Shown here: positions 1 through 64,000 of the stretch, in pieces | How the letters are laid out: every line of letters starts with the position of its first letter | Numbering within the stretch: position 1 is the stretch's first letter | NCBI GenBank assembly: GCA_013140575.1 | Contig: JABFSN010000058.1 | Coordinates: 1 to 64,000 of the forward strand | Source of the DNA: Phycisphaerales bacterium | GTDB lineage: Bacteria > Planctomycetota > Phycisphaerae > UBA1845 | DNA length: 64,000 nt | Direction: 5' to 3' | Program-made: the position numbers and the translations under genes | Notes under the pieces: generated by a model | The model's input: only the letters and a program-made list of their open reading frames with translations | Databases searched by the model: none | Told to the model about the DNA's origin: nothing

Positions 1-2
1 AC

Positions 3-632
3 GGCGTCGCCCTCGATGATCGTCTGGCGGGAATCATCGCCGCGGTTCAGGCCCGCCTGACCCGGGATGTGGCCCGAATCGGAATGGAGACGGTTCGCGT
101 CGATGCGCTGGTTCGGCAATTCCGCGGCGATGCGCGTTCGCTGGCCGACGCACAACGGCATGCGGTCATCGCCGCGGACATGGACAAGCGACCGGGTTTC
201 GTCGGCCGGCTGATTCGGCGGGTCCTTCCGTTTGCAATGTTGATCTGGTTTCCGTTGGTGCAACCATTGCTGGCCGCGATCCTGCCGACCGACGGCGGCG
301 CGACGATTTCGGTCGACCGCTGGTTGCCGGCCGTCGTTCACGCCGTTTCGGCCTCGAACGTGCTGACGGGACTGACGGTATCGCTGTTGCTGCTGGCCGC
401 GATGGTCGCGGGCGTGTATTCGTGGTCGGCGCGGGATGCGTTGCGGGCTGCCGATCGTTTGCGGAACGCGCCCGTCGAGGCGTGGAGCGGACCGTCGACG
501 GCATCGATCGCGGAAACGGTCGCGCGTCCCGTCGCGACGGTGCGCGACGAACTCGCGTCGATCGTCGGTTCGCTGGAACAGTTTTCCCCCGCAGCGCCTG
601 ATGCCGTCCCCGGCTCCGGAACCTCGAAATGA
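3..632 (+). CDS. Membrane protein of unknown function, 3' part only
   Basis: The frame is open from the left edge of the window to the stop at 632, so the true start lies outside. About 210 residues are visible. Two hydrophobic stretches (near LPFAMLIWFPLVQPLLAAIL and TGLTVSLLLLAAMVAGVY) flank a short extracytoplasmic loop, between an Arg-rich N-side and a hydrophilic tail that could be helical. The shape (charged helical region, two membrane spans, tail) recalls the C-terminal part of membrane-associated dynamin-like or Era-like GTPases, but no GTPase motif is in the window, so that is only a guess. The biotin ligase follows 114 bases downstream on the same strand. Confidence 0.6.
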   Translation, partial: GVALDDRLAGIIAAVQARLTRDVARIGMETVRVDALVRQFRGDARSLADAQRHAVIAADMDKRPGFVGRLIRRVLPFAMLIWFPLVQPLLAAILPTDGGATISVDRWLPAVVHAVSASNVLTGLTVSLLLLAAMVAGVYSWSARDALRAADRLRNAPVEAWSGPSTASIAETVARPVATVRDELASIVGSLEQFSPAAPDAVPGSGTSK

Positions 633-746
633 GGTTCGGCGACATGCGATGGCACGTGCAGCCCGCTGGGCACGGACGTGCATGCCACAACGTTCCCATG
701 GACGATCCCATAGGGCGCCGGCGTTGACCGATGGGGGATCCGCCTC

Positions 747-1361
747 ATGTTTCGATTCGGTGCCGTTGATTCAACCAACGACGCCGCCAAACGTCTGATC
801 GCCGCCGGAAGCATCGGCGAATTCGGCGTGGTGGTCGCGGAGACGCAGACCGCCGGTCGCGGCACGAACGGCCGGCACTGGATTTCGCCGCCGGGGGGCA
901 TCTATCTCTCCGTCGTGCATCGCGACGTCGGGATGGCCGTTCCCGATACGCGACTGTTCACGCAATCGGCCGGCATCGGCTGCGTACAGGCGATCCGGCT
1001 AATCACCGGCCTGAATGTGCGTCTGAAACCCGTAAACGACCTGGTGGTCAGCGGGCGGAAGCTCGGCGGAATTCTGACCGAGACGATGGTCGAGAACGGC
1101 CGCGTGACCGCGCTGTTCACCGGCGTCGGCATCAACGCATGTGCCTTGCCGGCGTCACTTCCCGACGGGGCCATGCCGCCCACGTCCGTGCAAGAACTTC
1201 TAACCGCGGACGCATTCGCCCAATTCCGACGCGAGGCGCTCATCGACGCGCTGACCGCGCACGTTAACGACTGGCATCGGCGCCTGATTCATGGCGGACC
1301 ATCGGCGATAGATCCCGCCTGGCGGTCGCTGATCGCGAGGGGTGATTCCGAAGGGCGATGA
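747..1361 (+). CDS. birA: Biotin--[acetyl-CoA-carboxylase] ligase, short form
   Basis: Biotin protein ligase activates biotin to biotinyl-AMP and transfers it to the lysine of biotin carboxyl carrier proteins. The biotinyl-AMP loop appears as GRGTNGRHW, and the conserved KPVNDLVVSGRKLGGIL segment corresponds to the KWPND...KxxGIL core. There is no N-terminal helix-turn-helix, so it is a type I ligase without repressor function. At 204 residues it stops just after the catalytic domain (LIARGDSEGR) and appears to lack the usual C-terminal SH3-like domain. Start: ATG 747 preceded by a GGGGGA ribosome site at 733-738; a stop at 711 closes the frame upstream. Confidence 0.88.
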   Translation: MFRFGAVDSTNDAAKRLIAAGSIGEFGVVVAETQTAGRGTNGRHWISPPGGIYLSVVHRDVGMAVPDTRLFTQSAGIGCVQAIRLITGLNVRLKPVNDLVVSGRKLGGILTETMVENGRVTALFTGVGINACALPASLPDGAMPPTSVQELLTADAFAQFRREALIDALTAHVNDWHRRLIHGGPSAIDPAWRSLIARGDSEGR

Positions 1362-1427
1362 CCGGGACGGGCGGTTTGCCGGCCGCGGCGGGTGAAGCCG
1401 GCCCTGCAATGCGTTCTCCCGTTCATC

Positions 1428-1463
1428 AAAAAGGGACGCCCCGGAATCTCGCCGGGACGTCCA
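1428..1463 (-). terminator. Rho-independent terminator of the cytochrome/cupredoxin operon
   Basis: Read on the minus strand, a GC-rich stem (arms 1452-1462 and 1433-1444, one mismatch, loop of about 7) is followed directly by five T residues (A-run at 1428-1432 on the plus strand). It lies about 90 bases beyond the stop of the cupredoxin gene, the expected end of the minus-strand respiratory operon. Confidence 0.65.
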
Positions 1464-1553
1464 TGGATCGGAATCATCCGTTCACCGCAATTCGATTCAC
1501 GGCTTCACAGAACCGACGTCCTGAACGCCGCCGAACGGCCCATCGCGACGATG

Positions 1554-2285
1554 TTATTCTTCCTTCACCGGCCGCGAATAGGTGAATTCGATCTCCTTGG
1601 TGTCATCCGTTGACACTTCCACGACCATCTCCTTCGTGCCGTATTTCTCGTGCCAAGCCTCGACGGTGTACTTGCCCGGCGGCAGGCCGGTGATGGTGAA
1701 CATGCCGTCTTCCCCTGTGACCGCGAAAAACGGGTGGTCGGACACGCCGACGAACGCATTCATCCACGGGTGCACGTCGCACTTGACCGGCACCATGACC
1801 TCGGCCCGCTTGAACACCAGCGTGTTCACCAGGCCCTGCTTGGGCTGGCTCTGGTTGAACTCCGGGTTCTTCTTGGGCAAGAAGTGGATGTTGTGGGCCG
1901 TCGGATCGCTGTTGCGAATCTCGATGGTCTGCCCCACGCGCACGCCCAGCACATGCGGCGTGTACACGCACCCCTTCTGATCCATCACGATCGGCGTGGT
2001 CGGGGCCGCAGCGCCGCCCTCGGGCGGATTCTTCACGTGCAGGTACACGTTTCGCAACGTCGCGTTCTCGTTGGTCACCACCGCCTCGGCGCGAGGCGCA
2101 TTGGCCTTGCCGCCGTGGAACCCCTCGCATTCCGCATTCAACTCCACCTGTTTGCCCTTGTAGGGCTTGCCGTCCCACTTGACCTTACCCTTGATCGTCG
2201 CACCCTCGGCCAACGCCATCGAACCCATCACCGCGACGGCCACAACCGCCGCCATCAACACCGATGCCAATTTCCTGACTTTCAT
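1554..2285 (-). CDS. Exported cupredoxin with C-terminal regulatory-like beta-sandwich
   Basis: Predicted periplasmic type I copper protein, probably a mobile electron carrier. Residues 1-25 are a signal peptide (MKVRKLASVLMAAVVAVAVM...ALA). The copper ligands are visible as a His in TAHNIHFLP and the Cys-His-Met cluster in KCDVHPWM. The last ~65 residues (GEDGMFTITGLPPGKYTVEAW) form a carboxypeptidase-regulatory-like (CnaB-type) domain. ATG 2285 is chosen because it starts the signal peptide and has AGGAGA 8 bases upstream; a longer in-frame extension to 2363 lacks these. It is the last gene after the octaheme cytochrome, so it may accept electrons from that complex (inference). The family is sometimes annotated as methylamine utilisation-like or plastocyanin-like. 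Confidence 0.82.
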   Translation of the reverse strand: MKVRKLASVLMAAVVAVAVMGSMALAEGATIKGKVKWDGKPYKGKQVELNAECEGFHGGKANAPRAEAVVTNENATLRNVYLHVKNPPEGGAAAPTTPIVMDQKGCVYTPHVLGVRVGQTIEIRNSDPTAHNIHFLPKKNPEFNQSQPKQGLVNTLVFKRAEVMVPVKCDVHPWMNAFVGVSDHPFFAVTGEDGMFTITGLPPGKYTVEAWHEKYGTKEMVVEVSTDDTKEIEFTYSRPVKEE

Positions 2286-2346
2286 CTGACGTTCTCCTAA
2301 ATGCTCCCCTTCGCGAGAGCGCGTACGTACAAACGCGAACTCCCAT

Positions 2347-2374
2347 ACTGTATTGTACACCACGAATCAGCCAA
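2347..2374 (-). promoter_or_regulatory. Possible sigma70-type promoter before the cupredoxin gene
   Basis: On the minus strand TTGGCT (2374-2369) and TACAGT (2352-2347) are 16 bases apart, about 60 bases upstream of ATG 2285. The stretch is clearly more AT-rich than its surroundings. It could allow separate transcription of the copper protein. Consensus match only. Confidence 0.3.
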
Positions 2375-2442
2375 TAAATCGGCAAATCACTCGGCGGGAC
2401 TGGACAAATTCCGCACGCGCTGCGACGCTCCGATGATTCGCC

Positions 2443-5400
2443 TTACTCCTCTTCTTCTTCCTCCGCTTCTTCCTCTTCGCCGCCCGAATCAACTGCGGGC
2501 GAACCAGGCGCTGCCGTCGCCACGCCGCCGGGTTGGACGGCCGTGTAGTTGCGTACGCCGGCGTTGTACATGAAATCCATCAGCACGCGCATCTGGTCTT
2601 CGCCGGATTCGCCGTATTTGGCCTGCAACGCTGTTCGGTCGGCATCGGGATAGCCCGCGAACGCGCTGCGGAACTCGGGGAACCACTGCGGCATTTTGGT
2701 GCCGGGCTGAATCACCGCGGGCTGCTGCAGCCACGCATGCGTCCACGCCTGACGCAACCGCTTGTGCGTCAGACTCAGATTCGGCGCCGACGGGTTGGGA
2801 TTCGACCCCGCCATTGCCGGGTCACCCAGCACGTGGCATGCCAGACACTTCAATTCGTAGAACAATTCCTCGCCCAGCCGGAACCGATCCTCGGCCACCA
2901 ACGCCCGCGGCGTGTCCGCGAACGGAAAACGAACGTCGAACAGATTCGCCGTGAAACCGGCTCGGCCACGGACCAACTCGAAACCGTCGGCCAACTGTTC
3001 CACCGAATTGGCCACCGGATCAACGTCGTAGGTCAGCACCAGCCGGTTTTTGACCGAGTAATGCGCCAGATAGTCGGCTGTGTCGCGCAGCTCGTCCCGC
3101 GAAAACCAATGCCGCGGATCGGGCGCCGGCGCGGCGCCGCCCGCGGCAGCCGCCGAAGCCTGACTCTTGCGCTCGCGATCATCCACGGTACCGAGGTGGC
3201 GATTGAGCGTTCTCGCTTCCTCCCGGCTGATGCCCGCGAAATACTCCACCAACGTACCGGTCTCGTCCGTGGACAGGTTGAAACTGGGCATGCGGACCTT
3301 CAACCATGGGCGCAGCATCTCCACGTTTCCCAAAAACCCGTACAACCACGGGTATTGAATCTTCGCCCCCTCGCCGCGCAGCCACGGCGGGGCGTTGACC
3401 TCGTCGAATTCGCGTTGCCCGGCCGTCTCCTTGGTGATGTACTGATGGGCGACAGCCGCGTTGTCCTCGATTTTGTGACATCCGACGCAGTTCAGGTCGC
3501 GGACCAGCGACCGCCCCTCGGCGATTGCCCCGGTCAGCGTCGAATCGTAGGGCACCTGGATGCCCGGCTTGACCAGCGCCGGCTTGCGGCTCAGCAGGTA
3601 GGTAACCAGCGCGTCCGACTGCTGCTCAGTCAGGTGGAAATTGGGCATCTTCAATTTGTCGTACGGCCTCTTCAGCTTGCCCCGGTCCCAGATTCGCGGG
3701 TTCAGCATTTTGTGCTTGGCGAATGCGGAGTGGGTGTGCGTCACCGCCTCTTGCGGGTTGTTGCCGAACGACCAATGGACCAGGTCCGCGCGGTCAGGCG
3801 GATAGACGTGCCCGAACACCTCCGGCTGGGCTTCGCGGATGTGGTCGTGGGCGTGATCGAAAAACGCGAAATCCAACTGCGACAACGGCTTGATGCCCCA
3901 CGGCGACAGGTCCGTCCCCGGCGGCGGCGAACTCTCAAACCCGGCGATGGTATGGCATGCATAGCAACCGTAATGGTTCACCATCTTGTCGCCGAGGTAC
4001 ATCATCTGCCTGCCCGCCAGGTCCAGCCCGTCGACCACCGATCGGGCTTCGGCCGGCTCCAGCGACCGCCCCAGGCTGGTCGCAACCAGATTCCCCAGTT
4101 GTCCGTCCACGTCGTTCAGAATGTCCCGCGATCGCCGCGCCGAATTCTGGGCCGCCAGCAACTGGAAAATCAGCTCCTCGGCCATTTTCCCGTGCAGCTC
4201 GTCACGCGGAAACGCACGCGGCTCGAAATCGGCGTTGGCCTTCAACGTCAGAAGGTAGTCGGCGATATCCGCGGCCTCCTGATCGGTCAGCCGCATCGAC
4301 GGCATCCGCGTCTCGGCGTAATACGCGGCGGGGTCCTTCAGCCAGCCGAACAACCACTCGCGCGTCACCTTGGATCCGATGGCCGACAATTCCGGCGCGT
4401 AACGCGTGAACACCGGACGGTTTCCCACCGTCTCCGGCGCGAACACCGTGTCGCGTTCCGTCGGCACGTTGGCCATCAGATGCAGTACCCGGTCGTTGTA
4501 GGACATTTCGTCGTACAACGCATTCGCCACCTGGTCGCTGCGGCCGGCCCGTTCCTTCAAATCACGAACCACCATCTCCTCGCCATGTTCGCTGACGTTG
4601 GCGTGGCATCCCAGGCAGCCGACCTCGTTGAACAGCTTGCGGCCGCGCTCGGCGTCGCCGGTCACACCGTCGGGAACCGCCGCCGGCGTCCATTGGCCCG
4701 AAATGGCGAACAGGTATTGCGCCATCGCGGCCACTTCGGTCTCGGTGCGCACCACCGGATCCGGATCCAGCCCGTTGTCTGATCCCCCGGCCGGACCGTT
4801 GTTTTCCTGCATGAAAAACTGCGGCATCCACGTCGACGGGCGAAACCGCTTGGGCTGGAATATCCATTGCTCCGCGAATTCCGGCGTCAGTTTGGACGCC
4901 ACGCGTCGCAGATCGGGGCCCACTTTCCGCTGCGCGCCCAGTTCGTTCACGTTGTGGCAGTTGACGCACCCCACGCGTACGAACAGATCGCGTCCCAAGT
5001 TCAATCGCTTGGCCTGCGATTCGCCCTGGAACTCGGCGATGTCCGAAATCCGCGTGTGGCACTTCGCGCACCCGGCTTCGGCGTACTTGGGCGGCAACAT
5101 CGGCCGCTCCCAGAAATGCTCGATGGTGTCGAAGGTGATGTTGGGCAGGAACGCGGCCGTCACGTAGTACTTTTCCTTCCACTCCTCCTCCTGTTCGTGC
5201 GTCAGCGGGGTGTGCGCGGCCTGCACGAAATCGGTCTCCTGCGGATTGCCCTCGTGGCACACCGTGCAGCCGATTTTGGTCATCGGGTGCGGCGAATCGA
5301 CGTGCACGAACAGGTCGAGGTTGGGATGCCCCAGCAGCGGCTGCTGCAGGTTGATCTCCTTGCGCCCCGTCTGGCTCAAATAGCTGTTCAAACCCGACAT

Positions 5401-6417
5401 TAATTGGGCGAAATACCGCTCCTGCTGTTCGCGCGTCAGATAGCCCCAAAAATCGCTTACCGTCCCCACGGTCAGCTTGGGTGCATCGTCCCCCGCGACC
5501 ACGGGCACGTCCGGCAACGGGATCGGCTTTAGTCCTTCCCGCTGAATGGCCTGGTCGATCGCCGGCAACGCCCGTTCGAACCGCCGCGTCAGGCTTTCGC
5601 GCGTGAAACTGCGATCGTTGATGGCGATGTGGCAGGTCGTGCAGCGGTCGGTCGTATACGTCTGCAGGTAGTTCAATTCCTGCCGCACGTCGGGCAACAC
5701 CAACTGCTTCACTTCTTGACGCGCCGGCGTTCCTTTCGGCGCCGTAAAATCCATTAACGGCATGTTGATCACGGTCTTGACCAGCAGGTCGGTGTATTGC
5801 CGTTCCTTGGTTTCAGCATCCTGCCGCTGCTTGGTCAGCTTCGCCAGGTTCTTGTCCGCCTCCTTCACGATCTCGTCGATGGCCTTGATCTGCGTCCGCA
5901 ACTCCCGTTGCGTGTCTTCGACCCGTTCCTTCCTTTGCCGCAATTCGGCGACATGCTCATCCTCCGCGTTTCGCCGTTTCAACACCGCCTGCGTTCGTGG
6001 ATCGTCCTCGCCGTAGGCCGTCCGCGCCGTCTCGTGATCGCTTCGCGTCACCTGCAGAACTGCGTCGGCGTTGCCATACTCGATCTTCAGCAGGTCGTCC
6101 TGTTCCTTGATGTCCAACAACTTCTTCTGCCACGCCGCCCGTTCGTCGGCCCTCGTCGCCGCGACGGTATTCGCCCGATCCAGTTCACTCTCCGCGGCCT
6201 TCAACTTCTCCTTGAACGACTCGGTTTGCGTGTCGATGAAGTCGAGATGCGCCAGCGCCGCCTGCGACACCATGTAGCCGTCCTGAAATCCCCGCCAGGG
6301 GCGGTCGTAGTCCTCCCAGATCATCCACACGATGCTCGCCAGCAGCGCCACCGAACTGACCGCGAACCAGCGGTTCAGCCCGTTCATGTCGCGTAATGTT
6401 TCAATTGGAATCGGCAT
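2443..6417 (-). CDS. Giant membrane-anchored octaheme c-type cytochrome of the bc complex
   Basis: Predicted electron-transfer subunit of the cytochrome b/Rieske complex, exposed to the periplasm. The 1324-residue protein has one N-terminal membrane anchor (about 13-31), then a long charged coiled coil (about 45-215). Eight CxxCH haem-binding motifs follow: CTTCH (~259), CTVCH (~385), CAKCH (~453), CVNCH (~486), CLGCH (~603), CYACH (~820), CVGCH (~978) and CLACH (~1194). Several mono-haem modules end in repeated 'MPxxxLxxxExxALxxYL' class I cytochrome helices, suggesting assembly by domain repetition. The tail is poly-Glu. Start: ATG 6417, 87 bases after the cytochrome b C-terminal gene. Anammox planctomycetes are known to carry related bc complexes with multihaem subunits; this size and haem number are unusual. 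Confidence 0.85.
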   Translation of the reverse strand: MPIPIETLRDMNGLNRWFAVSSVALLASIVWMIWEDYDRPWRGFQDGYMVSQAALAHLDFIDTQTESFKEKLKAAESELDRANTVAATRADERAAWQKKLLDIKEQDDLLKIEYGNADAVLQVTRSDHETARTAYGEDDPRTQAVLKRRNAEDEHVAELRQRKERVEDTQRELRTQIKAIDEIVKEADKNLAKLTKQRQDAETKERQYTDLLVKTVINMPLMDFTAPKGTPARQEVKQLVLPDVRQELNYLQTYTTDRCTTCHIAINDRSFTRESLTRRFERALPAIDQAIQREGLKPIPLPDVPVVAGDDAPKLTVGTVSDFWGYLTREQQERYFAQLMSGLNSYLSQTGRKEINLQQPLLGHPNLDLFVHVDSPHPMTKIGCTVCHEGNPQETDFVQAAHTPLTHEQEEEWKEKYYVTAAFLPNITFDTIEHFWERPMLPPKYAEAGCAKCHTRISDIAEFQGESQAKRLNLGRDLFVRVGCVNCHNVNELGAQRKVGPDLRRVASKLTPEFAEQWIFQPKRFRPSTWMPQFFMQENNGPAGGSDNGLDPDPVVRTETEVAAMAQYLFAISGQWTPAAVPDGVTGDAERGRKLFNEVGCLGCHANVSEHGEEMVVRDLKERAGRSDQVANALYDEMSYNDRVLHLMANVPTERDTVFAPETVGNRPVFTRYAPELSAIGSKVTREWLFGWLKDPAAYYAETRMPSMRLTDQEAADIADYLLTLKANADFEPRAFPRDELHGKMAEELIFQLLAAQNSARRSRDILNDVDGQLGNLVATSLGRSLEPAEARSVVDGLDLAGRQMMYLGDKMVNHYGCYACHTIAGFESSPPPGTDLSPWGIKPLSQLDFAFFDHAHDHIREAQPEVFGHVYPPDRADLVHWSFGNNPQEAVTHTHSAFAKHKMLNPRIWDRGKLKRPYDKLKMPNFHLTEQQSDALVTYLLSRKPALVKPGIQVPYDSTLTGAIAEGRSLVRDLNCVGCHKIEDNAAVAHQYITKETAGQREFDEVNAPPWLRGEGAKIQYPWLYGFLGNVEMLRPWLKVRMPSFNLSTDETGTLVEYFAGISREEARTLNRHLGTVDDRERKSQASAAAAGGAAPAPDPRHWFSRDELRDTADYLAHYSVKNRLVLTYDVDPVANSVEQLADGFELVRGRAGFTANLFDVRFPFADTPRALVAEDRFRLGEELFYELKCLACHVLGDPAMAGSNPNPSAPNLSLTHKRLRQAWTHAWLQQPAVIQPGTKMPQWFPEFRSAFAGYPDADRTALQAKYGESGEDQMRVLMDFMYNAGVRNYTAVQPGGVATAAPGSPAVDSGGEEEEAEEEEEE

Positions 6418-6504
6418 GTCGGCAGTTCCTCGCGGCCGGTCGGCGCCGAGCGCCGCATTCCGGCGGCGTCGCGCGGTTCCGTTCCGGAACGACGTTCGCG
6501 ATGG

Positions 6505-7647
6505 TCACACGTTCAGGAAAAACTCCGTGATCGCCACGATGTAGTGCATGTTCAACGTCCAGCGCAGTGCCATTTTGATCGGCACCAGCAGCATCCACAA
6601 AAACAGGAAAACCATGATGCCGTAACGGATGCCCCCCAACTGGACGGCCATCCGCCGGAACACGGTGTGCTTCAATACCACCGGAAACACCAGGAAGTAG
6701 CCCAGCAGCAGCGCGATGCCGGGCGCCTCCCGCACGAGATAATAGGGAATTCCCGACCAGTCCTCCGTGGGAATCGCCCGCCCCATCCATCGCACCCAGA
6801 ATATGTCCCGGAAATCAATGTTCAGCAGCGCTGCCGGCCGGTGCGGATCCCAGAATTCATACGGCCCGAAAAAGTTCCAATTCGGACCGCGCAGAAACGT
6901 GCCGAACACGATCAGCACGATCCACATGATCAGGTACCCGACCATGAACGTGGTAATCGCGAATTTCCGTTCCTTAAACGTGTAGTAGCCGTTGCCCCGC
7001 GGGTTCTTGTCGATGTAGGGCACGGCGATCAGCCCCACGATGATCAACCCGGGCAGCAACACCCCCGCGATCCACGGGTCGAAATAAACCAGCAATTCCT
7101 GTAGTCCAAGGAAATACCACGGCGCTTTCGACGGGTTCGGGGCCACGCTCGGGTTCGCCGGCGGCTCCAGCGGCGCCCGCAGCACCACCGCCCACACCAT
7201 CAGGAACACCGTACACAGCACCAACGCGATCATTTCCGTGTAAACCAGGTCCGGCCACACCAACACCTTGTCGTCGGAACCGGCTTCCAGCAGCGGTTGT
7301 CCCTGCTCCATTCGCGTGTCGTTGATCGCCGACTGCCGAAACCCCAGCCACGCGAAAAACCCCGTCAGGTACATCATCATGGTGATGGGGACGTTGTCGG
7401 CCTTGATGATGATGCTCAGAAAATCGGGATCCAGCGCGCTCAGAATGTAAAACGCCGTGAACGCCAGCAGCGCGAACAACGCGAACGCAGGCTTGGTGAA
7501 CGTGCGGTAGCCCATCAGGAACACGAACAACGCGACGTTCGACAGGATGAAAAACCAGTGCGGCTGACAGATCGCGTTGATCGCGTCCTTGACGGCGTTG
7601 GAATCCCCCGCGGCCACCAGCCCGTGTGTCCAGATTGATTCAATCAT
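6505..7647 (-). CDS. Cytochrome b, C-terminal half (subunit IV-like)
   Basis: Membrane subunit completing the quinol site of a bc-type complex. The 380-residue protein begins with several extra membrane helices. It then carries the typical subunit IV segment PPANPSVAPNPSKAPWYFLG, in which the canonical PEWY quinol motif reads APWY, followed by LQELLVYFDPWIAG. More helices follow toward the C-terminus. It is 44 bases downstream of the b6-like gene and upstream of the octaheme cytochrome on the same strand. Splitting cytochrome b into two genes is the b6f-type arrangement. It is longer than plant/cyanobacterial subunit IV (~160 aa). Confidence 0.85.
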   Translation of the reverse strand: MIESIWTHGLVAAGDSNAVKDAINAICQPHWFFILSNVALFVFLMGYRTFTKPAFALFALLAFTAFYILSALDPDFLSIIIKADNVPITMMMYLTGFFAWLGFRQSAINDTRMEQGQPLLEAGSDDKVLVWPDLVYTEMIALVLCTVFLMVWAVVLRAPLEPPANPSVAPNPSKAPWYFLGLQELLVYFDPWIAGVLLPGLIIVGLIAVPYIDKNPRGNGYYTFKERKFAITTFMVGYLIMWIVLIVFGTFLRGPNWNFFGPYEFWDPHRPAALLNIDFRDIFWVRWMGRAIPTEDWSGIPYYLVREAPGIALLLGYFLVFPVVLKHTVFRRMAVQLGGIRYGIMVFLFLWMLLVPIKMALRWTLNMHYIVAITEFFLNV

Positions 7648-7691
7648 GCGCCGTCATCCGCCCGCTGCCCCTCTTGTTTCCTGTTCCTGGC

Positions 7692-8477
7692 CTACAGCGG
7701 TCCGCTAATCCCGCCGTCCTTGCGGATCCGCCAAAAATGAACCGCAATCAGAATCGTCGCGACCACCGGGATGAACACGCAATGCAGCACGTAAAACCGC
7801 AGCAACGCGTTCGGTCCCACAAACGTCCCGGCCAACAATCCGAATCGGGCGTCGTCGCCCGCGTGCACCAGCGGAACGCCGCCTATGTTGACCAGGCTGG
7901 CCAGCGGCCCTTCGTACCCCAACAACGGCGTCGCCCGGGCCATGTTCGATCCCACCGTGATCGCCCACATTGCCAACTGGTCCCACGGCAACAAATAGCC
8001 CGTGAACGACAACAGCAGCGTCAACACCATCAGAATGACGCCCACGCCCCAGTTAAACTCCCGCGGCGGTTTGTAGCTCCCCGTCAGGAACACGCGCAGC
8101 ATGTGCAGCCAGATGGCGATGACCATGGCGTGCGCCCCCCACCGGTGCAGCTCGCGCAGCAGTCCCAGCGTGACGTACGCCCGCAACCCTTCAATATCGA
8201 AATAGGCATACTCCACGGTGGGGCGATAATAGAACATCAGCAGCACGCCGGTGACCACCTCCACCAAGTACAGGAAAAACGTCAGTCCCCCCATGCACCA
8301 GGTGAACGACAGCCGGATCCCGCTCTTCCGCACCGCCACCGGGTGCAGATGCAGAAACACGTTGCTCAATACGGCCATCGCCCGCGTGCGCCGGTCACGC
8401 GGCACCCCGTGCCGGAACACGCTGCCCCACACCTGCCCTTCGCGGACCCAATTACCGAATCGCCCGAATACGCTCAT
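7692..8477 (-). CDS. Cytochrome b, N-terminal half (b6-like, dihaem)
   Basis: Core membrane subunit carrying the two b haems. The haem ligands appear as two His pairs, in [15 protein letters not shown] and [16 protein letters not shown], each with the b6-type spacing. [16 protein letters not shown] and the terminal GISGPL match cytochrome b6 closely. Cys61 in TWCMGG aligns with the b6 cysteine that covalently binds the extra haem ci (cn), so that haem is probably present (family knowledge plus alignment by eye). Start ATG 8477 gives [10 protein letters not shown]; the upstream extension to 8549 is encoded by a dispersed repeat and is rejected. Confidence 0.9.
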
Positions 8478-8496
8478 CGATGGAATTACCTGTCCG

Positions 8497-8548
8497 CTGG
8501 TGCGAGAATCCTTTGTCGCACCCTTTTCCGCGGGAATCCCTTCCCGCA
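8497..8548. repeat. Double-hairpin dispersed repeat, copy 1
   Basis: A stretch of about 52 bases nearly identical to 13316-13367. Both copies contain two consecutive palindromes, one built on gcgagaa...ttctcgc (diverged here) and one on gcgggaatcccttcccgc. This copy sits between the Rieske and b6-like genes of the respiratory operon, so it would be transcribed and could fold in the mRNA. Confidence 0.75.
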
Positions 8549-8685
8549 CCGCACCCGTCTACAACCCGCCGCGCCGCCTCGTCACCCCCGCCCCCGCGCG
8601 TCACAACCGCGCGTCATCTCCGCAAGAGATCCTCGCCCGGCAATCGCTCCCCATTTCGCTTTTCGCTTTTCGCCTCTCCCCGCCC

Positions 8686-9780
8686 TTACACTTCCACGAA
8701 ACTCTCCGCGCTCTCCCACTGCCCCTTCTCATACTGGTACTTCTTGCTTTTATCCACCACCACGAACCCGTCCACCACCTCAATCCGGAATCGCTCCAGC
8801 GGACGCGGCGCCGGCCCCTCGAAATTGATCCCCGCTTGGCGGAACCCGCTCCCGTGGCACGGGCACTTGAACTTCCGATCGTTCGCCAGCCAGTTGGGAA
8901 TGCACCCCAGATGCGTGCAAATTATGTTCAACGCCGCAATCCGATCTTCCAGGCGAATGATCCAGAACCCGTCCGGCTTGTGATCGTTGTTGACTTCGCC
9001 CGGCGGCATGGCCGCGTACACCTCCAGCTTCCCGATTCGCACCCGCGGGTCCGGCTCTTCCAACACGTTGGGCATCATGAACCGCTGGAACGCCACTGCC
9101 GACACCACGGACGCCCCCCCGAACGCCAGCCAGCCGATCCCCAACGCCGACCCGGTCAACACGCCCCGCCGCGTCACTCCGTCCTTCGTCTCCCCGCTGG
9201 CCTTCAAGACCTTCGCCTGACGCGCGTCCGGCGGCAATTCCGACGCCGGGGCCTTCTCCCACATCTTGGCCGTCGGACCCGACTCCGCGTCCGTCTTTCC
9301 GATGACCGCCATTCCCCCGCGCGACGTGGCCGCGCGTAACAATGCCTGAATGGCCGGGTCTGGTTCGCCCGCCACGGATACCGTCGGCGCCTTTTCCGGC
9401 GACTTTGCCGCAGCCTTGCCCGATTCCTTCGCGGCCGCCGCGGGCTTGTGCGGCGCCTTCTTCACGGCTGCGGTGGCCGGCTCATCCGCGTCGGCCTTGG
9501 CCGCCGCCTTTTCTTCCTTCGCCGCCGCGGGCGTCGCAGTCGCCGCCGGCGCTTCGCCCATGACGACCTCGAACTTGATCACGTCGACCGGGCACTCCTC
9601 GGCCGCCTCTTTGATCTCCGCGGTCAGCGGCCGGGTGAATTCCGCGTTGAGCGCATCCGGACGGATCACGCAGGTGTCGTCCGTCACGTGAAATACCGTC
9701 GGCGCCGCGTTCTCGCATGCATCGCAAACGATGCAGCCAGGTTCGATCCACACCCGCGTGACCAGTTCCGCCGTCGCCAT
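8686..9780 (-). CDS. Ferredoxin-Rieske fusion protein
   Basis: Iron-sulfur subunit of the bc complex. Residues ~10-72 form a one-cluster ferredoxin domain (CIVCDACEN, then a final Cys in EECPVDVIKF). An Ala/Lys/Pro-rich linker follows (~73-190). Then comes a twin-arginine-like RRGVLTGSALGIGWLAFGG membrane anchor (~200-225) and a Rieske domain with CTHLGC and CPCHGSGF, the 2Fe-2S ligands and disulfide cysteines. In this topology the ferredoxin would sit in the cytoplasm and the Rieske head in the periplasm, a combination ordinary Rieske proteins lack. ATG 9780 has an AGAGGCGG ribosome site. Confidence 0.88.
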   Translation of the reverse strand: MATAELVTRVWIEPGCIVCDACENAAPTVFHVTDDTCVIRPDALNAEFTRPLTAEIKEAAEECPVDVIKFEVVMGEAPAATATPAAAKEEKAAAKADADEPATAAVKKAPHKPAAAAKESGKAAAKSPEKAPTVSVAGEPDPAIQALLRAATSRGGMAVIGKTDAESGPTAKMWEKAPASELPPDARQAKVLKASGETKDGVTRRGVLTGSALGIGWLAFGGASVVSAVAFQRFMMPNVLEEPDPRVRIGKLEVYAAMPPGEVNNDHKPDGFWIIRLEDRIAALNIICTHLGCIPNWLANDRKFKCPCHGSGFRQAGINFEGPAPRPLERFRIEVVDGFVVVDKSKKYQYEKGQWESAESFVEV

Positions 9781-9814
9781 GTCAACCGCCTCTTTCTACG
9801 ACCGACCCCCTCTT

Positions 9815-9890
9815 GTGGCATGGGCTTCCAGCCCATGAATCCGTCACGGGCTTCGAGCCCGTGTCGCCATCGGCCAGACGCCCGTGCCAC
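9815..9890. repeat. Intergenic palindromic repeat
   Basis: Two adjacent perfect palindromes, catgggcttccagcccatg (9819-9837) and cacgggcttcgagcccgtg (9845-9863), lie inside a weaker outer pair gtggca/tgccac (9815-9820, 9885-9890). It lies between the HEAT gene and the Rieske gene. Similar 'GGGCTTCxAGCCC' palindromes are common as dispersed repeats in related genomes (recollection). Confidence 0.6.
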
Positions 9891-9900
9891 CATGCGGTCA

Positions 9901-10950
9901 TCAACTTCCCCCTCGATCGCCGATCGCCTTCATGGCCGCGTTCTTAACCTCCGGCGACGCGTCCGACATCAGCGCCCGAATCTGATCCCGGATATCGTCA
10001 TTTGGCAAGCGCCCGCCTGCGTCAATCGCCGCGATTAGGTAGCGGTTGACCGCCTGCGGCGGCATGGGATACTCCAGCGCTTCCCCCTTGGGGGTCACCG
10101 TCCGCACCTTGACCTCGTCCTCCCAGTACGTCCGATTCAACATATCCAGCAACAGCCCCTTGCCCCGGTCGCTTTCCAGCCGCGCCAACGCCAGCGCCGC
10201 GTTCCATTGAACCTCGCGGTCCTCGTCCATGCTCGCTCGCCCCAGCGCGTCCACGACTTCCGCATCGCCGGGCCGGGCGATCGCCGACAACGCCGCGCAC
10301 GCCACCGTCCGCACCACCGGGCTTCGATCCGTCAATGCCGCAGTCATGCGCGGCAACGCATCGCTCGATCGAGCCCCGTCGCCCATTTCCGCCAGTGCCC
10401 GCAGCGCCTCGACCCGCAGGTCCACGTTCGAGGCGTCGAGCGTGGCCACCAGTGGCGGAACGGCTCGCGGCGATCCCGACCGCGCCAGCGCGTACATGAA
10501 AAACGCCAGCCGCTTGCGGCCCATTTCCGACAGCGTGTTTATGTCGCCGATGTCACGGGCATGCAATCCCAACAGGCCGTCGATGGCCAGATCGCGCTCC
10601 TCGGCCGTCAGTTCGGAATCCGCATTCTTCATGCGTTGGGCCAGTTCGTTGGCCACCTGCCATAATTCCTTGTCCCGCGGCAACAGGACGCCCGCCGTCG
10701 TCTCCCCGGCGCTGGCTTTCAGCGTATTCAGCAGGCTCTCGATGGACTGCTGCCGATCCGTGGCGATGGACCCGAACAACAACACGACCACCACCGCGCA
10801 ACCCACGATCATCCCCACGATCAACATGGGCACGGCGAACAATCGGGCCAGCAGTCCGCCCGACATGGGTTCGATATTCGTGGCCGGGCTCGCGCCCACC
10901 CCCGCTACGTCGCGGTCCGATTCGGCTTGACGATCGCCCGATCCGCTCAT
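9901..10950 (-). CDS. Membrane-anchored HEAT-repeat protein
   Basis: First gene of the minus-strand respiratory operon. A single hydrophobic helix (~33-58, FAVPMLIVGMIVGCAVVVVL) anchors a C-terminal array of HEAT/PBS-lyase-type repeats, recognisable in AVPPLVATLDASNVDLRVEA and DRSPVVRTVACAALSAIARP. Such repeats bind proteins, so a role in assembling or stabilising the cytochrome complex is plausible but inferred only from position. ATG 10950 (MSGSGDRQ) is preferred to the longer frame from 11097, which overlaps unlike sequence. Length 349 residues. Confidence 0.75.
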   Translation of the reverse strand: MSGSGDRQAESDRDVAGVGASPATNIEPMSGGLLARLFAVPMLIVGMIVGCAVVVVLLFGSIATDRQQSIESLLNTLKASAGETTAGVLLPRDKELWQVANELAQRMKNADSELTAEERDLAIDGLLGLHARDIGDINTLSEMGRKRLAFFMYALARSGSPRAVPPLVATLDASNVDLRVEALRALAEMGDGARSSDALPRMTAALTDRSPVVRTVACAALSAIARPGDAEVVDALGRASMDEDREVQWNAALALARLESDRGKGLLLDMLNRTYWEDEVKVRTVTPKGEALEYPMPPQAVNRYLIAAIDAGGRLPNDDIRDQIRALMSDASPEVKNAAMKAIGDRGGS

Positions 10951-11325
10951 TCTTGGATCCCGCGCCCCCGACTTTGTGAATAAAATCACAATCACCGGCC
11001 CAGAAGAAGGCGGCGATTCCGCCGCCCCCCACGATTTCATGGTCATTTCCAGCCGCCGGCCCATCCTCGCGTGGGGAACCGCCGGGCCATCCATCAACCG
11101 GTTGGCTTCTCGACGGTTTCTCCACCTGGATGGACGATTCCCGGACCTCCCCGCCCGCGTTTCTCTATGGCATATCGGCTACAGTGTCAACCGGGTTTGT
11201 CACCATGCGTGAAGTCGATTCGGACTCGTCGGTTGCGTCTATCGGCGACCCCGCCGTGCCCCGGTGTACCGTCCGGAATCGGCGGCGTACAGTATGAAAC
11301 AGCTTCGAGCCGGAGACACCCACAG
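10951..11325. other. 375-base divergent intergenic region, nothing recognised
   Basis: This lies between the minus-strand HEAT gene and the plus-strand pseudouridine synthase, so it must hold promoters for both directions. An AT-rich patch occurs around 10976-10995. I see no convincing promoter, RNA gene or repeat. Open frames here look like extensions of the flanking genes. Confidence 0.4.
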
Positions 11326-12393
11326 GTGGCGCCAGTGATTGACAGGGAACAGGATATTTCGGAACCCCGTGGCGCCGACGATGACGATTCACGGCACGTG
11401 CGGATCACCCCGGGACGCCGCAAGCCCGGCTCCCGGCTCGACAAATGGCTTCACACCCGCCTCCCGCGGCTCTCCCGCACCATGCTCCAACGCCTCATCC
11501 GCGAGGGGGCCATCACCGTCAACGGCCTGCCCACCAAGGCCAGCTACGAACCGGAAATGGAGGACGTCATCGATGTCCTGCTGCCGCCGCCCGAACCCAC
11601 CGACATCACTCCGGAAGATATCCCACTTGATATTCTTTACGAGGACGATTACCTGCTGGCCCTCAACAAGCAGACCGGAATCGTCTGCCACCCCGCCCAC
11701 TGCGCCCAGACCGGCACCCTTGTCAATGGCCTGGTGTTCTACGCCGACTCGTTGAGCAAGGGCGGAGACTCGTTCCGCCCCGGAATCGTCCATCGCCTCG
11801 ACAAGAACACCACCGGCGTATTGCTGGTCGCCAAGACCGACGAGGCCCATTGGCGATTGTGCATGCAGTTTGAAAAACGGACCATTCACAAAACGTACCT
11901 CGGCGTCGTTGAGGGCATCGTCGACCTCGACGGCGACACCATCGACCAGCCGCTCTCGTCCCACCCCACGGTCAAGGACCGCTTCGTCGTCGCCCCCAAA
12001 TCCCTCCGCGACATGATGCACAAACACGCCGTCACCCGTTACAAGGTGACCGAACGCTTCGCCGGCTACACGCTCGTCGAGATGTACCCCGTCACCGGCC
12101 GCACGCATCAACTTCGCGTGCACATGTCCTACATCGGCCACCCCATGATGGGCGACACCCTCTACCGCGGCCACTGGGTCAGCGAACGCGACCTGACCGG
12201 CGAAGGCGCCACCGAACCGCTGATGGACTTCCAGTCCCTCCACGCCCGCCGCATCGAATTCGTCCACCCCATCACCCAACAGCGCACCACCATCGAAGCC
12301 CCCGTCCCCGCCAAACTCCAACGCGCCATCGACCTGCTGCGTCAGTATCGTCCGCACAAACCCCGAACCGGCGCCGACGGAAAGCGGCCATAA
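11326..12393 (+). CDS. RluA/RluD-family rRNA pseudouridine synthase
   Basis: Isomerises specific uridines in ribosomal RNA. An N-terminal S4 RNA-binding domain (GSRLDKWLHTRLPRLSRTML...GAITVNG) precedes the catalytic domain, whose HRLDKNTTGVLLVAK motif contains the catalytic Asp. VTGRTHQLRVH, the second family motif, is also present. The start is uncertain. GTG 11326 with CGGAG at 11311 is used here; GTG 11335 is also possible, while the frame extends upstream to 11071 without family-like sequence. The exact target (23S positions as for RluD) cannot be read from sequence alone. Confidence 0.85.
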   Translation: MAPVIDREQDISEPRGADDDDSRHVRITPGRRKPGSRLDKWLHTRLPRLSRTMLQRLIREGAITVNGLPTKASYEPEMEDVIDVLLPPPEPTDITPEDIPLDILYEDDYLLALNKQTGIVCHPAHCAQTGTLVNGLVFYADSLSKGGDSFRPGIVHRLDKNTTGVLLVAKTDEAHWRLCMQFEKRTIHKTYLGVVEGIVDLDGDTIDQPLSSHPTVKDRFVVAPKSLRDMMHKHAVTRYKVTERFAGYTLVEMYPVTGRTHQLRVHMSYIGHPMMGDTLYRGHWVSERDLTGEGATEPLMDFQSLHARRIEFVHPITQQRTTIEAPVPAKLQRAIDLLRQYRPHKPRTGADGKRP

Positions 12394-12485
12394 GATTCTC
12401 GACCCTCGTCGTTCGCGCGTTCCGTGCCCGCGTACCGAGCGTTAGTGGATTTCGATCGACCGCAGTTCTGCGAGCCCGATTCCCG

Positions 12486-12515
12486 TTGCTCGGAGCGATT
12501 GAGAACATGTATGAT
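12486..12515 (+). promoter_or_regulatory. Candidate promoter of the Fis-like gene
   Basis: TTGCTC (12486-12491) and TATGAT (12510-12515) are 18 bases apart, 70 bases upstream of ATG 12585, in a locally AT-richer stretch. Good -10 match, weaker -35. Confidence 0.4.
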
Positions 12516-12584
12516 CACGTGACATGAGCGTCTCGCCTGTCGATCCCCCCACGGGCGGTCGGACACGAAACGCGGAGCATTCCA

Positions 12585-13025
12585 ATGCAGCCGGACGACG
12601 ACACGTCAAATCCACAGTGGTTTCATTCACTGCTTCAGGGCGTACTGCACGAACTTGCCCTAATGAATAAGCAAATTGCGCGATGGCGGTCCGCGCCGGC
12701 GGATTCGATCGTCGGCGCCTGGGCTCCTTTGCTTCATGAGAAACTGAAGGCCATTGAAACCAGTTTGCGGCAGGTAACACCGGGAATTGAAAGCGCAGAC
12801 AGGATCCCGAACCTGACGAGTATCGGCGATTCCACGAGTGATGCTTGCGAGCCTGCATCCCGGGAACGCACGTTAGCCGAGCGAATTGCCGAAACCGAGA
12901 AGGCAGCCATCGCCTCAGTTTTGAAAACGACCCGAGGCAATGTCACCCGAACTGCTGTCATTCTCGACATGTCGCGAACAAGCCTGTACACGAAAATCAA
13001 GGAATACGGTTTGCCGTATTCATGA
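12585..13025 (+). CDS. Fis-type helix-turn-helix regulator
   Basis: Small (146 aa) DNA-binding protein. The last ~50 residues match the Fis/NtrC C-terminal helix-turn-helix (AIASVLKTTRGNVTRTAVIL and MSRTSLYTKIKEYGL). The N-terminal ~95 residues are helical and not recognised; there is no AAA+ or receiver domain, so it is a stand-alone HTH protein rather than an enhancer-binding activator. Its 3' end overlaps the convergent orphan HicB gene by 29 bases. Target genes are unknown. Confidence 0.75.
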   Translation: MQPDDDTSNPQWFHSLLQGVLHELALMNKQIARWRSAPADSIVGAWAPLLHEKLKAIETSLRQVTPGIESADRIPNLTSIGDSTSDACEPASRERTLAERIAETEKAAIASVLKTTRGNVTRTAVILDMSRTSLYTKIKEYGLPYS

Positions 13026-13182
13026 GAAAGACGGCCCCCTCGATCCACGCCGCGATGGCGTCGCGGACGTTCTCGATGGCGGCCTCCTTGGTGGGGCCGT
13101 GGGTGATGCAGCCGGGCAGGCTGGGAACCTCGCAAATCCAGCCGCCGTCCTCGGCATCCGGGTAGATCAGGACTTGTCTCAT
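12997..13182 (-). CDS. Orphan HicB-like antitoxin
   Basis: A 61-residue HicB-family protein. The core YPDAEDGGWICEVPSLPGC followed by ATKEAAIENV-like helices (GPTKEAAIENVRDAIAAWIE) is the partial RNase-H-like HicB fold that binds HicA toxin. No HicA-like gene is adjacent and there is no C-terminal DNA-binding domain, so it is either a solitary antitoxin or a remnant. ATG 13182 (MRQVLIYPD) fits the family start; ATG 13194 is also possible. It ends convergently inside the Fis-like gene. Confidence 0.7.
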   Translation of the reverse strand: MRQVLIYPDAEDGGWICEVPSLPGCITHGPTKEAAIENVRDAIAAWIEGAVFLMNTANRIP

Positions 13183-13267
13183 CGCATGAATCATATCGGT
13201 TCGCAGCCGGCGATTCCAGCTCGTCGTTTGCGGTGGGATGTTGAAAAATACACTGCGGACGACCACC

Positions 13268-13315
13268 ATGAGCGATCGGACCGAGGTCATCGTGATCGGC
13301 GGCGGCGTGGCAACG
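13268..13315 (+). pseudogene. Duplicate 5' fragment of thiO cut off by a repeat
   Basis: ATG 13268 opens a frame reading MSDRTEVIVIGGGVA, the start of an FAD-binding Rossmann fold. It is nearly the same as the ThiO start (MSIRADAIVIGGGVV) 118 bases downstream, and the DNA shares a long run around atcggcggcggcgtgg. The frame then runs straight into the dispersed repeat at 13316 and loses similarity. It looks like an older or duplicated thiO 5' end displaced by insertion of the repeat. Confidence 0.5.
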
Positions 13316-13367
13316 CTGGTGCGAGAATCCTTTCTCGCTCCCCCTCTTGCGGGAATCCCTTCCCGCG
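13316..13367. repeat. Double-hairpin dispersed repeat, copy 2
   Basis: Matches 8497-8548 over its full length with only scattered differences. Two hairpins are intact here (gcgagaatcctttctcgc and gcgggaatcccttcccgc). It lies between the truncated thiO-like fragment and the thiO start and supplies 5' untranslated sequence to thiO. Confidence 0.75.
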
Positions 13368-13385
13368 GCAAACGAAGGGCGTCAA

Positions 13386-14546
13386 ATGAGCATCCGCGCT
13401 GACGCTATCGTCATCGGCGGCGGCGTGGTCGGATTGGCCACTGCGCTCGCACTGCGGCAAGCCGGTCTGAACGTGGTGATCGTCGAGCGCGGCGTCTGCG
13501 GCGGCGAGGCGTCGTGGGCTGGGGCGGGCATTCTGTCGCCGGCCAATCCCCACCGCCACGACCTGGTGCAGGAATTGCAGACCGCGGCGCTCGATCGCTA
13601 CCCGGCGTACTGTCAATCGCTGACCGACGCAACCGGCGTCGATCCCGAATACGAACGCTGCGGATGGCTGGACCTGCTGACCACCGATCAGGAAGTCCGC
13701 ATGGCCCAATCCGACGTTCGCGCGGCCGCCGACCAACAAACGCCCGACGGCCAACCGATCTACGAAATGCTGACGCCCGATGAGGCCGTCGCCCTCGAAC
13801 CCAACCTTTCGCGCAACTGCCTGGCCGTCCTGCATTGCCGCCGCACGGGTCAGGTGCGCAGTCCGCGCTTGCTTCAGGCGCTTCGTATCGCGTGCGAGCG
13901 TGCCGACGTTGGAATTCGAGAGCAAACCGAGGTCGCCGAAATAGAGCTGGCCGGACAAACCGTCGCCGGCGTGCGAACGACGGACGACGTTCGCATCGCG
14001 GCCGAACGCATCGTGATCTGCGCCGGCGCATGGTCGGCCCGCATCGGTCCCACAACCATCGGTCAGTTGTTGCCGGTGATGCCGGTGAAGGGGCAGATCG
14101 TGCTGGCCCAATGCCCGGCGCGCCCGATCCAGCGGATCATCAATCGCGGCAAGGGTTACCTCGTGCCTCGCCGCGACGGACACGTGATCATCGGCGCCAC
14201 CGACGAACCGGATGCCGGCTTCGACAAACGCAACACTGCCCGCGGAATCAACCGGTTGATCGACGACGCCGTAACGATGGTCCCATCGCTGGCCGACGCG
14301 CCCGTTGTCGCCACGTGGGCTGGATTGCGCCCCGGCTCGCCCGACGGCCGACCCTACATCGGCCCCGTCCCCGAATTCGAAAACCTGTTCGCGGCCACCG
14401 GACACTTCAAGAACGGACTGACCCTCGCGCCCATCACCGCCGAGATCATCCGCGACCTGATTGTAACAGGACAATGCGCGTTCGATTTGTCCCGCTGCGC
14501 GCCGGGACGACCGGCGAAGCTTGACCGATCAAACCGCGGGACCTAA
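13386..14546 (+). CDS. thiO: Glycine oxidase ThiO-like FAD oxidoreductase
   Basis: FAD-dependent amine oxidase of the DAO family. ThiO oxidises glycine to iminoglyoxylate for thiazole synthesis in thiamine biosynthesis. The N-terminal FAD motif is IVIGGGVVGLATALAL (~6-21), and ASWAGAGILSP, GQIVLAQ and GRPYIGPVP with FAATGHFKNGLTLAP are family signatures. It has 386 residues, normal for ThiO. ATG 13386 with GAAGGG upstream is chosen; the 13 codons before it come from the repeat. No other thi gene is nearby, so another DAO-family substrate is possible. Confidence 0.82.
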   Translation: MSIRADAIVIGGGVVGLATALALRQAGLNVVIVERGVCGGEASWAGAGILSPANPHRHDLVQELQTAALDRYPAYCQSLTDATGVDPEYERCGWLDLLTTDQEVRMAQSDVRAAADQQTPDGQPIYEMLTPDEAVALEPNLSRNCLAVLHCRRTGQVRSPRLLQALRIACERADVGIREQTEVAEIELAGQTVAGVRTTDDVRIAAERIVICAGAWSARIGPTTIGQLLPVMPVKGQIVLAQCPARPIQRIINRGKGYLVPRRDGHVIIGATDEPDAGFDKRNTARGINRLIDDAVTMVPSLADAPVVATWAGLRPGSPDGRPYIGPVPEFENLFAATGHFKNGLTLAPITAEIIRDLIVTGQCAFDLSRCAPGRPAKLDRSNRGT

Positions 14547-14633
14547 CGTGCCGCTCGCCGGCGCGAACACGATTGCGGTCGTCCGTGGATGTGATTCGTG
14601 TGTTGCGCTTCGGATTACGAAGGGACATTCATC

Positions 14634-15659
14634 ATGGCAATCAAGGTGGCAATCAACGGATTCGGTCGCATCGGGCGCCTCGTCTTCCGCGGGCTGATGC
14701 TCCGCCCCGACAAGTTTGAAGTCGTCGCCATCAACGACCTCAGCGATCCCAAATCGCTCGCCCATTTGCTGAAATACGACTCCGTCCACGGCCGCTATCG
14801 CGGCGACGTTTCCGTTGACGGCGACCGCATCCGCGTCGACGGCGCTACCACCCGCGTCGTTTCCGAAAAAGTGCCGACCAAACTCCCGTGGAAGGACATG
14901 AAGATCGACGTGGCCGTCGAATCGACCGGGTTTTTCACCAATCGCGCGTCGGACAAGGGCGGCTACGGCGATCACCTGACGGCCGGCGCCCGCAAGGTGG
15001 TGCTGTCCGCGCCGGCCAGCGACAAGCCCGACCTGACCGTGGTGATGGGCGTCAACGACAAGCAGCTCGGTCCCGATCACAAATGCGTGTCCAACGCCAG
15101 TTGCACCACCAATTGCCTGGCGCCGATGGTCAAGGTGCTGCACGATTCGTTCGGCCTCGTGCAGGGGCTGATGACCACCGTCCACGCCTACACCAACGAC
15201 CAGCGCACCGCCGACCAGATTCACAAGGATCCGCGCCGCGCCCGGGCGGCGGCGTTAAACATCATCCCCACCACCACCGGCGCCGCCAAGGCCGTCGGGC
15301 AGGTCATCCCCGAACTGAACGGCAAGCTCAACGGCCTCTCCCTTCGCGTCCCCGTCGCCGACGGCTCGCTGACCGATCTGGTGGCCACCCTTTCGAAGGA
15401 CGTCACCGCAGCCGAGATCAATCAGGCCATGAAAACAGCGGCGGCCGGCTTCTTGAAGGGCATCATGGAATTCAGCGACGAGCCGCTGGTCAGTTCCGAC
15501 ATCGTTGGCAACGCCCACTCCTGCGTCTTCGACAGTCTGTCCACCATGACCATGCCCGCCGACCGCGGCCGAATGGTCAAGGTGCTCGGCTGGTACGACA
15601 ACGAATGGGGCTACTCGATGCGCACCGTCGACCTCATCGAACGCCTGGCCGCGCTGTAA
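14634..15659 (+). CDS. gap: Glyceraldehyde-3-phosphate dehydrogenase, type I
   Basis: Catalyses NAD-dependent oxidative phosphorylation of glyceraldehyde 3-phosphate in glycolysis. NAD-binding start [16 protein letters not shown], catalytic Cys in [12 protein letters not shown], and the C-terminal [11 protein letters not shown] are all present. 341 residues, full length. ATG 14634 has GAAGGG at 14619-14624; an in-frame ATG at 14598 lacks family residues. It stands alone, transcribed toward the convergent carbamate kinase. Confidence 0.96.
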
Positions 15660-15811
15660 CGAGTTCACCGGATCAGACCGACGATCGGGGCCGGCGGCGG
15701 TCGCCCACAACCGTCCGGCCATCGAACCAATTCCTTCCGGTCCGCGCGCTCCGCTTCATCCCCGGGGTGGGCGAACGACACTCGCGGCATGCGACCGATT
15801 CGGTCCGTCGT

Positions 15812-16774
15812 TCACTCATCGCGGACGATGCGGGTTCCCACCCGGCCGGTCATCGCGTCGGCGGCGCGGGTCAGCGGGCCGATGATCGCGATCGAGTGAT
15901 TACGCGAGTCGGCGCTCAGAAAATCGATCGCCCCTTGCACCTTCGGGCCCATCGACCCCGGCGGGAATTGGCCCTCGCCGAGCCAACCTGTTGCCTCCGA
16001 GACGGTCATCCGTTCGACGACGCGTTCCGTCGGCCCGCCGAAATCCAGCCGCACGCTGTCGACGCCGGTCAGGAACAAAATCGCGTCCGCCCCCAATTCG
16101 ACGGCCAGGAGCGCGCTGGCCAGGTCCTTGTCGATGACGGCCGCCGTCCCGCGGTCGTCGCCCTGGTCATCGCGGATCACGGGAATTCCCCCGCCGCCGC
16201 AGGCGACCACAATTTCGCCGTCGTTCACGGCCCGCCGAATGCTGCGGATTTCGAGAATGCGCTTCGGCAGCGGCGACGGCACCACGCGGCGGAAGTGACC
16301 GGGCTTGATCTCCTTAAATGTCCAGTGGGCGCGGTCCGGCACGTGCTCCAGCTGATCACGGATGTACACGCGGCCGATCGGCTTGGTCGGCGTTTGAAAC
16401 GCCGCGTCGTCGCCGTCCACCAGCACGGTGGTGACGATGGTCGTCACTGTTTGGTCCCGCCCCCGGCGGCGCAGCTCGTTGCCCAGCGTCTGGCCGATCA
16501 TGAACCCCATGCCGCCCTGCACGTGGGCGACGGCCACCTCCATCGGCAGCGGGTAAATGGCGTCGCGGGCGGCCTCGTTGCGGATCAGGAAATTGCCGAT
16601 CTGCGGGCCGTTGCCGTGGGTGACGACCAGCCGATAACCCGCCTCGACAAGGTCGGCCAGTTGCCGGGCGGTGGCCCGTGAATTCTCGAACTGCTCGTCG
16701 ACGTTGCCCTGCTGTTCGGGCAGCGAAATCGCATTCCCGCCGAGCGCCACGACGATCAGGCCGGGGTCGTTCAT
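15812..16774 (-). CDS. arcC: Carbamate kinase
   Basis: Interconverts carbamoyl phosphate plus ADP with ATP plus carbamate. The amino-acid-kinase fold is evident from LIVVALGGNAI, VVTHGNGPQIGNF, EIVVACGGGGIPV, DKDLASALLAVELGAD and GSMGPKVQGA near the end. 320 residues, full length. No arginine deiminase or ornithine carbamoyltransferase gene is adjacent, so its pathway (ATP gain from carbamoyl phosphate or the reverse) is open. Confidence 0.92.
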   Translation of the reverse strand: MNDPGLIVVALGGNAISLPEQQGNVDEQFENSRATARQLADLVEAGYRLVVTHGNGPQIGNFLIRNEAARDAIYPLPMEVAVAHVQGGMGFMIGQTLGNELRRRGRDQTVTTIVTTVLVDGDDAAFQTPTKPIGRVYIRDQLEHVPDRAHWTFKEIKPGHFRRVVPSPLPKRILEIRSIRRAVNDGEIVVACGGGGIPVIRDDQGDDRGTAAVIDKDLASALLAVELGADAILFLTGVDSVRLDFGGPTERVVERMTVSEATGWLGEGQFPPGSMGPKVQGAIDFLSADSRNHSIAIIGPLTRAADAMTGRVGTRIVRDE

Positions 16775-16905
16775 TGTGCCATTGTAACCGAAACGCGGAT
16801 GGGTCGGCTATTCGTCCGAAAACCGGCATCGACAACTCGCGCGCGGGACGGGCATTCGTTGTATCGCGACACCGGGTTACCGGCGGGAAGCCCATGCCAC
16901 GAGGT

Positions 16906-18366
16906 TCATCTGATGAAAAGAAACGTCAGCAGAATGAACAGGGGAATCAGAATGCCCACGCTCCACGACATGTAGCCGAAAAAACTCGGCATCTTGACGC
17001 CCGACTGTTCGGCGATGCTCTTGACCATGAAATTCGGGCCGTTGCCGATGTAGGTCATCGCTCCCATGAACACCGCCCCCAGACTGACGGCCGTCAGATA
17101 CGACGTGCTGATGACCCCCCCGTCGGCCAGCGTCAGCGTGACACCGACGGGCGGAAGCACCCTGGCCGTCTCAAAAAAAACGACGTAGGTCGGGGCATTG
17201 TCCAGAAACGACGACAGCGCCCCGGTCGCCCAGAAGAAATGCCACGGGAGGGACAACCCCAGCGACGCCCCCTTCTCGTGCAGAATCGCGATCGGCACCT
17301 GCATGCAGATGAAGATGCCGATGAACAACGCCGCCACCTCCAGAATGGCGGCATAATTGAACTTGTTCGCCTGCCGTACCCCGACCGGCGTGGTCAGCAG
17401 CGACAACACGACCACGCCGACCATCAGCAGCTCACGCATCAACGGAAACGGGCGGTGCCCGAACAGCTCCTTCGACGGATCGAGCAGCGCCACGCACAGC
17501 ACCACGGCCAGAAGATAGGCGAAGTTGATCTTCCCGGTCAGCCGTAGCGGCACCTTGACCGCGTCGTCGACCACCAGGTCGCGTTTCTCTTCGCGATTGT
17601 GGGCGACGGTGTCGACGATGAAATACAAACCCAGCAGAATGCCGATGGCCGCCAGCCACTCCCAGACCAGATTCAGCGTCCACAGGAACGGCACGCCGCG
17701 GAGATAGCCCAGGAACAACGGCGGATCGCCGATGGGCAACAACGAACCGCCGATATTGCTGACCAGGAAGATAAAGAAGATCACCGTGTGCACGACGTGC
17801 TTGCGTTCGGAATTGGTCTGCAACAACGGCCGAATCAGCAACATGCTCGCCCCCGTCGTTCCGATGAAACTGGCCAACAACGCGCCGACGCCCAGAAATG
17901 CCGTGTTTGTCCCCGCATGCGCCGGTAGATCGCCGCGCAGATTGATTCCCCCGCTGATGACGTACAGACAGAACAGCAGCACCATGAACGGGACATATTC
18001 GTCCATCAACGCATGTTGCAGGACCGTCGTCACCGTCGCCACGCCGTCCCAAATTGCGTAGTAGGCAAGCGTCATGGCCGCGAAGACCAGCGAAACCGCC
18101 AGTCGGTTGCGATTGTGCTCCCACCAATGCGCCGTGAACGGGATCAGCGGAAGCAGCGCGATGCACAACAGCAACGCCGCGAACGGAAAACACGCCCACA
18201 GCGGCGGCGTGTGACCGCGCCCGGCTTCGTGTCCGCCCGCGCCCTTGCCGATGTACGTGATGTAGCTCAAGTACGCGAATGCAACGGCGCCGCCGAGAAT
18301 GCCCAGCCACGTCGCGCCGGTCAATCGCCCGGACGCAACATTCGATCGAGGGGTGCTGTCTGTCAT
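16906..18366 (-). CDS. CitMHS-like Na+/H+ antiporter or anion transporter
   Basis: Integral membrane protein with about 12 hydrophobic segments over 486 residues. Signature regions include NIGGSLLPIGDPPLFLGYLR and TYIGNGPNFMVKSIAE, typical of the ion transporter superfamily members annotated as sodium:proton antiporter (CitMHS-like). The two inverted halves each carry an NxGxxxxPIGxP / IGNGPN-type site. The substrate cannot be fixed from sequence. It lies 131 bases upstream of (and co-directional with) carbamate kinase. Confidence 0.78.
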   Translation of the reverse strand: MTDSTPRSNVASGRLTGATWLGILGGAVAFAYLSYITYIGKGAGGHEAGRGHTPPLWACFPFAALLLCIALLPLIPFTAHWWEHNRNRLAVSLVFAAMTLAYYAIWDGVATVTTVLQHALMDEYVPFMVLLFCLYVISGGINLRGDLPAHAGTNTAFLGVGALLASFIGTTGASMLLIRPLLQTNSERKHVVHTVIFFIFLVSNIGGSLLPIGDPPLFLGYLRGVPFLWTLNLVWEWLAAIGILLGLYFIVDTVAHNREEKRDLVVDDAVKVPLRLTGKINFAYLLAVVLCVALLDPSKELFGHRPFPLMRELLMVGVVVLSLLTTPVGVRQANKFNYAAILEVAALFIGIFICMQVPIAILHEKGASLGLSLPWHFFWATGALSSFLDNAPTYVVFFETARVLPPVGVTLTLADGGVISTSYLTAVSLGAVFMGAMTYIGNGPNFMVKSIAEQSGVKMPSFFGYMSWSVGILIPLFILLTFLFIR

Positions 18367-18478
18367 CTTTCAGCGAATCTCCGGATTCACGTTGCCATTC
18401 GCCCGCGTCGATCACGCGCAAGGCGCTAAATGGAACCACGGAATAGGGAAACCGACTCCAGCATGGCGCGCGAATCCT

Positions 18479-18558
18479 CGCCCGTAGGGCGAACGGTCTT
18501 AGCCAGGGGCTTCAGCCCCTGGATTGGATTCCCCATTTCTTTCCGCCCGGAGGGCGGA
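18479..18558. repeat. Intergenic palindrome cluster
   Basis: Three short palindromes follow one another: cgcccgtagggcg (18479-18491), ccaggggcttcagcccctgg (18503-18522) and tccgcccggagggcgga (18542-18558). The middle one is of the same type as those at 9815-9890. The cluster occupies most of the gap between the CBM9-like gene's stop and the antiporter start. Confidence 0.6.
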
Positions 18559-18655
18559 CGAACCCCGGTTTCCCTTTTGTGTGTACTTATTTAGAATCTA
18601 CTCCCGCCTGCATATTTCGCCAATCGACGAATCGCAGCGTCGGCTTCGTGGCATC

Positions 18656-19393
18656 CTACCGGGCGAGGACGGCCGTGGCCCATGTCGAGGGGTCCATGTG
18701 CCAGTTCAGTTCGTCGCCAATGGTCAGGTACTGCTGTCCAAACTCGCGGTCTTCGAGCATGTAGAAAAAACCGATTCGCGGGTGTTCGTCGGGGTCGAAA
18801 CCCACCAGCGCCTCCCGGGAAATGAATCCTTCAAGCGCATAGCCGTTCGCCGTCACCCGTGACGCCACATGAACGGTGCCGGCTTCCGCCCGTGCCTGCC
18901 CCGCGCCGTCGTCATCCGGGCGATCGTCTTTTTTGGGCACGCCCGTCTTTGAAGTGACCGGAGGCTGCGCCTCCCGCGAGTGCTCGATTGCCCCGACGAC
19001 CGGGGCGCTGCCGCCGACGGGATTGCGTGCGGCGGCGCCTCCGCCGACCGGCAAAAAATAGAACTGCCGGCAGAAACGGGTCGCCCGACGGTTATCGCGC
19101 GTGTCGCGCGTGTCGGTCATGACCCGCAGGTTGTCGCCTTTCCAATACTGTTCCACATCGCAGACAGGCGCCAGGCGCTTTCCGATGATCCGCGTCGCAA
19201 TGTACAGTCCCTCGTCGTTCCAGCATGACCACACGGGCGCGAACGGCCGTCGACCGTCAAGCTCGGAAAACAACGGAAGCAGCTCCCGGTCCGTCCATCC
19301 CTCGAGCGAGCCGTCGACCGCGGGCGGGCGCCGTCGATACGCCAACGGAAACTCGAAATCGAACAGATGGGTCACCGGAATGGGTGCGCTCAT
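18656..19393 (-). CDS. CBM9/DOMON-like protein coupled to UvrA
   Basis: A 245-residue protein with no signal peptide. The segment PPAVDGSLEGWTDRELLPLF and the following WSCWNDEGLYIATRI resemble the beginning of carbohydrate-binding family 9 (DOMON-like) domains, and FYMLEDREFGQQYLTIGDEL resembles the end. Its ATG overlaps the UvrA stop in ATGA (19390-19393), so the two are translationally coupled. Its role beside a repair ATPase is unknown. A variable middle (~120-180) is poorly conserved-looking. Confidence 0.65.
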   Translation of the reverse strand: MSAPIPVTHLFDFEFPLAYRRRPPAVDGSLEGWTDRELLPLFSELDGRRPFAPVWSCWNDEGLYIATRIIGKRLAPVCDVEQYWKGDNLRVMTDTRDTRDNRRATRFCRQFYFLPVGGGAAARNPVGGSAPVVGAIEHSREAQPPVTSKTGVPKKDDRPDDDGAGQARAEAGTVHVASRVTANGYALEGFISREALVGFDPDEHPRIGFFYMLEDREFGQQYLTIGDELNWHMDPSTWATAVLAR

Positions 19394-22300
19394 GCGGATG
19401 ACCTCTCGTGCCGGCTTGGCATCGACGATCGGATGACTTTGGCAAGCTGGCCGGCATCGTTTTCGTCCACGGTCCGAATCCAGAACGTGATGATGTCCTC
19501 GAGCCGGCAGCGGCGGATCGAAGTAGATGAGCCCAACCCTTCGATACGCACGGGGGTGAATACCCCGTACGGAACCCGGAATTCGCAGCGCAGTCCCTCC
19601 GGCCGGTTGGTCACAATTCTGCCCAGCGACGCGGACCTTCCCGGGCGACGCAAGCCCACGCACACCTTGGCGTTCCAGTCCAACTCGATGGTCGGATCGG
19701 TCTTGCGAATCCGGCCGACGATCTGGAGCAGGCAGGACGGTTCCCATCGAATGCGATCCCGATGGCGAATGGACTCCTGCGACAGGTGCCGGTGGCGACC
19801 GTCCTCCGGCGTGGCGGTCGCGGTCTCGGTCACGAGCGAGTGGTTCTGCGTCGCCTCCAGATAAGCGCGGCCCGCCTCTTCAAGGAATTGACGAAACGTC
19901 GGTTTGTGAATGTCCCCGAAATCGCGCAATTGCAGGCGAATATCGTCATGCCGTGCGTCGACTCTTCGGACGCGAACACGATCGCCCTGTCCGTATAGCG
20001 GCAGATCGGTTCGTTCATCGAGCGTTTTGATCTTTAGACCGCGGCGGAGCGATCTCTCCGTGAAACGCCCGCGAGGCACACGCAGCGAAATGTCGAGAAG
20101 CTCCCGCCCGCCGGTCAGAAGATGGGCGAACCACATCGGCACGTCCCCCGCCGCCCGCAACTCCACGCGCGTCCGGTCGTTCCAATCGGCCGGGGCGAAC
20201 CCGTCCATCCGTTCGATGACTTCAACCAACCACTCCAGAACCTCCGTCGACCATTGAACGGGGCGGCCCGCCCGGTCGCGATGGTCCGCGGTATGCCACG
20301 CTTTTCCGTCGGTCTCCCACGGCGGCGCCGGCTGATGCGCCAGCGCGGCACGCACGTCGAGGGGACGCGACAATTCCGCCTCGACGGCCTCACGCTCGAT
20401 TCGGTCCGCGGGCACGCGTTCGCGATGTGGACCCGCCTTCAGCACCGGCCGCAGCGCGATCCCGGTAAACGAATCGGAACATCGGGCGACGCTTTCGGGC
20501 GTCCCGGCGACGACGACCCGACCCCCTTCGTCGGCCGCGTCCGGTCCCATGTCGATGACGTAATCCGCCGTCTTGATCACATCCAGGTTGTGTTCGACGC
20601 AGACGACCGTGTTGCCGAGATCGACCAGCCGATGCAGCACGTCCAGAAGTTGACGAACGTCGTCAAAATGAAGTCCGGTCGTCGGTTCGTCGAGAATGTA
20701 CAGCGTGTTGCCGGTCGAAGGACGCCCCAGTTCGGCCGCCAATTTGACTCGTTGGGCTTCGCCGCCGGAGAGCGCCGGGGCCGGCTGGCCCAGCGGCAGA
20801 TAGCCAAGCCCCACGTCTTCGAGCGTCTGCAGCATGCGCTGCAGTTTGCCGACGGCCTGGAACAGCGTGCGCGCCTCGGCAACACGCATCTCCAGAACGT
20901 CTGCAATGCTCCTGCCATGAAACGCGACTTCCAATGTCTCCCGGACGTATCGGCGGCCGCGGCAATTCTCACACTCGATCCAGACGTCCGGCAAAAAGTG
21001 CATCTCGATGCAGCGCCGCCCCGCGCCCTCGCAGGCCTCGCAACGGCCCCCGGGGCGATTGAAGCTGAAACGATTGGCCGTATATCCGCGAATGCGGCTC
21101 TCCGGCAGCCTGGCGTATAACTCGCGCACAATGTCGAATATGCCCGTGTACGTGGCGGCGTTGCTCGTGGGACTGTGCCCCAGCGGAGACTGGTCGATAT
21201 CGATTACTTTGTCGATGAATTCCGCCCCGCTGACGGCGCCATTCGTCTGCGGTTGCGTGGATTGCCCCTGAATGCGGGCTGCCAATCCACGATAGAGCGT
21301 GTCCCGAACCAGTGAGCTCTTGCCGCTGCCCGAGACGCCGGTCACGGCAATAAATCTCCCCAGCGGGAACGACACGTCTATCCCCTTAAGGTTGTACATT
21401 CTCGCATTGTGGACGATCAGCCGCCGCTCCGGAATTGCGTCGGCACTGTCGTCAACCGGGCGGCGGTTCGTCGGCACGGGAATGGCCTCACGACCGGAAA
21501 GGTACCGGGCGGTAAGTGACTTCCGCCGTTTGAATCGGGCGGGCGCACCGTCCGCGACCACCATCCCGCCGTCGCGGCCCGCGCCCGGCCCGAAATCGAC
21601 GATGTGGTCCGCGTGGGCGATCACCTGACGGTCGTGTTCGACGATCACCAGCGAATTCCCCAGCCGGCGAAGGGACTGCAGAGCGCCGATCAGCCTTGCG
21701 TTGTCCCGCGGGTGCAGTCCGATGGTGGGTTCATCCAGAATGTACAACACTCCGGTCAGCCCGCTGCCGATCTGTGAAGCCAGGCGAATTCGTTGCGATT
21801 CACCGCCGGACAGTGTCGGCGCGGGGCGATCAAGAGTGAGATAGGGCAGGCCGACGTCGCAGAGAAACCGCAGACGCGACAGCAGTTCCCGCATCAGCAC
21901 ACCCGCGATCTTTCGCTCGGTCGGGCTCAGCGACAGTCCGGCGAAGAAAGTCATCGCCGCCGACAGCGGTAACCTGCAGACTTCCTCTATTCGGCGGCCA
22001 TTTATTTGAACGGCGCGCGGATGGGGCTTCAGACGCGATCCGCCGCAGGACCGGCACGATACTTCAGACACCAGTCCCTCGAACCGCTTGCGGTATTGCC
22101 AACTCGAGCGACTGGCGCGGTCGATCGCCGGCGAGTAGCCGCGCCACCGAAACCGAACGCCGCGCCAGCTCGCGGGAACAACGCCATTCTCCGCCGCCAG
22201 CTCGATCCACGTGTCATCGGCGCCGAATAGAATCGCATTGCGCTGCTGTTCTCCCAGTTGAGACCAGGGCGTGTGCGGATCAACATCCAAATGTCGCGCC

Positions 22301-24471
22301 AACGCCGCGAGAACGGCGACCGCCGGCGGGTTGCCGCGGGGATTGTCCCAGCCGGCCAATGCCCCGGCGAGGATCGAACGCTCCGGATGAACGGCGACCA
22401 TGTTGCCGCCGAGTCCGCGTTGCACGCCAAGCCCCTCGCAACCATCGCACCATCCCATGCGGCTGTTGAATGAAAAATGATGCGGCGTCAGCTCGTCGTA
22501 AGTCACGCCGCACCGCCCGCACTCCCGCATTTCGGAAAAAAACAGTTCGCGCCCCGCGTCGTTCCCACTTGAACCGGCGCCGACCGACACCACCGCCTTC
22601 ATTCGGCCCGAGCCGACGCGCAGGGTCTGCTCCACGCTGTCGGTAAGACGCGGACGCTGTACCGAGCTCAGAGAAATGCGATCCACGACCAAATCAACGC
22701 TTGGTCGGGATTTCGCGTCCATCGGAATCGCCTCGTCGAGCGAATAAATCTGCCCGTCGATCCGGACGCGGGAAAAGCCGTCGGCCCGTGCCTGGCGCAG
22801 CCGTTCCTGCCACGAACCCTCGCGTCCGATCTCCAGCGGCGCCAGCAGGGTCACGAGCCCGCGACCCTTGATGGCAAGCAGGTGATTGACGACTCCCTCC
22901 GCCGAATGTCTCAAGACCGCCTCGCCGCACCGCGGACAGTGCGGCTTGCCGACCCGGGCCCACAACAGACGCATGTAATCGTATATCTCGGTCACCGTGC
23001 CCACGGTGGAGCGGGGTGACTGAATCGGGCTCTTTTGATCGATGGCAATGGCCGGCGACAGTCCCGAAATGCGGTCCACGGCCGGCCGCTCGAGTCGGCC
23101 CACAAACTGTCTGGCGTACGCGCTCAATGATTCCACGTAACGTCGATGACCTTCCGCGTAGAGCGTGTCGATTGCCAGGCTGGTTTTGCCGCTGCCCGAG
23201 ACTCCGGTGAAGACGGTCGTCTTGCCTCGCGGAATGGAGACGTCGATGTGTTTGAGATTGTGCTGCCGTGCGCCTTCCACAGTGATTCGGTCATAACCGG
23301 TCTTTCGTCGCGATTTGATCGTCGAAGTGCGTTTCAACCCGCACGCCGCCCCGCCGGCCGCGACACGCGACCCATTCAGCATCATTCGCAGCGCCTGGCC
23401 GGTGTGGCTGCCGTCGGCTTGCGCGATCTCCTCCGGTGTACCCTCTGCGACGATATGGCCGCCGGAGTCTCCGCCTTCGGGGCCCAGATCGATGATCCAG
23501 TCCGCCGTCTTGATCACGTCGAGATTGTGTTCCACCACGACAACCGAATGCCCCGCATCGACGAATCCGTGCAGAACGGACAGGAGTTTGCGAATATCGT
23601 CGAAATGCAGGCCCGTCGTCGGTTCGTCGAGAATGTACAGTGTGGAACCGATGGGTCTCTTGACCAGTTGACGGGCCAGTTTTATCCGCTGCGCTTCGCC
23701 CCCCGAAAGCGTCGTCGAGGGTTGCCCGAGTTTGATGTAATTCAGCCCGACGCAAAGCAGTGTATTGAGCATCGCGTGAATCGCGGGAATCTCGGAAAAG
23801 TGCGAAGCGGCATGTTCCGCGTCCATTTCCAGAACGTCAGCGATGCTCTTTTCCTTGAAGAGGATGGAAAGGGTTTCGCGCTCGAATCGCCGGCCGTCGC
23901 AGACCGTGCAGGTGACCCACACGTCGGCGAGAAAGTCCATCTCGATGCGATTCGCGCCATTTCCTTCGCACGCTTCGCACCGCCCGCCTGCCTGCCGTCC
24001 GGCCGGAACATTGAAACTGAATCGTCCCGGCTTGTATCCGCGCACCCTGGAGTCGGGCAGCCTGGCGTACAGGTCGCGAATGGCGTCGAACAATTTGATG
24101 TACGTCGCGGGATTGGACCGGGGCGTTCGGCCGATGGGTGATTGATCGATATCGATGACGCGGTGCAAATGCTCGATTCCGAGGACGTCGTCGTGCAGAC
24201 CGGGCTGGGCGGATTCCTCGCCGTTGAGGTCGCGGGCCAGACGCTGCCACACGATGTCGTTGATCAGCGAGCTCTTTCCGCTGCCCGAAACACCGGTGAT
24301 ACAGACGAACCGGCCCAGCGGAATAAAGACGTCCAGGTTCTTCAGATTGTTGTGCCGCGCTCCGCAAACCACAAGCCACTGCATCTCGCCGCGCAATGGT
24401 TCCCGTGGCGCAGACCGATCGGTCATGGCGCTCTTGACTGGAAGCTCTGATGTCGAAGGTTTCCGACTCAT
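19390..24471 (-). CDS. uvrA: Large UvrA: second half of copy A plus full copy B and an extension
   Basis: Damage-recognition ATPase of nucleotide excision repair, here 1693 residues with three ATPase halves. Residues ~25-385 are a UvrA C-terminal half, ~394-985 a complete N-terminal half with zinc-binding CPRCG/CGRCG...CDGCEG pairs, and ~1015-1340 a second C-terminal half. Each has Walker A GVSGSGK, an LSGGE signature and an ILDEPT(T/I)GLH Walker B. The remaining ~350 residues are an extension absent from classical UvrA (motifs MDGFAPADWNDRTRVEL and FAHLLTGGRELLDISLRVP). It starts where an ordinary UvrA linker would be, so with the gene at 25405-27342 it forms a split double UvrA. Confidence 0.88.
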   Translation of the reverse strand: MSRKPSTSELPVKSAMTDRSAPREPLRGEMQWLVVCGARHNNLKNLDVFIPLGRFVCITGVSGSGKSSLINDIVWQRLARDLNGEESAQPGLHDDVLGIEHLHRVIDIDQSPIGRTPRSNPATYIKLFDAIRDLYARLPDSRVRGYKPGRFSFNVPAGRQAGGRCEACEGNGANRIEMDFLADVWVTCTVCDGRRFERETLSILFKEKSIADVLEMDAEHAASHFSEIPAIHAMLNTLLCVGLNYIKLGQPSTTLSGGEAQRIKLARQLVKRPIGSTLYILDEPTTGLHFDDIRKLLSVLHGFVDAGHSVVVVEHNLDVIKTADWIIDLGPEGGDSGGHIVAEGTPEEIAQADGSHTGQALRMMLNGSRVAAGGAACGLKRTSTIKSRRKTGYDRITVEGARQHNLKHIDVSIPRGKTTVFTGVSGSGKTSLAIDTLYAEGHRRYVESLSAYARQFVGRLERPAVDRISGLSPAIAIDQKSPIQSPRSTVGTVTEIYDYMRLLWARVGKPHCPRCGEAVLRHSAEGVVNHLLAIKGRGLVTLLAPLEIGREGSWQERLRQARADGFSRVRIDGQIYSLDEAIPMDAKSRPSVDLVVDRISLSSVQRPRLTDSVEQTLRVGSGRMKAVVSVGAGSSGNDAGRELFFSEMRECGRCGVTYDELTPHHFSFNSRMGWCDGCEGLGVQRGLGGNMVAVHPERSILAGALAGWDNPRGNPPAVAVLAALARHLDVDPHTPWSQLGEQQRNAILFGADDTWIELAAENGVVPASWRGVRFRWRGYSPAIDRASRSSWQYRKRFEGLVSEVSCRSCGGSRLKPHPRAVQINGRRIEEVCRLPLSAAMTFFAGLSLSPTERKIAGVLMRELLSRLRFLCDVGLPYLTLDRPAPTLSGGESQRIRLASQIGSGLTGVLYILDEPTIGLHPRDNARLIGALQSLRRLGNSLVIVEHDRQVIAHADHIVDFGPGAGRDGGMVVADGAPARFKRRKSLTARYLSGREAIPVPTNRRPVDDSADAIPERRLIVHNARMYNLKGIDVSFPLGRFIAVTGVSGSGKSSLVRDTLYRGLAARIQGQSTQPQTNGAVSGAEFIDKVIDIDQSPLGHSPTSNAATYTGIFDIVRELYARLPESRIRGYTANRFSFNRPGGRCEACEGAGRRCIEMHFLPDVWIECENCRGRRYVRETLEVAFHGRSIADVLEMRVAEARTLFQAVGKLQRMLQTLEDVGLGYLPLGQPAPALSGGEAQRVKLAAELGRPSTGNTLYILDEPTTGLHFDDVRQLLDVLHRLVDLGNTVVCVEHNLDVIKTADYVIDMGPDAADEGGRVVVAGTPESVARCSDSFTGIALRPVLKAGPHRERVPADRIEREAVEAELSRPLDVRAALAHQPAPPWETDGKAWHTADHRDRAGRPVQWSTEVLEWLVEVIERMDGFAPADWNDRTRVELRAAGDVPMWFAHLLTGGRELLDISLRVPRGRFTERSLRRGLKIKTLDERTDLPLYGQGDRVRVRRVDARHDDIRLQLRDFGDIHKPTFRQFLEEAGRAYLEATQNHSLVTETATATPEDGRHRHLSQESIRHRDRIRWEPSCLLQIVGRIRKTDPTIELDWNAKVCVGLRRPGRSASLGRIVTNRPEGLRCEFRVPYGVFTPVRIEGLGSSTSIRRCRLEDIITFWIRTVDENDAGQLAKVIRSSMPSRHERSSA

Positions 24472-24495
24472 GGCACAGTGGCGAACGTCAAATCG

Positions 24496-25065
24496 TCAGA
24501 CTCCGCCTGCATCGCGCAGGGCGATCAGGTCGTCCGCGACACCCAATTGGCCGGCGTGGTCAAACAAATACCGCCAATCCAGTTTCGTTCCGCAAACGCG
24601 CATCACGCTGAGCGCGTTTTCCCATTGCTTCTGCGAGCGGGAGTCCTTCCGCCAAAGCAACTTCATCAAAACTACGTCTTCGGCGGAAGTCAGCCGGAAA
24701 GCGGGTCCCGCGGAACCGATCCGCGCGAGAACGGACCGTTGCATGGCGTCGTCCAGATAGCCATTCGTGGGCACGAATGAGATATCCACTTTCAATCCCG
24801 ATCGCAGATCCACGACATTGGCGATTCCAAATCGCCCGGCCTCCATCTGAAGCATTTCGCGATCCCGATAGAAATAGGCGGGTAATGCGTCCGCGACGGC
24901 CCCCGCCTGAGCGGGCGTCGCCTGAACAAGTACGTCCACGTTCAGGCTCGTGACCGGATCACCGTGGACAGCGCTAACCACCGACCCGGTGATCGCGTAT
25001 GGGATGCCGAGCCGATCCAGCAGCGCGGCCAGATCAATTAGTGTGCTTTGAAGGGTGTCTTCCAT
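24496..25065 (-). CDS. Nucleotidyltransferase-fold protein
   Basis: A 189-residue protein resembling stand-alone nucleotidyltransferases of the MNT/AbiEii-like superfamily. IPYAITGSVVSAVHGDP is the GS motif, and SLNVDVLVQ occupies the position of the metal-binding DxD, but with Asn in place of the first Asp. A later Asp (LKVDISFVP) could be the third acidic residue. The C-terminal helices (SAEDVVLMKLLW) are typical. The ATG directly abuts the TAA of the upstream 77-aa gene. The pair sits between two pieces of UvrA. It could be a toxin/antitoxin or an inactive derivative. Confidence 0.7.
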   Translation of the reverse strand: MEDTLQSTLIDLAALLDRLGIPYAITGSVVSAVHGDPVTSLNVDVLVQATPAQAGAVADALPAYFYRDREMLQMEAGRFGIANVVDLRSGLKVDISFVPTNGYLDDAMQRSVLARIGSAGPAFRLTSAEDVVLMKLLWRKDSRSQKQWENALSVMRVCGTKLDWRYLFDHAGQLGVADDLIALRDAGGV

Positions 25066-25299
25066 TTACGGATCAGCGGATTGAAGCCCGCGGCGCAAGG
25101 CAAACACGAAGTCCGTCATACTGCAGAGAAGGTCGCCGTTCGCTGTCGGGCCGCGGCATTGAGCCAGATGGTCTTGCCACATACGGTCACGGTCCTGCGC
25201 TGACATGTTGGTAAATAGCTCATCCGTCATGCGCGCAATGACCTGGAAACGTTCCGACAAATCGTCGCAGGTGGGCGCGTCGGATGAGCGATTTTGCAT
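25066..25299 (-). CDS. Small protein paired with the nucleotidyltransferase
   Basis: 77 residues, acidic and helical, not recognised. It contains three spread Cys residues and a central MTDELFTNMSAQDRDRMWQ stretch. ATG 25299 has AAAGGCGG upstream; the frame extends to 25356 without support. The stop TAA is immediately followed by the ATG of the nucleotidyltransferase gene, indicating co-translation and a likely two-component module. Confidence 0.55.
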   Translation of the reverse strand: MQNRSSDAPTCDDLSERFQVIARMTDELFTNMSAQDRDRMWQDHLAQCRGPTANGDLLCSMTDFVFALRRGLQSADP

Positions 25300-25404
25300 G
25301 GAACGCCCGCCTTTCGTTGAGCCCCTGACTCCCGTGTCGAAGTTCCGCCCAGCCATCCGCGCATTGTACCCGGCAAGCGGGCCTGCGCGAAGATTGCAAC
25401 TTCG

Positions 25405-27342
25405 TTAACGCGCGCTCCTTCGGGATGCCCTGGCCTGGTCACTACCGCTATGCATGCGCCGACGCGCCTGTTTCTCGGCCGGCGACGACCGATGAACCGG
25501 ACGCCGCGTAGCGGGAACTGCAATTGACTCCAGACCGGAAAGATAGCGGCCCGTGACGGACTTTCGGGCGTTCATAATTGCGTTCAAGTCTCCGTTTGCA
25601 ACGACGTGACCGCCGTGATCGCCGGGACCGGGGCCGAAATCGACGATAGTGTCGGCCGTGCGCATGGTCTCCTCGTCGTGTTCGACCACGACCACGGTAT
25701 TCCCCATGTCGCGCAGGCGAATCAGGGAATTCAACAGACGTTGGTTGTCGCGGGCGTGCAGGCCAATGCTGGGTTCGTCGAGCACGTAGAGCACGCCGGT
25801 CAATCCCGAACCGATTTGCGCCGCCAGACGGATGCGTTGCGATTCGCCACCCGACAGGCTGGGCGCGGGCCGCTGCAGCGACAGATAGTCGACGCCCACG
25901 TCAACCAGAAACTGCAACCGCGATCGTATCTCCAACAGTGCGTCGTGGGCAATGACTTCCTGGACATCGGTGAGTTCCAATCCGGAAACGAACGCCAGGG
26001 CCTCGGCGATGGACATCGACGAACATTGATGGATCGTCGTTCCGCAAATCCTGACGGCCAACGCCTGTGGATTCAACCGGGCGCCCCTGCAAGTCGTGCA
26101 GTCGGTCATGCGCATGTACTTCTCGTAGTATCTGCGAACGAGGGCGGACTGCGCCTTGCGGTGCTTGTCGCGCAGTTCAGAAATGATCCCGTCGAAAGTA
26201 CCCCCATGCCGCCAGACGCCGCCGGACCAATTCCATTCGTAAGTTAGATGGGTATCTCCGGTGCCGTGGAGCAATGCGTGTCTCGCGGCCGGGGGAAGAC
26301 CCTTCCATGGTGACGACAATCGAATCTTGAGGTGGCGCGCGACGGCTTCATATATATGAAGACGCCAGCGGCCGATCTTGACGCGCATGGGCTCAATTGC
26401 GAGATTCAAAAACGACTTTGTCGAGTCGGGCACGAGGAGGTCCGCGTCGAAATCGAACAGTGTCCCGAGTCCATCGCACGCCGGGCACATGCCCGCGGGC
26501 GCGTTGAAGCTGAACATCTGCGGCGTCGGCGGTTCGAAGCTGATGCCGCAGTTCACGCAGGCGTAATTGGCCGACAAGAGCGTGTCCCGCGCGGCGGCGG
26601 ACCGCGTCTTCGGTCGTTCATCCTCGTCCGCAGGCCGCACGATTAGTGTGCCGCCGCCCAGTTCGAGCGCCTGTTCGATCGACTGAGCCAGTCGCGAGCG
26701 ATGAGCGGGCTTGACATCGACCCGGTCCACGACGATGTCGACGTCGTGACGGAGGTCGCGATCCAGCGCCGACTCGGAAAGGCGGACGAATTCGCCGTCG
26801 GCGCGGGCTCGTGCATATCCCCGACGGGTCATTTCCGCGAAGAGATCACGGAACTCGCCTTTCTGCTGTCTTGCCACGGGCGCCAGAATGAAGACCCGAG
26901 CGCCCTCGTGCCGCGACAGAATGGCCGCGAGAATCTGGTCCCGTGTCTGTGCGGAAATAAGCCGGTCACACAGAGTGCAGTGCTGCGTTCCGATGCGGGC
27001 GAACAGGACGCGCAGAAAATCGTGAATCTGAGTGACTGTGCCGACCGTGCTTCGCGGATTCCATCCAGTGGATTTCTGCTGAATGGAGACAGTGGGACTG
27101 AGCCCGGTAATCAGATCGACGTCGGGCTTGGCGACCTGGCCGAGGAATTGACGGGCGTACGAACTGAGTGACTCAAGATAGCGACGCTGCCCCTCGGCGT
27201 GCAGCGTGTCGAACGCCAGACTGCTCTTTCCGCTCCCGGAGACGCCGGTCAGGCAGATGAGCTGGTTTCGGGGCAGACGCAGAGATACGTTCTTGAGATT
27301 GTGGACTCGGGCGCCGCGAATGACGATTTCTTTCGGTTCCAT
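25405..27342 (-). CDS. UvrA N-terminal half as a separate protein
   Basis: 645 residues equal to a single UvrA N-terminal ATPase half. Walker A GVSGSGKSSLAFDTLHAEG, UvrB-binding region, zinc-binding Cys pairs (CTLCD, CVNCG, CPACDG), LSGGESQR signature and VLDEPSIGLHARDN are all intact. It ends in a basic tail shortly after VTGRYLSGLES, the point where UvrA normally continues into its second half. The second half is found at the start of the gene at 19390-24471, beyond two small genes. Functional only if it pairs in trans with that protein (inference). Confidence 0.88.
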   Translation of the reverse strand: MEPKEIVIRGARVHNLKNVSLRLPRNQLICLTGVSGSGKSSLAFDTLHAEGQRRYLESLSSYARQFLGQVAKPDVDLITGLSPTVSIQQKSTGWNPRSTVGTVTQIHDFLRVLFARIGTQHCTLCDRLISAQTRDQILAAILSRHEGARVFILAPVARQQKGEFRDLFAEMTRRGYARARADGEFVRLSESALDRDLRHDVDIVVDRVDVKPAHRSRLAQSIEQALELGGGTLIVRPADEDERPKTRSAAARDTLLSANYACVNCGISFEPPTPQMFSFNAPAGMCPACDGLGTLFDFDADLLVPDSTKSFLNLAIEPMRVKIGRWRLHIYEAVARHLKIRLSSPWKGLPPAARHALLHGTGDTHLTYEWNWSGGVWRHGGTFDGIISELRDKHRKAQSALVRRYYEKYMRMTDCTTCRGARLNPQALAVRICGTTIHQCSSMSIAEALAFVSGLELTDVQEVIAHDALLEIRSRLQFLVDVGVDYLSLQRPAPSLSGGESQRIRLAAQIGSGLTGVLYVLDEPSIGLHARDNQRLLNSLIRLRDMGNTVVVVEHDEETMRTADTIVDFGPGPGDHGGHVVANGDLNAIMNARKSVTGRYLSGLESIAVPATRRPVHRSSPAEKQARRRMHSGSDQARASRRSAR

Positions 27343-27405
27343 TTCATTCGCACCGCCGCAAGAAAACCACGTCGCCTATCCGATACCGGGTGCAAGACGC
27401 ATTCA

Positions 27406-28104
27406 TCACGACGGAGCGACCGGTGCGGACGGAAACCTCCGCGGTGATTTGGCAAAGCCCAGTTGCACGACACGCCAGTAACCGGCTTCACGCACCAACT
27501 GGAATTGGGCAATAACGGTCGCTTCCGGCAGATCGCTGGGATCCGCCAGTTCCAGAAACGCATAGGCCCAGTGTTCGCCGGATTGCCCGGTGTCGTAGCC
27601 CTTGCCGGGACGATCCTCGACGCGAATGCGCGTCCGGGCCGAGGCGAGATCGACGGGAAAATCGCGTTGATAGTGTCCCAGCGTCGGCGCCCAATGCCAC
27701 ACGGCCTGGCGGATGAACTCGTCCCGGCCCAGGTTGGCCTGCGACGCGCGGCGGAAAATAGTATCCGGCGCCGACACCGCCAATTGCCGGTCGAAAGCCC
27801 GCTCCCGTTTCCCCACGTCGGCGCCCGCGTCAAAATCATCGCGAATGGCCTGAAGCAGAACGTATACCACTTGTTTGGGATCGGCCGCCTGATCCAAGGT
27901 GACGCCGGCATCCGTCACGGTCGTGACGAAAACGTGTCGGGCCTGTTGTCCGACCATGCGCTCCTCGTCCGCGCAGGACGCCAAAAACACGAGCGCGATG
28001 GCCGATGCCGCAACGAATCGACCCCCAACCCGGCGGGGATGCAGGTCCGCCACCCATGACCGGCGGAGCGGCGCGCGAGCGCTGCGGTAGTCGTCTCCGT
28101 GCAT
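27406..28104 (-). CDS. Putative lipoprotein with NTF2/Tim44-like body
   Basis: A 232-residue exported protein. After ~30 residues a hydrophobic stretch FVAASAIALVFLASC ends in a lipobox (LASC), so it is likely lipid-modified on the Cys. The body has a conserved-looking C-terminus (VIAQFQLVREAGYWRVVQLGF) similar to small NTF2-like domains; this is a weak resemblance. ATG 28104 (MHGDDYRS) is used; the long upstream extension to 28758 only mirrors the opposite-strand HIT gene. Function unknown. Confidence 0.65.
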   Translation of the reverse strand: MHGDDYRSARAPLRRSWVADLHPRRVGGRFVAASAIALVFLASCADEERMVGQQARHVFVTTVTDAGVTLDQAADPKQVVYVLLQAIRDDFDAGADVGKRERAFDRQLAVSAPDTIFRRASQANLGRDEFIRQAVWHWAPTLGHYQRDFPVDLASARTRIRVEDRPGKGYDTGQSGEHWAYAFLELADPSDLPEATVIAQFQLVREAGYWRVVQLGFAKSPRRFPSAPVAPS

Positions 28105-28275
28105 GGCGATAGAGTGTAGTGACCATGCCGTGCGACGCAACCTGCCCCGCTGCTTGTTCCACGCGCACGCCGTCGTTACATTGGCGCCACCGCGGGCCGG
28201 GGAAGTCGTCCGCGGGGAGCGTTCGGGCACAGGTGTTGGTTCCGCGACGGTTTTTCCGCTGGAGGCCGGGGAGTA

Positions 28276-28794
28276 TTGGCCGAGGTCAATCGCAATCTGT
28301 GGGCCCCTTGGCGGATGGAGTACATCGGGTCCCTTTCGCCGGAACACGCGGAGGCCGGATGTTTCCTGTGCCGCTATTGGTCGCGTCCCGCCGCTGACGA
28401 GCACCACGGCGTGGTATGGCGCGGGAAGCGGGCGTTCGTGACCATGAACCGATTTCCGTACACCAACGGACACCTGATCATCGCACCCGAAACGCACACC
28501 GGGACGCTGGACGAACTCGACGCGGAGGTGTTCGCCGAGATGAACGAGTTCGTGCGGCGCTCCGTCCGGTTGCTCGGCGAAGTGGCCCAGGCACAGGGAT
28601 TCAATATCGGCATGAATTTGAACCGCTGCGCGGGCGCGGGTTTGCCCGATCACGTCCACGCCCACGTGGTGCCACGCTGGGCGGGCGATACGAATTTCAT
28701 GGCCATCGTCGGCGACGTACGGGTCATTCCCGAGGCGCTGGATGCCCAGTACCGCCAACTCGTTTCGGGCGCCGAACGGCTGGGATTCCGCTAG
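28276..28794 (+). CDS. HIT-family hydrolase (Ap4A phosphorylase-like)
   Basis: Histidine-triad nucleotide hydrolase or transferase. The catalytic triad is HVHAHVVPRW near residue 126, and the conserved RFPYTNGHLIIAP and LWAPWRMEYI motifs match the branch related to AP-4-A phosphorylases. CFLC near the N-terminus with a later His could bind zinc. 172 residues. The start is TTG 28276 just after GGGGAG. dGTPase follows closely on the same strand. Confidence 0.85.
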   Translation: MAEVNRNLWAPWRMEYIGSLSPEHAEAGCFLCRYWSRPAADEHHGVVWRGKRAFVTMNRFPYTNGHLIIAPETHTGTLDELDAEVFAEMNEFVRRSVRLLGEVAQAQGFNIGMNLNRCAGAGLPDHVHAHVVPRWAGDTNFMAIVGDVRVIPEALDAQYRQLVSGAERLGFR

Positions 28795-28815
28795 TTGACC
28801 ACGGGGGCGATTTCA

Positions 28816-30006
28816 ATGCGACCGGGTCGGAACCAGGCCGGCGCCGCCACGGGGAAGTTGGCGCCCTATGCCGTCCACACCGAAACATCCCGCGGCCGCG
28901 TGCATGTCGAATCGACGGAGTCGGGGGATTGCCCGTTCGAAGGCGATCGACGGCGCATCCTGTCGTGTGCCGCATTTCGAAGGCTGCAATTCAAGGCCCA
29001 GGTTTTCACCGATCAGCGGCACGATCATTTTCGCACCCGTTTGACGCACACGCTCGAGGTGGCCGACATCGCCCGGCGCTTGGCGGCCGCGTTGCAGGCG
29101 AATGAACGGCCGACCGAGTGCATCGCCTTGGCCCACGACCTCGGCCACCCCCCGTTCGGACACGCGGGCGAACGCGCCCTGGACGCGGCGATGGCCGGGC
29201 ACGGCGGGTTCGAACACAACACCCGTTCGCTGCGCGTCGTCGATTTTCTCGAGCATCCCTACCCGACGCATCGCGGTTTGAATCTGACGTTCGAGGTTCG
29301 GGAGGGGTTGCTGACCCATCACACGCGGTACGATCGGGCGTATTCCATGGATTCGAGCCCGGTCGGTTCCACGGAATTGCCCATCGCCGGCCGATTCCCA
29401 AGCGTCGAAAGCCAGATCGCATCGATCGCCGATCGCATCGCCTACGACGGTCACGATATCGAGGACGCGCTCGGGGCTGGGATTCTGGGCGAGCCGGAGT
29501 TGATGGACGTTTCCCTGTGGCGGGAAGCTTCCGCCGAGTGGCGGATCGACCATCCGTCGTCCCCGCTGGCCGCCCTGCGCCGCCCGATCTTGGATCGATT
29601 GGTCGCACGGTGCGTTGCCGACGTGGCCGCCGAATCGACAGCTCGGCTGCAACGGCTGAACCCAAAAAACGTCGATGCCGTGCGGTCGGCCAACGAGCCG
29701 GTGGTCGCGTTTTCCGAGTCGTTTGGAGCCGCCGTCGCCGAATTGGAATCGTTCCTGCAGGATCGCATTTATCGTCACCCGAACATCGTCGACGCCGATC
29801 AAGCCGCGGCGACGATTGTGGGACACGTGTTCGACAAATTCGTGCGCCAACCGGAACGCATGCCCGGGCGATTCGCCGCCCGCGTTTCCGATCAAGGGTT
29901 GCATCCGGTGATATGCGATTACGTCGCGGGCATGACCGACCGGTTCTGCCGCGACGAGCACGCGCGGTGGATCGGCGATGAGTCGCCGCCCCAACTCCCG
30001 GCGTAG
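28816..30006 (+). CDS. dgt: dGTPase-like HD-domain triphosphohydrolase
   Basis: Hydrolyses dNTPs to deoxynucleoside and tripolyphosphate, controlling nucleotide pools. Metal-binding HD residues are seen in RTRLTHTLEVADIAR and AHDLGHPPFGHAGE, with the last Asp in SIADRIAYDGHD. 396 residues, the shorter dGTPase-like type. ATG 28816 follows GGGGGCG; TTG 28795 right after the HIT stop is an alternative that would abut the genes. Confidence 0.88.
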   Translation: MRPGRNQAGAATGKLAPYAVHTETSRGRVHVESTESGDCPFEGDRRRILSCAAFRRLQFKAQVFTDQRHDHFRTRLTHTLEVADIARRLAAALQANERPTECIALAHDLGHPPFGHAGERALDAAMAGHGGFEHNTRSLRVVDFLEHPYPTHRGLNLTFEVREGLLTHHTRYDRAYSMDSSPVGSTELPIAGRFPSVESQIASIADRIAYDGHDIEDALGAGILGEPELMDVSLWREASAEWRIDHPSSPLAALRRPILDRLVARCVADVAAESTARLQRLNPKNVDAVRSANEPVVAFSESFGAAVAELESFLQDRIYRHPNIVDADQAAATIVGHVFDKFVRQPERMPGRFAARVSDQGLHPVICDYVAGMTDRFCRDEHARWIGDESPPQLPA

Positions 30007-30049
30007 TCGCCGTCGTTTCGCCACGTGCGTACCGTGATTAGCAGGCGGG

Positions 30050-31357
30050 CTACCGTCGCCGGCCCCGGGCCGGGCGGAACTTGCTTCCCAGCGTCTTCCG
30101 GGGCGCCGTCATCGGCGGCGGCGCCGCGGCCTTCCCCGTCGCTCCGCTGAATACCGGCTGGTCGTAGCGCGATTTTGGTCCCGCGGGAGCGGTCGCCATC
30201 GGTTCGTCCGGCATCGGCGACGGCGTGAATCCGTCGTATCTCGCCTCGGCCACCATCTTGTTGATCAGCTTTTCGATTTGGGTCAATTGCGACCCCTCGT
30301 CGCGGGTCACGAAACTGATGGCCCGGCCGCCCAGCCCCATCCGCGCCGTCCGCCCGATGCGGTGTACGTACACCTGCGGATCGACCGGCAGGTCGTAATT
30401 GATGATGTGCGAGATGGCCGAAACGTCGATCCCGCGGGAGGCCAAATCCGTCGCCACCAGCATTCGAATCTGGTGCTTGCGGAAATGGTCCATCACCTTT
30501 TCGCGGCGCTGTTGAACCAGATCCCCGTGGATCTCCTTGGCATCGACGCCGTCGGCGTGCAGTTTTTTCGTTAGCTTGCGGGCCGCGTGCTTCGTGTTGC
30601 AGAACACGATGGTCAGTTTGGGATCTTCCGTCCGGAGGATGGCCTGGAGGAGCCGGTACTTGTCGTACCGCTCGACGCTGCAGTACACCTGATCGACCTC
30701 CTCGACGGTCAGCTCGTCCCGCGAGACGTCAATCTCGGCCGGTTCGCGCATGTATTGTTTGGCCAGCCGGCGGATTTCATCGTCGATGGTGGCCGACACG
30801 AACACCGTCTGCCGCGGCGTCGGCAGTTGGGACAAGATGCGCCGAATGTCATCGCGGAAGCCGATATCCAGCATCCGGTCGACCTCGTCCAGAATGCTGA
30901 TCCGCACCCCGCTGACGTCCAGCACCCGCCGCCCCATGAGGTCCATCACCCGGCCCGGCGTCCCCACCACGAAATGCGGCTTGCGGCCCAGAAGGTGTAC
31001 CTGGGTCTGGACCTTCTGCCCGCCGTACACCGGCACGCTGTTGACCCCGGTCCCCTCCGCCAGCCGGCGAACCTCGGCGACCACCTGCACCGCCAACTCC
31101 CGCGTGGGCACCAGGCACAACACCTGGCAGGCCTTCGCGGGATCGACCATCTGCAGGGCGGGAATGGCAAACGCGGCGGTTTTGCCCGTGCCCGTGCGCG
31201 CCTGACCCAGAATATCCCGGCCCTCCAGGGCGACGGGAATCATGGCTCGTTGGATTTCGGAGGGTTCGGAAAACTTCATCTTCGCCAACGCCCGCAGGAA
31301 CGGGACGTCGACGCCGAGTTCGGCGAACGCACGCGGTAAGTCACGATGTGTCTGCAT
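30050..31357 (-). CDS. DEAD-box ATP-dependent RNA helicase
   Basis: RNA helicase remodelling structured RNA. Q-motif region (FSEPSEIQRAMIPVAL), motif I ARTGTGKTAA, Ia PTRELAVQV, Ib TPGRVMDL, motif II DEVD (Val where most members have Ala), motif III SAT, and VI HRIGRTARMG are all present. 435 residues with a basic, Pro-rich C-terminal tail (~390-435) likely to bind RNA. It is convergent with dgt, 43 bases apart. Confidence 0.92.
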   Translation of the reverse strand: MQTHRDLPRAFAELGVDVPFLRALAKMKFSEPSEIQRAMIPVALEGRDILGQARTGTGKTAAFAIPALQMVDPAKACQVLCLVPTRELAVQVVAEVRRLAEGTGVNSVPVYGGQKVQTQVHLLGRKPHFVVGTPGRVMDLMGRRVLDVSGVRISILDEVDRMLDIGFRDDIRRILSQLPTPRQTVFVSATIDDEIRRLAKQYMREPAEIDVSRDELTVEEVDQVYCSVERYDKYRLLQAILRTEDPKLTIVFCNTKHAARKLTKKLHADGVDAKEIHGDLVQQRREKVMDHFRKHQIRMLVATDLASRGIDVSAISHIINYDLPVDPQVYVHRIGRTARMGLGGRAISFVTRDEGSQLTQIEKLINKMVAEARYDGFTPSPMPDEPMATAPAGPKSRYDQPVFSGATGKAAAPPPMTAPRKTLGSKFRPARGRRR

Positions 31358-31438
31358 TGACCCTTGTTGTCACTCCCTGGTGGACCGGGTGGCGTCGGCA
31401 ATCTAACGACCGCGACCGCCCCTGTAAAGCCTCGACCG

Positions 31439-31633
31439 CTACCAATCCTTGCCCATGGTGATCCACAGGTGGACCATGTAGGCGAAAATGGGAGCGCTGA
31501 CCAGCGCCCCGACGATATCGCGGGTCTCTATTTTCCCTTCCACGGCCAGCGCGATCCCGAAGCCGATGACCACCAAGGTCAACGTAGCCGCCAGGATCTT
31601 GGCGAAAACCGCGGGAACAAACGGCAGATTCAT
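31439..31633 (-). CDS. Small two-helix membrane protein
   Basis: 64 residues, with two hydrophobic segments (ILAATLTLVVIGFGIALAV and ALVSAPIFAYMVHLWITM) separated by the charged EGKIETRD turn. ATG 31633 starts the membrane protein, though its ribosome site is weak. The family is not recognised. It lies between the helicase and the CPBP protease, all on the minus strand. Confidence 0.5.
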   Translation of the reverse strand: MNLPFVPAVFAKILAATLTLVVIGFGIALAVEGKIETRDIVGALVSAPIFAYMVHLWITMGKDW

Positions 31634-31725
31634 GACCAACAACCCAACCCACGACGGAACCCGGCTTCGTCGGGACGGAATCAGTATAGATGACGGCCCG
31701 TCGGCGATCAACGCGTTCGGTCCAT

Positions 31726-32499
31726 TTATCGCCAATCCGGGTAGGCGTAGTACAAGCCCATGAACTGGATCCCGTTGAACAGGGTGTGGCCGATGATTGC
31801 CGGCACCACCGACCGCGTGGCCAACGTCAGCACCGCCCACACCACGCCGATCCCAAACAGCGGGATTACGATCACCGGAACTTGCTGCCCCCAATGAACG
31901 GCGGAAAATGCGACCGCGCTCAGGATCACCGCCACCGCGGCGCTTCCCGTCGCCCGCCGCAGCCGGGTCAGTAGGTACCCCCGGAATATCAACTCCTCGT
32001 AGAAACCGACCGCGGCGCAGACCGCCAGCAACGCGACGGGCGGCCACCGGGGGATTTGTTCGGCGATTTTTTCGGGGTTATCCTGAAACGCCTCGATCAC
32101 CCCGGGGTCCATCAGATACAGCATCCCCATGGTGGCGAACAAGGTCAAAAACGCCAGCAGCCCGCCGCCGACGCCCAGCAACCCCATCGCCCACCACGGA
32201 CGCGCGCACAAACCGACCGACGCCGCCCGTTGACCCCGCCTCCGCCACGTCAGATGCACGACGGAGGTAAGCACCGCCCCGCGAAATAACGTCGCCAGGA
32301 CGGGAATCACCCGCGGGTCGGCGGCCGCGTCCGCGTCGATCCACATCAACGCCGCCCGTTCGATGACCTCGGACACGACTACCATCAGGACAAGAAGCGC
32401 GGCCAGGTCCAACCACGCGACGCGCCGGGGCATGTCGTCGAGCAACATGGGGTGGGTCAATAGACCGGGTTGCGGGAAAACGCGGACGGGTCGAGCCAT
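31726..32499 (-). CDS. CPBP-family intramembrane metalloprotease
   Basis: Membrane-embedded glutamic/metal-dependent protease of the CPBP (CAAX protease/Abi) family, about 8 helices in 257 residues. The catalytic motifs EELIFRGYL, FSAVHWG and HTLFNGIQ are intact. ATG 32499 with GGGGCG upstream is preferred over the track's longer frame from 32607. Bacterial members are often tied to bacteriocin processing or immunity; no such genes are adjacent. Confidence 0.85.
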   Translation of the reverse strand: MARPVRVFPQPGLLTHPMLLDDMPRRVAWLDLAALLVLMVVVSEVIERAALMWIDADAAADPRVIPVLATLFRGAVLTSVVHLTWRRRGQRAASVGLCARPWWAMGLLGVGGGLLAFLTLFATMGMLYLMDPGVIEAFQDNPEKIAEQIPRWPPVALLAVCAAVGFYEELIFRGYLLTRLRRATGSAAVAVILSAVAFSAVHWGQQVPVIVIPLFGIGVVWAVLTLATRSVVPAIIGHTLFNGIQFMGLYYAYPDWR

Positions 32500-32687
32500 G
32501 GGAATCGCCCCGCGCGACCAGTCCCCGACGTCGTCGTGTACTACATTGTAATCGCCATTTACGCCCATCGGCCATGCACTGTGTGCGATCGCGCGCCGCT
32601 CGTCCACCGGCGGGCAGACCGGAATCCGTGACGCGATGAGGCCCGCAAGTTCAACGGAATTCCCGCACCCAATGGCGGCTGTCGGTT

Positions 32688-33446
32688 TCAGGTGGCGGGT
32701 CGCGCGCCCTCCGTTGCGGCCGGTTCGGTCAATTCCAGGAAGATGGCTTCCAGCGTGTGCTGCCGGGTCGAGCCGGCGCGGAGTTCGGCCAGCGTTCCGA
32801 CCGCGATGAGGCGTCCGTGGTCGATGATGCCGATGCGGTCGGCGACGGCCTCGGCGACCTCCAGCGTGTGGGTGGACATGAACACGGCCCCCCCCGAACG
32901 GGTGATTTCGACAAACAGGTCCTTGACCGTGCGAACGGTTTTGGGGTCCAGCCCGATCATCGGCTCGTCGATCACCAGCACGCGCGGCTGGTGAAGAAGG
33001 GCGGCGGCCAGCACGACGCGCTGTTTCATGCCGTGAGAGTAGCCGCCGGTCAGGCGATCAAGGAATGTGGACATATCCAGCCGTTCGATCAACAGGGCGA
33101 TGCGCGGGTCGCGTTCGCGGGGGTCGATGCGGTACATGTCGCTGACGAAGTGCAGAAACTCCCGCCCGGTCAGCTTCTCGTACAGGAACGGCTGATCGGG
33201 GACGTAGGCGAGCTGTGCCTTGGCCAGAAGACCGTCGGTGCCCATGCGGTGCCCGCACACGCTGACCGTGCCCTGATTGGGCAGCAGCAGCCCCGCGATC
33301 ATCTTAATGGTCGTGGTCTTGCCGGCCCCGTTGGGACCGAGAAAGGCGAACAATTCGCCGGCCGGCACCGACAGGGACAGATTCTCGACGGCGACCTTGT
33401 CGCCGTAACGCTTCATTACCGAATCAAGTGTGATCGCATCGGCCAT
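32688..33446 (-). CDS. ABC transporter ATP-binding protein
   Basis: 252-residue ATPase with Walker A GPNGAGKTT, signature YSHGMKQR, Walker B VLVIDEPMIGLD and the H-loop STHTLEVAE. It resembles the CcmA/NatA-type exporters that pair with a separate membrane protein, but no permease is adjacent, so the substrate is unknown. ATG 33446 gives the family start MADAITLDSV. Confidence 0.85.
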   Translation of the reverse strand: MADAITLDSVMKRYGDKVAVENLSLSVPAGELFAFLGPNGAGKTTTIKMIAGLLLPNQGTVSVCGHRMGTDGLLAKAQLAYVPDQPFLYEKLTGREFLHFVSDMYRIDPRERDPRIALLIERLDMSTFLDRLTGGYSHGMKQRVVLAAALLHQPRVLVIDEPMIGLDPKTVRTVKDLFVEITRSGGAVFMSTHTLEVAEAVADRIGIIDHGRLIAVGTLAELRAGSTRQHTLEAIFLELTEPAATEGARPAT

Positions 33447-33681
33447 GACGCCTGCCCGCCGGAGTCCGGCTCGTTCCCCTTCAATTCTAGCGGCGAAATG
33501 CAGGTAAGACGATGGCATTCCGGGCTGCCTATCCTGTGGGCTGGGTTCGATGTCGCATTGCACGGCGCGTCCGCAGCCGCCCGATTGCCAGCGCGCTTCA
33601 CGTTGGTCAAGATAATGGGTCCGGTGGATTTCGGTCTGCACGATCGGTGTTTCCGCCGGTTAATGTCCACGGGGGTGAACC

Positions 33682-35361
33682 ATGACGGAGGCAACGCATC
33701 GAGCTACACCATCACGCGCCATCCGCGCCCCGCGCGGACCGCAGATAACCTGCAAAGCATGGCCGCAGGAGGCGGCCATGCGGATGATTATGAACAATCT
33801 CGACCCCGAGGTGGCCGAAAAGCCGGACGAGTTGATCGTCTACGGCGGCAGCGGGAAGGCGGCGCGGAGCTGGGCCGATTTTGACCGCATCGTAGCCGCA
33901 TTGAAGGTACTGGAATCTGATGAAACGCTGCTGGTTCAGTCCGGACGGGCCGTCGGGGTGGTGCGGACCCACGCCGACGCGCCGCGGGTGCTGATCGCCA
34001 ATTCGCTGCTGGTGCCGCATTGGGCCACGTGGGACGAATTCCGCCGGCTGGAGGCGATGGGCCTGACCATGTTCGGGCAGATGACCGCGGGTAGTTGGAT
34101 CTACATCGGCACGCAGGGAATCCTACAGGGTACCTATGAAACGCTGGGCGCGTGCGCCCGGAGGGATTTCGGCGGGTCGTTGAAGGGGCGGCTGGTCGTA
34201 ACCGGTGGACTGGGGGGCATGGGCGGGGCCCAACCGCTGGCCGTCACCATGAACGAGGGCGTGTGCCTGGTCGCCGAAGTTGATCCGGCTCGCGTCGAAC
34301 GACGCATCCGCGACCGTTACTGCGATCGATCGACGGCGAACATGGACGAGGCCATCAGACTGTGTCTGGACGCGAAATCGAAGGGAACGGCGTTGTCGGT
34401 GGCGTGGATCGGAAACGCGGCCGACCTGTTGGCCGAACTGATCCGGCGTAACGTCGTGCCGGACGTAGTGACCGACCAAACGTCCGCCCACGACGCGTTG
34501 CAGGGGTACGTGCCCAACGGAATGACGTTCGCGGCCACGGTTGACCTGCGGCAATCCGATCCTGATCGATACATCCGGGAGTCGATGCGTACCATGGGCG
34601 AACACGTCACGTCGATGTTGGAACTGCGCCGGCGAGGGGCGATCACGTTCGACTACGGCAACAACATCCGCGGACAGGCCGTGCAGGTGGGCGTCAAGAA
34701 TGCGTTCGACATTCCCGGATTCGTTCCGGAATTCATCCGCCCGCTGTTTTGCGAGGGGCAGGGCCCATTCCGATGGGTGGCGCTTTCCGGCGATCCGAAG
34801 GACATCGCCCGCACGGATCGGGCCGTCGTGGAGACATTTCCCGGCAACGAGCATCTGGTGCGATGGATCAAACTGGCCGCTGAGCGCGTCGCTTTCCAAG
34901 GACTGCCCGCGCGGATCTGCTGGTTGGGTTACGGCGAACGGGCGAAGATGGGGCTGGTGTTCAACGATCTGGTCGCGAAGGGCGAGATTTCGGCGCCCAT
35001 CGTCATCGGCCGGGACCATCTCGACTGCGGTTCGGTGGCCTCCCCGAACCGCGAAACCGAAGGAATGAAGGACGGTTCCGACGCGATCGCCGATTGGCCG
35101 ATATTGAATGCGTTATTGAACACGGCGTGCGGAGCGAGCTGGGTCAGCGTGCACCACGGCGGAGGCGTGGGGATCGGTTACGCCATACATGCAGGGCAGG
35201 TGACGGTCGCCGACGGCACGCCCGAAGCCGCGCGGCGTTTGGAACGCGTGCTGACGGCCGATCCCGCAACCGGCGTCATCCGCCACGCGGACGCGGGGTA
35301 CGACGAGGCTATTCGCGTGGCGCACGAACGGGGCGTTCAGATTCCGGGACTGGGTCGATGA
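33682..35361 (+). CDS. hutU: Urocanate hydratase
   Basis: Second step of histidine degradation: urocanate plus water to imidazolone propionate with tightly bound [22 protein letters not shown] is the NAD-binding signature, and [28 protein letters not shown] and [16 protein letters not shown] match the family closely. 559 residues, full length; the first ~30 residues are variable. ATG 33682 follows GGGGGTG. No other hut gene is in the window. Confidence 0.95.
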
Positions 35362-35765
35362 GCGCCGTGTCCGGACGGAAACCACGTGTGCTGGATGTCG
35401 GCAATTGCGATCCCGATCATGCGGCGATCCGCCGGTTATTGGATCGGTTCGACACGCACGTCGATCGGGTAATGTTCGTCGACGAGGCGATGGCTGCGCT
35501 GCGCGAATCGACGTACGACCTCGTTCTGGTGAATCGATTGGTTTTTGCGGATTCGAGCGACGGGTTGGAACTGGTCACGCGGATGCAGGCCGATCCGCAG
35601 ATTCGCGACACACCCGTCATGATGATTTCAAATTTCGCGGACGCCCAACAACGAGCCGTCGCGGCCGGCGCGCGACCCGGATTCGGCAAGTCCGCGTTGG
35701 ATGATCCGCGGACGATGGCGCTTTTGTCGAGCTATCTGGGCGCGCCCGTGCCGCACCCCCGATAG
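35358..35765 (+). CDS. Degenerate receiver-domain protein
   Basis: 135 residues with the fold of a response-regulator receiver. The acidic pocket (DPDH) and the conserved Lys (GFGKSAL) are present, but the phospho-acceptor Asp is replaced by Asn59 ([11 protein letters not shown]). It therefore probably cannot be phosphorylated and acts, if at all, as a docking domain. Its ATG overlaps the hutU stop (ATGA), suggesting translational coupling with no obvious functional link. Confidence 0.72.
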
Positions 35766-35780
35766 TCGCCGACTGTTCGA

Positions 35781-35948
35781 TCACGCCGGTCGTACATCTA
35801 TGATCTGGATGTTGGGGTAGTTGGCGTAGCGCTGGGCTTCGCGGCGGGCCTCGTCGAGGTCGTCGGCGTAAATGCGGAATTGCCGCACCGGTCCCGGTTT
35901 CTTCTCGCCCGCGATGTGATAACGGAACAGGATGATGTACACGTGCAT
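35781..35948 (-). CDS. Small conserved-looking protein
   Basis: 55 residues, MHVYIILFRYHIAGEKK then RIYADDLDEARREAQRYA and IDVRPA. A beta strand, a helix and a final strand give a small alpha/beta fold. Not recognised. It sits convergently 15 bases from the receiver gene. Confidence 0.5.
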   Translation of the reverse strand: MHVYIILFRYHIAGEKKPGPVRQFRIYADDLDEARREAQRYANYPNIQIIDVRPA

Positions 35949-36122
35949 GCCGTCGTTTCGAATATCACGCGTGACGCCGGACCACCCGGTCGCGTTCCGC
36001 GGGGGTAGGATACCGCATCGCGGCAACCAGGACCAACCAGCCCAATCCCGTCCTTATCGGGCGTCCCCCGCCCGTGTGGGGCGTCACGTTACACAACCGT
36101 TACCGCGCCGGGGTCATTCTGC

Positions 36123-36152
36123 CTCGCCGACGGACTCGCCGACGGACTCGGC
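36123..36152. repeat. Short 12-base tandem repeat
   Basis: The unit ctcgccgacgga is present twice, plus a partial third copy ending ctcggcg. It lies in the gap upstream of the OmpR-type regulator, ahead of a TATGAT/TATAT-rich stretch (36159-36170) that may include a -10 element. Confidence 0.5.
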
Positions 36153-36228
36153 GCGGTGTATGATCCTATATGGGTAATATCGGCATTTCGCGCCGACGGC
36201 GCTGTGGAACGGCCGGGCGTCATTAACC

Positions 36229-36972
36229 ATGCCTACCAGACCGATTGTCGTAATTGAAGACGAGGACGCCATCCGCCGGGGCGTGGTGGATACGCTGAAA
36301 TTCGCCGGATACGACCCGGTCGAGGCGGCCGACGGGGAATCGGGCTTGAACGCGGCCCGGCAGGCGGACGTGCATCTGGTGCTGCTGGACCTGCAACTGC
36401 CGAAAATGGACGGTATGGATGTGCTGATCCATCTGCGGCGCTCGCACCCGACGCTGCCCGTCATCATCCTGACGGCCCGCGGATCGGAGGAGGATCGCGT
36501 CCGGGGATTGAAGCTGGGCGCCGACGATTACGTGGTCAAGCCGTTTTCCGCCAAGGAGCTGCTGGCCCGGGTCGAGGCCGTTCTGCGTCGATCGCCGGAT
36601 CGGCCGCACCCGGTGCAGACCATCGCGTCCAACGGGCGAACGATCGATCTCGAACGGGGCGAGGTCCGATCCGCCGACGGCGAGGTGGCGGCGCTTTCAG
36701 AAATGGAGACGCAGATTCTGCGGTACCTGGCCACCAACCCCGGTCGAACCGTCACCCGCGAGGAATTACTGGCCCGGGTGTGGGGCATCAACGACCGCAG
36801 TCTGGAAACGCGGGCGGTGGACATGCACATCACCCGTCTGCGCAACAAATTGGCCGGCGGCGACGCGCCGGGCGACGTGGAGTGGATCGCGACGGTGCGC
36901 GGCCGGGGGTACAAGCTGGGGTCCGACTTGACCGTGAATCGCCGCGCCGAGCCGCGGGAGGATGATACGTGA
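36229..36972 (+). CDS. OmpR/PhoB-family response regulator
   Basis: Receiver domain (IVVIEDEDAIRRGVV with acidic pocket; phospho-acceptor Asp in VLLDLQLPKMDGMDV; Lys in DYVVKPF) plus a C-terminal winged helix (TREELLARVWG...VDMHITRLRNKL). 247 residues. Its stop overlaps the histidine kinase start, so the two form a two-component pair. Confidence 0.93.
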   Translation: MPTRPIVVIEDEDAIRRGVVDTLKFAGYDPVEAADGESGLNAARQADVHLVLLDLQLPKMDGMDVLIHLRRSHPTLPVIILTARGSEEDRVRGLKLGADDYVVKPFSAKELLARVEAVLRRSPDRPHPVQTIASNGRTIDLERGEVRSADGEVAALSEMETQILRYLATNPGRTVTREELLARVWGINDRSLETRAVDMHITRLRNKLAGGDAPGDVEWIATVRGRGYKLGSDLTVNRRAEPREDDT

Positions 36973-38783
36973 CCTATTCAAGCCGCCATACCCGCACGGC
37001 GCTCGTCGCCTACCTATTGCTGGCTGTTTTAATCATCGGCGGAGCGGCATGGGGGACGTACGCGACGCTGGAACTGGACGAGCGCACGCGTTTGGACCAG
37101 TCCAACGCGGCCGTCCGCGCGGCGCTGGCCCGCATCGATTGGTATTTGATGCCCACGGTGGCGCGGGAGGCGGGCCGGGAATACTGGGAATACAACCCGT
37201 GTGCGGCGATCGACGACGCGGAAGCGGAGACCGAACGATTCCGGCGATTGGGCGGGGACATGCCGCGGTGGATCAAGCTGCATTTCCAGGTCTCGCCGGG
37301 CAACCAATGGCAGAGCCCGCAGGTGCCGGACGACTGGTGTCCGACGGTGAGTCCATCGTACGACCCGTTCCAAATCGCCCAGCGGCGGGAACTGTTGCAG
37401 TCGTTGCGCAGCACGTGCGTGTCGTACGAAGTGCTGGCCGGAAAAGTGGCGACGGCCGAGCGGATCAATCGGCAGTACGAGTGTCTGGCCACCGGAGTGC
37501 AGGATTACTCGCCGGGTGAAGACGTTCGGGCCGGCGACGTTAAGCAGGAGGAGTGTCTGGACGCGGGCGGTCACTGGACCAGGACGCAAGTCGCGCTGGT
37601 GCCGAAGGAGAAGTGCGACCCCGTGGACGTGGCGCTCACCAATCTGGGCCAGGCGGTGGAGGATTCGGACGCGACCGGGCGGGTCGAGGTAACGCCGTCG
37701 ATCATGACGCCGGTGTGGCTGGATTGCGTCGGGCATCAGTCGCACCGCCTGGCGTTCGTGCGGACGGCCGACGTGGACGGCACGCCGTTTTTTCAGGGGT
37801 TCCTGGTCGATTGGGATGTGCTGCGGTCCGACCTGCTGGCACTGGTGCACGATATCCTGCCCGACGCCGAGTTGGTGCCCGTCGAGGACACCAACGACGA
37901 CGCGATCAACCGTCCCATCGTCATGCCCAGCGCGGCATTGAAGGCCCGATGGCCGATCAACGTTTCATCCACCCATCTGCTGGTCGGCGCGGCGTGGCTG
38001 GCGGTTCTGGCCATTCTAGGCGGCGTGGGGATGGGAATCCGCAACGTGCTGGTGTTGGCCGAGCGGCGTACGCAGTTCGCCTACGCGGTCACGCACGAAT
38101 TGCGGACGCCGTTGACCACGCTGCGGTTGTACACGGACATGCTGGCGTCGGGACTGGTCGCCGCGGCCGACCTGCCGACCTACCTGAAAACGTTGAACCA
38201 GGAGGCCGAGCGCCTGGCCGACATGGTCAACGGCGTTCTGGAATACGCCCGGGTGGAAAATCGCGCCGTCCGCCTGGCCGTGAAGTCCATGTCGGTAGGC
38301 GACGTACTGGAATCGGTGCGTTCGCACTGCGCGCCGGCCTGCGATCGTGCGGGCAAAAAGTTGATCGTCGACGTGAACGGACTGGGCACGTCGACCATCA
38401 CCACCGACCCGCAATTGTTGCGGCAGGTGTTGTCCAACCTGATCGACAACGCGTGCAAACACACCGGCGGCGCCGAGGATCCCACGATCATCCTGCGCGC
38501 CGAGGCCGCGCACGGCGACCGCGTGGCCATCGACATCGAGGACCATGGACCCGGGATCCCGTCCGGCGACAAACACGCGATTTTCAAACCGTTCCGGCGC
38601 GGGACGCGGGCATCGGCGAATGGATCGGGGGGGATCGGGTTGGGGTTGGCGCTGGCGAGAAGCTGGTGCCGGTTGCTGGGGGGGAGCCTCGATCTGGTCG
38701 GAAGCGGCAACGGAAGGGGGACGTGTTTTCGGTTGACCGTGCCACGTCGAATCCCGAACGCGTCCGCCGTCGGCGACCGCTAA
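36969..38783 (+). CDS. Sensor histidine kinase with large Cys-containing sensor
   Basis: Begins with GTG 36969 inside GTGA, overlapping the regulator stop. One membrane helix (~9-30), a large extracytoplasmic sensor of about 300 residues with several Cys (YNPCAAIDD, DWCPTV, EKCDPV, LDCVGHQSH), a second helix (~340-360), HisKA (AVTHELRTPLTTLRL) and HATPase (LIDNACKHTGG, DHGPGIPSGD, GIGLGLAL). 604 residues. The sensor is not recognised; the Cys suggest disulfides or metal/redox sensing. It overlaps the convergent CTERM-like gene by 4 bases. Confidence 0.9.
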   Translation: MTYSSRHTRTALVAYLLLAVLIIGGAAWGTYATLELDERTRLDQSNAAVRAALARIDWYLMPTVAREAGREYWEYNPCAAIDDAEAETERFRRLGGDMPRWIKLHFQVSPGNQWQSPQVPDDWCPTVSPSYDPFQIAQRRELLQSLRSTCVSYEVLAGKVATAERINRQYECLATGVQDYSPGEDVRAGDVKQEECLDAGGHWTRTQVALVPKEKCDPVDVALTNLGQAVEDSDATGRVEVTPSIMTPVWLDCVGHQSHRLAFVRTADVDGTPFFQGFLVDWDVLRSDLLALVHDILPDAELVPVEDTNDDAINRPIVMPSAALKARWPINVSSTHLLVGAAWLAVLAILGGVGMGIRNVLVLAERRTQFAYAVTHELRTPLTTLRLYTDMLASGLVAAADLPTYLKTLNQEAERLADMVNGVLEYARVENRAVRLAVKSMSVGDVLESVRSHCAPACDRAGKKLIVDVNGLGTSTITTDPQLLRQVLSNLIDNACKHTGGAEDPTIILRAEAAHGDRVAIDIEDHGPGIPSGDKHAIFKPFRRGTRASANGSGGIGLGLALARSWCRLLGGSLDLVGSGNGRGTCFRLTVPRRIPNASAVGDR

Positions 38784-39661
38784 AAAACCGAATCGACTCG
38801 TCGTTCATGCCCAGCGTCATTCGACTGACCTATCAGCGCCGTTCCAGCAGCGCACATGATCGCGAGGGCGATCAATGCGCTCCATTCGCCGGCGGTGGGA
38901 AGCGACGGGCCGGCCGGCTGGGCGCTGAGCCGAACGTCGTCGAAATCGACCTCGATGCCGGGGTCGGCGGGCGTGTCGATCATGTTCAAATTGATCAACC
39001 GCACCTCGAGCGGCTGCCCCAACTGCGGATGCCCGCCGCCGATGGTGGTCTGGACCGTGGTCAACCGGAATTCGGCTTCCGGAATGGCGCCGGCCAGCGA
39101 ATTGTCATCTTGGGCGATGACCACGCCGCCCGCGAGCAGTTGCACCTGGTAGCCGGGGAAACCGTCGAGATCAAAAAAACCGAAAACGTCGCACGGCGGT
39201 AGACCGGTGCCCGATGCGATGTTGCCGACCTGCACGGAAAGCGTGTAGGTCGTGTTGGCCTGCAACACGTCGCCGAGCACCTGCGTGATGCCGACGGGAC
39301 CGGCCTCGAATTCCGTGGATAGAAACGTCAGCGCGGCGTTGCTGCCTTCCGGTGCGCCGGAAACGAAGAACGGCGTTCCCGTCGGATTCACCACGCCGAC
39401 GAACTCGCCGCCGCCGAGCAGGCCGTTGGGGTCGTACGCCGTCCACAGGTTCGGCGTGAAGACGGGGAAACAACCAGGATCGACCAGGTCGATTTCGAAA
39501 CCGGGGTTGGCGATGGCGATCGATTCCCCGGAAACCCGGGGAAGCGTTGCGGCCGGTTTCGAATCGCCGTCGGCGCGAACGACCGTCGCGGCGATTAGGG
39601 ACGCAGCAAGTACGAGCGGGTTGGTTGCTGATCGGAGCCTGTATTTGCATTCGCCGTGCAT
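38780..39661 (-). CDS. Surface protein with IPTL/PEP-CTERM-like sorting signal
   Basis: 293 residues. A signal peptide (SATNPLVLAASLIAATVVRA) is followed by a body rich in beta strands (NPGFEIDLVDPGCFPVFTP..., TTYTLSVQVGNI) resembling the carbohydrate-binding-like domain often found in PEP-CTERM proteins. The C-terminus LPTAGEWSALIALAIMCAAG then a polar/basic end resembles the IPTL-CTERM signal processed by exosortase-like enzymes. A strong ribosome site (AAGGAGG) supports ATG 39661. No exosortase gene is visible here. Confidence 0.72.
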   Translation of the reverse strand: MHGECKYRLRSATNPLVLAASLIAATVVRADGDSKPAATLPRVSGESIAIANPGFEIDLVDPGCFPVFTPNLWTAYDPNGLLGGGEFVGVVNPTGTPFFVSGAPEGSNAALTFLSTEFEAGPVGITQVLGDVLQANTTYTLSVQVGNIASGTGLPPCDVFGFFDLDGFPGYQVQLLAGGVVIAQDDNSLAGAIPEAEFRLTTVQTTIGGGHPQLGQPLEVRLINLNMIDTPADPGIEVDFDDVRLSAQPAGPSLPTAGEWSALIALAIMCAAGTALIGQSNDAGHERRVDSVF

Positions 39662-39768
39662 GACGTTCCTCCTTCCGAACGGTGTCCGGGCGGCCACAAG
39701 CCGATGATAACGGGGGCGATGCAGCCGGTGCAATCGCAGTCGCCAACGTCCGCGCCCATAGTGGGACG

Positions 39769-40248
39769 TCAACGTTTGCCGAGATCGCCGCCGCATTGCA
39801 CGCAGCGGATTCTCCCGTCGACGACGGTGCTCGGCACCAATCGACCGCGGCAGGTGGTGGAATCGCAGCGCATGGCCTGTTGCCCCGAAATCTGATGGCA
39901 CGTGGGGCATTCAACCGGGAAGCCCGTGAACCTGTATTTGCGTTCAATCATGAAGTGGTGCCAGCACCCCTGATTGGTGCAGATGACCTGGAAGTTGGCC
40001 GTCGTCGCCCGCGGGACGACTTCCTTCGGTGACGGCTGAATCAGCCCGATGGTCGTGCGGATCACCAGAATCCCGATTACGCTGGCGACGATATAGACGG
40101 CGTAGCGGACGGCCGGCGTCTGCCAGATCAGCGCCGGTTCCTGTTTGGCGGCGTTGATCCATTCGTTGAATTGGTGACGGGCGATTTCGCGGCGCTCGCG
40201 GGCCGTTTCGCGGAATTCAGACCAGCGATTTCGATCAGGTAAGGGCAT
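39769..40248 (-). CDS. Membrane-anchored zinc-ribbon protein
   Basis: 159 residues. One membrane helix (~47-66) precedes a cysteine-rich region with CTNQGCWHH, CPTCH, CDSTTC and CVQCGGDL, likely two or three zinc-binding ribbons. Basic N-terminal side. No catalytic motif seen. The track start at 40254 is TTG; ATG 40248 is preferred. Confidence 0.6.
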   Translation of the reverse strand: MPLPDRNRWSEFRETARERREIARHQFNEWINAAKQEPALIWQTPAVRYAVYIVASVIGILVIRTTIGLIQPSPKEVVPRATTANFQVICTNQGCWHHFMIERKYRFTGFPVECPTCHQISGQQAMRCDSTTCRGRLVPSTVVDGRIRCVQCGGDLGKR

Positions 40249-40308
40249 TTCCAACCACTGTAATGGATTCGCGGCGATTGCAAAGCGACAATTCGGCGAC
40301 GACGGCGA

Positions 40309-40980
40309 TCATGTGATTTCGAAGAGCGTGTGGATCCGAAGTTGGGGTTCGCCGCCCGGCGCGGTCGGCACGTCGCCATACAGCGCATCGGGTCGGACGA
40401 TCTGAATGGTCCGCCAGCCCAATTGATTGGGTCCGACGAAATCCTTGCCGGGATTGTCACCCACGTAGGTGCAGTCGGCCGCGGCGGCGCCCAGGCAGCG
40501 GGACATTTCTTCAAAAGCGCGGGCGTGCGGCTTGCGGAATTCGATGCCCCAATCGTCGGTTACGATGATGTGGTCCAGTCGGTCGCGCAAGCGCAGCGTG
40601 TCGATCTTGCCGTGTTGGGCGACAGGGCGGCCGTCGGTGATTAGGCCGAGTCGGCATGTGGCCCGCAACCGCCGTAGCGTGTGATCGACATCGCCGTACG
40701 GGGTCATGGTCGGTTGATGGCGGCGATACGTTTCAACCATTTCGGAGGTTGTGCGGTCGGGATTCGGCAAACCACGTTCGGCCGCCAGACGGTTAAACAC
40801 CAGCCGTCGGTCAACGGCGTCGAAAAGTTCCATCATTCGCCGGACGGATGCGGTCGGATCGCCGAGCTGAACCGCGAACGCGCGGGCGACGGCCGTGAAA
40901 CCGCTGATGACGTAGGCGCGTTCGGGATACAGCGTGTCGTCGAGGTCGAACACGATCGCCCGCTGCTTGATTCCATTCAT
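40309..40980 (-). CDS. HAD-superfamily hydrolase
   Basis: 223 residues with haloacid dehalogenase motifs: I VFDLDDTLYPE, II LITDGRP, III/IV FRKPHARAFEEM and YVGDNPGKDFVGP. ATG 40980 overlaps the stop of the ATP-grasp gene upstream (ATGA), so the two are coupled. The substrate is unknown; small-molecule phosphatase activity is likely. Confidence 0.85.
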   Translation of the reverse strand: MNGIKQRAIVFDLDDTLYPERAYVISGFTAVARAFAVQLGDPTASVRRMMELFDAVDRRLVFNRLAAERGLPNPDRTTSEMVETYRRHQPTMTPYGDVDHTLRRLRATCRLGLITDGRPVAQHGKIDTLRLRDRLDHIIVTDDWGIEFRKPHARAFEEMSRCLGAAAADCTYVGDNPGKDFVGPNQLGWRTIQIVRPDALYGDVPTAPGGEPQLRIHTLFEIT

Positions 40981-42017
40981 GGCCGCCGCCGATTCTCCAA
41001 TTCCACGAAGACGGACTGATCGTAACGCAGCATGGCCAGGCCGTCCTCGAACGCGAGCGGGTCGATCCTGACGTCGCGGCCGAGGTGTTCGGCGAGAAGC
41101 CATCGGGGGAAATCGGCGCCGGCGCGAATCGCCAGCGGGGCGCCCCCGCCGAAACGCGGGTTGATTTCAATGACGCGAACGCGACCGTCGGGCGACGCGA
41201 TGCACTGAACGGTGACCACGCCACGACAGTCGCGCAGCCCGCGAGCGACGCGCATGGCGAGTTCGATGATCCGCGGATCGCGAACGGTGACGCCCTTCGC
41301 GACCTCGCCGGACCGGATTTCCAGCCGTTTGCGCGGTACGGCGCAGCGCGGGATGCCGTTCATTCCCGTGTACACGTCGATCGTGTATTCCTCGCCGTCG
41401 ACGAATTCCTGAACAATGGGGTCGGTCACCCGCCGGCCGAGAACAGTCAGTTCCCGCGCGTTGTCGATCCGGTAGTTTCCCTGTCCGGCGCTGCCGCGGC
41501 GCGGTTTCATGTAATAAGGGAAGTGGTGACGGCGCAGTCGTCGAACGGCTGAAAGAGGCCACGTGTCGGGGGTGTCGATCCCCAGCGCGGCAAGCGTTTT
41601 GTGCGTCAGGAGCTTGTCACGGCAAATCTCGACGACCCGTGGCGACGAAACAAGGACGTTACATCCGTGGGCTGCGAATCGACGGCGGTTTTTCGCCCAA
41701 AATGGCAGCTCGATGTCGAGCAGCGGAAAAATCAGCCCGATGCGGTGCGCCTGAACAATGGTCAGCATCGCGTTGCGGCACGCCGGATCGTTGATCGGCG
41801 GGACGATGTGCGCGCGATCGACATGGTGCATGGCCGGGGCGGACATGCCGAGATCGGCCCCGTGGACCACCAGATTCAATCCAAGTTTCCGAGCCGCGCG
41901 ACGGAACGCGTCGATCAATTCCACGCGTCGGCCGACGCAACTGAATAACACGTGGACGGTCTGGCGTTGGGTCGCCCGCGGTTTACTGCTGGGGCGGGCG
42001 GCGGGACGTTTGGCCAT
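40977..42017 (-). CDS. ATP-grasp ligase, CarB/PylC-like
   Basis: 346 residues with an ATP-grasp fold. The nucleotide region KPRRGSAGQGNYRID, PIVQEFVDGEEYTIDVY and the metal-binding VIEINPRFGGGAPLA are clear. The first ~100 residues form a pre-ATP-grasp Rossmann-like domain (VLFSCVGRRVELIDAF). It is a short carbamoyl-phosphate-synthase-like ligase. It is coupled to the HAD hydrolase, a pairing known from some polysaccharide and small-molecule clusters; the substrate cannot be read. Confidence 0.85.
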   Translation of the reverse strand: MAKRPAARPSSKPRATQRQTVHVLFSCVGRRVELIDAFRRAARKLGLNLVVHGADLGMSAPAMHHVDRAHIVPPINDPACRNAMLTIVQAHRIGLIFPLLDIELPFWAKNRRRFAAHGCNVLVSSPRVVEICRDKLLTHKTLAALGIDTPDTWPLSAVRRLRRHHFPYYMKPRRGSAGQGNYRIDNARELTVLGRRVTDPIVQEFVDGEEYTIDVYTGMNGIPRCAVPRKRLEIRSGEVAKGVTVRDPRIIELAMRVARGLRDCRGVVTVQCIASPDGRVRVIEINPRFGGGAPLAIRAGADFPRWLLAEHLGRDVRIDPLAFEDGLAMLRYDQSVFVELENRRRP

Positions 42018-42134
42018 CGTGACGCAATCCTGCGGCGCGGCGCCGCGCAGGGACTATAGCGGGCAACCTCGATTCAATCCACGCACCAACGCCCCGGTTT
42101 CGCCGTGGGGATCGACTATCGACGAGCGGCCGCC

Positions 42135-43391
42135 ATGACTATGCTGTCACGTGTGAACGCGGAGACCATCAGCGTCGGAACCGAGCTGACCTGCGGAATC
42201 ACCGTGGACACGAACGCCGCATGGCTGGCCGCCAAACTGACCGACGCCGGGTTCCATGTTCTGCGGCACACCATCGTGCCCGATCACGAAGGGGACATCC
42301 GCGACGCCGTCCGAGCCGCAGCGGGGCGGGCGACGGTCGTCGTCGTCACCGGCGGGCTGGGGCCGACTGCCGACGATCGAACGCGGCAGGGGCTGGCGTT
42401 GGCGGTCGGGCGACCGCTGGTCGAAGACCCGGCGGCGCTCGCGCATATCCATTCGTTTTTCGAGCGCGTTCAACGCCCGATGGCGGAGTCCAACCGCCTG
42501 CAGGCATTGGTTCCCCGAGGCGCGTCGATGATCGAAAACACCTGTGGCACCGCGCCCGGCATCCGTGCGATGATCGGAAGTTGCACGGTTCACGTGCTGC
42601 CCGGTGTGCCGCGCGAAATGCGGATCATGTTCGATCGTTCGGTCGCGCCGATTCTGCCGGTCGTTGCCGATCGACGATGCGTGGCGACGCGCACGCTGAA
42701 CTGTTTTGGCGCGAGCGAGGCCCACATCGGCGAACAAATCGCCGACCTGATGGCCGCCGGCCGCGAGCCGCTGGTCAACATCACCGCGCACAAGGCGGTC
42801 ATACGCGTACGCATCATCGCGAGTGGTCCGAATCCGGGTGCCGCGAAAACGGCCGCGGACGCCGACGCACAAGAAGTGCACCGCCGATTGGGTCCGCTCG
42901 TTTTCGGCGAGGGTGACACGATGTTGCAGGACGCCGTCGCGACCTTGCTAATTTCCAGGAAGCGAACCATATCGATTGCGGAATCATGCACCGGAGGCTT
43001 GTTATCAAAACGCCTGACCGACGTCCCAGGGTCAAGCGCGTATTTCCTGGGAGGGGTAATTGCGTACGCGGACAATGTGAAATCCACGCTGCTGGCTGTT
43101 TCGGCCAATGTGATCGCGTTGCACGGTGCCGTGTCTGAAGCAATGGCGAAGGAAATGGCGATTGGGTGTAGAAGCATGTTTTTATCGGACCTGTCAGTGA
43201 CAACAACTGGCATCGCGGGGCCCGGCGGCGGAACCCCGGAAAAGCCGGTCGGCCTGGTCTACGTTGGAATTGCATCGGCGCGCGGAGTGGAGGTTCGAAA
43301 ACTACTATTGGGGGACCGCCTGTGCCGGGCCGAGATTCGCGATCGGGCGGTAAAAGCTGCACTAAACATGATACGATTAGAGTTAATGTGA
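42135..43391 (+). CDS. cinA: CinA, nicotinamide mononucleotide deamidase
   Basis: N-terminal MoCF domain (~1-165: ETISVGTELTCG and VVTGGLGPTADDRT) and C-terminal NMN deamidase domain (~265-418: ISIAESCTGGLLSKRLTDVPG and TTTGIAGPGGGTPEKPVGLV). NMN deamidase recycles NMN into NAD synthesis. 418 residues, normal. The C-terminal domain looks less GC-rich and uses different codons than the N-terminal part. Start: ATG 42135 or 42141. Confidence 0.88.
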   Translation: MTMLSRVNAETISVGTELTCGITVDTNAAWLAAKLTDAGFHVLRHTIVPDHEGDIRDAVRAAAGRATVVVVTGGLGPTADDRTRQGLALAVGRPLVEDPAALAHIHSFFERVQRPMAESNRLQALVPRGASMIENTCGTAPGIRAMIGSCTVHVLPGVPREMRIMFDRSVAPILPVVADRRCVATRTLNCFGASEAHIGEQIADLMAAGREPLVNITAHKAVIRVRIIASGPNPGAAKTAADADAQEVHRRLGPLVFGEGDTMLQDAVATLLISRKRTISIAESCTGGLLSKRLTDVPGSSAYFLGGVIAYADNVKSTLLAVSANVIALHGAVSEAMAKEMAIGCRSMFLSDLSVTTTGIAGPGGGTPEKPVGLVYVGIASARGVEVRKLLLGDRLCRAEIRDRAVKAALNMIRLELM

Positions 43392-43597
43392 TAGTTCAAG
43401 GTCATCTCGCCGACGGTGTTAGGTTTGGAACGTGTTGTAGGGGTTGATTGCGGGTTGTGGAGACCGGCCGTAGGATGGGGAGGCTCCATCCGGCGGGCCG
43501 GGTGGACGTTTTGAGTGGGCCGATTTTTGAGGGTGCCGTCGTTGGTGAATTGCCGTTAGATGACGGTAGGCGCGGACCGGCTTTTTTTTGGCATTTC

Positions 43598-44173
43598 ATG
43601 CGTGAATATTTTCACAATGTCTACATGACGCTGCGGACGATCCTGATCGGGATGCGGATCACGCTGAAGTACTGCTTCGCGCGGACGATCACGCTGCAAT
43701 ATCCGGATGTGGCGCCGGCGTTGCAGCCGCGGTACCGCGGGTTTCATTTTTTCGAGATCGAAAAGTGCATTGCGTGCGACCTGTGCGCCAAGGCGTGTCC
43801 GGTGGATTGTATCTACATAGAAAAAACGGGCGCTCGGAAGATTGAAAAATCGTCGGGCATCGCCAAGGGCGGGGCGCTCACCCGCTATGCGATCGATTAT
43901 TCGAAGTGCATGTTTTGCGCGTTGTGCGTGGATCCGTGTCCGACGGACTGCATCCACATGGGGAATGTACACGATCTGTCGGGTTACAACCGCGAGAGCA
44001 TGACCGTTGAATTTACCGAGCTGGCCACGAGGGGATTGCAGACACCGCAGCCGTTGTGGATGCAGAAGGAAAAGCTGCCGGCGTGGGCGGCGGATACGAA
44101 GCGGAAGTGGGTGGAGCGCGGTGAGCCGCTGCGCGAGGAGATGTTGAAGGCGCTGGAGGAGCAGCCGGCGTGA
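43598..44173 (+). CDS. nuoI: NADH-quinone oxidoreductase subunit I
   Basis: Ferredoxin-like arm subunit of complex I carrying two [4Fe-4S] clusters: CIACDLCAKACPVDCI and CMFCALCVDPCPTDCI. The N-terminal amphipathic helices (MTLRTILIGMRITLKYCF) link to the membrane arm. The gene opens the cluster, out of the usual order. ATG 43598 or 43625; the frame extends upstream to 43448 without family sequence. Confidence 0.93.
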   Translation: MREYFHNVYMTLRTILIGMRITLKYCFARTITLQYPDVAPALQPRYRGFHFFEIEKCIACDLCAKACPVDCIYIEKTGARKIEKSSGIAKGGALTRYAIDYSKCMFCALCVDPCPTDCIHMGNVHDLSGYNRESMTVEFTELATRGLQTPQPLWMQKEKLPAWAADTKRKWVERGEPLREEMLKALEEQPA

Positions 44174-44220
44174 TGATCGGTCGTGGATTCGATTCAGATC
44201 GTGCGGTGACGTTTTGGCGA

Positions 44221-44315
44221 GCCGGTCTGCCGCCCCGCTGGGGCTTCGATGTCGGCGGAGATGGCACCGGGGGCTGACGCCCCCGGCTATTGACTGTCGC
44301 CCCTTCGGGGCTGGC
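44221..44315. repeat. Palindromic dispersed repeat upstream of nuoA
   Basis: Three GC-rich hairpins: gccccgctggggc, ccgggggctgacgcccccgg (44267-44286, perfect) and gccccttcggggc. A second copy at 55399-55497 has the same central palindrome and the same order, with compensatory changes in the outer hairpins (gcccctacggggc, gcccctccggggc). In this copy it is noncoding, between nuoI and nuoA. Confidence 0.8.
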
Positions 44316-44377
44316 ATCCGCGGAGGGCGGTTCGAGGGGCGGAACGAGATCGTCGGCGAGTTGGGTGACGGGTTTCG

Positions 44378-44875
44378 ATGGACGTGGAGCAGGACATGCT
44401 GGCGCAGGTGGTGCGGGGGGAGACGAACATCGAGCTGGTGATCGGCGTGCTGCTGTTCATCATCGCTGGTTTTTTCATGGCGTTCTCGGCGCTGGTGGTC
44501 GGGCGATTTGTGCGGCCCACGATTCGGCACCCGGAGAAGGCGGCGGTGTACGAGTGCGGCGAGCCGGCCGTCGGGGAGAGCTGGGTGCAGTTCGATCTGC
44601 GGTTCTACGTGGTGGCGCTGCTGTTCATCATATTCGACGTGGAGATTGCGTTGTTCTGGCCGTGGGCGGTGGTGTTCGGATCGGCGGACGCGGCGACGGC
44701 GGGGGGCAGGGCGATCAAGACGGTGGCGTTGTACGACATGTTGTTCTTTTTCGGCGTGGTGGTGGTCGGGTTCCTGTATCTGTGGCGGTTCGGCTATCTG
44801 GACTGGGTGAAGGCGGCGACCGGGCAGTCGCGGCGTCGGAGCGCGGTGTCGGAAACGACGGCGGCGGCAGTCTGA
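44378..44875 (+). CDS. nuoA: NADH-quinone oxidoreductase subunit A
   Basis: Small membrane subunit with three helices. The conserved loop KAAVYECGEPAVGESWVQFD with its Cys, then LRFYVVALLFIIFDVEIALF, are diagnostic. 165 residues; the C-terminal tail is extended (SRRRSAVSETTAAAV). Confidence 0.95.
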   Translation: MDVEQDMLAQVVRGETNIELVIGVLLFIIAGFFMAFSALVVGRFVRPTIRHPEKAAVYECGEPAVGESWVQFDLRFYVVALLFIIFDVEIALFWPWAVVFGSADAATAGGRAIKTVALYDMLFFFGVVVVGFLYLWRFGYLDWVKAATGQSRRRSAVSETTAAAV

Positions 44876-44968
44876 GCGTTTCGAGAGCGTGATTTGATGA
44901 CCAACGGTACAGCAGACGTGAAAACGCACCGGCAGACGAGGATCGAGGCATCCGCAGGAGCGTGAGAT

Positions 44969-45202
44969 ATGGGCGGCGCGATAGGGGAACAGAGGTTTCT
45001 TCGAGGAGTGGTCCGGGGCGGGAGGATCGAGATGGGGGACGGGGTCCGGCTGCCTGAAGGTACGGTTGTGCAGATCACGCCGATCGAAATGGACCAGGAT
45101 TCGCTGTTGGAGCTGGTGGGCGAGGCCGTGTCCACCGGGATTTCCGATCTGGCCACACAGCATGACCATTATTTGTACGGATTGGCGAAGCCGAAGGATT
45201 AA
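44969..45202 (+). CDS. Antitoxin-like protein of a PIN toxin pair
   Basis: 77 residues, with a beta-strand motif VRGGRIEMGDGVRLPEGTVV similar to AbrB/DUF104-like antitoxins, and the C-terminal DHYLYGLAKPKD pattern common in the antitoxins of PIN systems. Its TAA overlaps the ATG of the PIN gene by one base. It lies inside the complex I cluster between nuoA and nuoB. Confidence 0.75.
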   Translation: MGGAIGEQRFLRGVVRGGRIEMGDGVRLPEGTVVQITPIEMDQDSLLELVGEAVSTGISDLATQHDHYLYGLAKPKD

Positions 45203-45621
45203 TGGGAAAAGGGGAGACGCTGTTTCTGGACACGGTGGCGCTGCTGGCGCTGGTCAATCGCGATGACGAGCTTCACGAACGATGCGAACGGATTTGGCGC
45301 GAGCACGTGGCCGACGGCTCGCGGTTTATCACCAGCGAATGGGTGCTGGGCGAGTTTCTCGGCGGGGCCTCGCGAAGGCCGTTGCGCGAGGCGGCGTGCC
45401 GGATCGTCGACCGGCTTGCTCGGTCGGAGCGGACCGCCATCGTGCCGGCCTCGCACGAACGGTGGATCGCGGCCTACGAATTGTTCCGCTCGCGATCGGA
45501 TAAGGAATGGTCGTTCGTCGACTGCGGATCCATACTCGTTTGCCAGGAATTGGGGGTTGGGCAGGTGTTCACGCGGGACCGCCATTTCGTACAGGCCGGG
45601 CTGCGCGTGCTGATCGAATGA
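45202..45621 (+). CDS. PIN-domain ribonuclease toxin (VapC-type)
   Basis: 139 residues with the PIN acidic residues: first Asp in LFLDTVALLALVNRDDELH, a Glu in TSEWVLGEF, an Asp in EWSFVDCGSILV and the final TRDRHF. VapC toxins cut tRNA or rRNA and are neutralised by the upstream antitoxin. It forms a unit with the gene at 44969 and interrupts the nuo operon. Confidence 0.85.
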   Translation: MGKGETLFLDTVALLALVNRDDELHERCERIWREHVADGSRFITSEWVLGEFLGGASRRPLREAACRIVDRLARSERTAIVPASHERWIAAYELFRSRSDKEWSFVDCGSILVCQELGVGQVFTRDRHFVQAGLRVLIE

Positions 45622-45755
45622 CGGCGACGCGGTTGGTTTTGGCACTGTCGTGTATGCGCGCCACGCTGGAGGATCGCATCGCGGGGCGTAGACGGAGGTC
45701 GCCGAACAGAGTTCAGGGCAACGCCCGTGCGAGTCGCTAGGCTGGAGGCGGGTCG

Positions 45756-46277
45756 ATGAGTTGGATCGAGAATCGGTTTGAGGAAGGTTTGATCGTGACG
45801 TCGCTGGACTGGGCGATCAACTGGGGGCGGTCGAACAGCGTCTGGCCGATGACGTTCGGTCTGGCGTGCTGCGCGATCGAGATGATGGCCGTGGGGGCGT
45901 CGCGGTTCGACATCGACCGGTTCGGGTCGGGGGCGTTCCGGGCGACGCCGCGGCAATCGGATTTGATGATCGTGGCCGGCACGGTGACGTACAAGATGGC
46001 GAGCCGGTTGAAGAGGCTTTACAACCAGATGCCGGATCCGAAATACGTGATCGCGATGGGGGCATGCACGGTGGGCGGCGGGCCGTATTTCAAACACGGG
46101 TATCACGTGGTGAAGGGGGTCGATCTGGTGGTGCCGGTGGACGTGTACGTGCCGGGATGCCCGCCGCGGCCGGAGGCGTTGTTGGAAGGTCTGATGCGCT
46201 TGCAGGACAAGATCCGCGGGGAGACGCGAGCGAAGACGCCGCTGACGAAGGCGAAGGAAGCGGCGTTGGTGAATTGA
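45756..46277 (+). CDS. nuoB: NADH-quinone oxidoreductase subunit B
   Basis: Holds the terminal N2 [4Fe-4S] cluster. Cys ligands in [21 protein letters not shown] and [13 protein letters not shown] are all present. 173 residues. ATG 45756 has GGAGGCGG upstream. A 134-base gap with nothing recognised separates it from the toxin. Confidence 0.95.
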
Positions 46278-46351
46278 CGATCGGTTCGGGCAGCAAGGTG
46301 CAGTCGTGGTGGTGTGATGAAGAAGGCCGCGGACATGGAACTGGGCAGGGA

Positions 46352-46609
46352 ATGATTCTCGAGTATATCGACGCCGCGCTGTCGAAGGCGAAGTATGAGC
46401 GCCTGGACGAAGGTCGGGACCGGTACTACGGCGAAGTTCCGGTGCTGCGCGGTGTTTGGGCGACGGGTCGGACGCTTGAGGAGTGCCGGTCTACGTTATT
46501 GGAAGTCATCGAGGGATGGCTGATCGTCCGATTGCGGAAGGGGCTGACAATTCCACCGATCGGTAACCGGCGCATCTCGCCGCCGCGAGCGACGCGCGTT
46601 GGGACGTAA
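46352..46609 (+). CDS. hicB: HicB antitoxin
   Basis: 85 residues. Core EVPVLRGVWATGRTLEECR and STLLEVIEGWLIVRLRKG match the HicB fold. Overlaps the hicA start at its 3' end. ATG 46352 is used; GTG 46298 in the same frame is a longer alternative. Order antitoxin-toxin is the reverse of the classic hicAB. Confidence 0.8.
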   Translation: MILEYIDAALSKAKYERLDEGRDRYYGEVPVLRGVWATGRTLEECRSTLLEVIEGWLIVRLRKGLTIPPIGNRRISPPRATRVGT

Positions 46610-46823
46610 ACTGGCACCCCTACGGTGGTCCGAGCTTGTCCGGCGGCTGAAACGATTCGGATTTGGTGGGCCGCATTCGGGAGGTCGCCATCCCTACATG
46701 ATCCGAGACGATCTGGTGCTGACCATTCCAAACCCGCACCATGGCGACATTGGGGTGGAGCTCTTGAAGCGAATTCTGAAGCAGGCGTCCATTTCGAGAG
46801 CGGATTGGATGGCGATGAAATGA
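46599..46823 (+). CDS. hicA: HicA mRNA interferase toxin
   Basis: 74 residues of double-stranded-RNA-binding-like fold: RWSELVRRLKRFGFGG, catalytic-type His in GGRHPYMIR, and a C-terminal LKRILKQASIS helix typical of HicA. TTG start overlapping hicB by 11 bases. It sits between nuoB and nuoC. Confidence 0.85.
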   Translation: MGRKLAPLRWSELVRRLKRFGFGGPHSGGRHPYMIRDDLVLTIPNPHHGDIGVELLKRILKQASISRADWMAMK

Positions 46824-46898
46824 TGGAGGGGTTACGGTCGGCGCGGGGCGGTAGCGGACCGATTTGAATCGCGGACGCGGCCATTGAAGGGCGGAGAT

Positions 46899-47144
46899 GT
46901 GACCGGCGAACAGTTGGTGAAGCACATCAAGGCGCAGCCGTTCAAGCCGTTCCGGATGTATCTGGCGGACGGGCGGGAAGTGCCGGTTGGTCATCCGGAA
47001 TTGGTGTTGTACATCCCCGGGACGCGGACCTGCGTGGTGGCCGATCTGAAGGACAATACGTACGACACGATCGACTTGTTTCTGGTTGCGTCGATCAAAG
47101 TGGGGGCGACCGGGAATGGCGGGCGAAGGCGAAAGCGGGGGTAG
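46899..47144 (+). CDS. 81-aa paralogue 1 of unknown function
   Basis: Contains the QPFKPFRMYLADGREVPVGHPELV core shared with the next gene, then a Lys/Arg-rich end. The two proteins have equal length and clearly arose by duplication. Members with the same core are frequent hypothetical proteins in related genomes (recollection). GTG 46899 after GGGCGGAG is chosen over TTG 46884. Confidence 0.65.
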   Translation: MTGEQLVKHIKAQPFKPFRMYLADGREVPVGHPELVLYIPGTRTCVVADLKDNTYDTIDLFLVASIKVGATGNGGRRRKRG

Positions 47145-47220
47145 GCGGACCGTGGACGCATTGGAGCGCGAGGAGCGATTCAGTAAGCGATTCGGCGGGA
47201 ACTGAATCACGGAGTCCGAA

Positions 47221-47466
47221 ATGACCATCGAACCGCTTCGTGAAGCACTGTCGGAGAGGCCGTTTCGCCCATTCAAGCTTCAATTGGGTGACGGCACGGA
47301 AGTGGCTGTGTCGCACCCTGAATGCGTCGCGTTTCATCCGAAGAGCCTGCGGACGATTCTGGTGGCGATGCCCGACGGAGGTTACAAGGCGATCGATCTG
47401 TTTTTGGTTGCGGCGTTGCACAAGCCGAATGGCCGGACGAGTCCGCCTCGCCGCCGCCGTCGGTGA
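47221..47466 (+). CDS. 81-aa paralogue 2 of unknown function
   Basis: Same length and layout as the preceding gene: RPFRPFKLQLGDGTEVAVSH, a shared IDLFLVAAL motif and a basic PRRRRR tail. Predicted small beta-rich protein. 76 bases separate the two copies. Function unknown. Confidence 0.65.
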   Translation: MTIEPLREALSERPFRPFKLQLGDGTEVAVSHPECVAFHPKSLRTILVAMPDGGYKAIDLFLVAALHKPNGRTSPPRRRRR

Positions 47467-47484
47467 TTGTATTCGAGGAATGCG

Positions 47485-48021
47485 ATGGCGCCTGAAGAAA
47501 TCTGCGACCTGTTAAGACGCACGTTTGGGGACACGGTGACGGACACGGTGCTGACGGCGCGTCGGCCGTATGCGGTGGTGAAGGCGGAGCGGTGGCCGGA
47601 GGCTGCGGTGTTTCTGCGGGACGACGCGCGGATGCAATTCAACATGCTGCAGAGCGTCACGGCCATCGACCTTCTGGAAGAGAACAAATTGGCGGCGATC
47701 TATGATCTGTTTTCCATGCCGGTGGTCGGTCCCGAGGAGCCATGTCCCCGGCTGCGGCATGCATTCGCGGTTCGGGTGGTGGTGGACCGGGATAAGCCCC
47801 GGATTCCGACCGTGGCGGATGTCTGGCCGGCGGCGGAGTGGCATGAACGGGAGGCGTACGATTTGATGGGGATCGAGTTTGACGGTCATCCGGATTTGAC
47901 GCGGATCCTGTTGCCGGACGATTGGGAGGGATACCCGCTACGGAAGGATTACGAGTTTCCGATCGAGTATCATGGGATTCCGGCGACGACGGAATACGGG
48001 TTAACGAATCCAAGACATTGA
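47485..48021 (+). CDS. nuoC: NADH-quinone oxidoreductase subunit C
   Basis: Peripheral-arm subunit. Diagnostic WHEREAYDLMGIEFDGHPDL and RILLPDDWEGYPLRKDY are present. 178 residues, not fused to NuoD. ATG 47485 with a GAGG ribosome site. Confidence 0.94.
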   Translation: MAPEEICDLLRRTFGDTVTDTVLTARRPYAVVKAERWPEAAVFLRDDARMQFNMLQSVTAIDLLEENKLAAIYDLFSMPVVGPEEPCPRLRHAFAVRVVVDRDKPRIPTVADVWPAAEWHEREAYDLMGIEFDGHPDLTRILLPDDWEGYPLRKDYEFPIEYHGIPATTEYGLTNPRH

Positions 48022-48031
48022 GCGAACGGAC

Positions 48032-48472
48032 TTGGCATCGCTTTCGAAAAACACGGTCGGCAGCGTCAACGTCCTGAAACGGCTGGGTGCGATCCGGCTG
48101 CGAGAGGCCAGGATCCTGTTGAACAAGCAGCAGTTCGCCGGTGCGATTTACCTTGCCGGATACTCCGTTGAATGCTGGTTGAAGGTGGCGATCTGCAAGG
48201 CGCTGGACCTCGACGAACTTCCCGAGACGTTCGCGAGTCATGAACTTGACGTTTTGTTGTTTCACAGCGGCTTGCAGCGGCGCATACAAAAGCGCCGGTC
48301 GCAACAGGCGATGAAGGCGTTTCAAATGGTGGCGGGTGTTTGGCGGATGGACAGGAAAAACGCGATTCGCTACGCGGACCCTCGCGTTTATAACTTTCAG
48401 GATGCCGGTGAGTTCTTGAGGGTGGTGAACGGCAGACAAGGAATCGTCCCTTGGCTCAGAAAACAAATTTAG
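48032..48472 (+). CDS. HEPN-domain protein 1
   Basis: 146 residues, all helical. The core FAGAIYLAGYSVECWLK (~35-51) is the HEPN helix 2 pattern, and SHELDVLLFHSGL (~69-81) fits the helix 3 pattern. HEPN proteins often are RNases or NTase partners in toxin-antitoxin systems, but no clear RX4-6H catalytic motif is visible, so activity is uncertain. Start TTG 48032, 10 bases after nuoC. It overlaps the BolA-like gene by 22 bases. Confidence 0.75.
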   Translation: MASLSKNTVGSVNVLKRLGAIRLREARILLNKQQFAGAIYLAGYSVECWLKVAICKALDLDELPETFASHELDVLLFHSGLQRRIQKRRSQQAMKAFQMVAGVWRMDRKNAIRYADPRVYNFQDAGEFLRVVNGRQGIVPWLRKQI

Positions 48473-48765
48473 TCGTCGCGGCCGGAAAGATCAAGGCGGC
48501 GATTGAGGAGTTTGTGGCACCTGCCGAGAAGGTGAATATTCGCATATTCGCGTCCTCGCCGGGGCTGTTGAGAGCGTTTGTCGGCAGTGATAAGTTCAAG
48601 GGGCTCTCGCCGATGGCCCGCCAGCGCGCGATCTGGAAATACCTGGATGGGAGGCTGAATTGGGACTACCGGCGGTTCTGTGCCGCCGTCCATGCACTGG
48701 ATGTAAAGGAGTTCCAGGAGCGGACGCTGCCTTCCTGGGATAACGGGGGCGGAAACGGTGTCTAA
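48451..48765 (+). CDS. BolA-like (class II KH-fold) partner 1
   Basis: 104 residues. The segment VGSDKFKGLSPMARQRAIW followed by L...RL...AAVHALDVKEFQE reproduces the BolA pattern V-SD-F-G---R-R-(I/M)---L---L----VHAL-----(T/E) by eye. A TTG start with AGGAA upstream overlaps the HEPN gene, and its stop overlaps nuoD by 8 bases. It is probably the HEPN partner or antidote (inference). Low-confidence family name, strong linkage. Confidence 0.6.
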   Translation: MAQKTNLVVAAGKIKAAIEEFVAPAEKVNIRIFASSPGLLRAFVGSDKFKGLSPMARQRAIWKYLDGRLNWDYRRFCAAVHALDVKEFQERTLPSWDNGGGNGV

Positions 48766-49969
48766 CGGCGTACTGACAGTTCAGACCCAGCCCGACGTGC
48801 TGGCCGATCTCGATCGGGAAACGATCGGGCAGGGCGATCTGCGCACCGAGGAGATGCTGGTCAACATGGGGCCGCAGCATCCGGCGACGCATGGGGTGTT
48901 GCGCGTGGTGCTGCGGACGGACGGCGAGATGATCCTGGAGGCCGTTCCGCACATTGGGTATCTGCATCGCTGCGCGGAGAAGATCGGCGAGAATGTTCAG
49001 CCTTATCAGTTCATTCCGTATACGGACCGGATGGATTATCTGGCGGGGATGAACAATAATCAGGCGTTTGCCATTGCGGTGGAGCAACTGTGCGGGATCG
49101 AAGTGCCGGAACGGGCGAAATACATACGGGTTATATTCGCGGAACTGAATCGCATTGCGTCGCATCTGGTGTCGTTCGGGACGTACGGTCTGGACATGGG
49201 TGCGTTTACGCCGTTTCTGTATGCGTTTCGGGAGCGGGAGATGATCCTGGATTTGTTTGAGAGCGCGTGTGGCGCGCGATTAACATACAGCTATATCACG
49301 GTGGGCGGGGTTCACGACGACCTGCCGGACCGGTTTCTGGATGTCCTGTCGGAGTTTCTGGATTATTTCGAGCCGAAGATACCGGAATACAACCAACTGC
49401 TGAGTTTCAACCACATATTCGTCAAACGGACGGGAAACGTCGGCGTGATCAGCGCCGAGGACGCGGTGCGGTGGGCGTTGACGGGTCCGTGTCTGCGGGC
49501 GAGCGGAGTGCATTGGGACCTGCGCAAGAGCACGCCGTACGAGATTTACGACCGGTTCGATTTCGAGATTCCGGTGGGCGTGCCCGGCGGCAGTGATGGG
49601 ATTCCGCGGGGGGTGGTGGTGGGCGACTGCTGGTGCCGGTATTTCGTGCGGGTGCTGGAGATGCAGCAGTCGTGCCGGATCATCCGGCAGGCCATGAAGC
49701 AGATTCCAGACGGAGCCACACAGGCGGACAAGTTGAAGAACCTGAAGCTTCCGGCGGACGAAACGTACGTGGAAATCGAGAACCCGCGCGGTCAACTCGG
49801 TTTCTACATACAGGGCGACGGATCGACGATTCCATCGCGGGTCAAGGCGCGTGGTCCGAGTTTTTGCAACATCTCGATCCTGAACCACATCGGGCGCGGC
49901 TGCCTTCTGGCCGACATACCGGCCATCGTGGGGAGCATCGATATCGTGATGGGCGAGGTGGATCGGTGA
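48758..49969 (+). CDS. nuoD: NADH-quinone oxidoreductase subunit D
   Basis: Quinone-binding 49-kDa-type subunit. NMGPQHPATHGVLRVVL, DRMDYLAGMNNN, IRVIFAELNRIASHL and the C-terminal GSIDIVMGEVDR are diagnostic. 403 residues. GTG 48758, overlapping the BolA-like gene. Confidence 0.96.
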   Translation: MSNGVLTVQTQPDVLADLDRETIGQGDLRTEEMLVNMGPQHPATHGVLRVVLRTDGEMILEAVPHIGYLHRCAEKIGENVQPYQFIPYTDRMDYLAGMNNNQAFAIAVEQLCGIEVPERAKYIRVIFAELNRIASHLVSFGTYGLDMGAFTPFLYAFREREMILDLFESACGARLTYSYITVGGVHDDLPDRFLDVLSEFLDYFEPKIPEYNQLLSFNHIFVKRTGNVGVISAEDAVRWALTGPCLRASGVHWDLRKSTPYEIYDRFDFEIPVGVPGGSDGIPRGVVVGDCWCRYFVRVLEMQQSCRIIRQAMKQIPDGATQADKLKNLKLPADETYVEIENPRGQLGFYIQGDGSTIPSRVKARGPSFCNISILNHIGRGCLLADIPAIVGSIDIVMGEVDR

Positions 49970-50075
49970 CCCATCGGCGGGCGGTGGTTTCACACCGGGA
50001 CGGCGGTCGCTAGAATCCGCACGGCGCGGGCGGGTGTGGTGACCGCGAGGTCTGAATTCGGCACGGAGTTCGACG

Positions 50076-51611
50076 TTGGCTGACGTGACGGCGCTGATTG
50101 TACGGCGGCGAATTGAATACCACGGTTTATCCGCATTAGTGGCAGGTCTGGCCCGGATCGTTTACGGGGCGGCTGCGCCGGTTCTGCGCCGATTTCCAGG
50201 GGCGATTTTCCTGTCGGCGGTCGTGGCCGTTGTGGTGGGGGTCTGGGCGCATTACCTGTTGTTCGAGTTCGTCGACGTGGGGTTGATCGGAAACGTCGAG
50301 ACGAACGCGACTGAGGCGATGGGGTGGTTTGGCGGGCCGTTGACGTTGGATGAAATCCGTGCGGGCCTCGCTTTTCAAAGTGTGCCGTTGGCCGGCGTGT
50401 TGTGCTATGCCGCCTATCCCTTGCAGTACGCGATCGTTCGCGACGTGGTGGGCATGGGGGGAATCCTGGGCTTCATTTCAGTCATTCCGTTGTACAGCAT
50501 CTGGTGGGAACGGAAGGTGGCGGGCCGCATTCAGTCGCGCTCCGGGCCGATGCGGGTGGGCGGCTGGCACGGGTGGGCGCAGACCATCGCGGACGGAATG
50601 AAGCTGATCACCAAGGAGGATTTGTGCCCTGATTCGGCGGACCGGCCGTTGTTCAAGCTGGCCCCGTATCTGGCGTTCGTGCCGGCGATTCTGGCGTTTT
50701 TCGCGTTGCCGTTCGGGACGTATTGGGTGTTCCGGCAACTGGACGTGGCGCTGGTGTTCATTCTGGCGATGCTGGGGGTTGAGGTGCTGGGGGTGATCAT
50801 CGCGGGGTGGGCGAGCAATAACAAATGGAGCGTCTACGGGGCGATGCGCGAGGCGTGCCAGATGGTGTCCTACGAAATCCCGATGGGCATGGCGCTGCTG
50901 GTGCCGATCATGGCCGCGGGTACGTTGAGCCTGACCGCCGTGGGGGACATGCAATCGGGCGGATGGACGACGTGGCTGGTGTTCCGTAATCCGTTTACGT
51001 TCGCGGCCGCGTTGATGTACTACGTGGCGTCGCTGGCGAGTTGCAAACGGGCGCCGTTCGATCTGCCGGAATCGGAGAGCGAGTTGGTGGCGGGTTTTCA
51101 TACGGAATATTCGGGGTTCCGGTGGTCGTTGTTTTTTTTCGCGGAGTACGCGGCCATGTTCGTGGTCAGCGGGCTGTGCGTGATTTTGTTTTTGGGGGCG
51201 TGGTATTCGCCGTTGCCGATGTCGTGGGCGGAGGGACTGGGCGATTCGTTGCCGGCGCGGGCGGTCAAGGGCGTGTTGTTCGCGGGGCCGCTGTGGTTCG
51301 TGACCAAGTGCGTGTTCTTGATTTACGTGCAGATATGGCTGCGGTGGACGCTTCCGCGGATTCGGATCGACCAGGTGTTGTACGCGTGCGTGCAGGTGAT
51401 GCTGCCGATGATGATGGTCATTCTGCTGGGGCATACGCTGTATGAATTGTTCGTGCCGACCGGTGGCATTGTGTGGCGGGTGTTCAATGTGCTGCTGTCG
51501 TTGATCGGCGGAGTGGCGGCGGTCGCCATGGTGGTGGTTGCCGTTTATGGATACGCGAATCGGCGGCGGTTGGTGGGCTCGCTGGGGCTCGAGTTGCTGC
51601 CGGGATCGTGA
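50076..51611 (+). CDS. nuoH: NADH-quinone oxidoreductase subunit H
   Basis: Membrane subunit at the quinone chamber. WWERKVAGRIQSRSGPMRVG, YEIPMGMALL and CKRAPFDLPESESELVAGFHTEYSG family motifs are present (about 9 helices). At 511 residues it has an N-terminal extension of ~100 residues, including two extra hydrophobic segments, compared with ~330-400 elsewhere. TTG 50076. Confidence 0.94.
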   Translation: MADVTALIVRRRIEYHGLSALVAGLARIVYGAAAPVLRRFPGAIFLSAVVAVVVGVWAHYLLFEFVDVGLIGNVETNATEAMGWFGGPLTLDEIRAGLAFQSVPLAGVLCYAAYPLQYAIVRDVVGMGGILGFISVIPLYSIWWERKVAGRIQSRSGPMRVGGWHGWAQTIADGMKLITKEDLCPDSADRPLFKLAPYLAFVPAILAFFALPFGTYWVFRQLDVALVFILAMLGVEVLGVIIAGWASNNKWSVYGAMREACQMVSYEIPMGMALLVPIMAAGTLSLTAVGDMQSGGWTTWLVFRNPFTFAAALMYYVASLASCKRAPFDLPESESELVAGFHTEYSGFRWSLFFFAEYAAMFVVSGLCVILFLGAWYSPLPMSWAEGLGDSLPARAVKGVLFAGPLWFVTKCVFLIYVQIWLRWTLPRIRIDQVLYACVQVMLPMMMVILLGHTLYELFVPTGGIVWRVFNVLLSLIGGVAAVAMVVVAVYGYANRRRLVGSLGLELLPGS

Positions 51612-51636
51612 TGGCCCGCACGAAGGATTAACTGCG

Positions 51637-52317
51637 GTGATTGTGGGAATGAATAGATCGGCCGCCCGCCGGATGTGCGTATGGCTGGCGCTTGCGGCGC
51701 CGGTCGTAATCGTTCCAGCGACGGCGCGTTCGCAAATCGATGAATCGCCGGCGAAGTCCGCTGACATTGACGCGTCGGGAGCTACGTCGTCCGGTCTAAC
51801 GACGGTCGTTCAGGGCGGGTTCGTCGAGACGATCCTGTTTTATTTGTTCGGCGGCGCGGTGCTGGCGTCGGCGATCGGGGTGTGCGTCAGCAAGAGCGTC
51901 GTTCGAATGGCGGTGTGGCTGTTCGGCACGCTGGGCGCGGTGGCCGTTCTGTATCTGTTGTTGGGGGCGGCGTTTCTGGGTGCGGTGCAGTTGATTGTTT
52001 ATGCGGGCGGCACGCTGATATTGTTGATATTTGGGGTGATGCTGACGACCAAGTCGCCGTGGGTGCGATTCGAGGCCACGACGAGCGAGATGCTGGCCGC
52101 GGGCGGCGTGGTCGTTGCGTTGTTCATCGGGCTGGCGACCGTGGTGGCGTCGGACATGACGCGTTGGCCGACGCAGGCGGGTGTGAACGAAGTGGCGACG
52201 GTGAAGTCGCTGGGCGAGTCGCTGCTGACGACGTATCTGGTTCCGTTCGAGGCGGCGAGCGTGGTGCTGCTGGTGGTGATGATCGGGGCGGCGTATCTGG
52301 CGCGACAGGAACGATGA
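51637..52317 (+). CDS. nuoJ: NADH-quinone oxidoreductase subunit J
   Basis: Membrane antiporter-linked subunit: SKSVVRMAVWLFGTLGAVAVLY and GAVQLIVYAGGTLILLIFGVML are diagnostic. Starts GTG 51637 (GAAGGA upstream) or ATG 51649. An unusual N-terminal signal-like segment (residues ~13-35) precedes the first helix. Confidence 0.9.
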   Translation: MIVGMNRSAARRMCVWLALAAPVVIVPATARSQIDESPAKSADIDASGATSSGLTTVVQGGFVETILFYLFGGAVLASAIGVCVSKSVVRMAVWLFGTLGAVAVLYLLLGAAFLGAVQLIVYAGGTLILLIFGVMLTTKSPWVRFEATTSEMLAAGGVVVALFIGLATVVASDMTRWPTQAGVNEVATVKSLGESLLTTYLVPFEAASVVLLVVMIGAAYLARQER

Positions 52318-52334
52318 TCGGCGAGGGGCGAGTC

Positions 52335-52811
52335 ATGTCGCTTCTGAATCGCGTGTCGCCGGTGGAGAGTCTTCAGGAAATCGAGAGCGCCCAGTCGGAC
52401 CGGTATTGGGAAGCGATGGCCTTGGCGGTTTCTGACGGCGGCCACTCGTATGGCGCGTGCTATCTGTTGGGGTACGTCATCGAATTGGCGATCAAGAGCG
52501 CCTATTACAGATTTGTCGGCGCGTCGCCGGTCGCGGATGTGGGGCGTCATCTTCAGGCCTCCGGTCTTAAGGGGCGCGAGCGACATGATCTTGAAGCGTG
52601 GTACGAGATTCTGTTTTCGTCGCGGATTCAGCGGGGGAATCCGATGGATCCCGTTGTTGCTGGAGCCTTCAAGCAGCGGATTCAGGTTGCCGCCCGGCAC
52701 TGGCGCGAGATTCTGCGCTATCGGCGGGCGATCCCCGCGGAGAGCGAGTGCAACGAGCTCCTGGGTATCGCGGACTGGCTGATTCGAAATCATCGATCGC
52801 TGTGGAGTTGA
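52335..52811 (+). CDS. HEPN-domain protein 2
   Basis: 158 residues, helical. The core GACYLLGYVIELAIKSAYYR (~40-59) matches the HEPN1 core, and RHDLEAWYEIL (~83-93) matches its downstream motif. As in HEPN1 no canonical RX4-6H is evident. ATG 52335, 18 bases after nuoJ. Followed 5 bases later by a small gene, repeating the arrangement seen between nuoC and nuoD. Confidence 0.72.
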   Translation: MSLLNRVSPVESLQEIESAQSDRYWEAMALAVSDGGHSYGACYLLGYVIELAIKSAYYRFVGASPVADVGRHLQASGLKGRERHDLEAWYEILFSSRIQRGNPMDPVVAGAFKQRIQVAARHWREILRYRRAIPAESECNELLGIADWLIRNHRSLWS

Positions 52812-52816
52812 CCGCC

Positions 52817-53140
52817 GTGCCGGTTCAAAGACGAAAGGCCAAACCTCCCCACTCGCGACCGGACCTGGTGCGGCGGCTCGCGGTCGAGTTGAAGTCGAAA
52901 GAGGGCCGCTCCGCTCGAACGGCGAAGAACGCACCGCTCGTCATCGAAGAGGAGCAGACGTACGGGCGGGCGCTGCACGTGACGGTTATCTGGGACAAGT
53001 GGTCAGGCGTTCCCCTGGAGGAACGAGGCGCGATCATCACGGACGCTTACAGGCAAGCGGGCCGGGATGCGGAGCTTGAGATCATGACGCTGGTGATGGG
53101 AGTGACGGCGCAGGAGGCTGGGAATCTCGGTATCAGCTGA
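52817..53140 (+). CDS. Small HEPN partner 2 (BolA-like?)
   Basis: 107 residues. A basic N-terminal half precedes a compact domain HVTVIWDKWSGVPLEERGAI followed by IT..AY and VMGVTAQEA. The spacing of W/F-G-x3-5-E-R-x-x-I/V and the final helix resembles BolA but is weaker than partner 1. GTG 52817 with GGAG at 52804 is chosen; TTG 52808 overlapping the HEPN stop is the alternative. Ends 9 bases before nuoK. Confidence 0.5.
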   Translation: MPVQRRKAKPPHSRPDLVRRLAVELKSKEGRSARTAKNAPLVIEEEQTYGRALHVTVIWDKWSGVPLEERGAIITDAYRQAGRDAELEIMTLVMGVTAQEAGNLGIS

Positions 53141-53149
53141 TTGGATGGG

Positions 53150-53470
53150 ATGGCGATGTTCACGGTAGGGTTGACCCATTACCTTGTGCTGGCCGCGGCG
53201 GTGTTTTGCTGCGGGCTGTTCGTGATGATGACCAAGCGGAACGCGATCGGCATTCTGATCGGCGTCGAGCTATTGCTGAACAGCGTGAACATCAATCTGG
53301 TGGCGTTCGATCGCTATCGGCCGATCGGCGGGACGGACGGGCAGATTTCGGCGTTGTTCGTGATCGTGCTGGCGGCCGCGGAAGCGGCGGTGGCGGTGGC
53401 TATCTGTATGAATCTGTATTCGAACCTGAACACGATCGACGTGGACCGGGGCGACGCGCTGCACGGCTAG
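53150..53470 (+). CDS. nuoK: NADH-quinone oxidoreductase subunit K
   Basis: Three-helix membrane subunit: RNAIGILIGVELLLNSVNIN with its buried Glu and FVIVLAAAEAAVAVAICMNL are diagnostic. 106 residues. TTG 53141 is an alternative start. Confidence 0.95.
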   Translation: MAMFTVGLTHYLVLAAAVFCCGLFVMMTKRNAIGILIGVELLLNSVNINLVAFDRYRPIGGTDGQISALFVIVLAAAEAAVAVAICMNLYSNLNTIDVDRGDALHG

Positions 53471-53595
53471 CCGGATTGATTAGGCCACGCGCGTGAGTTA
53501 TGTGCGATGCGACCGTGATGTGGCAAAGCGTCGTTCATTCGGCCGATTCGATCTAACCTTTGGCCAGCGGCGGAGTTTCGTTCAGGCAACTTACA

Positions 53596-53868
53596 ATGGA
53601 ACCCTTTGGCTGGTTTTTCTACGTCATGATTGGATCGCTCCTCTTGGCAGGAGCATGGAAATGCATCGAGGCGAGTATTGAATTGAAAGAGGATCTGCGT
53701 CGCAAGTGCCGTCTATTGAAATTGGACATGTCGGAAAGTCAGGTGAAAAGCACACTGGGAGAACCGTCAAAAGTTGAGATGCAAGCTCCAATGTGCCACT
53801 GGAAGTACCCAGGTGGAGCAACGGTGACCTTCACGAATGGAAAGCTCACTGGATGGAACGAGCCGTGA
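53596..53868 (+). CDS. Membrane protein with BamE-like domain
   Basis: 90 residues. One N-terminal helix (FGWFFYVMIGSLLLAGAWKC) then MSESQVKSTLGEPSKVE and YPGGATVTFTNGKLTGW, the SmpA/BamE beta-sheet pattern. Clearly more AT-rich than its neighbours and inserted between nuoK and nuoL, so it looks recently acquired. Not BamE itself (no lipobox). Function unknown. Confidence 0.6.
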   Translation: MEPFGWFFYVMIGSLLLAGAWKCIEASIELKEDLRRKCRLLKLDMSESQVKSTLGEPSKVEMQAPMCHWKYPGGATVTFTNGKLTGWNEP

Positions 53869-53883
53869 TTCGCAGAACACCAT

Positions 53884-56496
53884 ATGGAATCGTATAGCAA
53901 CTACGAAATCTATCTGATGACCGGGACGATGATCCCGTTCGTCAGTTTCGTGATCCTGATGCTGTTCGGGCATCGGCTGGGCAAGCCGCTGTCCGGATGG
54001 GTGACCGTGGCGGCCATGGCGTCGAGTTGCGCGCTGGCGACGATGACGCTGGTCGGGTGGATGGGCGAAATCGACGGCGGCACGTCGGCGGGGCTGACCG
54101 CGGCGGCGCAACTGAATCAGGTCACCTGGGCGCACCTGGGTTCGATTCCGCTGAATGTCGGCGTCAAGCTCGATTCGCTGACGGTCGTCATGTATTTCAT
54201 GGTCACGTTCGTGGCCACGTGGATATTCGTGTTCAGCGTCGGGTATATGGCCGGTCACAGCGACGAAGTGGACGGTCAGTCGAAATACCACCGGTTTTTC
54301 TGCTACCTGTCGCTGTTCGGGTTCAGCATGTTGGGGCTGTTGTGCAGCAGCAGCCTGCTGTTTCTGTTCGTTTTCTGGGAATTGGTGGGGCTGTGCAGTT
54401 ACCTGCTGATCGGGTTTTATTTCGACCGCAAATACGCGTCCAATGCGGCCATCAAGGCGTTCGTCACCAACCGCGTGGGGGATTTCGGGTTTCTGTTCGG
54501 CCTGATGATGGTGGCGTTCTTTTTGGGGACGTTTGACCTGGAACAGGCGGCGGCACGCTTCGCCGAGCAGTATCAATCACACATCGGTCTGTTCGCCGGG
54601 GACATGACCATCGACCTGCTGGGATGGGAAATCAGCGGCGGCATGGTGGCCACCATGATGGGCATCGGGTTGTTCTGCGGGGCGATGGGCAAGAGCGCCC
54701 AATTCCCGCTGCACGTCTGGCTGCCGGATGCCATGGCCGGTCCGACACCGGTGAGCGCGTTGATTCACGCGGCCACGATGGTCGCGGCCGGGGTTTATTT
54801 GGTAGCGCGGGTGTTCCGATTGCTAACGCCGGACGCACAGATGTTCATCGCCATTATCGGGGCGATCACGCTGACGCTGATGGCACTGATCGCCATCGTG
54901 CAGGTGGACATTAAGAAATGCCTGGCGTATTCGACGCTGTCGCAACTGGGCTACATGATATTTGGAATGGGCTGCGGGGCGTGGATCGCGGCGTTGTTCC
55001 ATCTGATGACGCACGCGTTTTTCAAGGCCATGCTGTTCCTGTGTTCGGGGCAGGTCATCGAGGGCTGCCACCACGAGCAGGACATGCGGAAGATGGGCGG
55101 GCTGATCCGGAAGATGCCGGTGACGGCGTTCACATTCCTGATCGGCGTGCTGGCGATCGCGGGGTTCGGGATTCCGTTGGCGGGCATCGGACTGGGCGGT
55201 TATTTCAGCAAGGACGAGATACTGGCCGTCGCGTGGGACCGGGCGTTCCTGTGGGGCGAGCCGTTGGAACATCACGGCGACGGTCACGCGGACAGTACGA
55301 CCGACGACGCCCCAGATTCCATGACCCACACCGGGCCGCAAGCAATTCGACTGGTTTCGCGTCACGCTCACGTTTTCGGTTGGAACGGGGGAGTGATTGC
55401 CGGCGCGTCTGCCGCCCCTACGGGGCTTGTTGAGTTTGGGCGACGGGACCGGGGGCTGACGCCCCCGGCTATTGACTACCGCCCCTCCGGGGCTAGCCAA
55501 GATCGAGATACTAGCCGAGATCGAGATGCTAGCCGAGGTCGAGACACTCAAGGAGCACCTGCGGGATTCGCGTTGGCGTCCGATCCGCAGCCTGACGAAC
55601 ACGGGGCGGCGCACGACGCCGGCGGCGGCGAGCATCACCCGGCGGCCGGTGCGTGGCAGCGCAGCGGCGGCGACCGGCTGTGGCGGGTATTGTTCTGGTG
55701 CGCGCTGGCGACGGCGTACGTCACGCCGTTCTACATGATGCGGGCGTGGTGGATGACGTTCATGGGCAAGCCGCGGGACGAACACGTTTACCACCACGCC
55801 CACGAATCGCCGTTGATGTGGTTCCCGCTGGTGGTGCTGGCCGTTTTTACGTTTGTCTCGAGCTATTGGCTGTTTCGCCCGCTGATCGCCGACGCGGCAC
55901 CGACTGCGTCCGGCGGGATTCTGGTAGCCGGTTACGACGGCGTGGCCGATGACGCCGCGGCCGCGGCGGGCCAGCTGATTCACGTTCACGAGGCCCATCA
56001 TTGGCTGGCGTACGGCGTAGGCGGATCGTGGCTGATCGCGTTCATCGCGGCCATCGCCATTTATCGCGGTGGACTGGCGTTGCCGACGCGATTGAAAGCG
56101 GCGTTCGGCCCGATCGCAACGCTGCTGGAACGCAAGTACTATTTCGACGAAGTGTATGGTCTCGTTTTCGTGAAGGGCTGCGTGGCGTTCGCGCATGTCT
56201 GCCGGTTTGTGGACACGTACATTGTGGACATGTTCGCCAATCTGCTGGCGCGCATGACCGAACGGCTGGCGAATTTTTCGGGCAACGGCGTGGACGCCCG
56301 GGTCGTGGACGGGGTGTTCAACGGCATTGCGGTGACGTCGTTCGATATTTCCGACATGTTTCGCAGTCCGCAGACGGGGCGCATTCGCAACTACGTCCTG
56401 TTCGCAGCGGGCGGCGCGGCGCTGATTGTGTTGTTTTTGATTGTCATGGCGAGTCTGTCGGCCGGTCCGGTGGCGGTGGCGTCGACCGGCGGCTGA
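53884..56496 (+). CDS. nuoL: NADH-quinone oxidoreductase subunit L with repeat-derived insert
   Basis: Antiporter-like proton-pumping membrane subunit, about 16 helices. LVGLCSYLLIGFY, LHVWLPDAMAGPTPVSALIH and GCHHEQDMRKMGGL are diagnostic. At 870 residues it is much longer than the usual ~610. Most of the excess is a loop at ~460-598 between the YFSKDEILAVAWD region and ATAYVTPFYMMRAWW. Within the loop, a copy of the dispersed palindromic repeat and an 18-base tandem repeat are read in frame (GLTPPAIDYRPSGA and QDRDTSRDRDASRGRD). Confidence 0.93.
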   Translation: MESYSNYEIYLMTGTMIPFVSFVILMLFGHRLGKPLSGWVTVAAMASSCALATMTLVGWMGEIDGGTSAGLTAAAQLNQVTWAHLGSIPLNVGVKLDSLTVVMYFMVTFVATWIFVFSVGYMAGHSDEVDGQSKYHRFFCYLSLFGFSMLGLLCSSSLLFLFVFWELVGLCSYLLIGFYFDRKYASNAAIKAFVTNRVGDFGFLFGLMMVAFFLGTFDLEQAAARFAEQYQSHIGLFAGDMTIDLLGWEISGGMVATMMGIGLFCGAMGKSAQFPLHVWLPDAMAGPTPVSALIHAATMVAAGVYLVARVFRLLTPDAQMFIAIIGAITLTLMALIAIVQVDIKKCLAYSTLSQLGYMIFGMGCGAWIAALFHLMTHAFFKAMLFLCSGQVIEGCHHEQDMRKMGGLIRKMPVTAFTFLIGVLAIAGFGIPLAGIGLGGYFSKDEILAVAWDRAFLWGEPLEHHGDGHADSTTDDAPDSMTHTGPQAIRLVSRHAHVFGWNGGVIAGASAAPTGLVEFGRRDRGLTPPAIDYRPSGASQDRDTSRDRDASRGRDTQGAPAGFALASDPQPDEHGAAHDAGGGEHHPAAGAWQRSGGDRLWRVLFWCALATAYVTPFYMMRAWWMTFMGKPRDEHVYHHAHESPLMWFPLVVLAVFTFVSSYWLFRPLIADAAPTASGGILVAGYDGVADDAAAAAGQLIHVHEAHHWLAYGVGGSWLIAFIAAIAIYRGGLALPTRLKAAFGPIATLLERKYYFDEVYGLVFVKGCVAFAHVCRFVDTYIVDMFANLLARMTERLANFSGNGVDARVVDGVFNGIAVTSFDISDMFRSPQTGRIRNYVLFAAGGAALIVLFLIVMASLSAGPVAVASTGG
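55399..55497. repeat. Palindromic dispersed repeat inside nuoL
   Basis: Same element as 44221-44315: hairpins gcccctacggggc, ccgggggctgacgcccccgg (55449-55468) and gcccctccggggc. It contributes residues to NuoL without shifting the frame or adding a stop. Confidence 0.85.
55493..55546. repeat. 18-base tandem repeat, three copies, inside nuoL
   Basis: Units beginning ctagcc(a/g)ag(a/g)tcgaga start at 55493, 55511 and 55529. In the nuoL frame they read as Arg/Asp-rich hexapeptides. In another frame they read LAKIEI/LAEIEM/LAEVET, a heptad-like pattern. They directly adjoin the palindromic repeat. Confidence 0.8.
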
Positions 56497-56516
56497 CCGA
56501 TTAAGGTATCCGAAAC

Positions 56517-58145
56517 GTGGATAGCACCCTGTTAAGCTGGTTGGTTTTCGTTCCGACGATCGGGGCGGTGGCGTGTTTGCTGGCGCCCCGGGAGGTGACG
56601 CGGACGGTCGCGATGCTGGCGTCGGGCATCAGTTTCGTGTTGTCGTTGTTCCTGATTCCGCCGTTTCTGGGGGCGGGCGACGAAATGAACGCGGCCGCGG
56701 TGTTCGGCAGCTCCTACGGCGACGCACTGCATTTCATTCAACGCATTCCCTGGATCAACGGCGAATCCTTCACCATCGAGTATTTCCTGGGTCTGGACGG
56801 GTTGAACCTGCCGCTGGTGATCCTGACCACGTTGATCTCGCTGTTGGCCGTTTGGGCGAGCTGGAATTTCGACGAATGGAAGATCAACAAGGGCAAGAAG
56901 GGCTATTTCGCGTTGTTGCTGTTGCTCGAAACGGGCATGTTGGGGACGTTCGTCGCCCTCGATTTCTTCCTGTTTTACATTTTCTGGGAAGTGATGCTGC
57001 TGCCCATGTATTTCCTGATCGGCGTGTGGGGCGGCCCGCGGAAGGAATACGCGGCCATCAAGTTTTTCCTGTTCACGCTGGCGGGGTCGGTGTTGATGCT
57101 GGTGGCGCTAGTGGCGATGTTTTTCTACAGCGGGGCGGCCGTTGCGGAATACCCCGAATTGGCCGTCAGTTACCGGGACGGCGCGAGCGTTTTGACCACG
57201 GGCACGTTTGATCTGATCGAACTGGCCACGAACGAGGCCATTCAGAAGTATTTCGGCGAGTCGCTGTTCTTGGGCTGGCGGTTCGCGCCAGTGATGTTCA
57301 TCTTCCTGTTCGTCGGGTTTGCGGTAAAGCTGCCCGCGGTGCCGGTCCATACATGGCTGCCCGATGCCCACGTGGAAGCGCCGACGCCGATCAGCATGAT
57401 TCTGGCCGGCGTGTTGCTGAAGATGGGCGGCTATGGCTTTCTGCGGTTGTGTTATCCCATTTTCCCGAGCGGCGGGCAGTTCTGGGCGGGCACATTGGCG
57501 GCCATCGGCGTGGTCAGCATTCTGTACGGCGCCCTGTGCGCGATGGCGCAGACCGATTTCAAGAAGCTGGTGGCCTACAGTTCCGTGTCGCACATGGGGT
57601 ACGTGCTGCTGGGCATCGCGGTGATGACCGAGACGGGATTCCAAGGTGCGATGTTCCAGATGATCGCCCACGGAATCAGCTCGCCCATGTGCTTCTTTTT
57701 GGTCGGCGTCATTTACGACCGGGCCCATCATCGCGAGATCAACCGATTCGGCGGACTGTGGCTGACCATGCCCAAATACGGCACCATGGCCACCATCGGG
57801 TTTTTCGCGTCGCTCGGTCTGCCCGGTCTGTGCGGTTTCGTCGGCGAGGTGTTCGTGCTGTTGGGTACGTTTGAAGCGCGGCATACGTTCACGTGGGCGG
57901 TGCCGGCCGCGATCCTGGCCGCCGCCGGCGTCATATTCACGGCGGGGTACATATTGTGGCTGATACAGCGCGTCTATCTGGGGCCGCAGAAGCCGGAATA
58001 CGCCGATTATCCCGAGGCCACGGGTCGCGAAATGGCCATTCTGATGCCGCTGGCAGCGCTGTGCGTCGTGCTGGGCGTGCTTCCGCGCGTGGTGTTTGAC
58101 TACATGAACGGCACGTTGCGGAACATTTTGGACCAGATCCTGTGA
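56517..58145 (+). CDS. nuoM: NADH-quinone oxidoreductase subunit M
   Basis: Second antiporter-like subunit. FYIFWEVMLLPMYFLIGVWG, VPVHTWLPDAHVEAPTPISM and KKLVAYSSVSHMGYVLLG are diagnostic. 542 residues. GTG 56517, 20 bases after nuoL. Confidence 0.96.
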   Translation: MDSTLLSWLVFVPTIGAVACLLAPREVTRTVAMLASGISFVLSLFLIPPFLGAGDEMNAAAVFGSSYGDALHFIQRIPWINGESFTIEYFLGLDGLNLPLVILTTLISLLAVWASWNFDEWKINKGKKGYFALLLLLETGMLGTFVALDFFLFYIFWEVMLLPMYFLIGVWGGPRKEYAAIKFFLFTLAGSVLMLVALVAMFFYSGAAVAEYPELAVSYRDGASVLTTGTFDLIELATNEAIQKYFGESLFLGWRFAPVMFIFLFVGFAVKLPAVPVHTWLPDAHVEAPTPISMILAGVLLKMGGYGFLRLCYPIFPSGGQFWAGTLAAIGVVSILYGALCAMAQTDFKKLVAYSSVSHMGYVLLGIAVMTETGFQGAMFQMIAHGISSPMCFFLVGVIYDRAHHREINRFGGLWLTMPKYGTMATIGFFASLGLPGLCGFVGEVFVLLGTFEARHTFTWAVPAAILAAAGVIFTAGYILWLIQRVYLGPQKPEYADYPEATGREMAILMPLAALCVVLGVLPRVVFDYMNGTLRNILDQIL

Positions 58146-58191
58146 ATACCGCATTCCGACATCAAACCGCAATCGATTGGGACACCGTGCC

Positions 58192-59871
<1,680 letters not shown>

Positions 59872-59878
59872 TATCGGA

Positions 59879-60319
59879 ATGGAAACGCTCGACGTCATCG
59901 ATGTCTTGAACGATCTGCTGGCCGAGGAAACGCGCAGTCTGTTGCCGCGACTCCACGAGTCGATCGTGTTCGTGTCCTGGCCGTCCGCGGACGAGCAGTC
60001 GGCCGTCGCCCGGATGATTGCCGAACAACGCGAGCATCCGGCATGGCTGGTCGCGGCCATGAATGACTTGGGCGGCAATCCGGTGCCCGCGTTGCCGGAC
60101 ATACGATCCACCAACTTTCATTTCGTCGAGTTGAGTTCCGTCTTGCCGCGAATTCTCGCGGAAGAACGACGTCTGCTGCGCGCCTATGAATCGGCGGGAG
60201 CGACCATCGGCGACAATGTGCGGGCGGCGCAAGTGATCGCCCGAGTCGCCGAACGCCGCCGCAGACACATCGACGCTCTTGCGCGATTGACAGCACGCAC
60301 GTCGCCACAGACGGCGTAA
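59879..60319 (+). CDS. Ferritin-like helical protein 1
   Basis: 146 residues, four or five helices. DLLAEETRSLLPRLHESIVF and LAEERRLLRAYESAG are amphipathic with an acidic/His pattern, and HPAWLVAAMNDLGGNP is typical of DUF-type ferritin-like proteins. Metal ligands cannot be assigned with certainty. It follows nuoN closely and could be its last operon member. Confidence 0.55.
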   Translation: METLDVIDVLNDLLAEETRSLLPRLHESIVFVSWPSADEQSAVARMIAEQREHPAWLVAAMNDLGGNPVPALPDIRSTNFHFVELSSVLPRILAEERRLLRAYESAGATIGDNVRAAQVIARVAERRRRHIDALARLTARTSPQTA

Positions 60320-60518
60320 TTGTCAACCGCTGATTGATTTTCTGAAACGCACGCCGAATTGGAAGCGTGTTTAGTGGTTTGACACACGTTGGTTTTCGGG
60401 TGGCACAGGCAAGCGTGCCCGCTTGCCTGTGGTCTCCCAGTCCAAGCTTAAATCTGGTTTAATCATGCTCGGACAGCGCCCACGGATGACGGTGCACGGT
60501 TGCCCGCGCCACTCGACG

Positions 60519-60789
60519 CAGTGCATTGACTGGTATGTGTTTAGCGTCCCTTGGGGACGCTGTGAATGTAGCCCAGCACTTCAGTGCTGGGACGACGGCA
60601 CCGCCGGGAGCCCATAGTCCCGAAGGGACGGCTGAAGCGCTCCGTGGGGTTTCAGCCGTCCCTTCGGGACTAGGCGCCATGGCGTCTCGGGCATACCCCG
60701 CGTTGAAACGCGGGGCTACATTCAGTCCTGCCTGCGGCAGGCAACCCACGGAGACGCTAAACAAGTACATTGACCGCGTCAATGCACTG
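60519..60789. repeat. Nested inverted-repeat element in a 634-base gap
   Basis: Ends are inverted: cagtgcattgac (60519-60530) and gtcaatgcactg (60778-60789). Inside are further nested pairs: gtttagcgtc/gacgctaaac, gaatgtagccc (60564-60574) with gggctacattc (60713-60723), and a perfect 21-base hairpin arm pair (60616-60636 and 60651-60671). It occupies most of the gap between the ferritin-like gene and the zinc-finger gene. Confidence 0.75.
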
Positions 60790-60953
60790 GGCGGAGTCGT
60801 GTGCAAACTACGAAAAACAAAAATTTTCCATTCTTTTCTGGCTAATTCTTCGCCGGAGCCTATTATGTTCGCGGTATCACAATGGGTAGACGGTCTTGTC
60901 AACGTAGACGACCGTCGAACCGGAGTGCGGAACAAACCGCACGGAGACAGGAA

Positions 60954-61274
60954 ATGGCGAAGAATACCTACAAGTGCCCCAAGTGTGACCGCTCGTTCAT
61001 GATGGCCGCCCACCTGGGCCGGCATATGACCACCATGCACGGTACGGTCGGAAAGGCCGCCGCCAAGAAGAAGGCCGGAAAGGCCAAGACCGGAAAAGGC
61101 AAGACCGGCAAGAAGCGCGGTCCGAAGCCGGGCTCGCGGCGTGGCGCCACTCGCGGGCGCCGACCGGCGATGATGTCGCTGAAGGGCGGGTCGCTCGGAA
61201 ACCTCGCCCGGCTGGTGGATGACGCCCGCGCGGAATTGCAACGCCGCATTCGCGAACTGGAAAGCGCCATTTAA
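60954..61274 (+). CDS. C2H2 zinc-finger protein with basic tail
   Basis: 106 residues. The N-terminus carries one classical C-x2-C-x12-H-x4-H finger (CPKCDRSF...HLGRHMTTMH). A Lys/Gly/Ala-rich linker and RGPKPGSRRGATRGRRP follow, similar to an AT-hook/nucleoid-binding tail, then a helix. Eukaryote-like, uncommon in bacteria. Likely DNA-binding. GACAGGAA precedes ATG 60954. Confidence 0.8.
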   Translation: MAKNTYKCPKCDRSFMMAAHLGRHMTTMHGTVGKAAAKKKAGKAKTGKGKTGKKRGPKPGSRRGATRGRRPAMMSLKGGSLGNLARLVDDARAELQRRIRELESAI

Positions 61275-61421
61275 CGACGCAGTCGCGACTTCCGACAGCG
61301 CGTCGCATCGGGAAACGGAAAAGCAAAGACTGCGGACCGACGATCGTCGTTTCGCTCCGGCTGTGCGGAGTGGGAACGGGCAATCCGGCCGCGCCGCGCT
61401 TTTCCGTTTTCGGATGCCGGT

Positions 61422-62018
61422 CTACCGTGCGTGATCGTAGTTCACCACGTCGCCCAGCGAATCAAACGGAAAGACCGGCGTTCGCACCGGCGTGACGCCC
61501 GTCACGAACCAGTCGCCGTTGGCCTGCACCAGATCGACGCGCCAGCGAGACACGTGCCGGCGCAGCATGACGTCGTCACTGATCAAGCGGCACCCCACGG
61601 TGAACGACGCATGCGCGCGTCCGTCGGCGACCGTGACGTCGAAATCGGCGACGCGCTCCTCCTCGACGTTCCAGCGCGCAAAACCGCGGCGGAAGGCCTC
61701 GACCAGTTCCGCCTTGCCGAACGGACGCCCCTCCGGCATCGGCACGTCGAATTCGCCGGAAATCAGATCGGCAAACGCGTCGACATCGCCGCGACCGGCC
61801 GCCGTTGCCATGGCCCGGCACACGCCGACCACGCGTTCGCGGTCGGTCACGACGATCGACTGCAATCCCGCCAAGACCACTGACGCGACAAGTGCGCCGA
61901 CGGCCGTCCGGGCAGTTCGCCGGGTCCGCCGCCGGCTCCAAAACCAAATCGTAAACAGGTCAACGACCAGCAGGACCGGAATCAGCGCGTAGGGATTTTC
62001 GAACAGCAGGGCGCGCAC
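61422..62018 (-). CDS. Membrane-anchored NTF2/SnoaL-like protein
   Basis: 198 residues. Two hydrophobic helices (ALIPVLLVVDLFTIWFW and VGALVASVVLAGLQSIVV) precede an NTF2-like cone domain (RGDVDAFADLISGEFDVPMP to DLVQANGDWFVTGVTPV). GTG 62018 follows the dus stop by 2 bases; ATG 62060 is a possible earlier start overlapping dus. Function unknown. Confidence 0.7.
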   Translation of the reverse strand: MRALLFENPYALIPVLLVVDLFTIWFWSRRRTRRTARTAVGALVASVVLAGLQSIVVTDRERVVGVCRAMATAAGRGDVDAFADLISGEFDVPMPEGRPFGKAELVEAFRRGFARWNVEEERVADFDVTVADGRAHASFTVGCRLISDDVMLRRHVSRWRVDLVQANGDWFVTGVTPVRTPVFPFDSLGDVVNYDHAR

Positions 62019-62020
62019 GA

Positions 62021-63106
62021 TTATGGTTCGACGTCGTCTTCCACGCCCGCTGCAGCGCATGTGGGCGGCGACGATCGCCCCGGTTGGCTTGGCTCGTTCC
62101 GTCGCCGGGCGGGCGGCCACTCGACTTGCGAGTCGTACCATTCGTCCAGGATACGCCGCAGGTCGTGCGGTGTGCTGGCGGAACAAAACGCATCGCGCAC
62201 CGAACGGCGATAGGGGTGATGGTCGGCGTATTTGATTCCGAACTTCCGCATCAGCCGTGGGGCGATGACCGGGCCATAGACGGCAGAGCACTCGTCGAAA
62301 TGTTCGCGGATGATCCGGCCCTGTCCAGGCACCGTCGGCGGATCCGGCCAGGGCAGCCCGGCCGCCAACGCCCGGCATTCGTCAAACACCCACGGCTGCC
62401 CGATCGAGCCGCGGGCGATGGTGACGCCGTCGACGCCGGTTTCCCGCATCATGGCCATGCAGTCCTCGGCCGTGTACAGGTCGCCACTGCCCAGGATCAC
62501 CCCGTCGCCGGCGTGACGCTTGACGCGGGCGATGAACGACCAGTCCGCGGGCCCCACGTAACGTTGAGCGACGGACCGCCCGTGCACGGTAACAGCCGAC
62601 GCGCCAATTTCGAACACGCCGTCGAGGATGGCGAAAAAATGGCGTTCGCTGTCCGGCGAATCGTCCATGCCGCGGCGCATCTTGACCGTCACCGGACGAC
62701 GATCGCCGACCGCGTCGTACACCCGGCGGACGATTTCCAATGCCACCGGCGGCTGGGACAAATGGAATCCGCCCCGGCAACGGCCGAGCACCTTCCGCAC
62801 GGGACAGCCGAAATTGATGTCGATGACGTCATACCCCGCATCCGACAAATCGGCGGCCGCCGGACCGAATGCTTCCGGCAGCGCCCCCATCAGTTGAGCC
62901 CCCACGGGATGATCGTCGTCGGCCACGTTCAGGATTTGCGCGCGTTTCTTGCCGCCCTGCAGCACCGTCTGGTCCAGCACGACGCCGCCGAGCGCGTATT
63001 GGCACCCGTAGCGCCGCGACATGCGCCGCATGGCCACGTCACTGTACCCGCTTAACGCGGCCTGCACGAACGGCACATCAATGGTCAACCGACCGAGGCG
63101 CAACAT
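62021..63106 (-). CDS. dus: tRNA-dihydrouridine synthase
   Basis: FMN-dependent reductase modifying tRNA uridines. DVIDINFGCPVRKVLGRCRG with the catalytic Cys, VTVKMRRGMDDS and ASAVTVHGRSVAQRY are diagnostic. 361 residues. ATG 63106 (MLRLGRLTI). It is followed within two bases by the NTF2-like gene. Confidence 0.9.
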   Translation of the reverse strand: MLRLGRLTIDVPFVQAALSGYSDVAMRRMSRRYGCQYALGGVVLDQTVLQGGKKRAQILNVADDDHPVGAQLMGALPEAFGPAAADLSDAGYDVIDINFGCPVRKVLGRCRGGFHLSQPPVALEIVRRVYDAVGDRRPVTVKMRRGMDDSPDSERHFFAILDGVFEIGASAVTVHGRSVAQRYVGPADWSFIARVKRHAGDGVILGSGDLYTAEDCMAMMRETGVDGVTIARGSIGQPWVFDECRALAAGLPWPDPPTVPGQGRIIREHFDECSAVYGPVIAPRLMRKFGIKYADHHPYRRSVRDAFCSASTPHDLRRILDEWYDSQVEWPPARRRNEPSQPGRSSPPTCAAAGVEDDVEP

Positions 63107-63180
63107 GATGGACACGCTAGGACCCGACCGCCCAGGCGTCAACGTCAGTTGTTGGAGACCGCAATGTCTGCTACAAGGGG

Positions 63181-63681
63181 GTGGTGCCGGAAGAACTAAT
63201 CAAACGATTGCGGACCATGCCCGACGCCAAGAAAATCGCCCTTGCCATTTACGGCGAGTCGGTGGCCGCCTACCGCTACTCCATTCTGGCCGAGAAATCG
63301 ACGTCCGCCGAGCACCGCAGGGTGTTTGAAGATATGAAGGCGGAAGAACTGGGCCATCAGACCGCGCTCGAACGACTGGCCGCCTCGTCGTTCCCGGACG
63401 GCAATTTCGTGCTGTCCGCGGCCGACAAGGAGCTGATCATCGCCGGCACGCGCATGCTCGACGTCACGACGCCGGCGGCGTTCCGGCGTGCGATGCAATT
63501 TCTGCACGACACCGAGCTTCGCACCGGGCGGTTTTACGACGCCCTGCACGAACTGATGCCCGCGGGCGAATTGGGCGTTTTCCTGAAGGAGATGGCCGCC
63601 GAATGTTACGAACACGGCGCCTCGCTGCTGCGAATCGACCCACCCGCCTGCACGTCGGCCTCGACCGCAACCGGCGAATGA
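63181..63681 (+). CDS. Ferritin-like diiron protein 2 (rubrerythrin-like)
   Basis: 166 residues. Diiron-type Glu/His are visible in ALAIYGESVAAYRYSILAE, MKAEELGHQTALERL, LHDTELRTGRFYDAL and AECYEHGASLL. No rubredoxin domain. GTG 63181 after GGGGG. It stands alone with a 319-base gap to the window edge. Confidence 0.7.
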   Translation: MVPEELIKRLRTMPDAKKIALAIYGESVAAYRYSILAEKSTSAEHRRVFEDMKAEELGHQTALERLAASSFPDGNFVLSAADKELIIAGTRMLDVTTPAAFRRAMQFLHDTELRTGRFYDALHELMPAGELGVFLKEMAAECYEHGASLLRIDPPACTSASTATGE

Positions 63682-63866
63682 CGCAAGGTCGAGGCATCCA
63701 TGTCGGCCGGGGGCCGATGACGTTCCAATAATAAATGCAGCAACACACGGAACGCGGTTTTTGCGAGTGACCGGCTTCACTATTCACAGCCATTCTTGTT
63801 AAATAAAAACTGCCTTAACCTTTTCGTAATAATAAAGTTATAACCAAATCAGACATCCACTTTCAA

Positions 63867-63894
63867 TTGACCGCAGCCGGTTGCGTGCTAAGAT
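63867..63894 (+). promoter_or_regulatory. Candidate promoter near the right edge
   Basis: TTGACC (63867-63872) and TAAGAT (63889-63894) are 16 bases apart, just downstream of an unusually AT-rich stretch (~63780-63860). It faces right, toward a gene that must start beyond the window. Confidence 0.5.
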
Positions 63895-64000
63895 CGGTCG
63901 GTGTCAATTGTTGTCGGCGACGAAGGCTGTTTGCCACAGCCACCACCTGACACGTCGCGTCGCCGGCGCATGGAACACAGCCCAGCGGGGCTGTTCGAAA

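Follow-up and report, generated by a model that had tools for sequence, protein, structure and literature searches.

Overlapping genes for a HEPN-type and a BolA-fold protein in a planctomycete nuo operon look like a toxin–antidote pair

INTRODUCTION

Between nuoC and nuoD of a Phycisphaerales bacterium lie two small genes that overlap and encode a HEPN-type protein and a protein resembling BolA; what are they doing there? The two genes lie in the window analysed here, a stretch of 64,000 nt from a genome of 5.05 Mb. The fold of BolA is of the class II KH type and is usually linked to Fe–S and glutaredoxin biology, and known BolA proteins carry a conserved C-terminal His that serves as Fe–S/glutaredoxin ligand. 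HEPN proteins of the HEPN-T clade (PF05168), in turn, include proteins associated with minimal nucleotidyltransferases (MNT; PMC3710099), and an MNT–HEPN module is reported to lie within the lysine operon of T. thermophilus HB8, as an insertion that HB27 lacks (PMC2701414). The location of the present pair has, in this biosynthetic operon, a published precedent. The suspicion that no HEPN–BolA system has been described, voiced when the sequence was first annotated, holds for the open-licence literature searched, and BolA goes unmentioned in the main text of two surveys (PMC3710099 and PMC2701414).

RESULTS

Gene layout

Both genes begin with TTG and encode proteins of 146 and 104 residues, the predicted toxin and the predicted antidote, respectively (Table 1). 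The first-pass annotation had described a HEPN gene overlapping a BolA-like gene by 22 nt within the nuo operon: its coordinates proved exact, and Pfam identifies the flanking genes as nuoC and nuoD. The shared 22 nt are likely to provide translational coupling. In their codon-position GC contents (0.58/0.38/0.71 for the HEPN gene and 0.59/0.44/0.72 for the partner gene), the pair resembles the nuo genes. The order nuoC–HEPN–partner–nuoD also occurs in genome G632, where the two proteins are 49–50% and 42% identical to those of the window, and is repeated at four further loci (L204, L205, L207 and L304); because of this recurrence, the arrangement is not attributable to chance.

Table 1. Coordinates of the two gene pairs and of the genes flanking the first
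Feature	Position in window	Strand	Evidence
nuoC, upstream neighbour, ending 10 nt before the HEPN gene	47467..48021	+	PF00329, 9.5e-42
HEPN-T-type protein (predicted toxin)	48032..48472	+	ORF; PF05168 in relatives; PADLOC PDC-M28A, 8.3e-4
22-nt overlap of the two frames	48451..48472	+	ORF coordinates
BolA-fold partner (predicted antidote)	48451..48765	+	Profile against PDB; AlphaFold2; Foldseek
nuoD, downstream neighbour; its start overlaps the partner end by 8 nt	48758..49969	+	PF00346, 1.8e-93
Second HEPN, same family, between nuoJ and nuoK	52335..52811	+	A2 profile, 6e-29
Second partner, class C, divergent BolA-like	52817..53140	+	Class B versus class C profile comparison

Fold of the partner

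Compared with the Pfam BolA family (PF01722), the partner of the window scores 18.8 bits (E = 0.002), below the gathering score of 25.7; nine of the 13 aligned partners reach this family at E ≤ 1, and none of the 13 has a nucleotidyltransferase match in Pfam. A profile of these 13 partners (A1) is considerably more telling: the first 20 places in a search of the PDB are all taken by BolA-family proteins, the best at 1.5e-8, and E. coli BolA is reached at 2.6e-7. The AlphaFold2 model (pLDDT 87.7) has the order α-β-β-α-α-β-α, and its top 12 Foldseek matches are again BolA-family proteins (probability 1.00), albeit with moderate TM-scores of 0.45–0.66. Taken together, profile and fold are conclusive that the partner is a remote BolA homologue, as had been surmised by eye from its motif pattern.

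The partner shares with BolA and IbaG (YrbA) of PF01722 the fold, the order of secondary structure and the region of the V-x-S-x-x-F-x-G and R-Q/H motifs; it differs from them in falling below the Pfam cut-off, in being paired with a HEPN protein, and in the His of the C-terminal HAL motif, which is kept in only five of 36 partners, that of the window among them. Within the same set, Phe49 is invariant (36/36) and Arg57 is kept in 31. The class itself is almost devoid of canonical BolA: 1 of 198 genomes has a protein that scores above the Pfam cut-off.

The relatives of the partner were recovered with profile searches, where single-sequence searches had failed: a pattern scan of the wider genome contigs with a single partner protein gave no match, and a single-sequence search of 392 genomes of the phylum returned, besides the window itself, only matches at E 1e-3. 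One of these matches (L007) was rejected, as it contains an internal stop and overlaps other long frames.

Putative active site of the HEPN protein

The HEPN protein of the window has no direct match of its own in the Pfam search, and the HEPN profile has no significant match among PDB sequences. PF05168 is, nonetheless, matched by 19 of its 24 aligned relatives (best 6.4e-11), and L010, 49–50% identical to the window protein, exceeds the curated cut-off (7.8e-5). On these sequence relationships, we place the protein in the HEPN superfamily, within HEPN-T (PF05168), in keeping with the first-pass annotation. Distant relatives are found on mobile carriers, namely in three plasmid records and one phage record.

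In the alignment of 24 HEPNs, Tyr40, Gly43, Glu47, Trp104 and Arg113 are invariant, and Arg22, Ala26, Leu29, Leu50 and His70 are more than 90% conserved. The canonical HEPN motif, Rx4-6H, is not conserved in the family alignment, and the protein could, therefore, be non-catalytic. For HEPN-T proteins in which another residue replaces the His of this motif, Anantharaman et al. (2013; PMC3710099) propose an alternative active site that combines a conserved His elsewhere with the basic residue; they also describe a further acidic residue, which belongs to an Ex3[KR] motif. In the present family an E-x3-K/H/R set of this kind is conserved, and by sequence Glu47-x3-Lys51, His70 and Arg113 of the window protein fit the proposed site.

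Distribution and loss

The partner profile matches 37 of 298 genomes of the class (about one in eight), at 55 places. In 36 cases the gene immediately upstream, in the same orientation, is an intact HEPN of this family, such that the recurrence of the pair in other genomes is established; several copies may occur in a single genome. The two findings that the first-pass annotation had named as refuting its idea, a partner without the BolA/KH fold and genes that rarely co-occur elsewhere, are both contradicted by these results. By hand classification, the remaining 19 places comprise three with a decayed HEPN, nine without one, three at contig ends and four that are doubtful, the last being the four weakest matches (L131, L132, L135 and L136; E about 1e-4), which lie in long frames. 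Several of the solo partners sit at the same operon sites as pairs elsewhere.

Seen from the side of the HEPN, nearly all of 60 matches have a small gene directly downstream, and only about one in 60 (L185) lacks a small partner, although in L125 the partner frame after the HEPN looks broken. In L185, the HEPN is followed by a large ORF for a KGGVGR-type ATPase and preceded by a translation-factor-like GTPase (fusA-like, by eye). The asymmetry of loss gives a Fisher p of 0.005 or 0.001, depending on how the decayed HEPN copies are counted, which is indicative only, because the rows are not phylogenetically independent; the solo-gene counts themselves vary with score thresholds, genome bins and the manual reading of loci. 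That partners survive alone, whereas a HEPN alone is rare, fits a HEPN toxin and a BolA-like antidote. Two general marks of toxin–antitoxin systems are thus seen in the hand-classified set: recurrent linkage of two genes, and persistence of the antitoxin without the toxin, with the reverse being rare.

The frames overlap in 39 of 44 BolA-type pairs, by exactly 22 nt in nine of them. The tree of 37 HEPNs and that of the 37 corresponding BolA-type partners agree in their main clades, and the pairwise distances of the two proteins are correlated (Mantel r = 0.645, equalled in 0 of 5000 permutations); such co-divergence is expected of proteins that function jointly or, at a minimum, are passed on together.

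The HEPN–BolA pairs form one branch within a broader family in which a HEPN is joined to a small partner. Of 80 loci found with the HEPN in the wider genome contigs, 65 have a different partner of ~130 aa and nine score as BolA-type, two of these nine being borderline; most other phyla have the ~130 aa partner, its modules occurring in Acidobacteria, Planctomycetota, Bacteroidota, Actinobacteria, Proteobacteria and others. These modules share the HEPN family and the gene order with the BolA-type pairs, and the 22-nt overlap is near-constant in them (58 of 63 pairs), but the partner protein differs: it has no Pfam name, and hhalign relates it to the BolA-type partners with a probability of only 9. 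Its model (pLDDT 93) has the order α-β-β-α-α-β-α plus a hairpin, and gives no significant match in Foldseek (best E 0.06), an antitoxin of a HEPN–MNT system and BolA3 being among the weak ones.

Genomic sites

The pairs are frequently embedded between co-directional genes of essential operons. A pair lies between groES and groEL in four genomes, including that of the window (contig C267), and the partner alone is found there in one; other such sites are gltB|gltD, moxR|DUF58, atpG|atpD, rplJ|rplL and rny|ymdB, and further pairs adjoin etfA, pgk|rpe, sat and ahcY. The flanking genes were identified with Pfam for groE, atp, rpl, rny/ymdB and moxR, and by eye for the rest. Some pairs lie outside any evident operon, for example L085 and L124.

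Eight distinct members of the window's subfamily were found (the window, G632, G534, L203, L204, L205, L207 and L304), every one of them in a nuo operon: nuoC|nuoD is the site of six and nuoB|nuoC that of G534, whereas L203 immediately precedes nuoD on a sequence that is truncated upstream. Across 30 nuo loci of the family, the nuoC|nuoD gap is at most 157 nt in 23, the closest relatives among them; where nuoD is most similar to that of the window (85% identical), the gap is 12–33 nt and contains no pair. The seven long gaps contain the pair in three cases, a Uma2-like ORF (DUF820-like, by eye) in three, all from a single genus (L291, L292 and L293; g269), and a transposase-like ORF in one (L302). 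The divergence of the nuo pair is weakly correlated with that of nuoD (r = 0.22 for the HEPN and 0.43 for the partner) and, therefore, does not demonstrate strict vertical descent of the pair in this operon.

A second pair lies further downstream in the nuo operon of the window (Table 1), where the GTG start of the partner was chosen by comparison with relatives. This partner scores only 0.012–0.019 with the A1 profile; however, hhalign joins the class B and class C partner profiles with a probability of 95.5 (E = 5e-9), and by this comparison class C is a divergent sister of the BolA-type partners. At nuoJ|nuoK, L178 and L181 likewise carry a pair, and G632 has a partner without HEPN.

DISCUSSION

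The HEPN–BolA pairs look like an undescribed toxin–antidote system. We consider it moderately probable that the pair is a two-gene, toxin–antidote-like module, with a HEPN RNase and a BolA-fold antidote, housed inside housekeeping operons. The overlap of the frames, the co-divergence of the proteins and the asymmetric loss of the HEPN indirectly support such a function; gene order, loss pattern and co-divergence are what suggest that the BolA-like protein is the antidote. RNase activity, toxicity, direct binding and neutralization are inferred. The patchy presence of the pair at nuoC|nuoD, its multiple copies per genome and the nearby HicBA-like and PIN modules also speak for this reading. Most likely, the HEPN-T protein would cut RNA via the non-canonical site formed by Glu47-x3-Lys51, His70 and Arg113, whereas the BolA-fold partner, with its class II KH-like structure, would bind its cognate HEPN and hold it inactive. 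The partner is probably translated by coupling through the overlap and would, in this way, be made in step with the HEPN; the latter may then be freed once the operon transcript, or the labile partner, is no longer supplied. Having settled in housekeeping operons, where expression would be guaranteed and deletion costly, the module may have split into subfamilies, each tied to particular operons. Long residence in particular operons is, however, not typical of mobile toxin–antitoxin modules, and counts against the toxin–antidote reading.

The nearest well-known arrangement is HEPN–MNT (HepT–MntA, type VII; PMC7641770, PMC11586414), which likewise consists of two small adjacent genes, one of them encoding a HEPN. 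The present pair departs from it in that the partner has a BolA fold instead of being a minimal nucleotidyltransferase, the HEPN family lacks Rx4-6H, the genes overlap and the clades are tied to operons. Since the partner is not a nucleotidyltransferase, AMPylation of the HEPN by its partner is not to be expected.

The main rival of the toxin–antidote reading is that the pair regulates its own operon: the HEPN would bind or cut the polycistronic mRNA from which it is itself translated, and the KH-like partner would confer RNA specificity, so that the pair sets the ratios of the host-operon subunits without acting as a toxin. The confinement of the eight-member subfamily to nuo operons speaks for it, as do the grouping of the groE, glt, moxR and ahcY pairs largely by site, the position of one pair between rny (RNase Y) and ymdB, the missing Rx4-6H of canonical toxins and the KH fold of BolA itself. 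Nevertheless, we judge it unlikely: the closest nuoD relatives do without the pair at nuoC|nuoD, from which it follows that the nuo operon does not need it; the agreement between clade and site could equally reflect vertical inheritance of old insertions; and the partner stays where the HEPN has been lost. The missing motif is also compatible with an inactive genomic passenger, that is, a non-catalytic HEPN and its neighbour kept only because they are harmless where they are, and the patchy distribution and the existence of HEPN remnants are in line with this. We regard such a passenger as quite improbable, as the frames remain intact across 40–60% amino-acid divergence, Glu47, Trp104 and Arg113 are invariant among the HEPNs and Phe49 among the partners, and the two proteins co-diverge.

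A role in defence is possible and would be compatible with the toxin–antidote reading. Shut-off of host transcription by a phage would, on this account, deplete the BolA-like antidote and free the HEPN RNase, leading to abortive infection (Abi), and an operon-embedded module would presumably be well placed to sense such a shut-off. HEPN proteins are a frequent component of Abi systems (PMC3710099), and PDC-M28A, a candidate defence family of PADLOC, is matched by relatives of the present HEPN at 3e-7 to 7e-10 (8.3e-4 for the window protein). However, PDC-M28A, which is not named in the open-licence literature searched, is itself only a candidate, and the pairs lie in essential operons with no defence-island context; abortive infection as the function accordingly seems to us a rather poor prospect. 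As a further, speculative step, the toxin–antidote reading could be extended to operon-resident guardians, in which every subfamily belongs to a single essential operon (nuo, groES–groEL, gltBD or moxR–DUF58), is co-transcribed with it and couples the integrity or flow of the transcript to the RNase via the BolA-fold antidote; to this extension we attach a low probability.

If the toxin–antidote reading is correct, BolA would be a new partner fold for HEPN two-gene modules, and BolA-fold proteins would gain a possible role as antidotes. There would then be bacteria with toxin–antitoxin-like modules inside essential operons, resident for long enough to have formed operon-specific subfamilies, and such operon-resident pairs would make the chromosomal persistence of these modules directly testable.

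Other small genes of the nuo operon

The nuo operon of the window contains further small genes. Between nuoA and nuoB, a small ORF without Pfam match (44969–45202) is followed by a PIN-domain (VapC-like) gene (45202–45621; PF01850, 3.6e-14), and the two form another toxin–antitoxin-like pair. A HicB-like gene (46352–46609; UPF0150, PF21748, 8e-28) overlaps a hicA gene (46599–46823; PF07927, 2.4e-11) between nuoB and nuoC; HicBA, of which this is an example (46352–46823), resembles the HEPN–BolA pair in being a small two-gene module, but the protein families are unrelated. Between hicA and nuoC lie two similar ORFs of ~80–86 aa (46884–47144 and 47221–47466), apparently paralogous and without Pfam match, and an ORF of 102 aa (53560–53868), likewise without Pfam match, separates nuoK from nuoL.

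Follow-up and report, generated by a model that had tools for sequence, protein, structure and literature searches.

HEPN proteins count among the most common toxins of prokaryotes, and the small partner known for them is a nucleotidyltransferase. BolA proteins are known for Fe-S handling; to our knowledge, AMPylation is not a known activity of the BolA fold, and we know of no report of a genetic link between BolA and HEPN genes. Our search of the full-text literature, with subscription journals and preprints outside its scope, found no published HEPN–BolA pairing. Among described systems, the nearest to the locus reported here is HEPN/MNT (HepT/MntA) (PMC7641770, PMC4621449), in which MntA AMPylates HepT (PMC7641770). 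A second point of reference is the BolA family, with its class II KH-like fold, in which the Fe-S ligands of BOLA3 are the C-terminal His96 and the loop Cys59 (PMC10380394, PMC8125686). A third is the AF0298-type HEPN (PDB 2hsb), which has lost the motif His, carries a conserved His located N-terminally and keeps the basic residue, and for which a 2013 survey suggested an alternative active site (PMC3710099). A fourth, PDC-M28A, is an unvalidated phage-defence candidate of PADLOC.

In the 64,000-nucleotide stretch of Phycisphaerales DNA that we analysed (the window), a complex I (nuo) operon with the gene order I-A-B-C-D-H-J-K-L-M-N, the tested subunits of which are supported by Pfam, contains two pairs of small genes, each consisting of a HEPN gene and a BolA-like partner gene and both oriented with the operon (Table 1). 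We refer to the first pair as type 1 and to the second as type 2. An earlier note, made from the sequence alone, had described the second pair as lying between nuoJ and nuoK, 3.6 kb from the first; the pair is indeed located there, and the spacing (48765 to 52335) is correct. The first pair is flanked by NuoC (Pfam Complex1_30kDa, 9.5e-42) and NuoD (Complex1_49kDa, 1.8e-93). At the second junction, the four genes from nuoJ to nuoK run in the same direction and are separated by 17, 5 and 0-15 bp, the nuoK frame being open from 53141 with in-frame ATGs at 53150 and 53156. The GTG start of PART2 aligns with the conserved MP start of its relatives; an alternative TTG start at 52808 would overlap the HEPN2 stop as TTGA. 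We found no sigma-70-like promoter site in 52200-53300, so transcription from the housekeeping operon is the simplest assumption for HEPN2 and PART2.

Table 1. Coordinates of the two HEPN-partner pairs and of the genes flanking the second pair in the window
Feature	Position	Strand	Description
nuoJ	51628..52317	+	Upstream flank of HEPN2/PART2; Pfam Oxidored_q3 2.7e-33
HEPN2	52335..52811	+	158 aa, contains GACYLLGYVIELAIKS; type-2 HEPN-fold protein, predicted toxin
PART2	52817..53140	+	107 aa, GTG start; BolA-like partner, predicted antitoxin
nuoK	53141..53470	+	Downstream flank of HEPN2/PART2; Pfam Oxidored_q2 3.3e-25
HEPN1	48032..48472	+	146 aa, type-1 HEPN; first pair, nuoC/nuoD junction
PART1	48451..48765	+	104 aa, BolA-like partner; 22 bp overlap with HEPN1

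Other small genes are also found in this operon. A PIN-domain gene (Pfam PIN, 3.6e-14) and a 77-aa ORF form a VapBC-like layout between nuoA and nuoB (44969-45621). A UPF0150 (HicB-like) ORF and a HicA gene (2.4e-11) lie between nuoB and nuoC (46349-47466), and after them come two small ORFs that resemble each other and have no Pfam family, one of 86 aa (46884-47144) and one of 81 aa (47221-47466). Between nuoK and nuoL, a 102-aa ORF (53560-53868) gave a weak BamE match (0.009, under the cut-off). The Acido-Lenti-1 RNA (RF01687) matched the plus strand of the window at 44267-44312 (57 bits) and at 55449-55494 (54 bits), the latter inside the nuoL frame (53884-56496), where it is translated through as RGLTPPAIDYRPSGA.

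HEPN2 has no match in Pfam, NCBIfam or PADLOC, and HEPN1 has none in Pfam. An AlphaFold2 model of HEPN2 built from 13 relatives (pLDDT 91) adopts the helical-bundle fold of HEPN domains, and its top VIA-align rows, from Z 13.1 downwards, are HEPN or ROQ domains. The best of these is TT1696 (1ufb; Z 13.1, 119 residues, 2.8 Å), followed by the sacsin HEPN (Z 12.9), ST0689 (11.9) and AF0298 (2hsb, 11.9), with HepT toxins also among the matches (Z about 8.5); Foldseek gave probabilities of 0.99-1.00 to 4nqf, 1ufb and 1wol. The HEPN1 and HEPN2 families match each other directly as profiles (hhalign 97%, E 1e-11), and a relative of HEPN1 passes the Pfam HEPN model (1e-6). The label of HEPN that the earlier note gave to both proteins is therefore well founded.

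The RX4-6H motif of HEPN RNases occurs at no conserved position in the 13 HEPN2 and 10 HEPN1 sequences compared. Instead, Y43, E50, K54, W123, R128 and Y129 of HEPN2, and also H84, are invariant or, in the case of H84, nearly so. This arrangement resembles that of AF0298, in that the motif His is missing, a His (H84) is placed N-terminally and a basic residue (R128) is kept, and by analogy H84 and R128 may be used as an alternative active site; unlike AF0298, HEPN2 is constantly paired with a BolA-like gene. The likeness to PDC-M28A is confined to the other type: HEPN1 matches this model at 8e-4 and type-1-like HEPNs do so down to 1e-10, whereas HEPN2 does not, and no tested partner matches a PDC-M28 model.

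PART2, the partner of HEPN2, has no match in Pfam (the BolA and MNT families included), NCBIfam or PADLOC, and its HMMER matches in PDB (8srz, 1t23 and others), at E 0.17 or worse, were judged to be due to chance. In its AlphaFold2 model (pLDDT 86.7), the elements follow the order alpha-beta-beta-alpha-alpha-beta-alpha, as in BolA, and the top 11 VIA-align rows are all BolA proteins, with Z of only 5.9-4.9, below the value of 8 that marks a clear match for this tool. The best row is YrbA (5nfm; Z 5.9, 66 residues, 3.5 Å), and Foldseek also ranks BolA first (4pug, probability 0.99). PART2 thus looks like a BolA-like fold, as judged from a predicted structure with modest Z; for the weaker BolA-like pattern that had been noted, no sequence match was found, and BolA is the top fold match. 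For PART1 the likeness extends to the sequence, with a match to Pfam BolA at 0.002 (18.8 bits, under the curated cut-off of 25.7) and with BolA entries as the only PDB matches of its family profile at E up to 1 (best 0.006). Neither partner retains the BolA Fe-S ligand set, that is, the C-terminal His and a loop Cys or His: no His or Cys is found among the invariant columns of PART2, where the RHR-type signature is missing as well. In PART1, 7/10 sequences have the C-terminal His, and no loop Cys is conserved. In genome G022, an additional 87-aa ORF of BolA-like appearance (L100, 9406-9669) and a 188-aa ORF are located between PART2 and nuoK.

The locus can be compared with HEPN/MNT. As in that system, two small genes are adjacent and one of them encodes a HEPN-fold protein, the model of which is matched by HepT chains. 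The differences are that HEPN2 has no RX4-6H at a conserved position, that PART2 has no MNT match in Pfam or NCBIfam, and that BolA (Z 5.9) outranks two putative nucleotidyltransferases (Z 3.8 and 3.7) in the fold comparison of PART2. The likeness of PART2 to the BolA family lies in the element order and overall fold of the model; PART2 differs from that family in its missing signature and ligands and in being genetically tied to a HEPN gene.

Are the two pairs copies of one another? A direct hhalign comparison of the PART1 and PART2 families gave P 0.027 with the first alignments and 0.11 with larger ones. Each family nevertheless matches two intermediate partner families, which adjoin other HEPN genes (L016, L030, L123, L125, L139, L147 and L148), at E 1e-7 to 1e-10 with scores of 44-60; in controls, 100 column shuffles of each pair reached 22.5 at most, and reversed alignments scored about 10. 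These profile matches support a relationship between the two partner families through the intermediates. The earlier note had named the absence of any structural relation between the partners as the point on which its reading would fail; the partners are linked by these matches, and BolA is the fold indicated for each of them. Its reading needs one refinement: the copies, though related, are of separate types and do not represent a single module that was inserted on two occasions. A recent duplication inside the operon was rejected, since the pairs belong to different families with relatives at their own junctions.

Further types exist. In a pattern search, a third partner family was HEPN-paired in 6/7 named records, all from planctomycete metagenome genomes, the seventh being cut by a contig end. 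This third type is found at L148 (in the window's own genome, C226:16037-16725), L123, L030 and L139, with the partner motifs PSERQDLVWRI and SMILTLTPDE. At L016, L125 and L142, in three genera, HEPN-partner pairs lie directly 5′ of similar large membrane-protein ORFs, that beside L016 having no Pfam match in the stretch tested, and at L147 a pair lies immediately 5′ of an ATP synthase gamma-subunit gene.

The pairing itself is strict. In 114 genomes of the order, PART2 was located directly downstream of HEPN2 in 17/17 strong copies (E below 1e-20), and no strong HEPN2 lacked its partner; in a 100-genome sample, HEPN2 was present in 15 genomes and the partner lay downstream at 16/17 loci. For type 1, HEPN1 was found upstream in 10/10 strong PART1 loci. 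Three PART2 copies have no intact HEPN beside them: G022 has two of these, and the third is in G063, where an in-frame deletion has removed the HEPN core and the remnant is fused to the intact partner; the tally of three partner-only loci to no HEPN-only locus is suggestive but not significant. HEPN and partner co-evolve, with correlated distances in both types (Mantel r 0.75 for type 2 and 0.76 for type 1, p 1e-4 each); HEPN1 distances correlate weakly with those of NuoD (r 0.33, p 0.07). Pairwise pN is 0.17-0.23 and pS 0.70-0.77, the latter near saturation, and dN/dS, measurable for the type-1 genes, is about 0.1, indicating purifying selection. Homologues in the same order, consistent pairing and dN/dS rule out a chance pair of ORFs, and the earlier suggestion that the module is a real unit is borne out. 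Both types have the small, adjacent, co-directional and co-inherited genes that characterize the layout of type II toxin–antitoxin systems.

We surveyed the nuo operons of the family for the position of these modules. All ten strong type-1 copies are inside a nuo operon, nine at nuoC/nuoD and one at nuoB/nuoC (G039). For type 2 the figure is 7/20: six at nuoJ/nuoK, namely in the window, G015, G029, G049, G022 (partner only) and G063 (of another family; partner and HEPN remnant), and one at nuoC/nuoD (G088, of a third family). Together, 17/30 copies, which are not independent of one another, lie within nuo operons; because such an operon makes up about 0.3% of these genomes, this is far from a chance placement. 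The placement of the module is non-random, with the same few nuo junctions being reused, and the preference for such junctions that the earlier note had proposed is real. Since each type has its own habitual junction in the relatives, this preference is a property of the lineage, not of this genome alone.

Could the module then serve complex I itself, with the BolA-like protein aiding Fe-S delivery or assembly and the HEPN protein acting as a helper or as an RNA-level regulator of nuo? The density of copies in an operon of this size would suit such a role, as would the C-terminal His kept in most PART1 sequences and the function of mitochondrial BolA proteins in Fe-S protein assembly (PMC5014550). 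However, PART2 has no conserved His or Cys, and most relatives have the same operon without the module, which is carried by 12/45 genomes of the NuoD tree and appears and disappears within a genus. Furthermore, 13/20 type-2 copies lie elsewhere, for example next to housekeeping genes for acyl-CoA dehydrogenase/3-hydroxyacyl-CoA dehydrogenase (three genera), ATP sulfurylase (f4 family), isocitrate dehydrogenase or NDK, and the window's own genome has another type-2 copy at an acyl-CoA dehydrogenase site (L002, C12). Its patchy distribution and the number of copies outside nuo speak against a role in complex I, which we regard as quite unlikely.

Unrelated inserts are also found at nuo junctions, namely Uma2, an IS200-like Y1_Tnp protein, a 394-aa kelch-like ORF, PIN and HicA; at nuoC/nuoD, the inserts at L061, L063, L064 (genus g29) and L074 comprise the Uma2 nuclease family (one genus) and Y1_Tnp (G016). 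Such company is what would be expected of a selfish or near-neutral passenger, settled where the junctions of a strongly expressed operon tolerate inserts, so that nothing in the pair would explain the site. Yet, throughout the family, each large insert at nuoJ/nuoK either is a type-2 module or contains its partner, type 1 is the commonest insert at nuoC/nuoD, and the genes are under purifying selection. This and the enrichment in nuo operons weigh against a mere passenger, an explanation that we consider very unlikely.

The distribution of the module across the family is labile. On a NuoD tree with 46 rows, comprising 45 family genomes plus one outgroup, the changes, counted as gains or losses alike, number nine for the nine type-1 carriers and five for the five type-2 carriers, so that presence is as scattered as it can be. 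Three genomes with near-identical NuoD show three states: G028 is empty, G039 has type 1 at nuoB/nuoC, and G049 has type 2 at nuoJ/nuoK. When filled and empty alleles were compared (G028/G049, G028/G039 and G031/G047; flank identity 90-99%), identity stopped at the upstream stop codon and resumed at the downstream start codon, with no ORF broken. HEPN2 is 46% identical to the copy in G029, the NuoK of which is 87% identical. Strict vertical inheritance at nuoJ/nuoK is not supported: the six partners from this junction cluster on the partner tree without support (46/38), and the nearest relative of PART2 of the window is the partner in G063, from another family, at odds with the NuoD distances. 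A plasmid search for the module and a single-sequence search of genome contigs gave no match.

High turnover and fast divergence are also consistent with a role in phage defence by abortive infection, in which the HEPN protein would be the effector and its BolA-like partner the sensor, instead of a classical addiction pair. HEPN1-like families match PDC-M28A, although this model is a computed candidate; HEPN2 and PART2 have no PADLOC match, the window's operon contains no recognised defence genes, and the plasmid search gave no match. We therefore think phage defence unlikely.

Taking these observations together, we consider that HEPN2 and PART2 probably form a module resembling a toxin–antitoxin system, composed of two genes, in which the antitoxin has a BolA fold and expression depends on transcription of the housekeeping operon. 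In favour of this are the consistent pairing, the lack of a promoter-like site within 52200-53300, the HEPN fold with its HepT matches, the correlated distances, the scattered presence, the fast divergence of HEPN2, the PIN and HicA genes in the same operon and the PDC-M28A matches of type-1-like HEPNs; against it are the lack of a conserved RX4-6H motif and a likeness of PART2 to BolA that comes from a predicted model with modest Z. We infer a toxic HEPN protein, its neutralization through binding of the partner, and expression of the pair by readthrough transcription. HEPN2 would cleave or block RNA, and the BolA-fold product of the adjoining gene would bind HEPN2 and keep it silent. The pair, without a promoter-like site of its own, would be transcribed as part of the host operon. 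If expression of the operon or supply of the partner dropped, for example under stress, during phage takeover or once the locus is lost, growth would be arrested by unbound HEPN.

A wider proposal, which we hold to be doubtful, is that these pairs constitute a new toxin–antitoxin class, in which a BolA fold restrains a HEPN effector in parallel planctomycete families, with a real preference for respiratory operons and with complex I expression wired to HEPN release. If the module is as we propose, its BolA fold would be novel among antitoxins and would tie BolA proteins to growth control. The gene-perfect reuse of complex I junctions, which are filled in some strains and empty in others that are almost identical, also provides a natural system for following how a small module settles in an essential operon without a recombinase of its own.

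Follow-up and report, generated by a model that had tools for sequence, protein, structure and literature searches.

A dispersed three-hairpin palindrome read in frame in nuoL of a Phycisphaerales bacterium, a probable REP-like mobile DNA element in a tolerant loop

How does a palindromic repeat come to be read as protein within the gene for a subunit of a respiratory complex? This question is raised by nuoL of a Phycisphaerales bacterium (assembly GCA_013140575.1), which lies in the 64,000-nucleotide stretch of DNA that we analyzed (hereafter, the window; see Table 1 for coordinates). The product of this gene carries the Pfam domains Proton_antipo_M (1.1e-76) and Proton_antipo_N and matches NuoL/NdhF structures in the PDB, and nuoM- and nuoN-like genes flank it; the letters given to the nuo genes were derived from Pfam domains and gene order. 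Judging by its conservation, the NuoL protein is probably functional. The source genome also holds a second NuoL-like gene (C51:6455-7498; a 661-aa open frame with 53% identity to nuoL), and because of this paralogue the "essential" status of the window's nuoL is unproven.

Table 1. Positions of the nuoL insertion, its parts and the surrounding features in the window
Feature	Position	Strand	Remarks and basis
nuoL (complex I antiporter-like subunit L)	53884..56496	+	870 aa; gene that received the insertion
TM12-TM13 loop of NuoL	55250..55669	+	residues ~457-595; predicted disordered, hypervariable; AlphaFold2 pLDDT <50, alignments
Family-A palindromic element in nuoL	55399..55516	+, sense	outer limits approximate; per-column conservation over 52 copies
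Hairpin H1, GCCCC-TAC-GGGGC	55413..55427	+	stem position approximate; sequence, DNA fold centroid
Hairpin H2, CCGGGGGC-TGAC-GCCCCCGG	55449..55468	+	sequence, DNA fold; stem invariant in family A
Hairpin H3, GCCCC-TCC-GGGGC	55481..55493	+	sequence, DNA fold; stem invariant in family A
Core (H2+H3), match to Rfam RF01687 Acido-Lenti-1	55449..55494	+	54.1 bits; gathering cut-off 37
18-bp tandem repeat x 3.1 (CTAGCCGAGATCGAGATA)	55493..55548	+	Tandem Repeats Finder; overlaps the 3' tail of the element
Second family-A copy, noncoding, directly upstream of nuoA	44225..44315	+	RF01687, 57 bits
Family-B copy, same three-hairpin plan, downstream of the nuo cluster	60545..60591	-	RF01687, 33 bits, below cut-off
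nuoA	44378-44875		Oxidored_q4
Other nuo cluster genes (starts)	nuoD 48758, nuoH 50076, nuoJ 51538, nuoM 56517, nuoN 58177

The original prediction, made from the sequence alone, was that a dispersed palindromic element lies in frame and stop-free within nuoL, lengthening a loop of the protein, and that a noncoding copy precedes nuoA. Our searches bore out both points. Using positions 55380-55560 as a query, blastn returned 40 places in the 5.05-Mb source genome, and a search with the Rfam model RF01687 gave 96 matches above the cut-off (153 in all). The nuoL copy (...ASAAPTGLVEFGRRDRGLTPPAIDYRPSGAS...) keeps the nuoL frame with no stop, it shares 79-88% DNA identity with dozens of noncoding genomic copies, and one such copy sits just upstream of nuoA. 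Relative to the core, conservation in copies of the same family (family A) reaches from about -50 to about +67, giving an element of ~117 bp with three hairpins, which folded as a single strand only modestly better than shuffled sequences (z -1.65). The preceding stretch (55270-55415) matches nothing else well in the source genome; it was rejected as part of the element, and the repeat in nuoL therefore has a real left edge. Since hairpins 1 to 3 of family-A elements leave on average 1.9 of the six frames open, the open frame is unremarkable on its own.

Two details fared less well. Compensatory changes had been thought to preserve the hairpins, but the nuoL copy differs from both the family consensus and the copy before nuoA at 3 of 46 core positions, and as all three changes fall outside the stems, this claim is unsupported. 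Stem pairs were near-invariant over 54 family-A copies, and covariation was seen only between repeat families (A, B, C, and D). An Arg/Asp-rich segment had likewise been ascribed to the element; such a stretch is indeed present in the loop (QDRDTSRDRDASRGRDT), but it is encoded by the separate 18-bp tandem repeat, which probably arose when the 3' tail of the element was amplified locally. An example of the peptide of the nuoL loop is GLTPPAIDYRPSGASQDR.

Genome-wide, the copies fall into two or more main families (A, GGGGGCTGACGCCCCC; B, CCCAGCACTGAAGTGCTGGG) plus the minor families C and D, all built on one shared plan. For 130 copies we examined the sequence up to 1.5 kb away on either side and judged their context by ORF extension and by eye, with no annotation, so the survey may have overlooked a few more copies inside genes. 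Two copies were clearly within genes, both in frame, and nearly all copies were intergenic (rough binomial versus 85% coding, p ~1e-102). Besides the nuoL copy, the second genic copy belongs to family B and lies antisense in a gene for a multi-TM protein with C-terminal TPRs (C58:33172-33218; L117 1082-3046), where it occupies a hydrophilic stretch between membrane segments; an apparent second repeat adjoins it, and ~65 residues are added. Two other candidates (C102 and C75:54267) were rejected as genic, since they lie upstream of likely start codons. A codon-usage score proved too weak alone to assign gene context, and the nuoL copy itself was not called by it. Across the class, RF01687 is patchy (52 of 150 genomes), as expected of mobile DNA.

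The host segment of nuoL encodes a loop which, by the topology of E. coli NuoL, presumably faces the periplasm. Solved NuoL/NdhF proteins have ~9 residues separating the SKDEIL helix from the following one (query 452-606 corresponds to the interval between NdhF 425 and 435); in the window's NuoL, the same segment measures about 140-155 residues. AlphaFold2 (10-sequence alignment, mean pLDDT 60) predicted helices on either side and gave residues 457-595 a pLDDT of 23-32. The equivalent region in relatives from the same family and order spans 72-205 aa and shows little sequence conservation, and throughout the family relatives the loop is long, low-complexity, and His/Asp-rich. The longest loop region among the relatives examined (205 aa; G012 nuoL, L026 2806-3420) has no RF01687 match. 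When NuoL was aligned with relatives, L143-L151 lacked the peptide, which is thus not ordinary sequence of all homologues. We found no target-site consensus and no exact empty site in relatives, whose loops have diverged too far for the junction to be placed to the base. With 2 of 130 copies genic and a loop this variable and predicted to be disordered, the suggestion that the element is specially equipped to insert into essential genes without harm is overstated.

Other palindromic repeats occupy the same loop in four relatives, three of them clear and one decayed. The nearest relative, Phycisphaerae bacterium OFTM321 (G015; 69% identity), carries two RF01687 copies in opposite orientations that belong to a different sequence family (CCCGGCGAT..ATCGCCGGG), of which dispersed copies occur in its genome. 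Likewise, the loop of OFTM285 (G029) holds a palindromic repeat of 81 nt whose dispersed copies reach 90% identity, and that of G016 holds the hairpin repeat CGCGGGCTGAAGCCCGCG, with dozens of dispersed copies; the repeat in G009 is a decayed candidate only. Thus, the loop repeatedly tolerates such insertions, and tolerance is the simplest reason for its repeated uptake of unrelated palindromes. Comparing the NuoL loops of 28 relatives with codon shuffles, we found hairpin enrichment that was suggestive for some but not significant overall.

Eight Y1_Tnp matches, including six strong Y1 genes, were detected in the source genome. One of these genes (C128:8285-8626) is flanked by inverted family-A RF01687 copies (8077-8122, minus strand; 8699-8744, plus strand), and three more have their own palindrome families on one or both sides, i.e., inverted family-D tandem arrays with a 72-bp period on both sides of the C212 gene (L127 1022-2184; CCCACGGC...GCCGTGGG), the CCAGGGAC family flanking the C123 gene, and family-C copies around the gene at C128:617. 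The other two strong Y1 genes (C42 and C80) had no clear RF01687-type flanks, and no transposase could be tied to family B, the second most abundant family. Elsewhere in the class, Y1 genes have inverted RF01687 copies on both sides in G184, G175 (two genes), and G031, and copies on at least one side in G159 and G104. By a rough estimate that allows for intergenic clustering, ~0.008 two-sided inverted cases are expected, versus the five observed. Translation of five flanked Y1 genes revealed the motifs DHVH, WQ, and YIxxQxxHH, and the C128 protein scored 69 bits against the NCBIfam IS200/IS605 model NF033573 (cut-off 55) and 22.5 bits against REP_Tyr_transpos NF047646, under the cut-off of 80. 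Because inverted copies flank Y1 genes, and different transposases are accompanied by different families, the best interpretation of RF01687 "Acido-Lenti-1" is a REP-like DNA element with a Y1 transposase subclass as its partner.

These features resemble, without fully matching, those of several known systems. Like REP/REPIN/BIME sequences and their RAYTs, the elements are short, high-copy, intergenic palindromes (96 copies; 2 of 130 genic) that occur inverted around Y1 genes, particular transposases go with particular palindrome families, and occasional copies lie in frame inside genes; REPs in frame inside tnpA_REP genes have been reported (PMC6006769). In contrast to REPtrons, the transposases here are not TnpA_REP/RAYT proteins (class 2, with a Y motif ending in NP) but are IS200-like, with a Y---Q--HH arrangement (YIAGQAEHH), and the elements have three hairpins. 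The partner transposases instead carry the motifs of TnpA_Y1 subclass 1.2 (DH[IV]H, WQ, Y---Q--HH, ~148 aa), a subclass described as having no REP and generally no terminal secondary structures (PMC6006769), whereas palindromes flank the subclass-1.2-like genes found here. Class 3 TnpA_Y1 of Planctomycetes and Acidobacteria offers another likeness, i.e., the same phyla and high-copy, atypical hairpins flanking the transposase gene (~600 in Solibacter usitatus; PMC6006769). We rejected class 3 as the partner on its motifs (NHVH, W[TA], and YV[VI]xEQ, versus DHVH, WQ, and YIxxQxxHH here).

As for the in-frame position, palindromic repeats in frame inside genes are described for Rickettsia RPEs and for intragenic REPs of several species in PMC3733652, which also suggested flexible linkers or loops as tolerant sites. 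The RPEs, as covered there (Ogata et al.; Claverie and Ogata), are likewise dispersed palindromes read in frame, adding ~20-50 residues, but the likeness is one of in-frame behavior alone; compared with RPEs, the present elements have an apparently different sequence, a GC-rich three-hairpin plan, nearly all of their copies outside genes, and a visible Y1 transposase. The nuoL copy is an in-frame intragenic palindromic repeat of this general kind, and as such repeats are already known from RPEs and REPs, the nuoL case adds one more example to a recognized class of events. Within the open-licence literature that we searched, neither a link between RF01687 and a transposase nor palindromes tied to a subclass-1.2-like TnpA were found.

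Taken together, we consider it probable (roughly 80%) that the insert is a non-autonomous, REP-like mobile DNA element, moved by a Y1 transposase and kept in a tolerant loop of NuoL. It would belong to one of several families of the same architecture, each apparently paired with its own IS200-like Y1 (HUH) transposase, which probably recognizes the hairpins as single-stranded DNA and moves the elements in trans. One copy may thus have entered the TM12-TM13 loop in a stop-free frame and been kept there, the loop being long, disordered, and variable enough for ~30-50 extra residues to be harmless; later slippage would have amplified the 18-bp unit at the 3' edge, and selection would have removed gene-breaking copies. 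Ordinary insertion plus selection against frame-breaking copies suffices here, and therefore no special in-frame mechanism is needed. Mobility, a Y1 transposase as mover, and neutrality for NuoL are the parts of this account that we infer.

Alternatively, the element might be a structured RNA that acts in trans or regulates in cis, the nuoL copy being an RNA gene or a functional hairpin of the mRNA that acts in processing or translation pausing. RF01687 is typed by Rfam as "Gene; sRNA" with 46 structured positions, its original authors considered it a probable RNA (PMC2864571), and mRNA processing could be influenced by a hairpin. The core indeed matches this model, yet its genomic behavior is that of mobile DNA rather than an sRNA: the ~100 near-identical copies within a single genome, the patchy distribution across the class, both orientations relative to nuoL in G015, inverted copies flanking transposase genes, and family-A stems without covariation all make this reading unlikely. 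We regard as somewhat less likely still that the insertion was selected for altering NuoL function beyond mere tolerance, e.g., by providing a charged periplasmic loop. The independent gain of palindromes in several lineages and the family-wide His/Asp richness would suit such a role, but the peptides vary by lineage in sequence, orientation, and length, many relatives lack them, and the region is predicted to be disordered.

Misjoining of a repeat into nuoL would be a natural concern in a metagenome-assembled draft of 268 contigs, dispersed repeats being a frequent cause of misassembly. However, NuoL continues in the same frame on both sides of the insert within one contig, which a chimeric join would not do, and palindromes, whether related or different, occur at this loop in independent genomes, making an artefact very improbable. 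Scarcely credible is the notion of an ordinary NuoL protein sequence in which hairpins arose by chance; every family relative does have a long, low-complexity loop, but the dispersed noncoding copies refute this notion, and L143-L151 lack the peptide.

Thus favoring a mobile element, we find that nuoL offers a clear respiratory-complex example of mobile palindromes becoming protein by way of a disordered loop. Our data suggest that the Rfam sRNA family RF01687 should be re-described as mobile DNA, and they connect a transposase subclass that had lacked known DNA partners with specific hairpins that can be tested as its substrates, in Phycisphaerae and relatives within the class, lineages whose REP systems have hardly been described. 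On balance, though with less assurance than for the origin of the nuoL insert, we lean toward a broader reading, in which RF01687 is not an sRNA but a terminal palindrome, members of a Y1 subclass thought to lack REPs each keep their own three-hairpin family, and the NuoL loop is a repeated site, in several lineages, where palindromes become protein.

The window contains a further dispersed repeat of 53 nt, present at 8495-8547 and 13314-13366 with 87% identity (GGTGCGAGAATCCTTT... and GCGGGAATCCCTTCCCGC, respectively), and a hairpin related to it, GGTGCGAGAAAGGATTCTCGCACC, was found near a Y1 transposase (L131 1239-1262).
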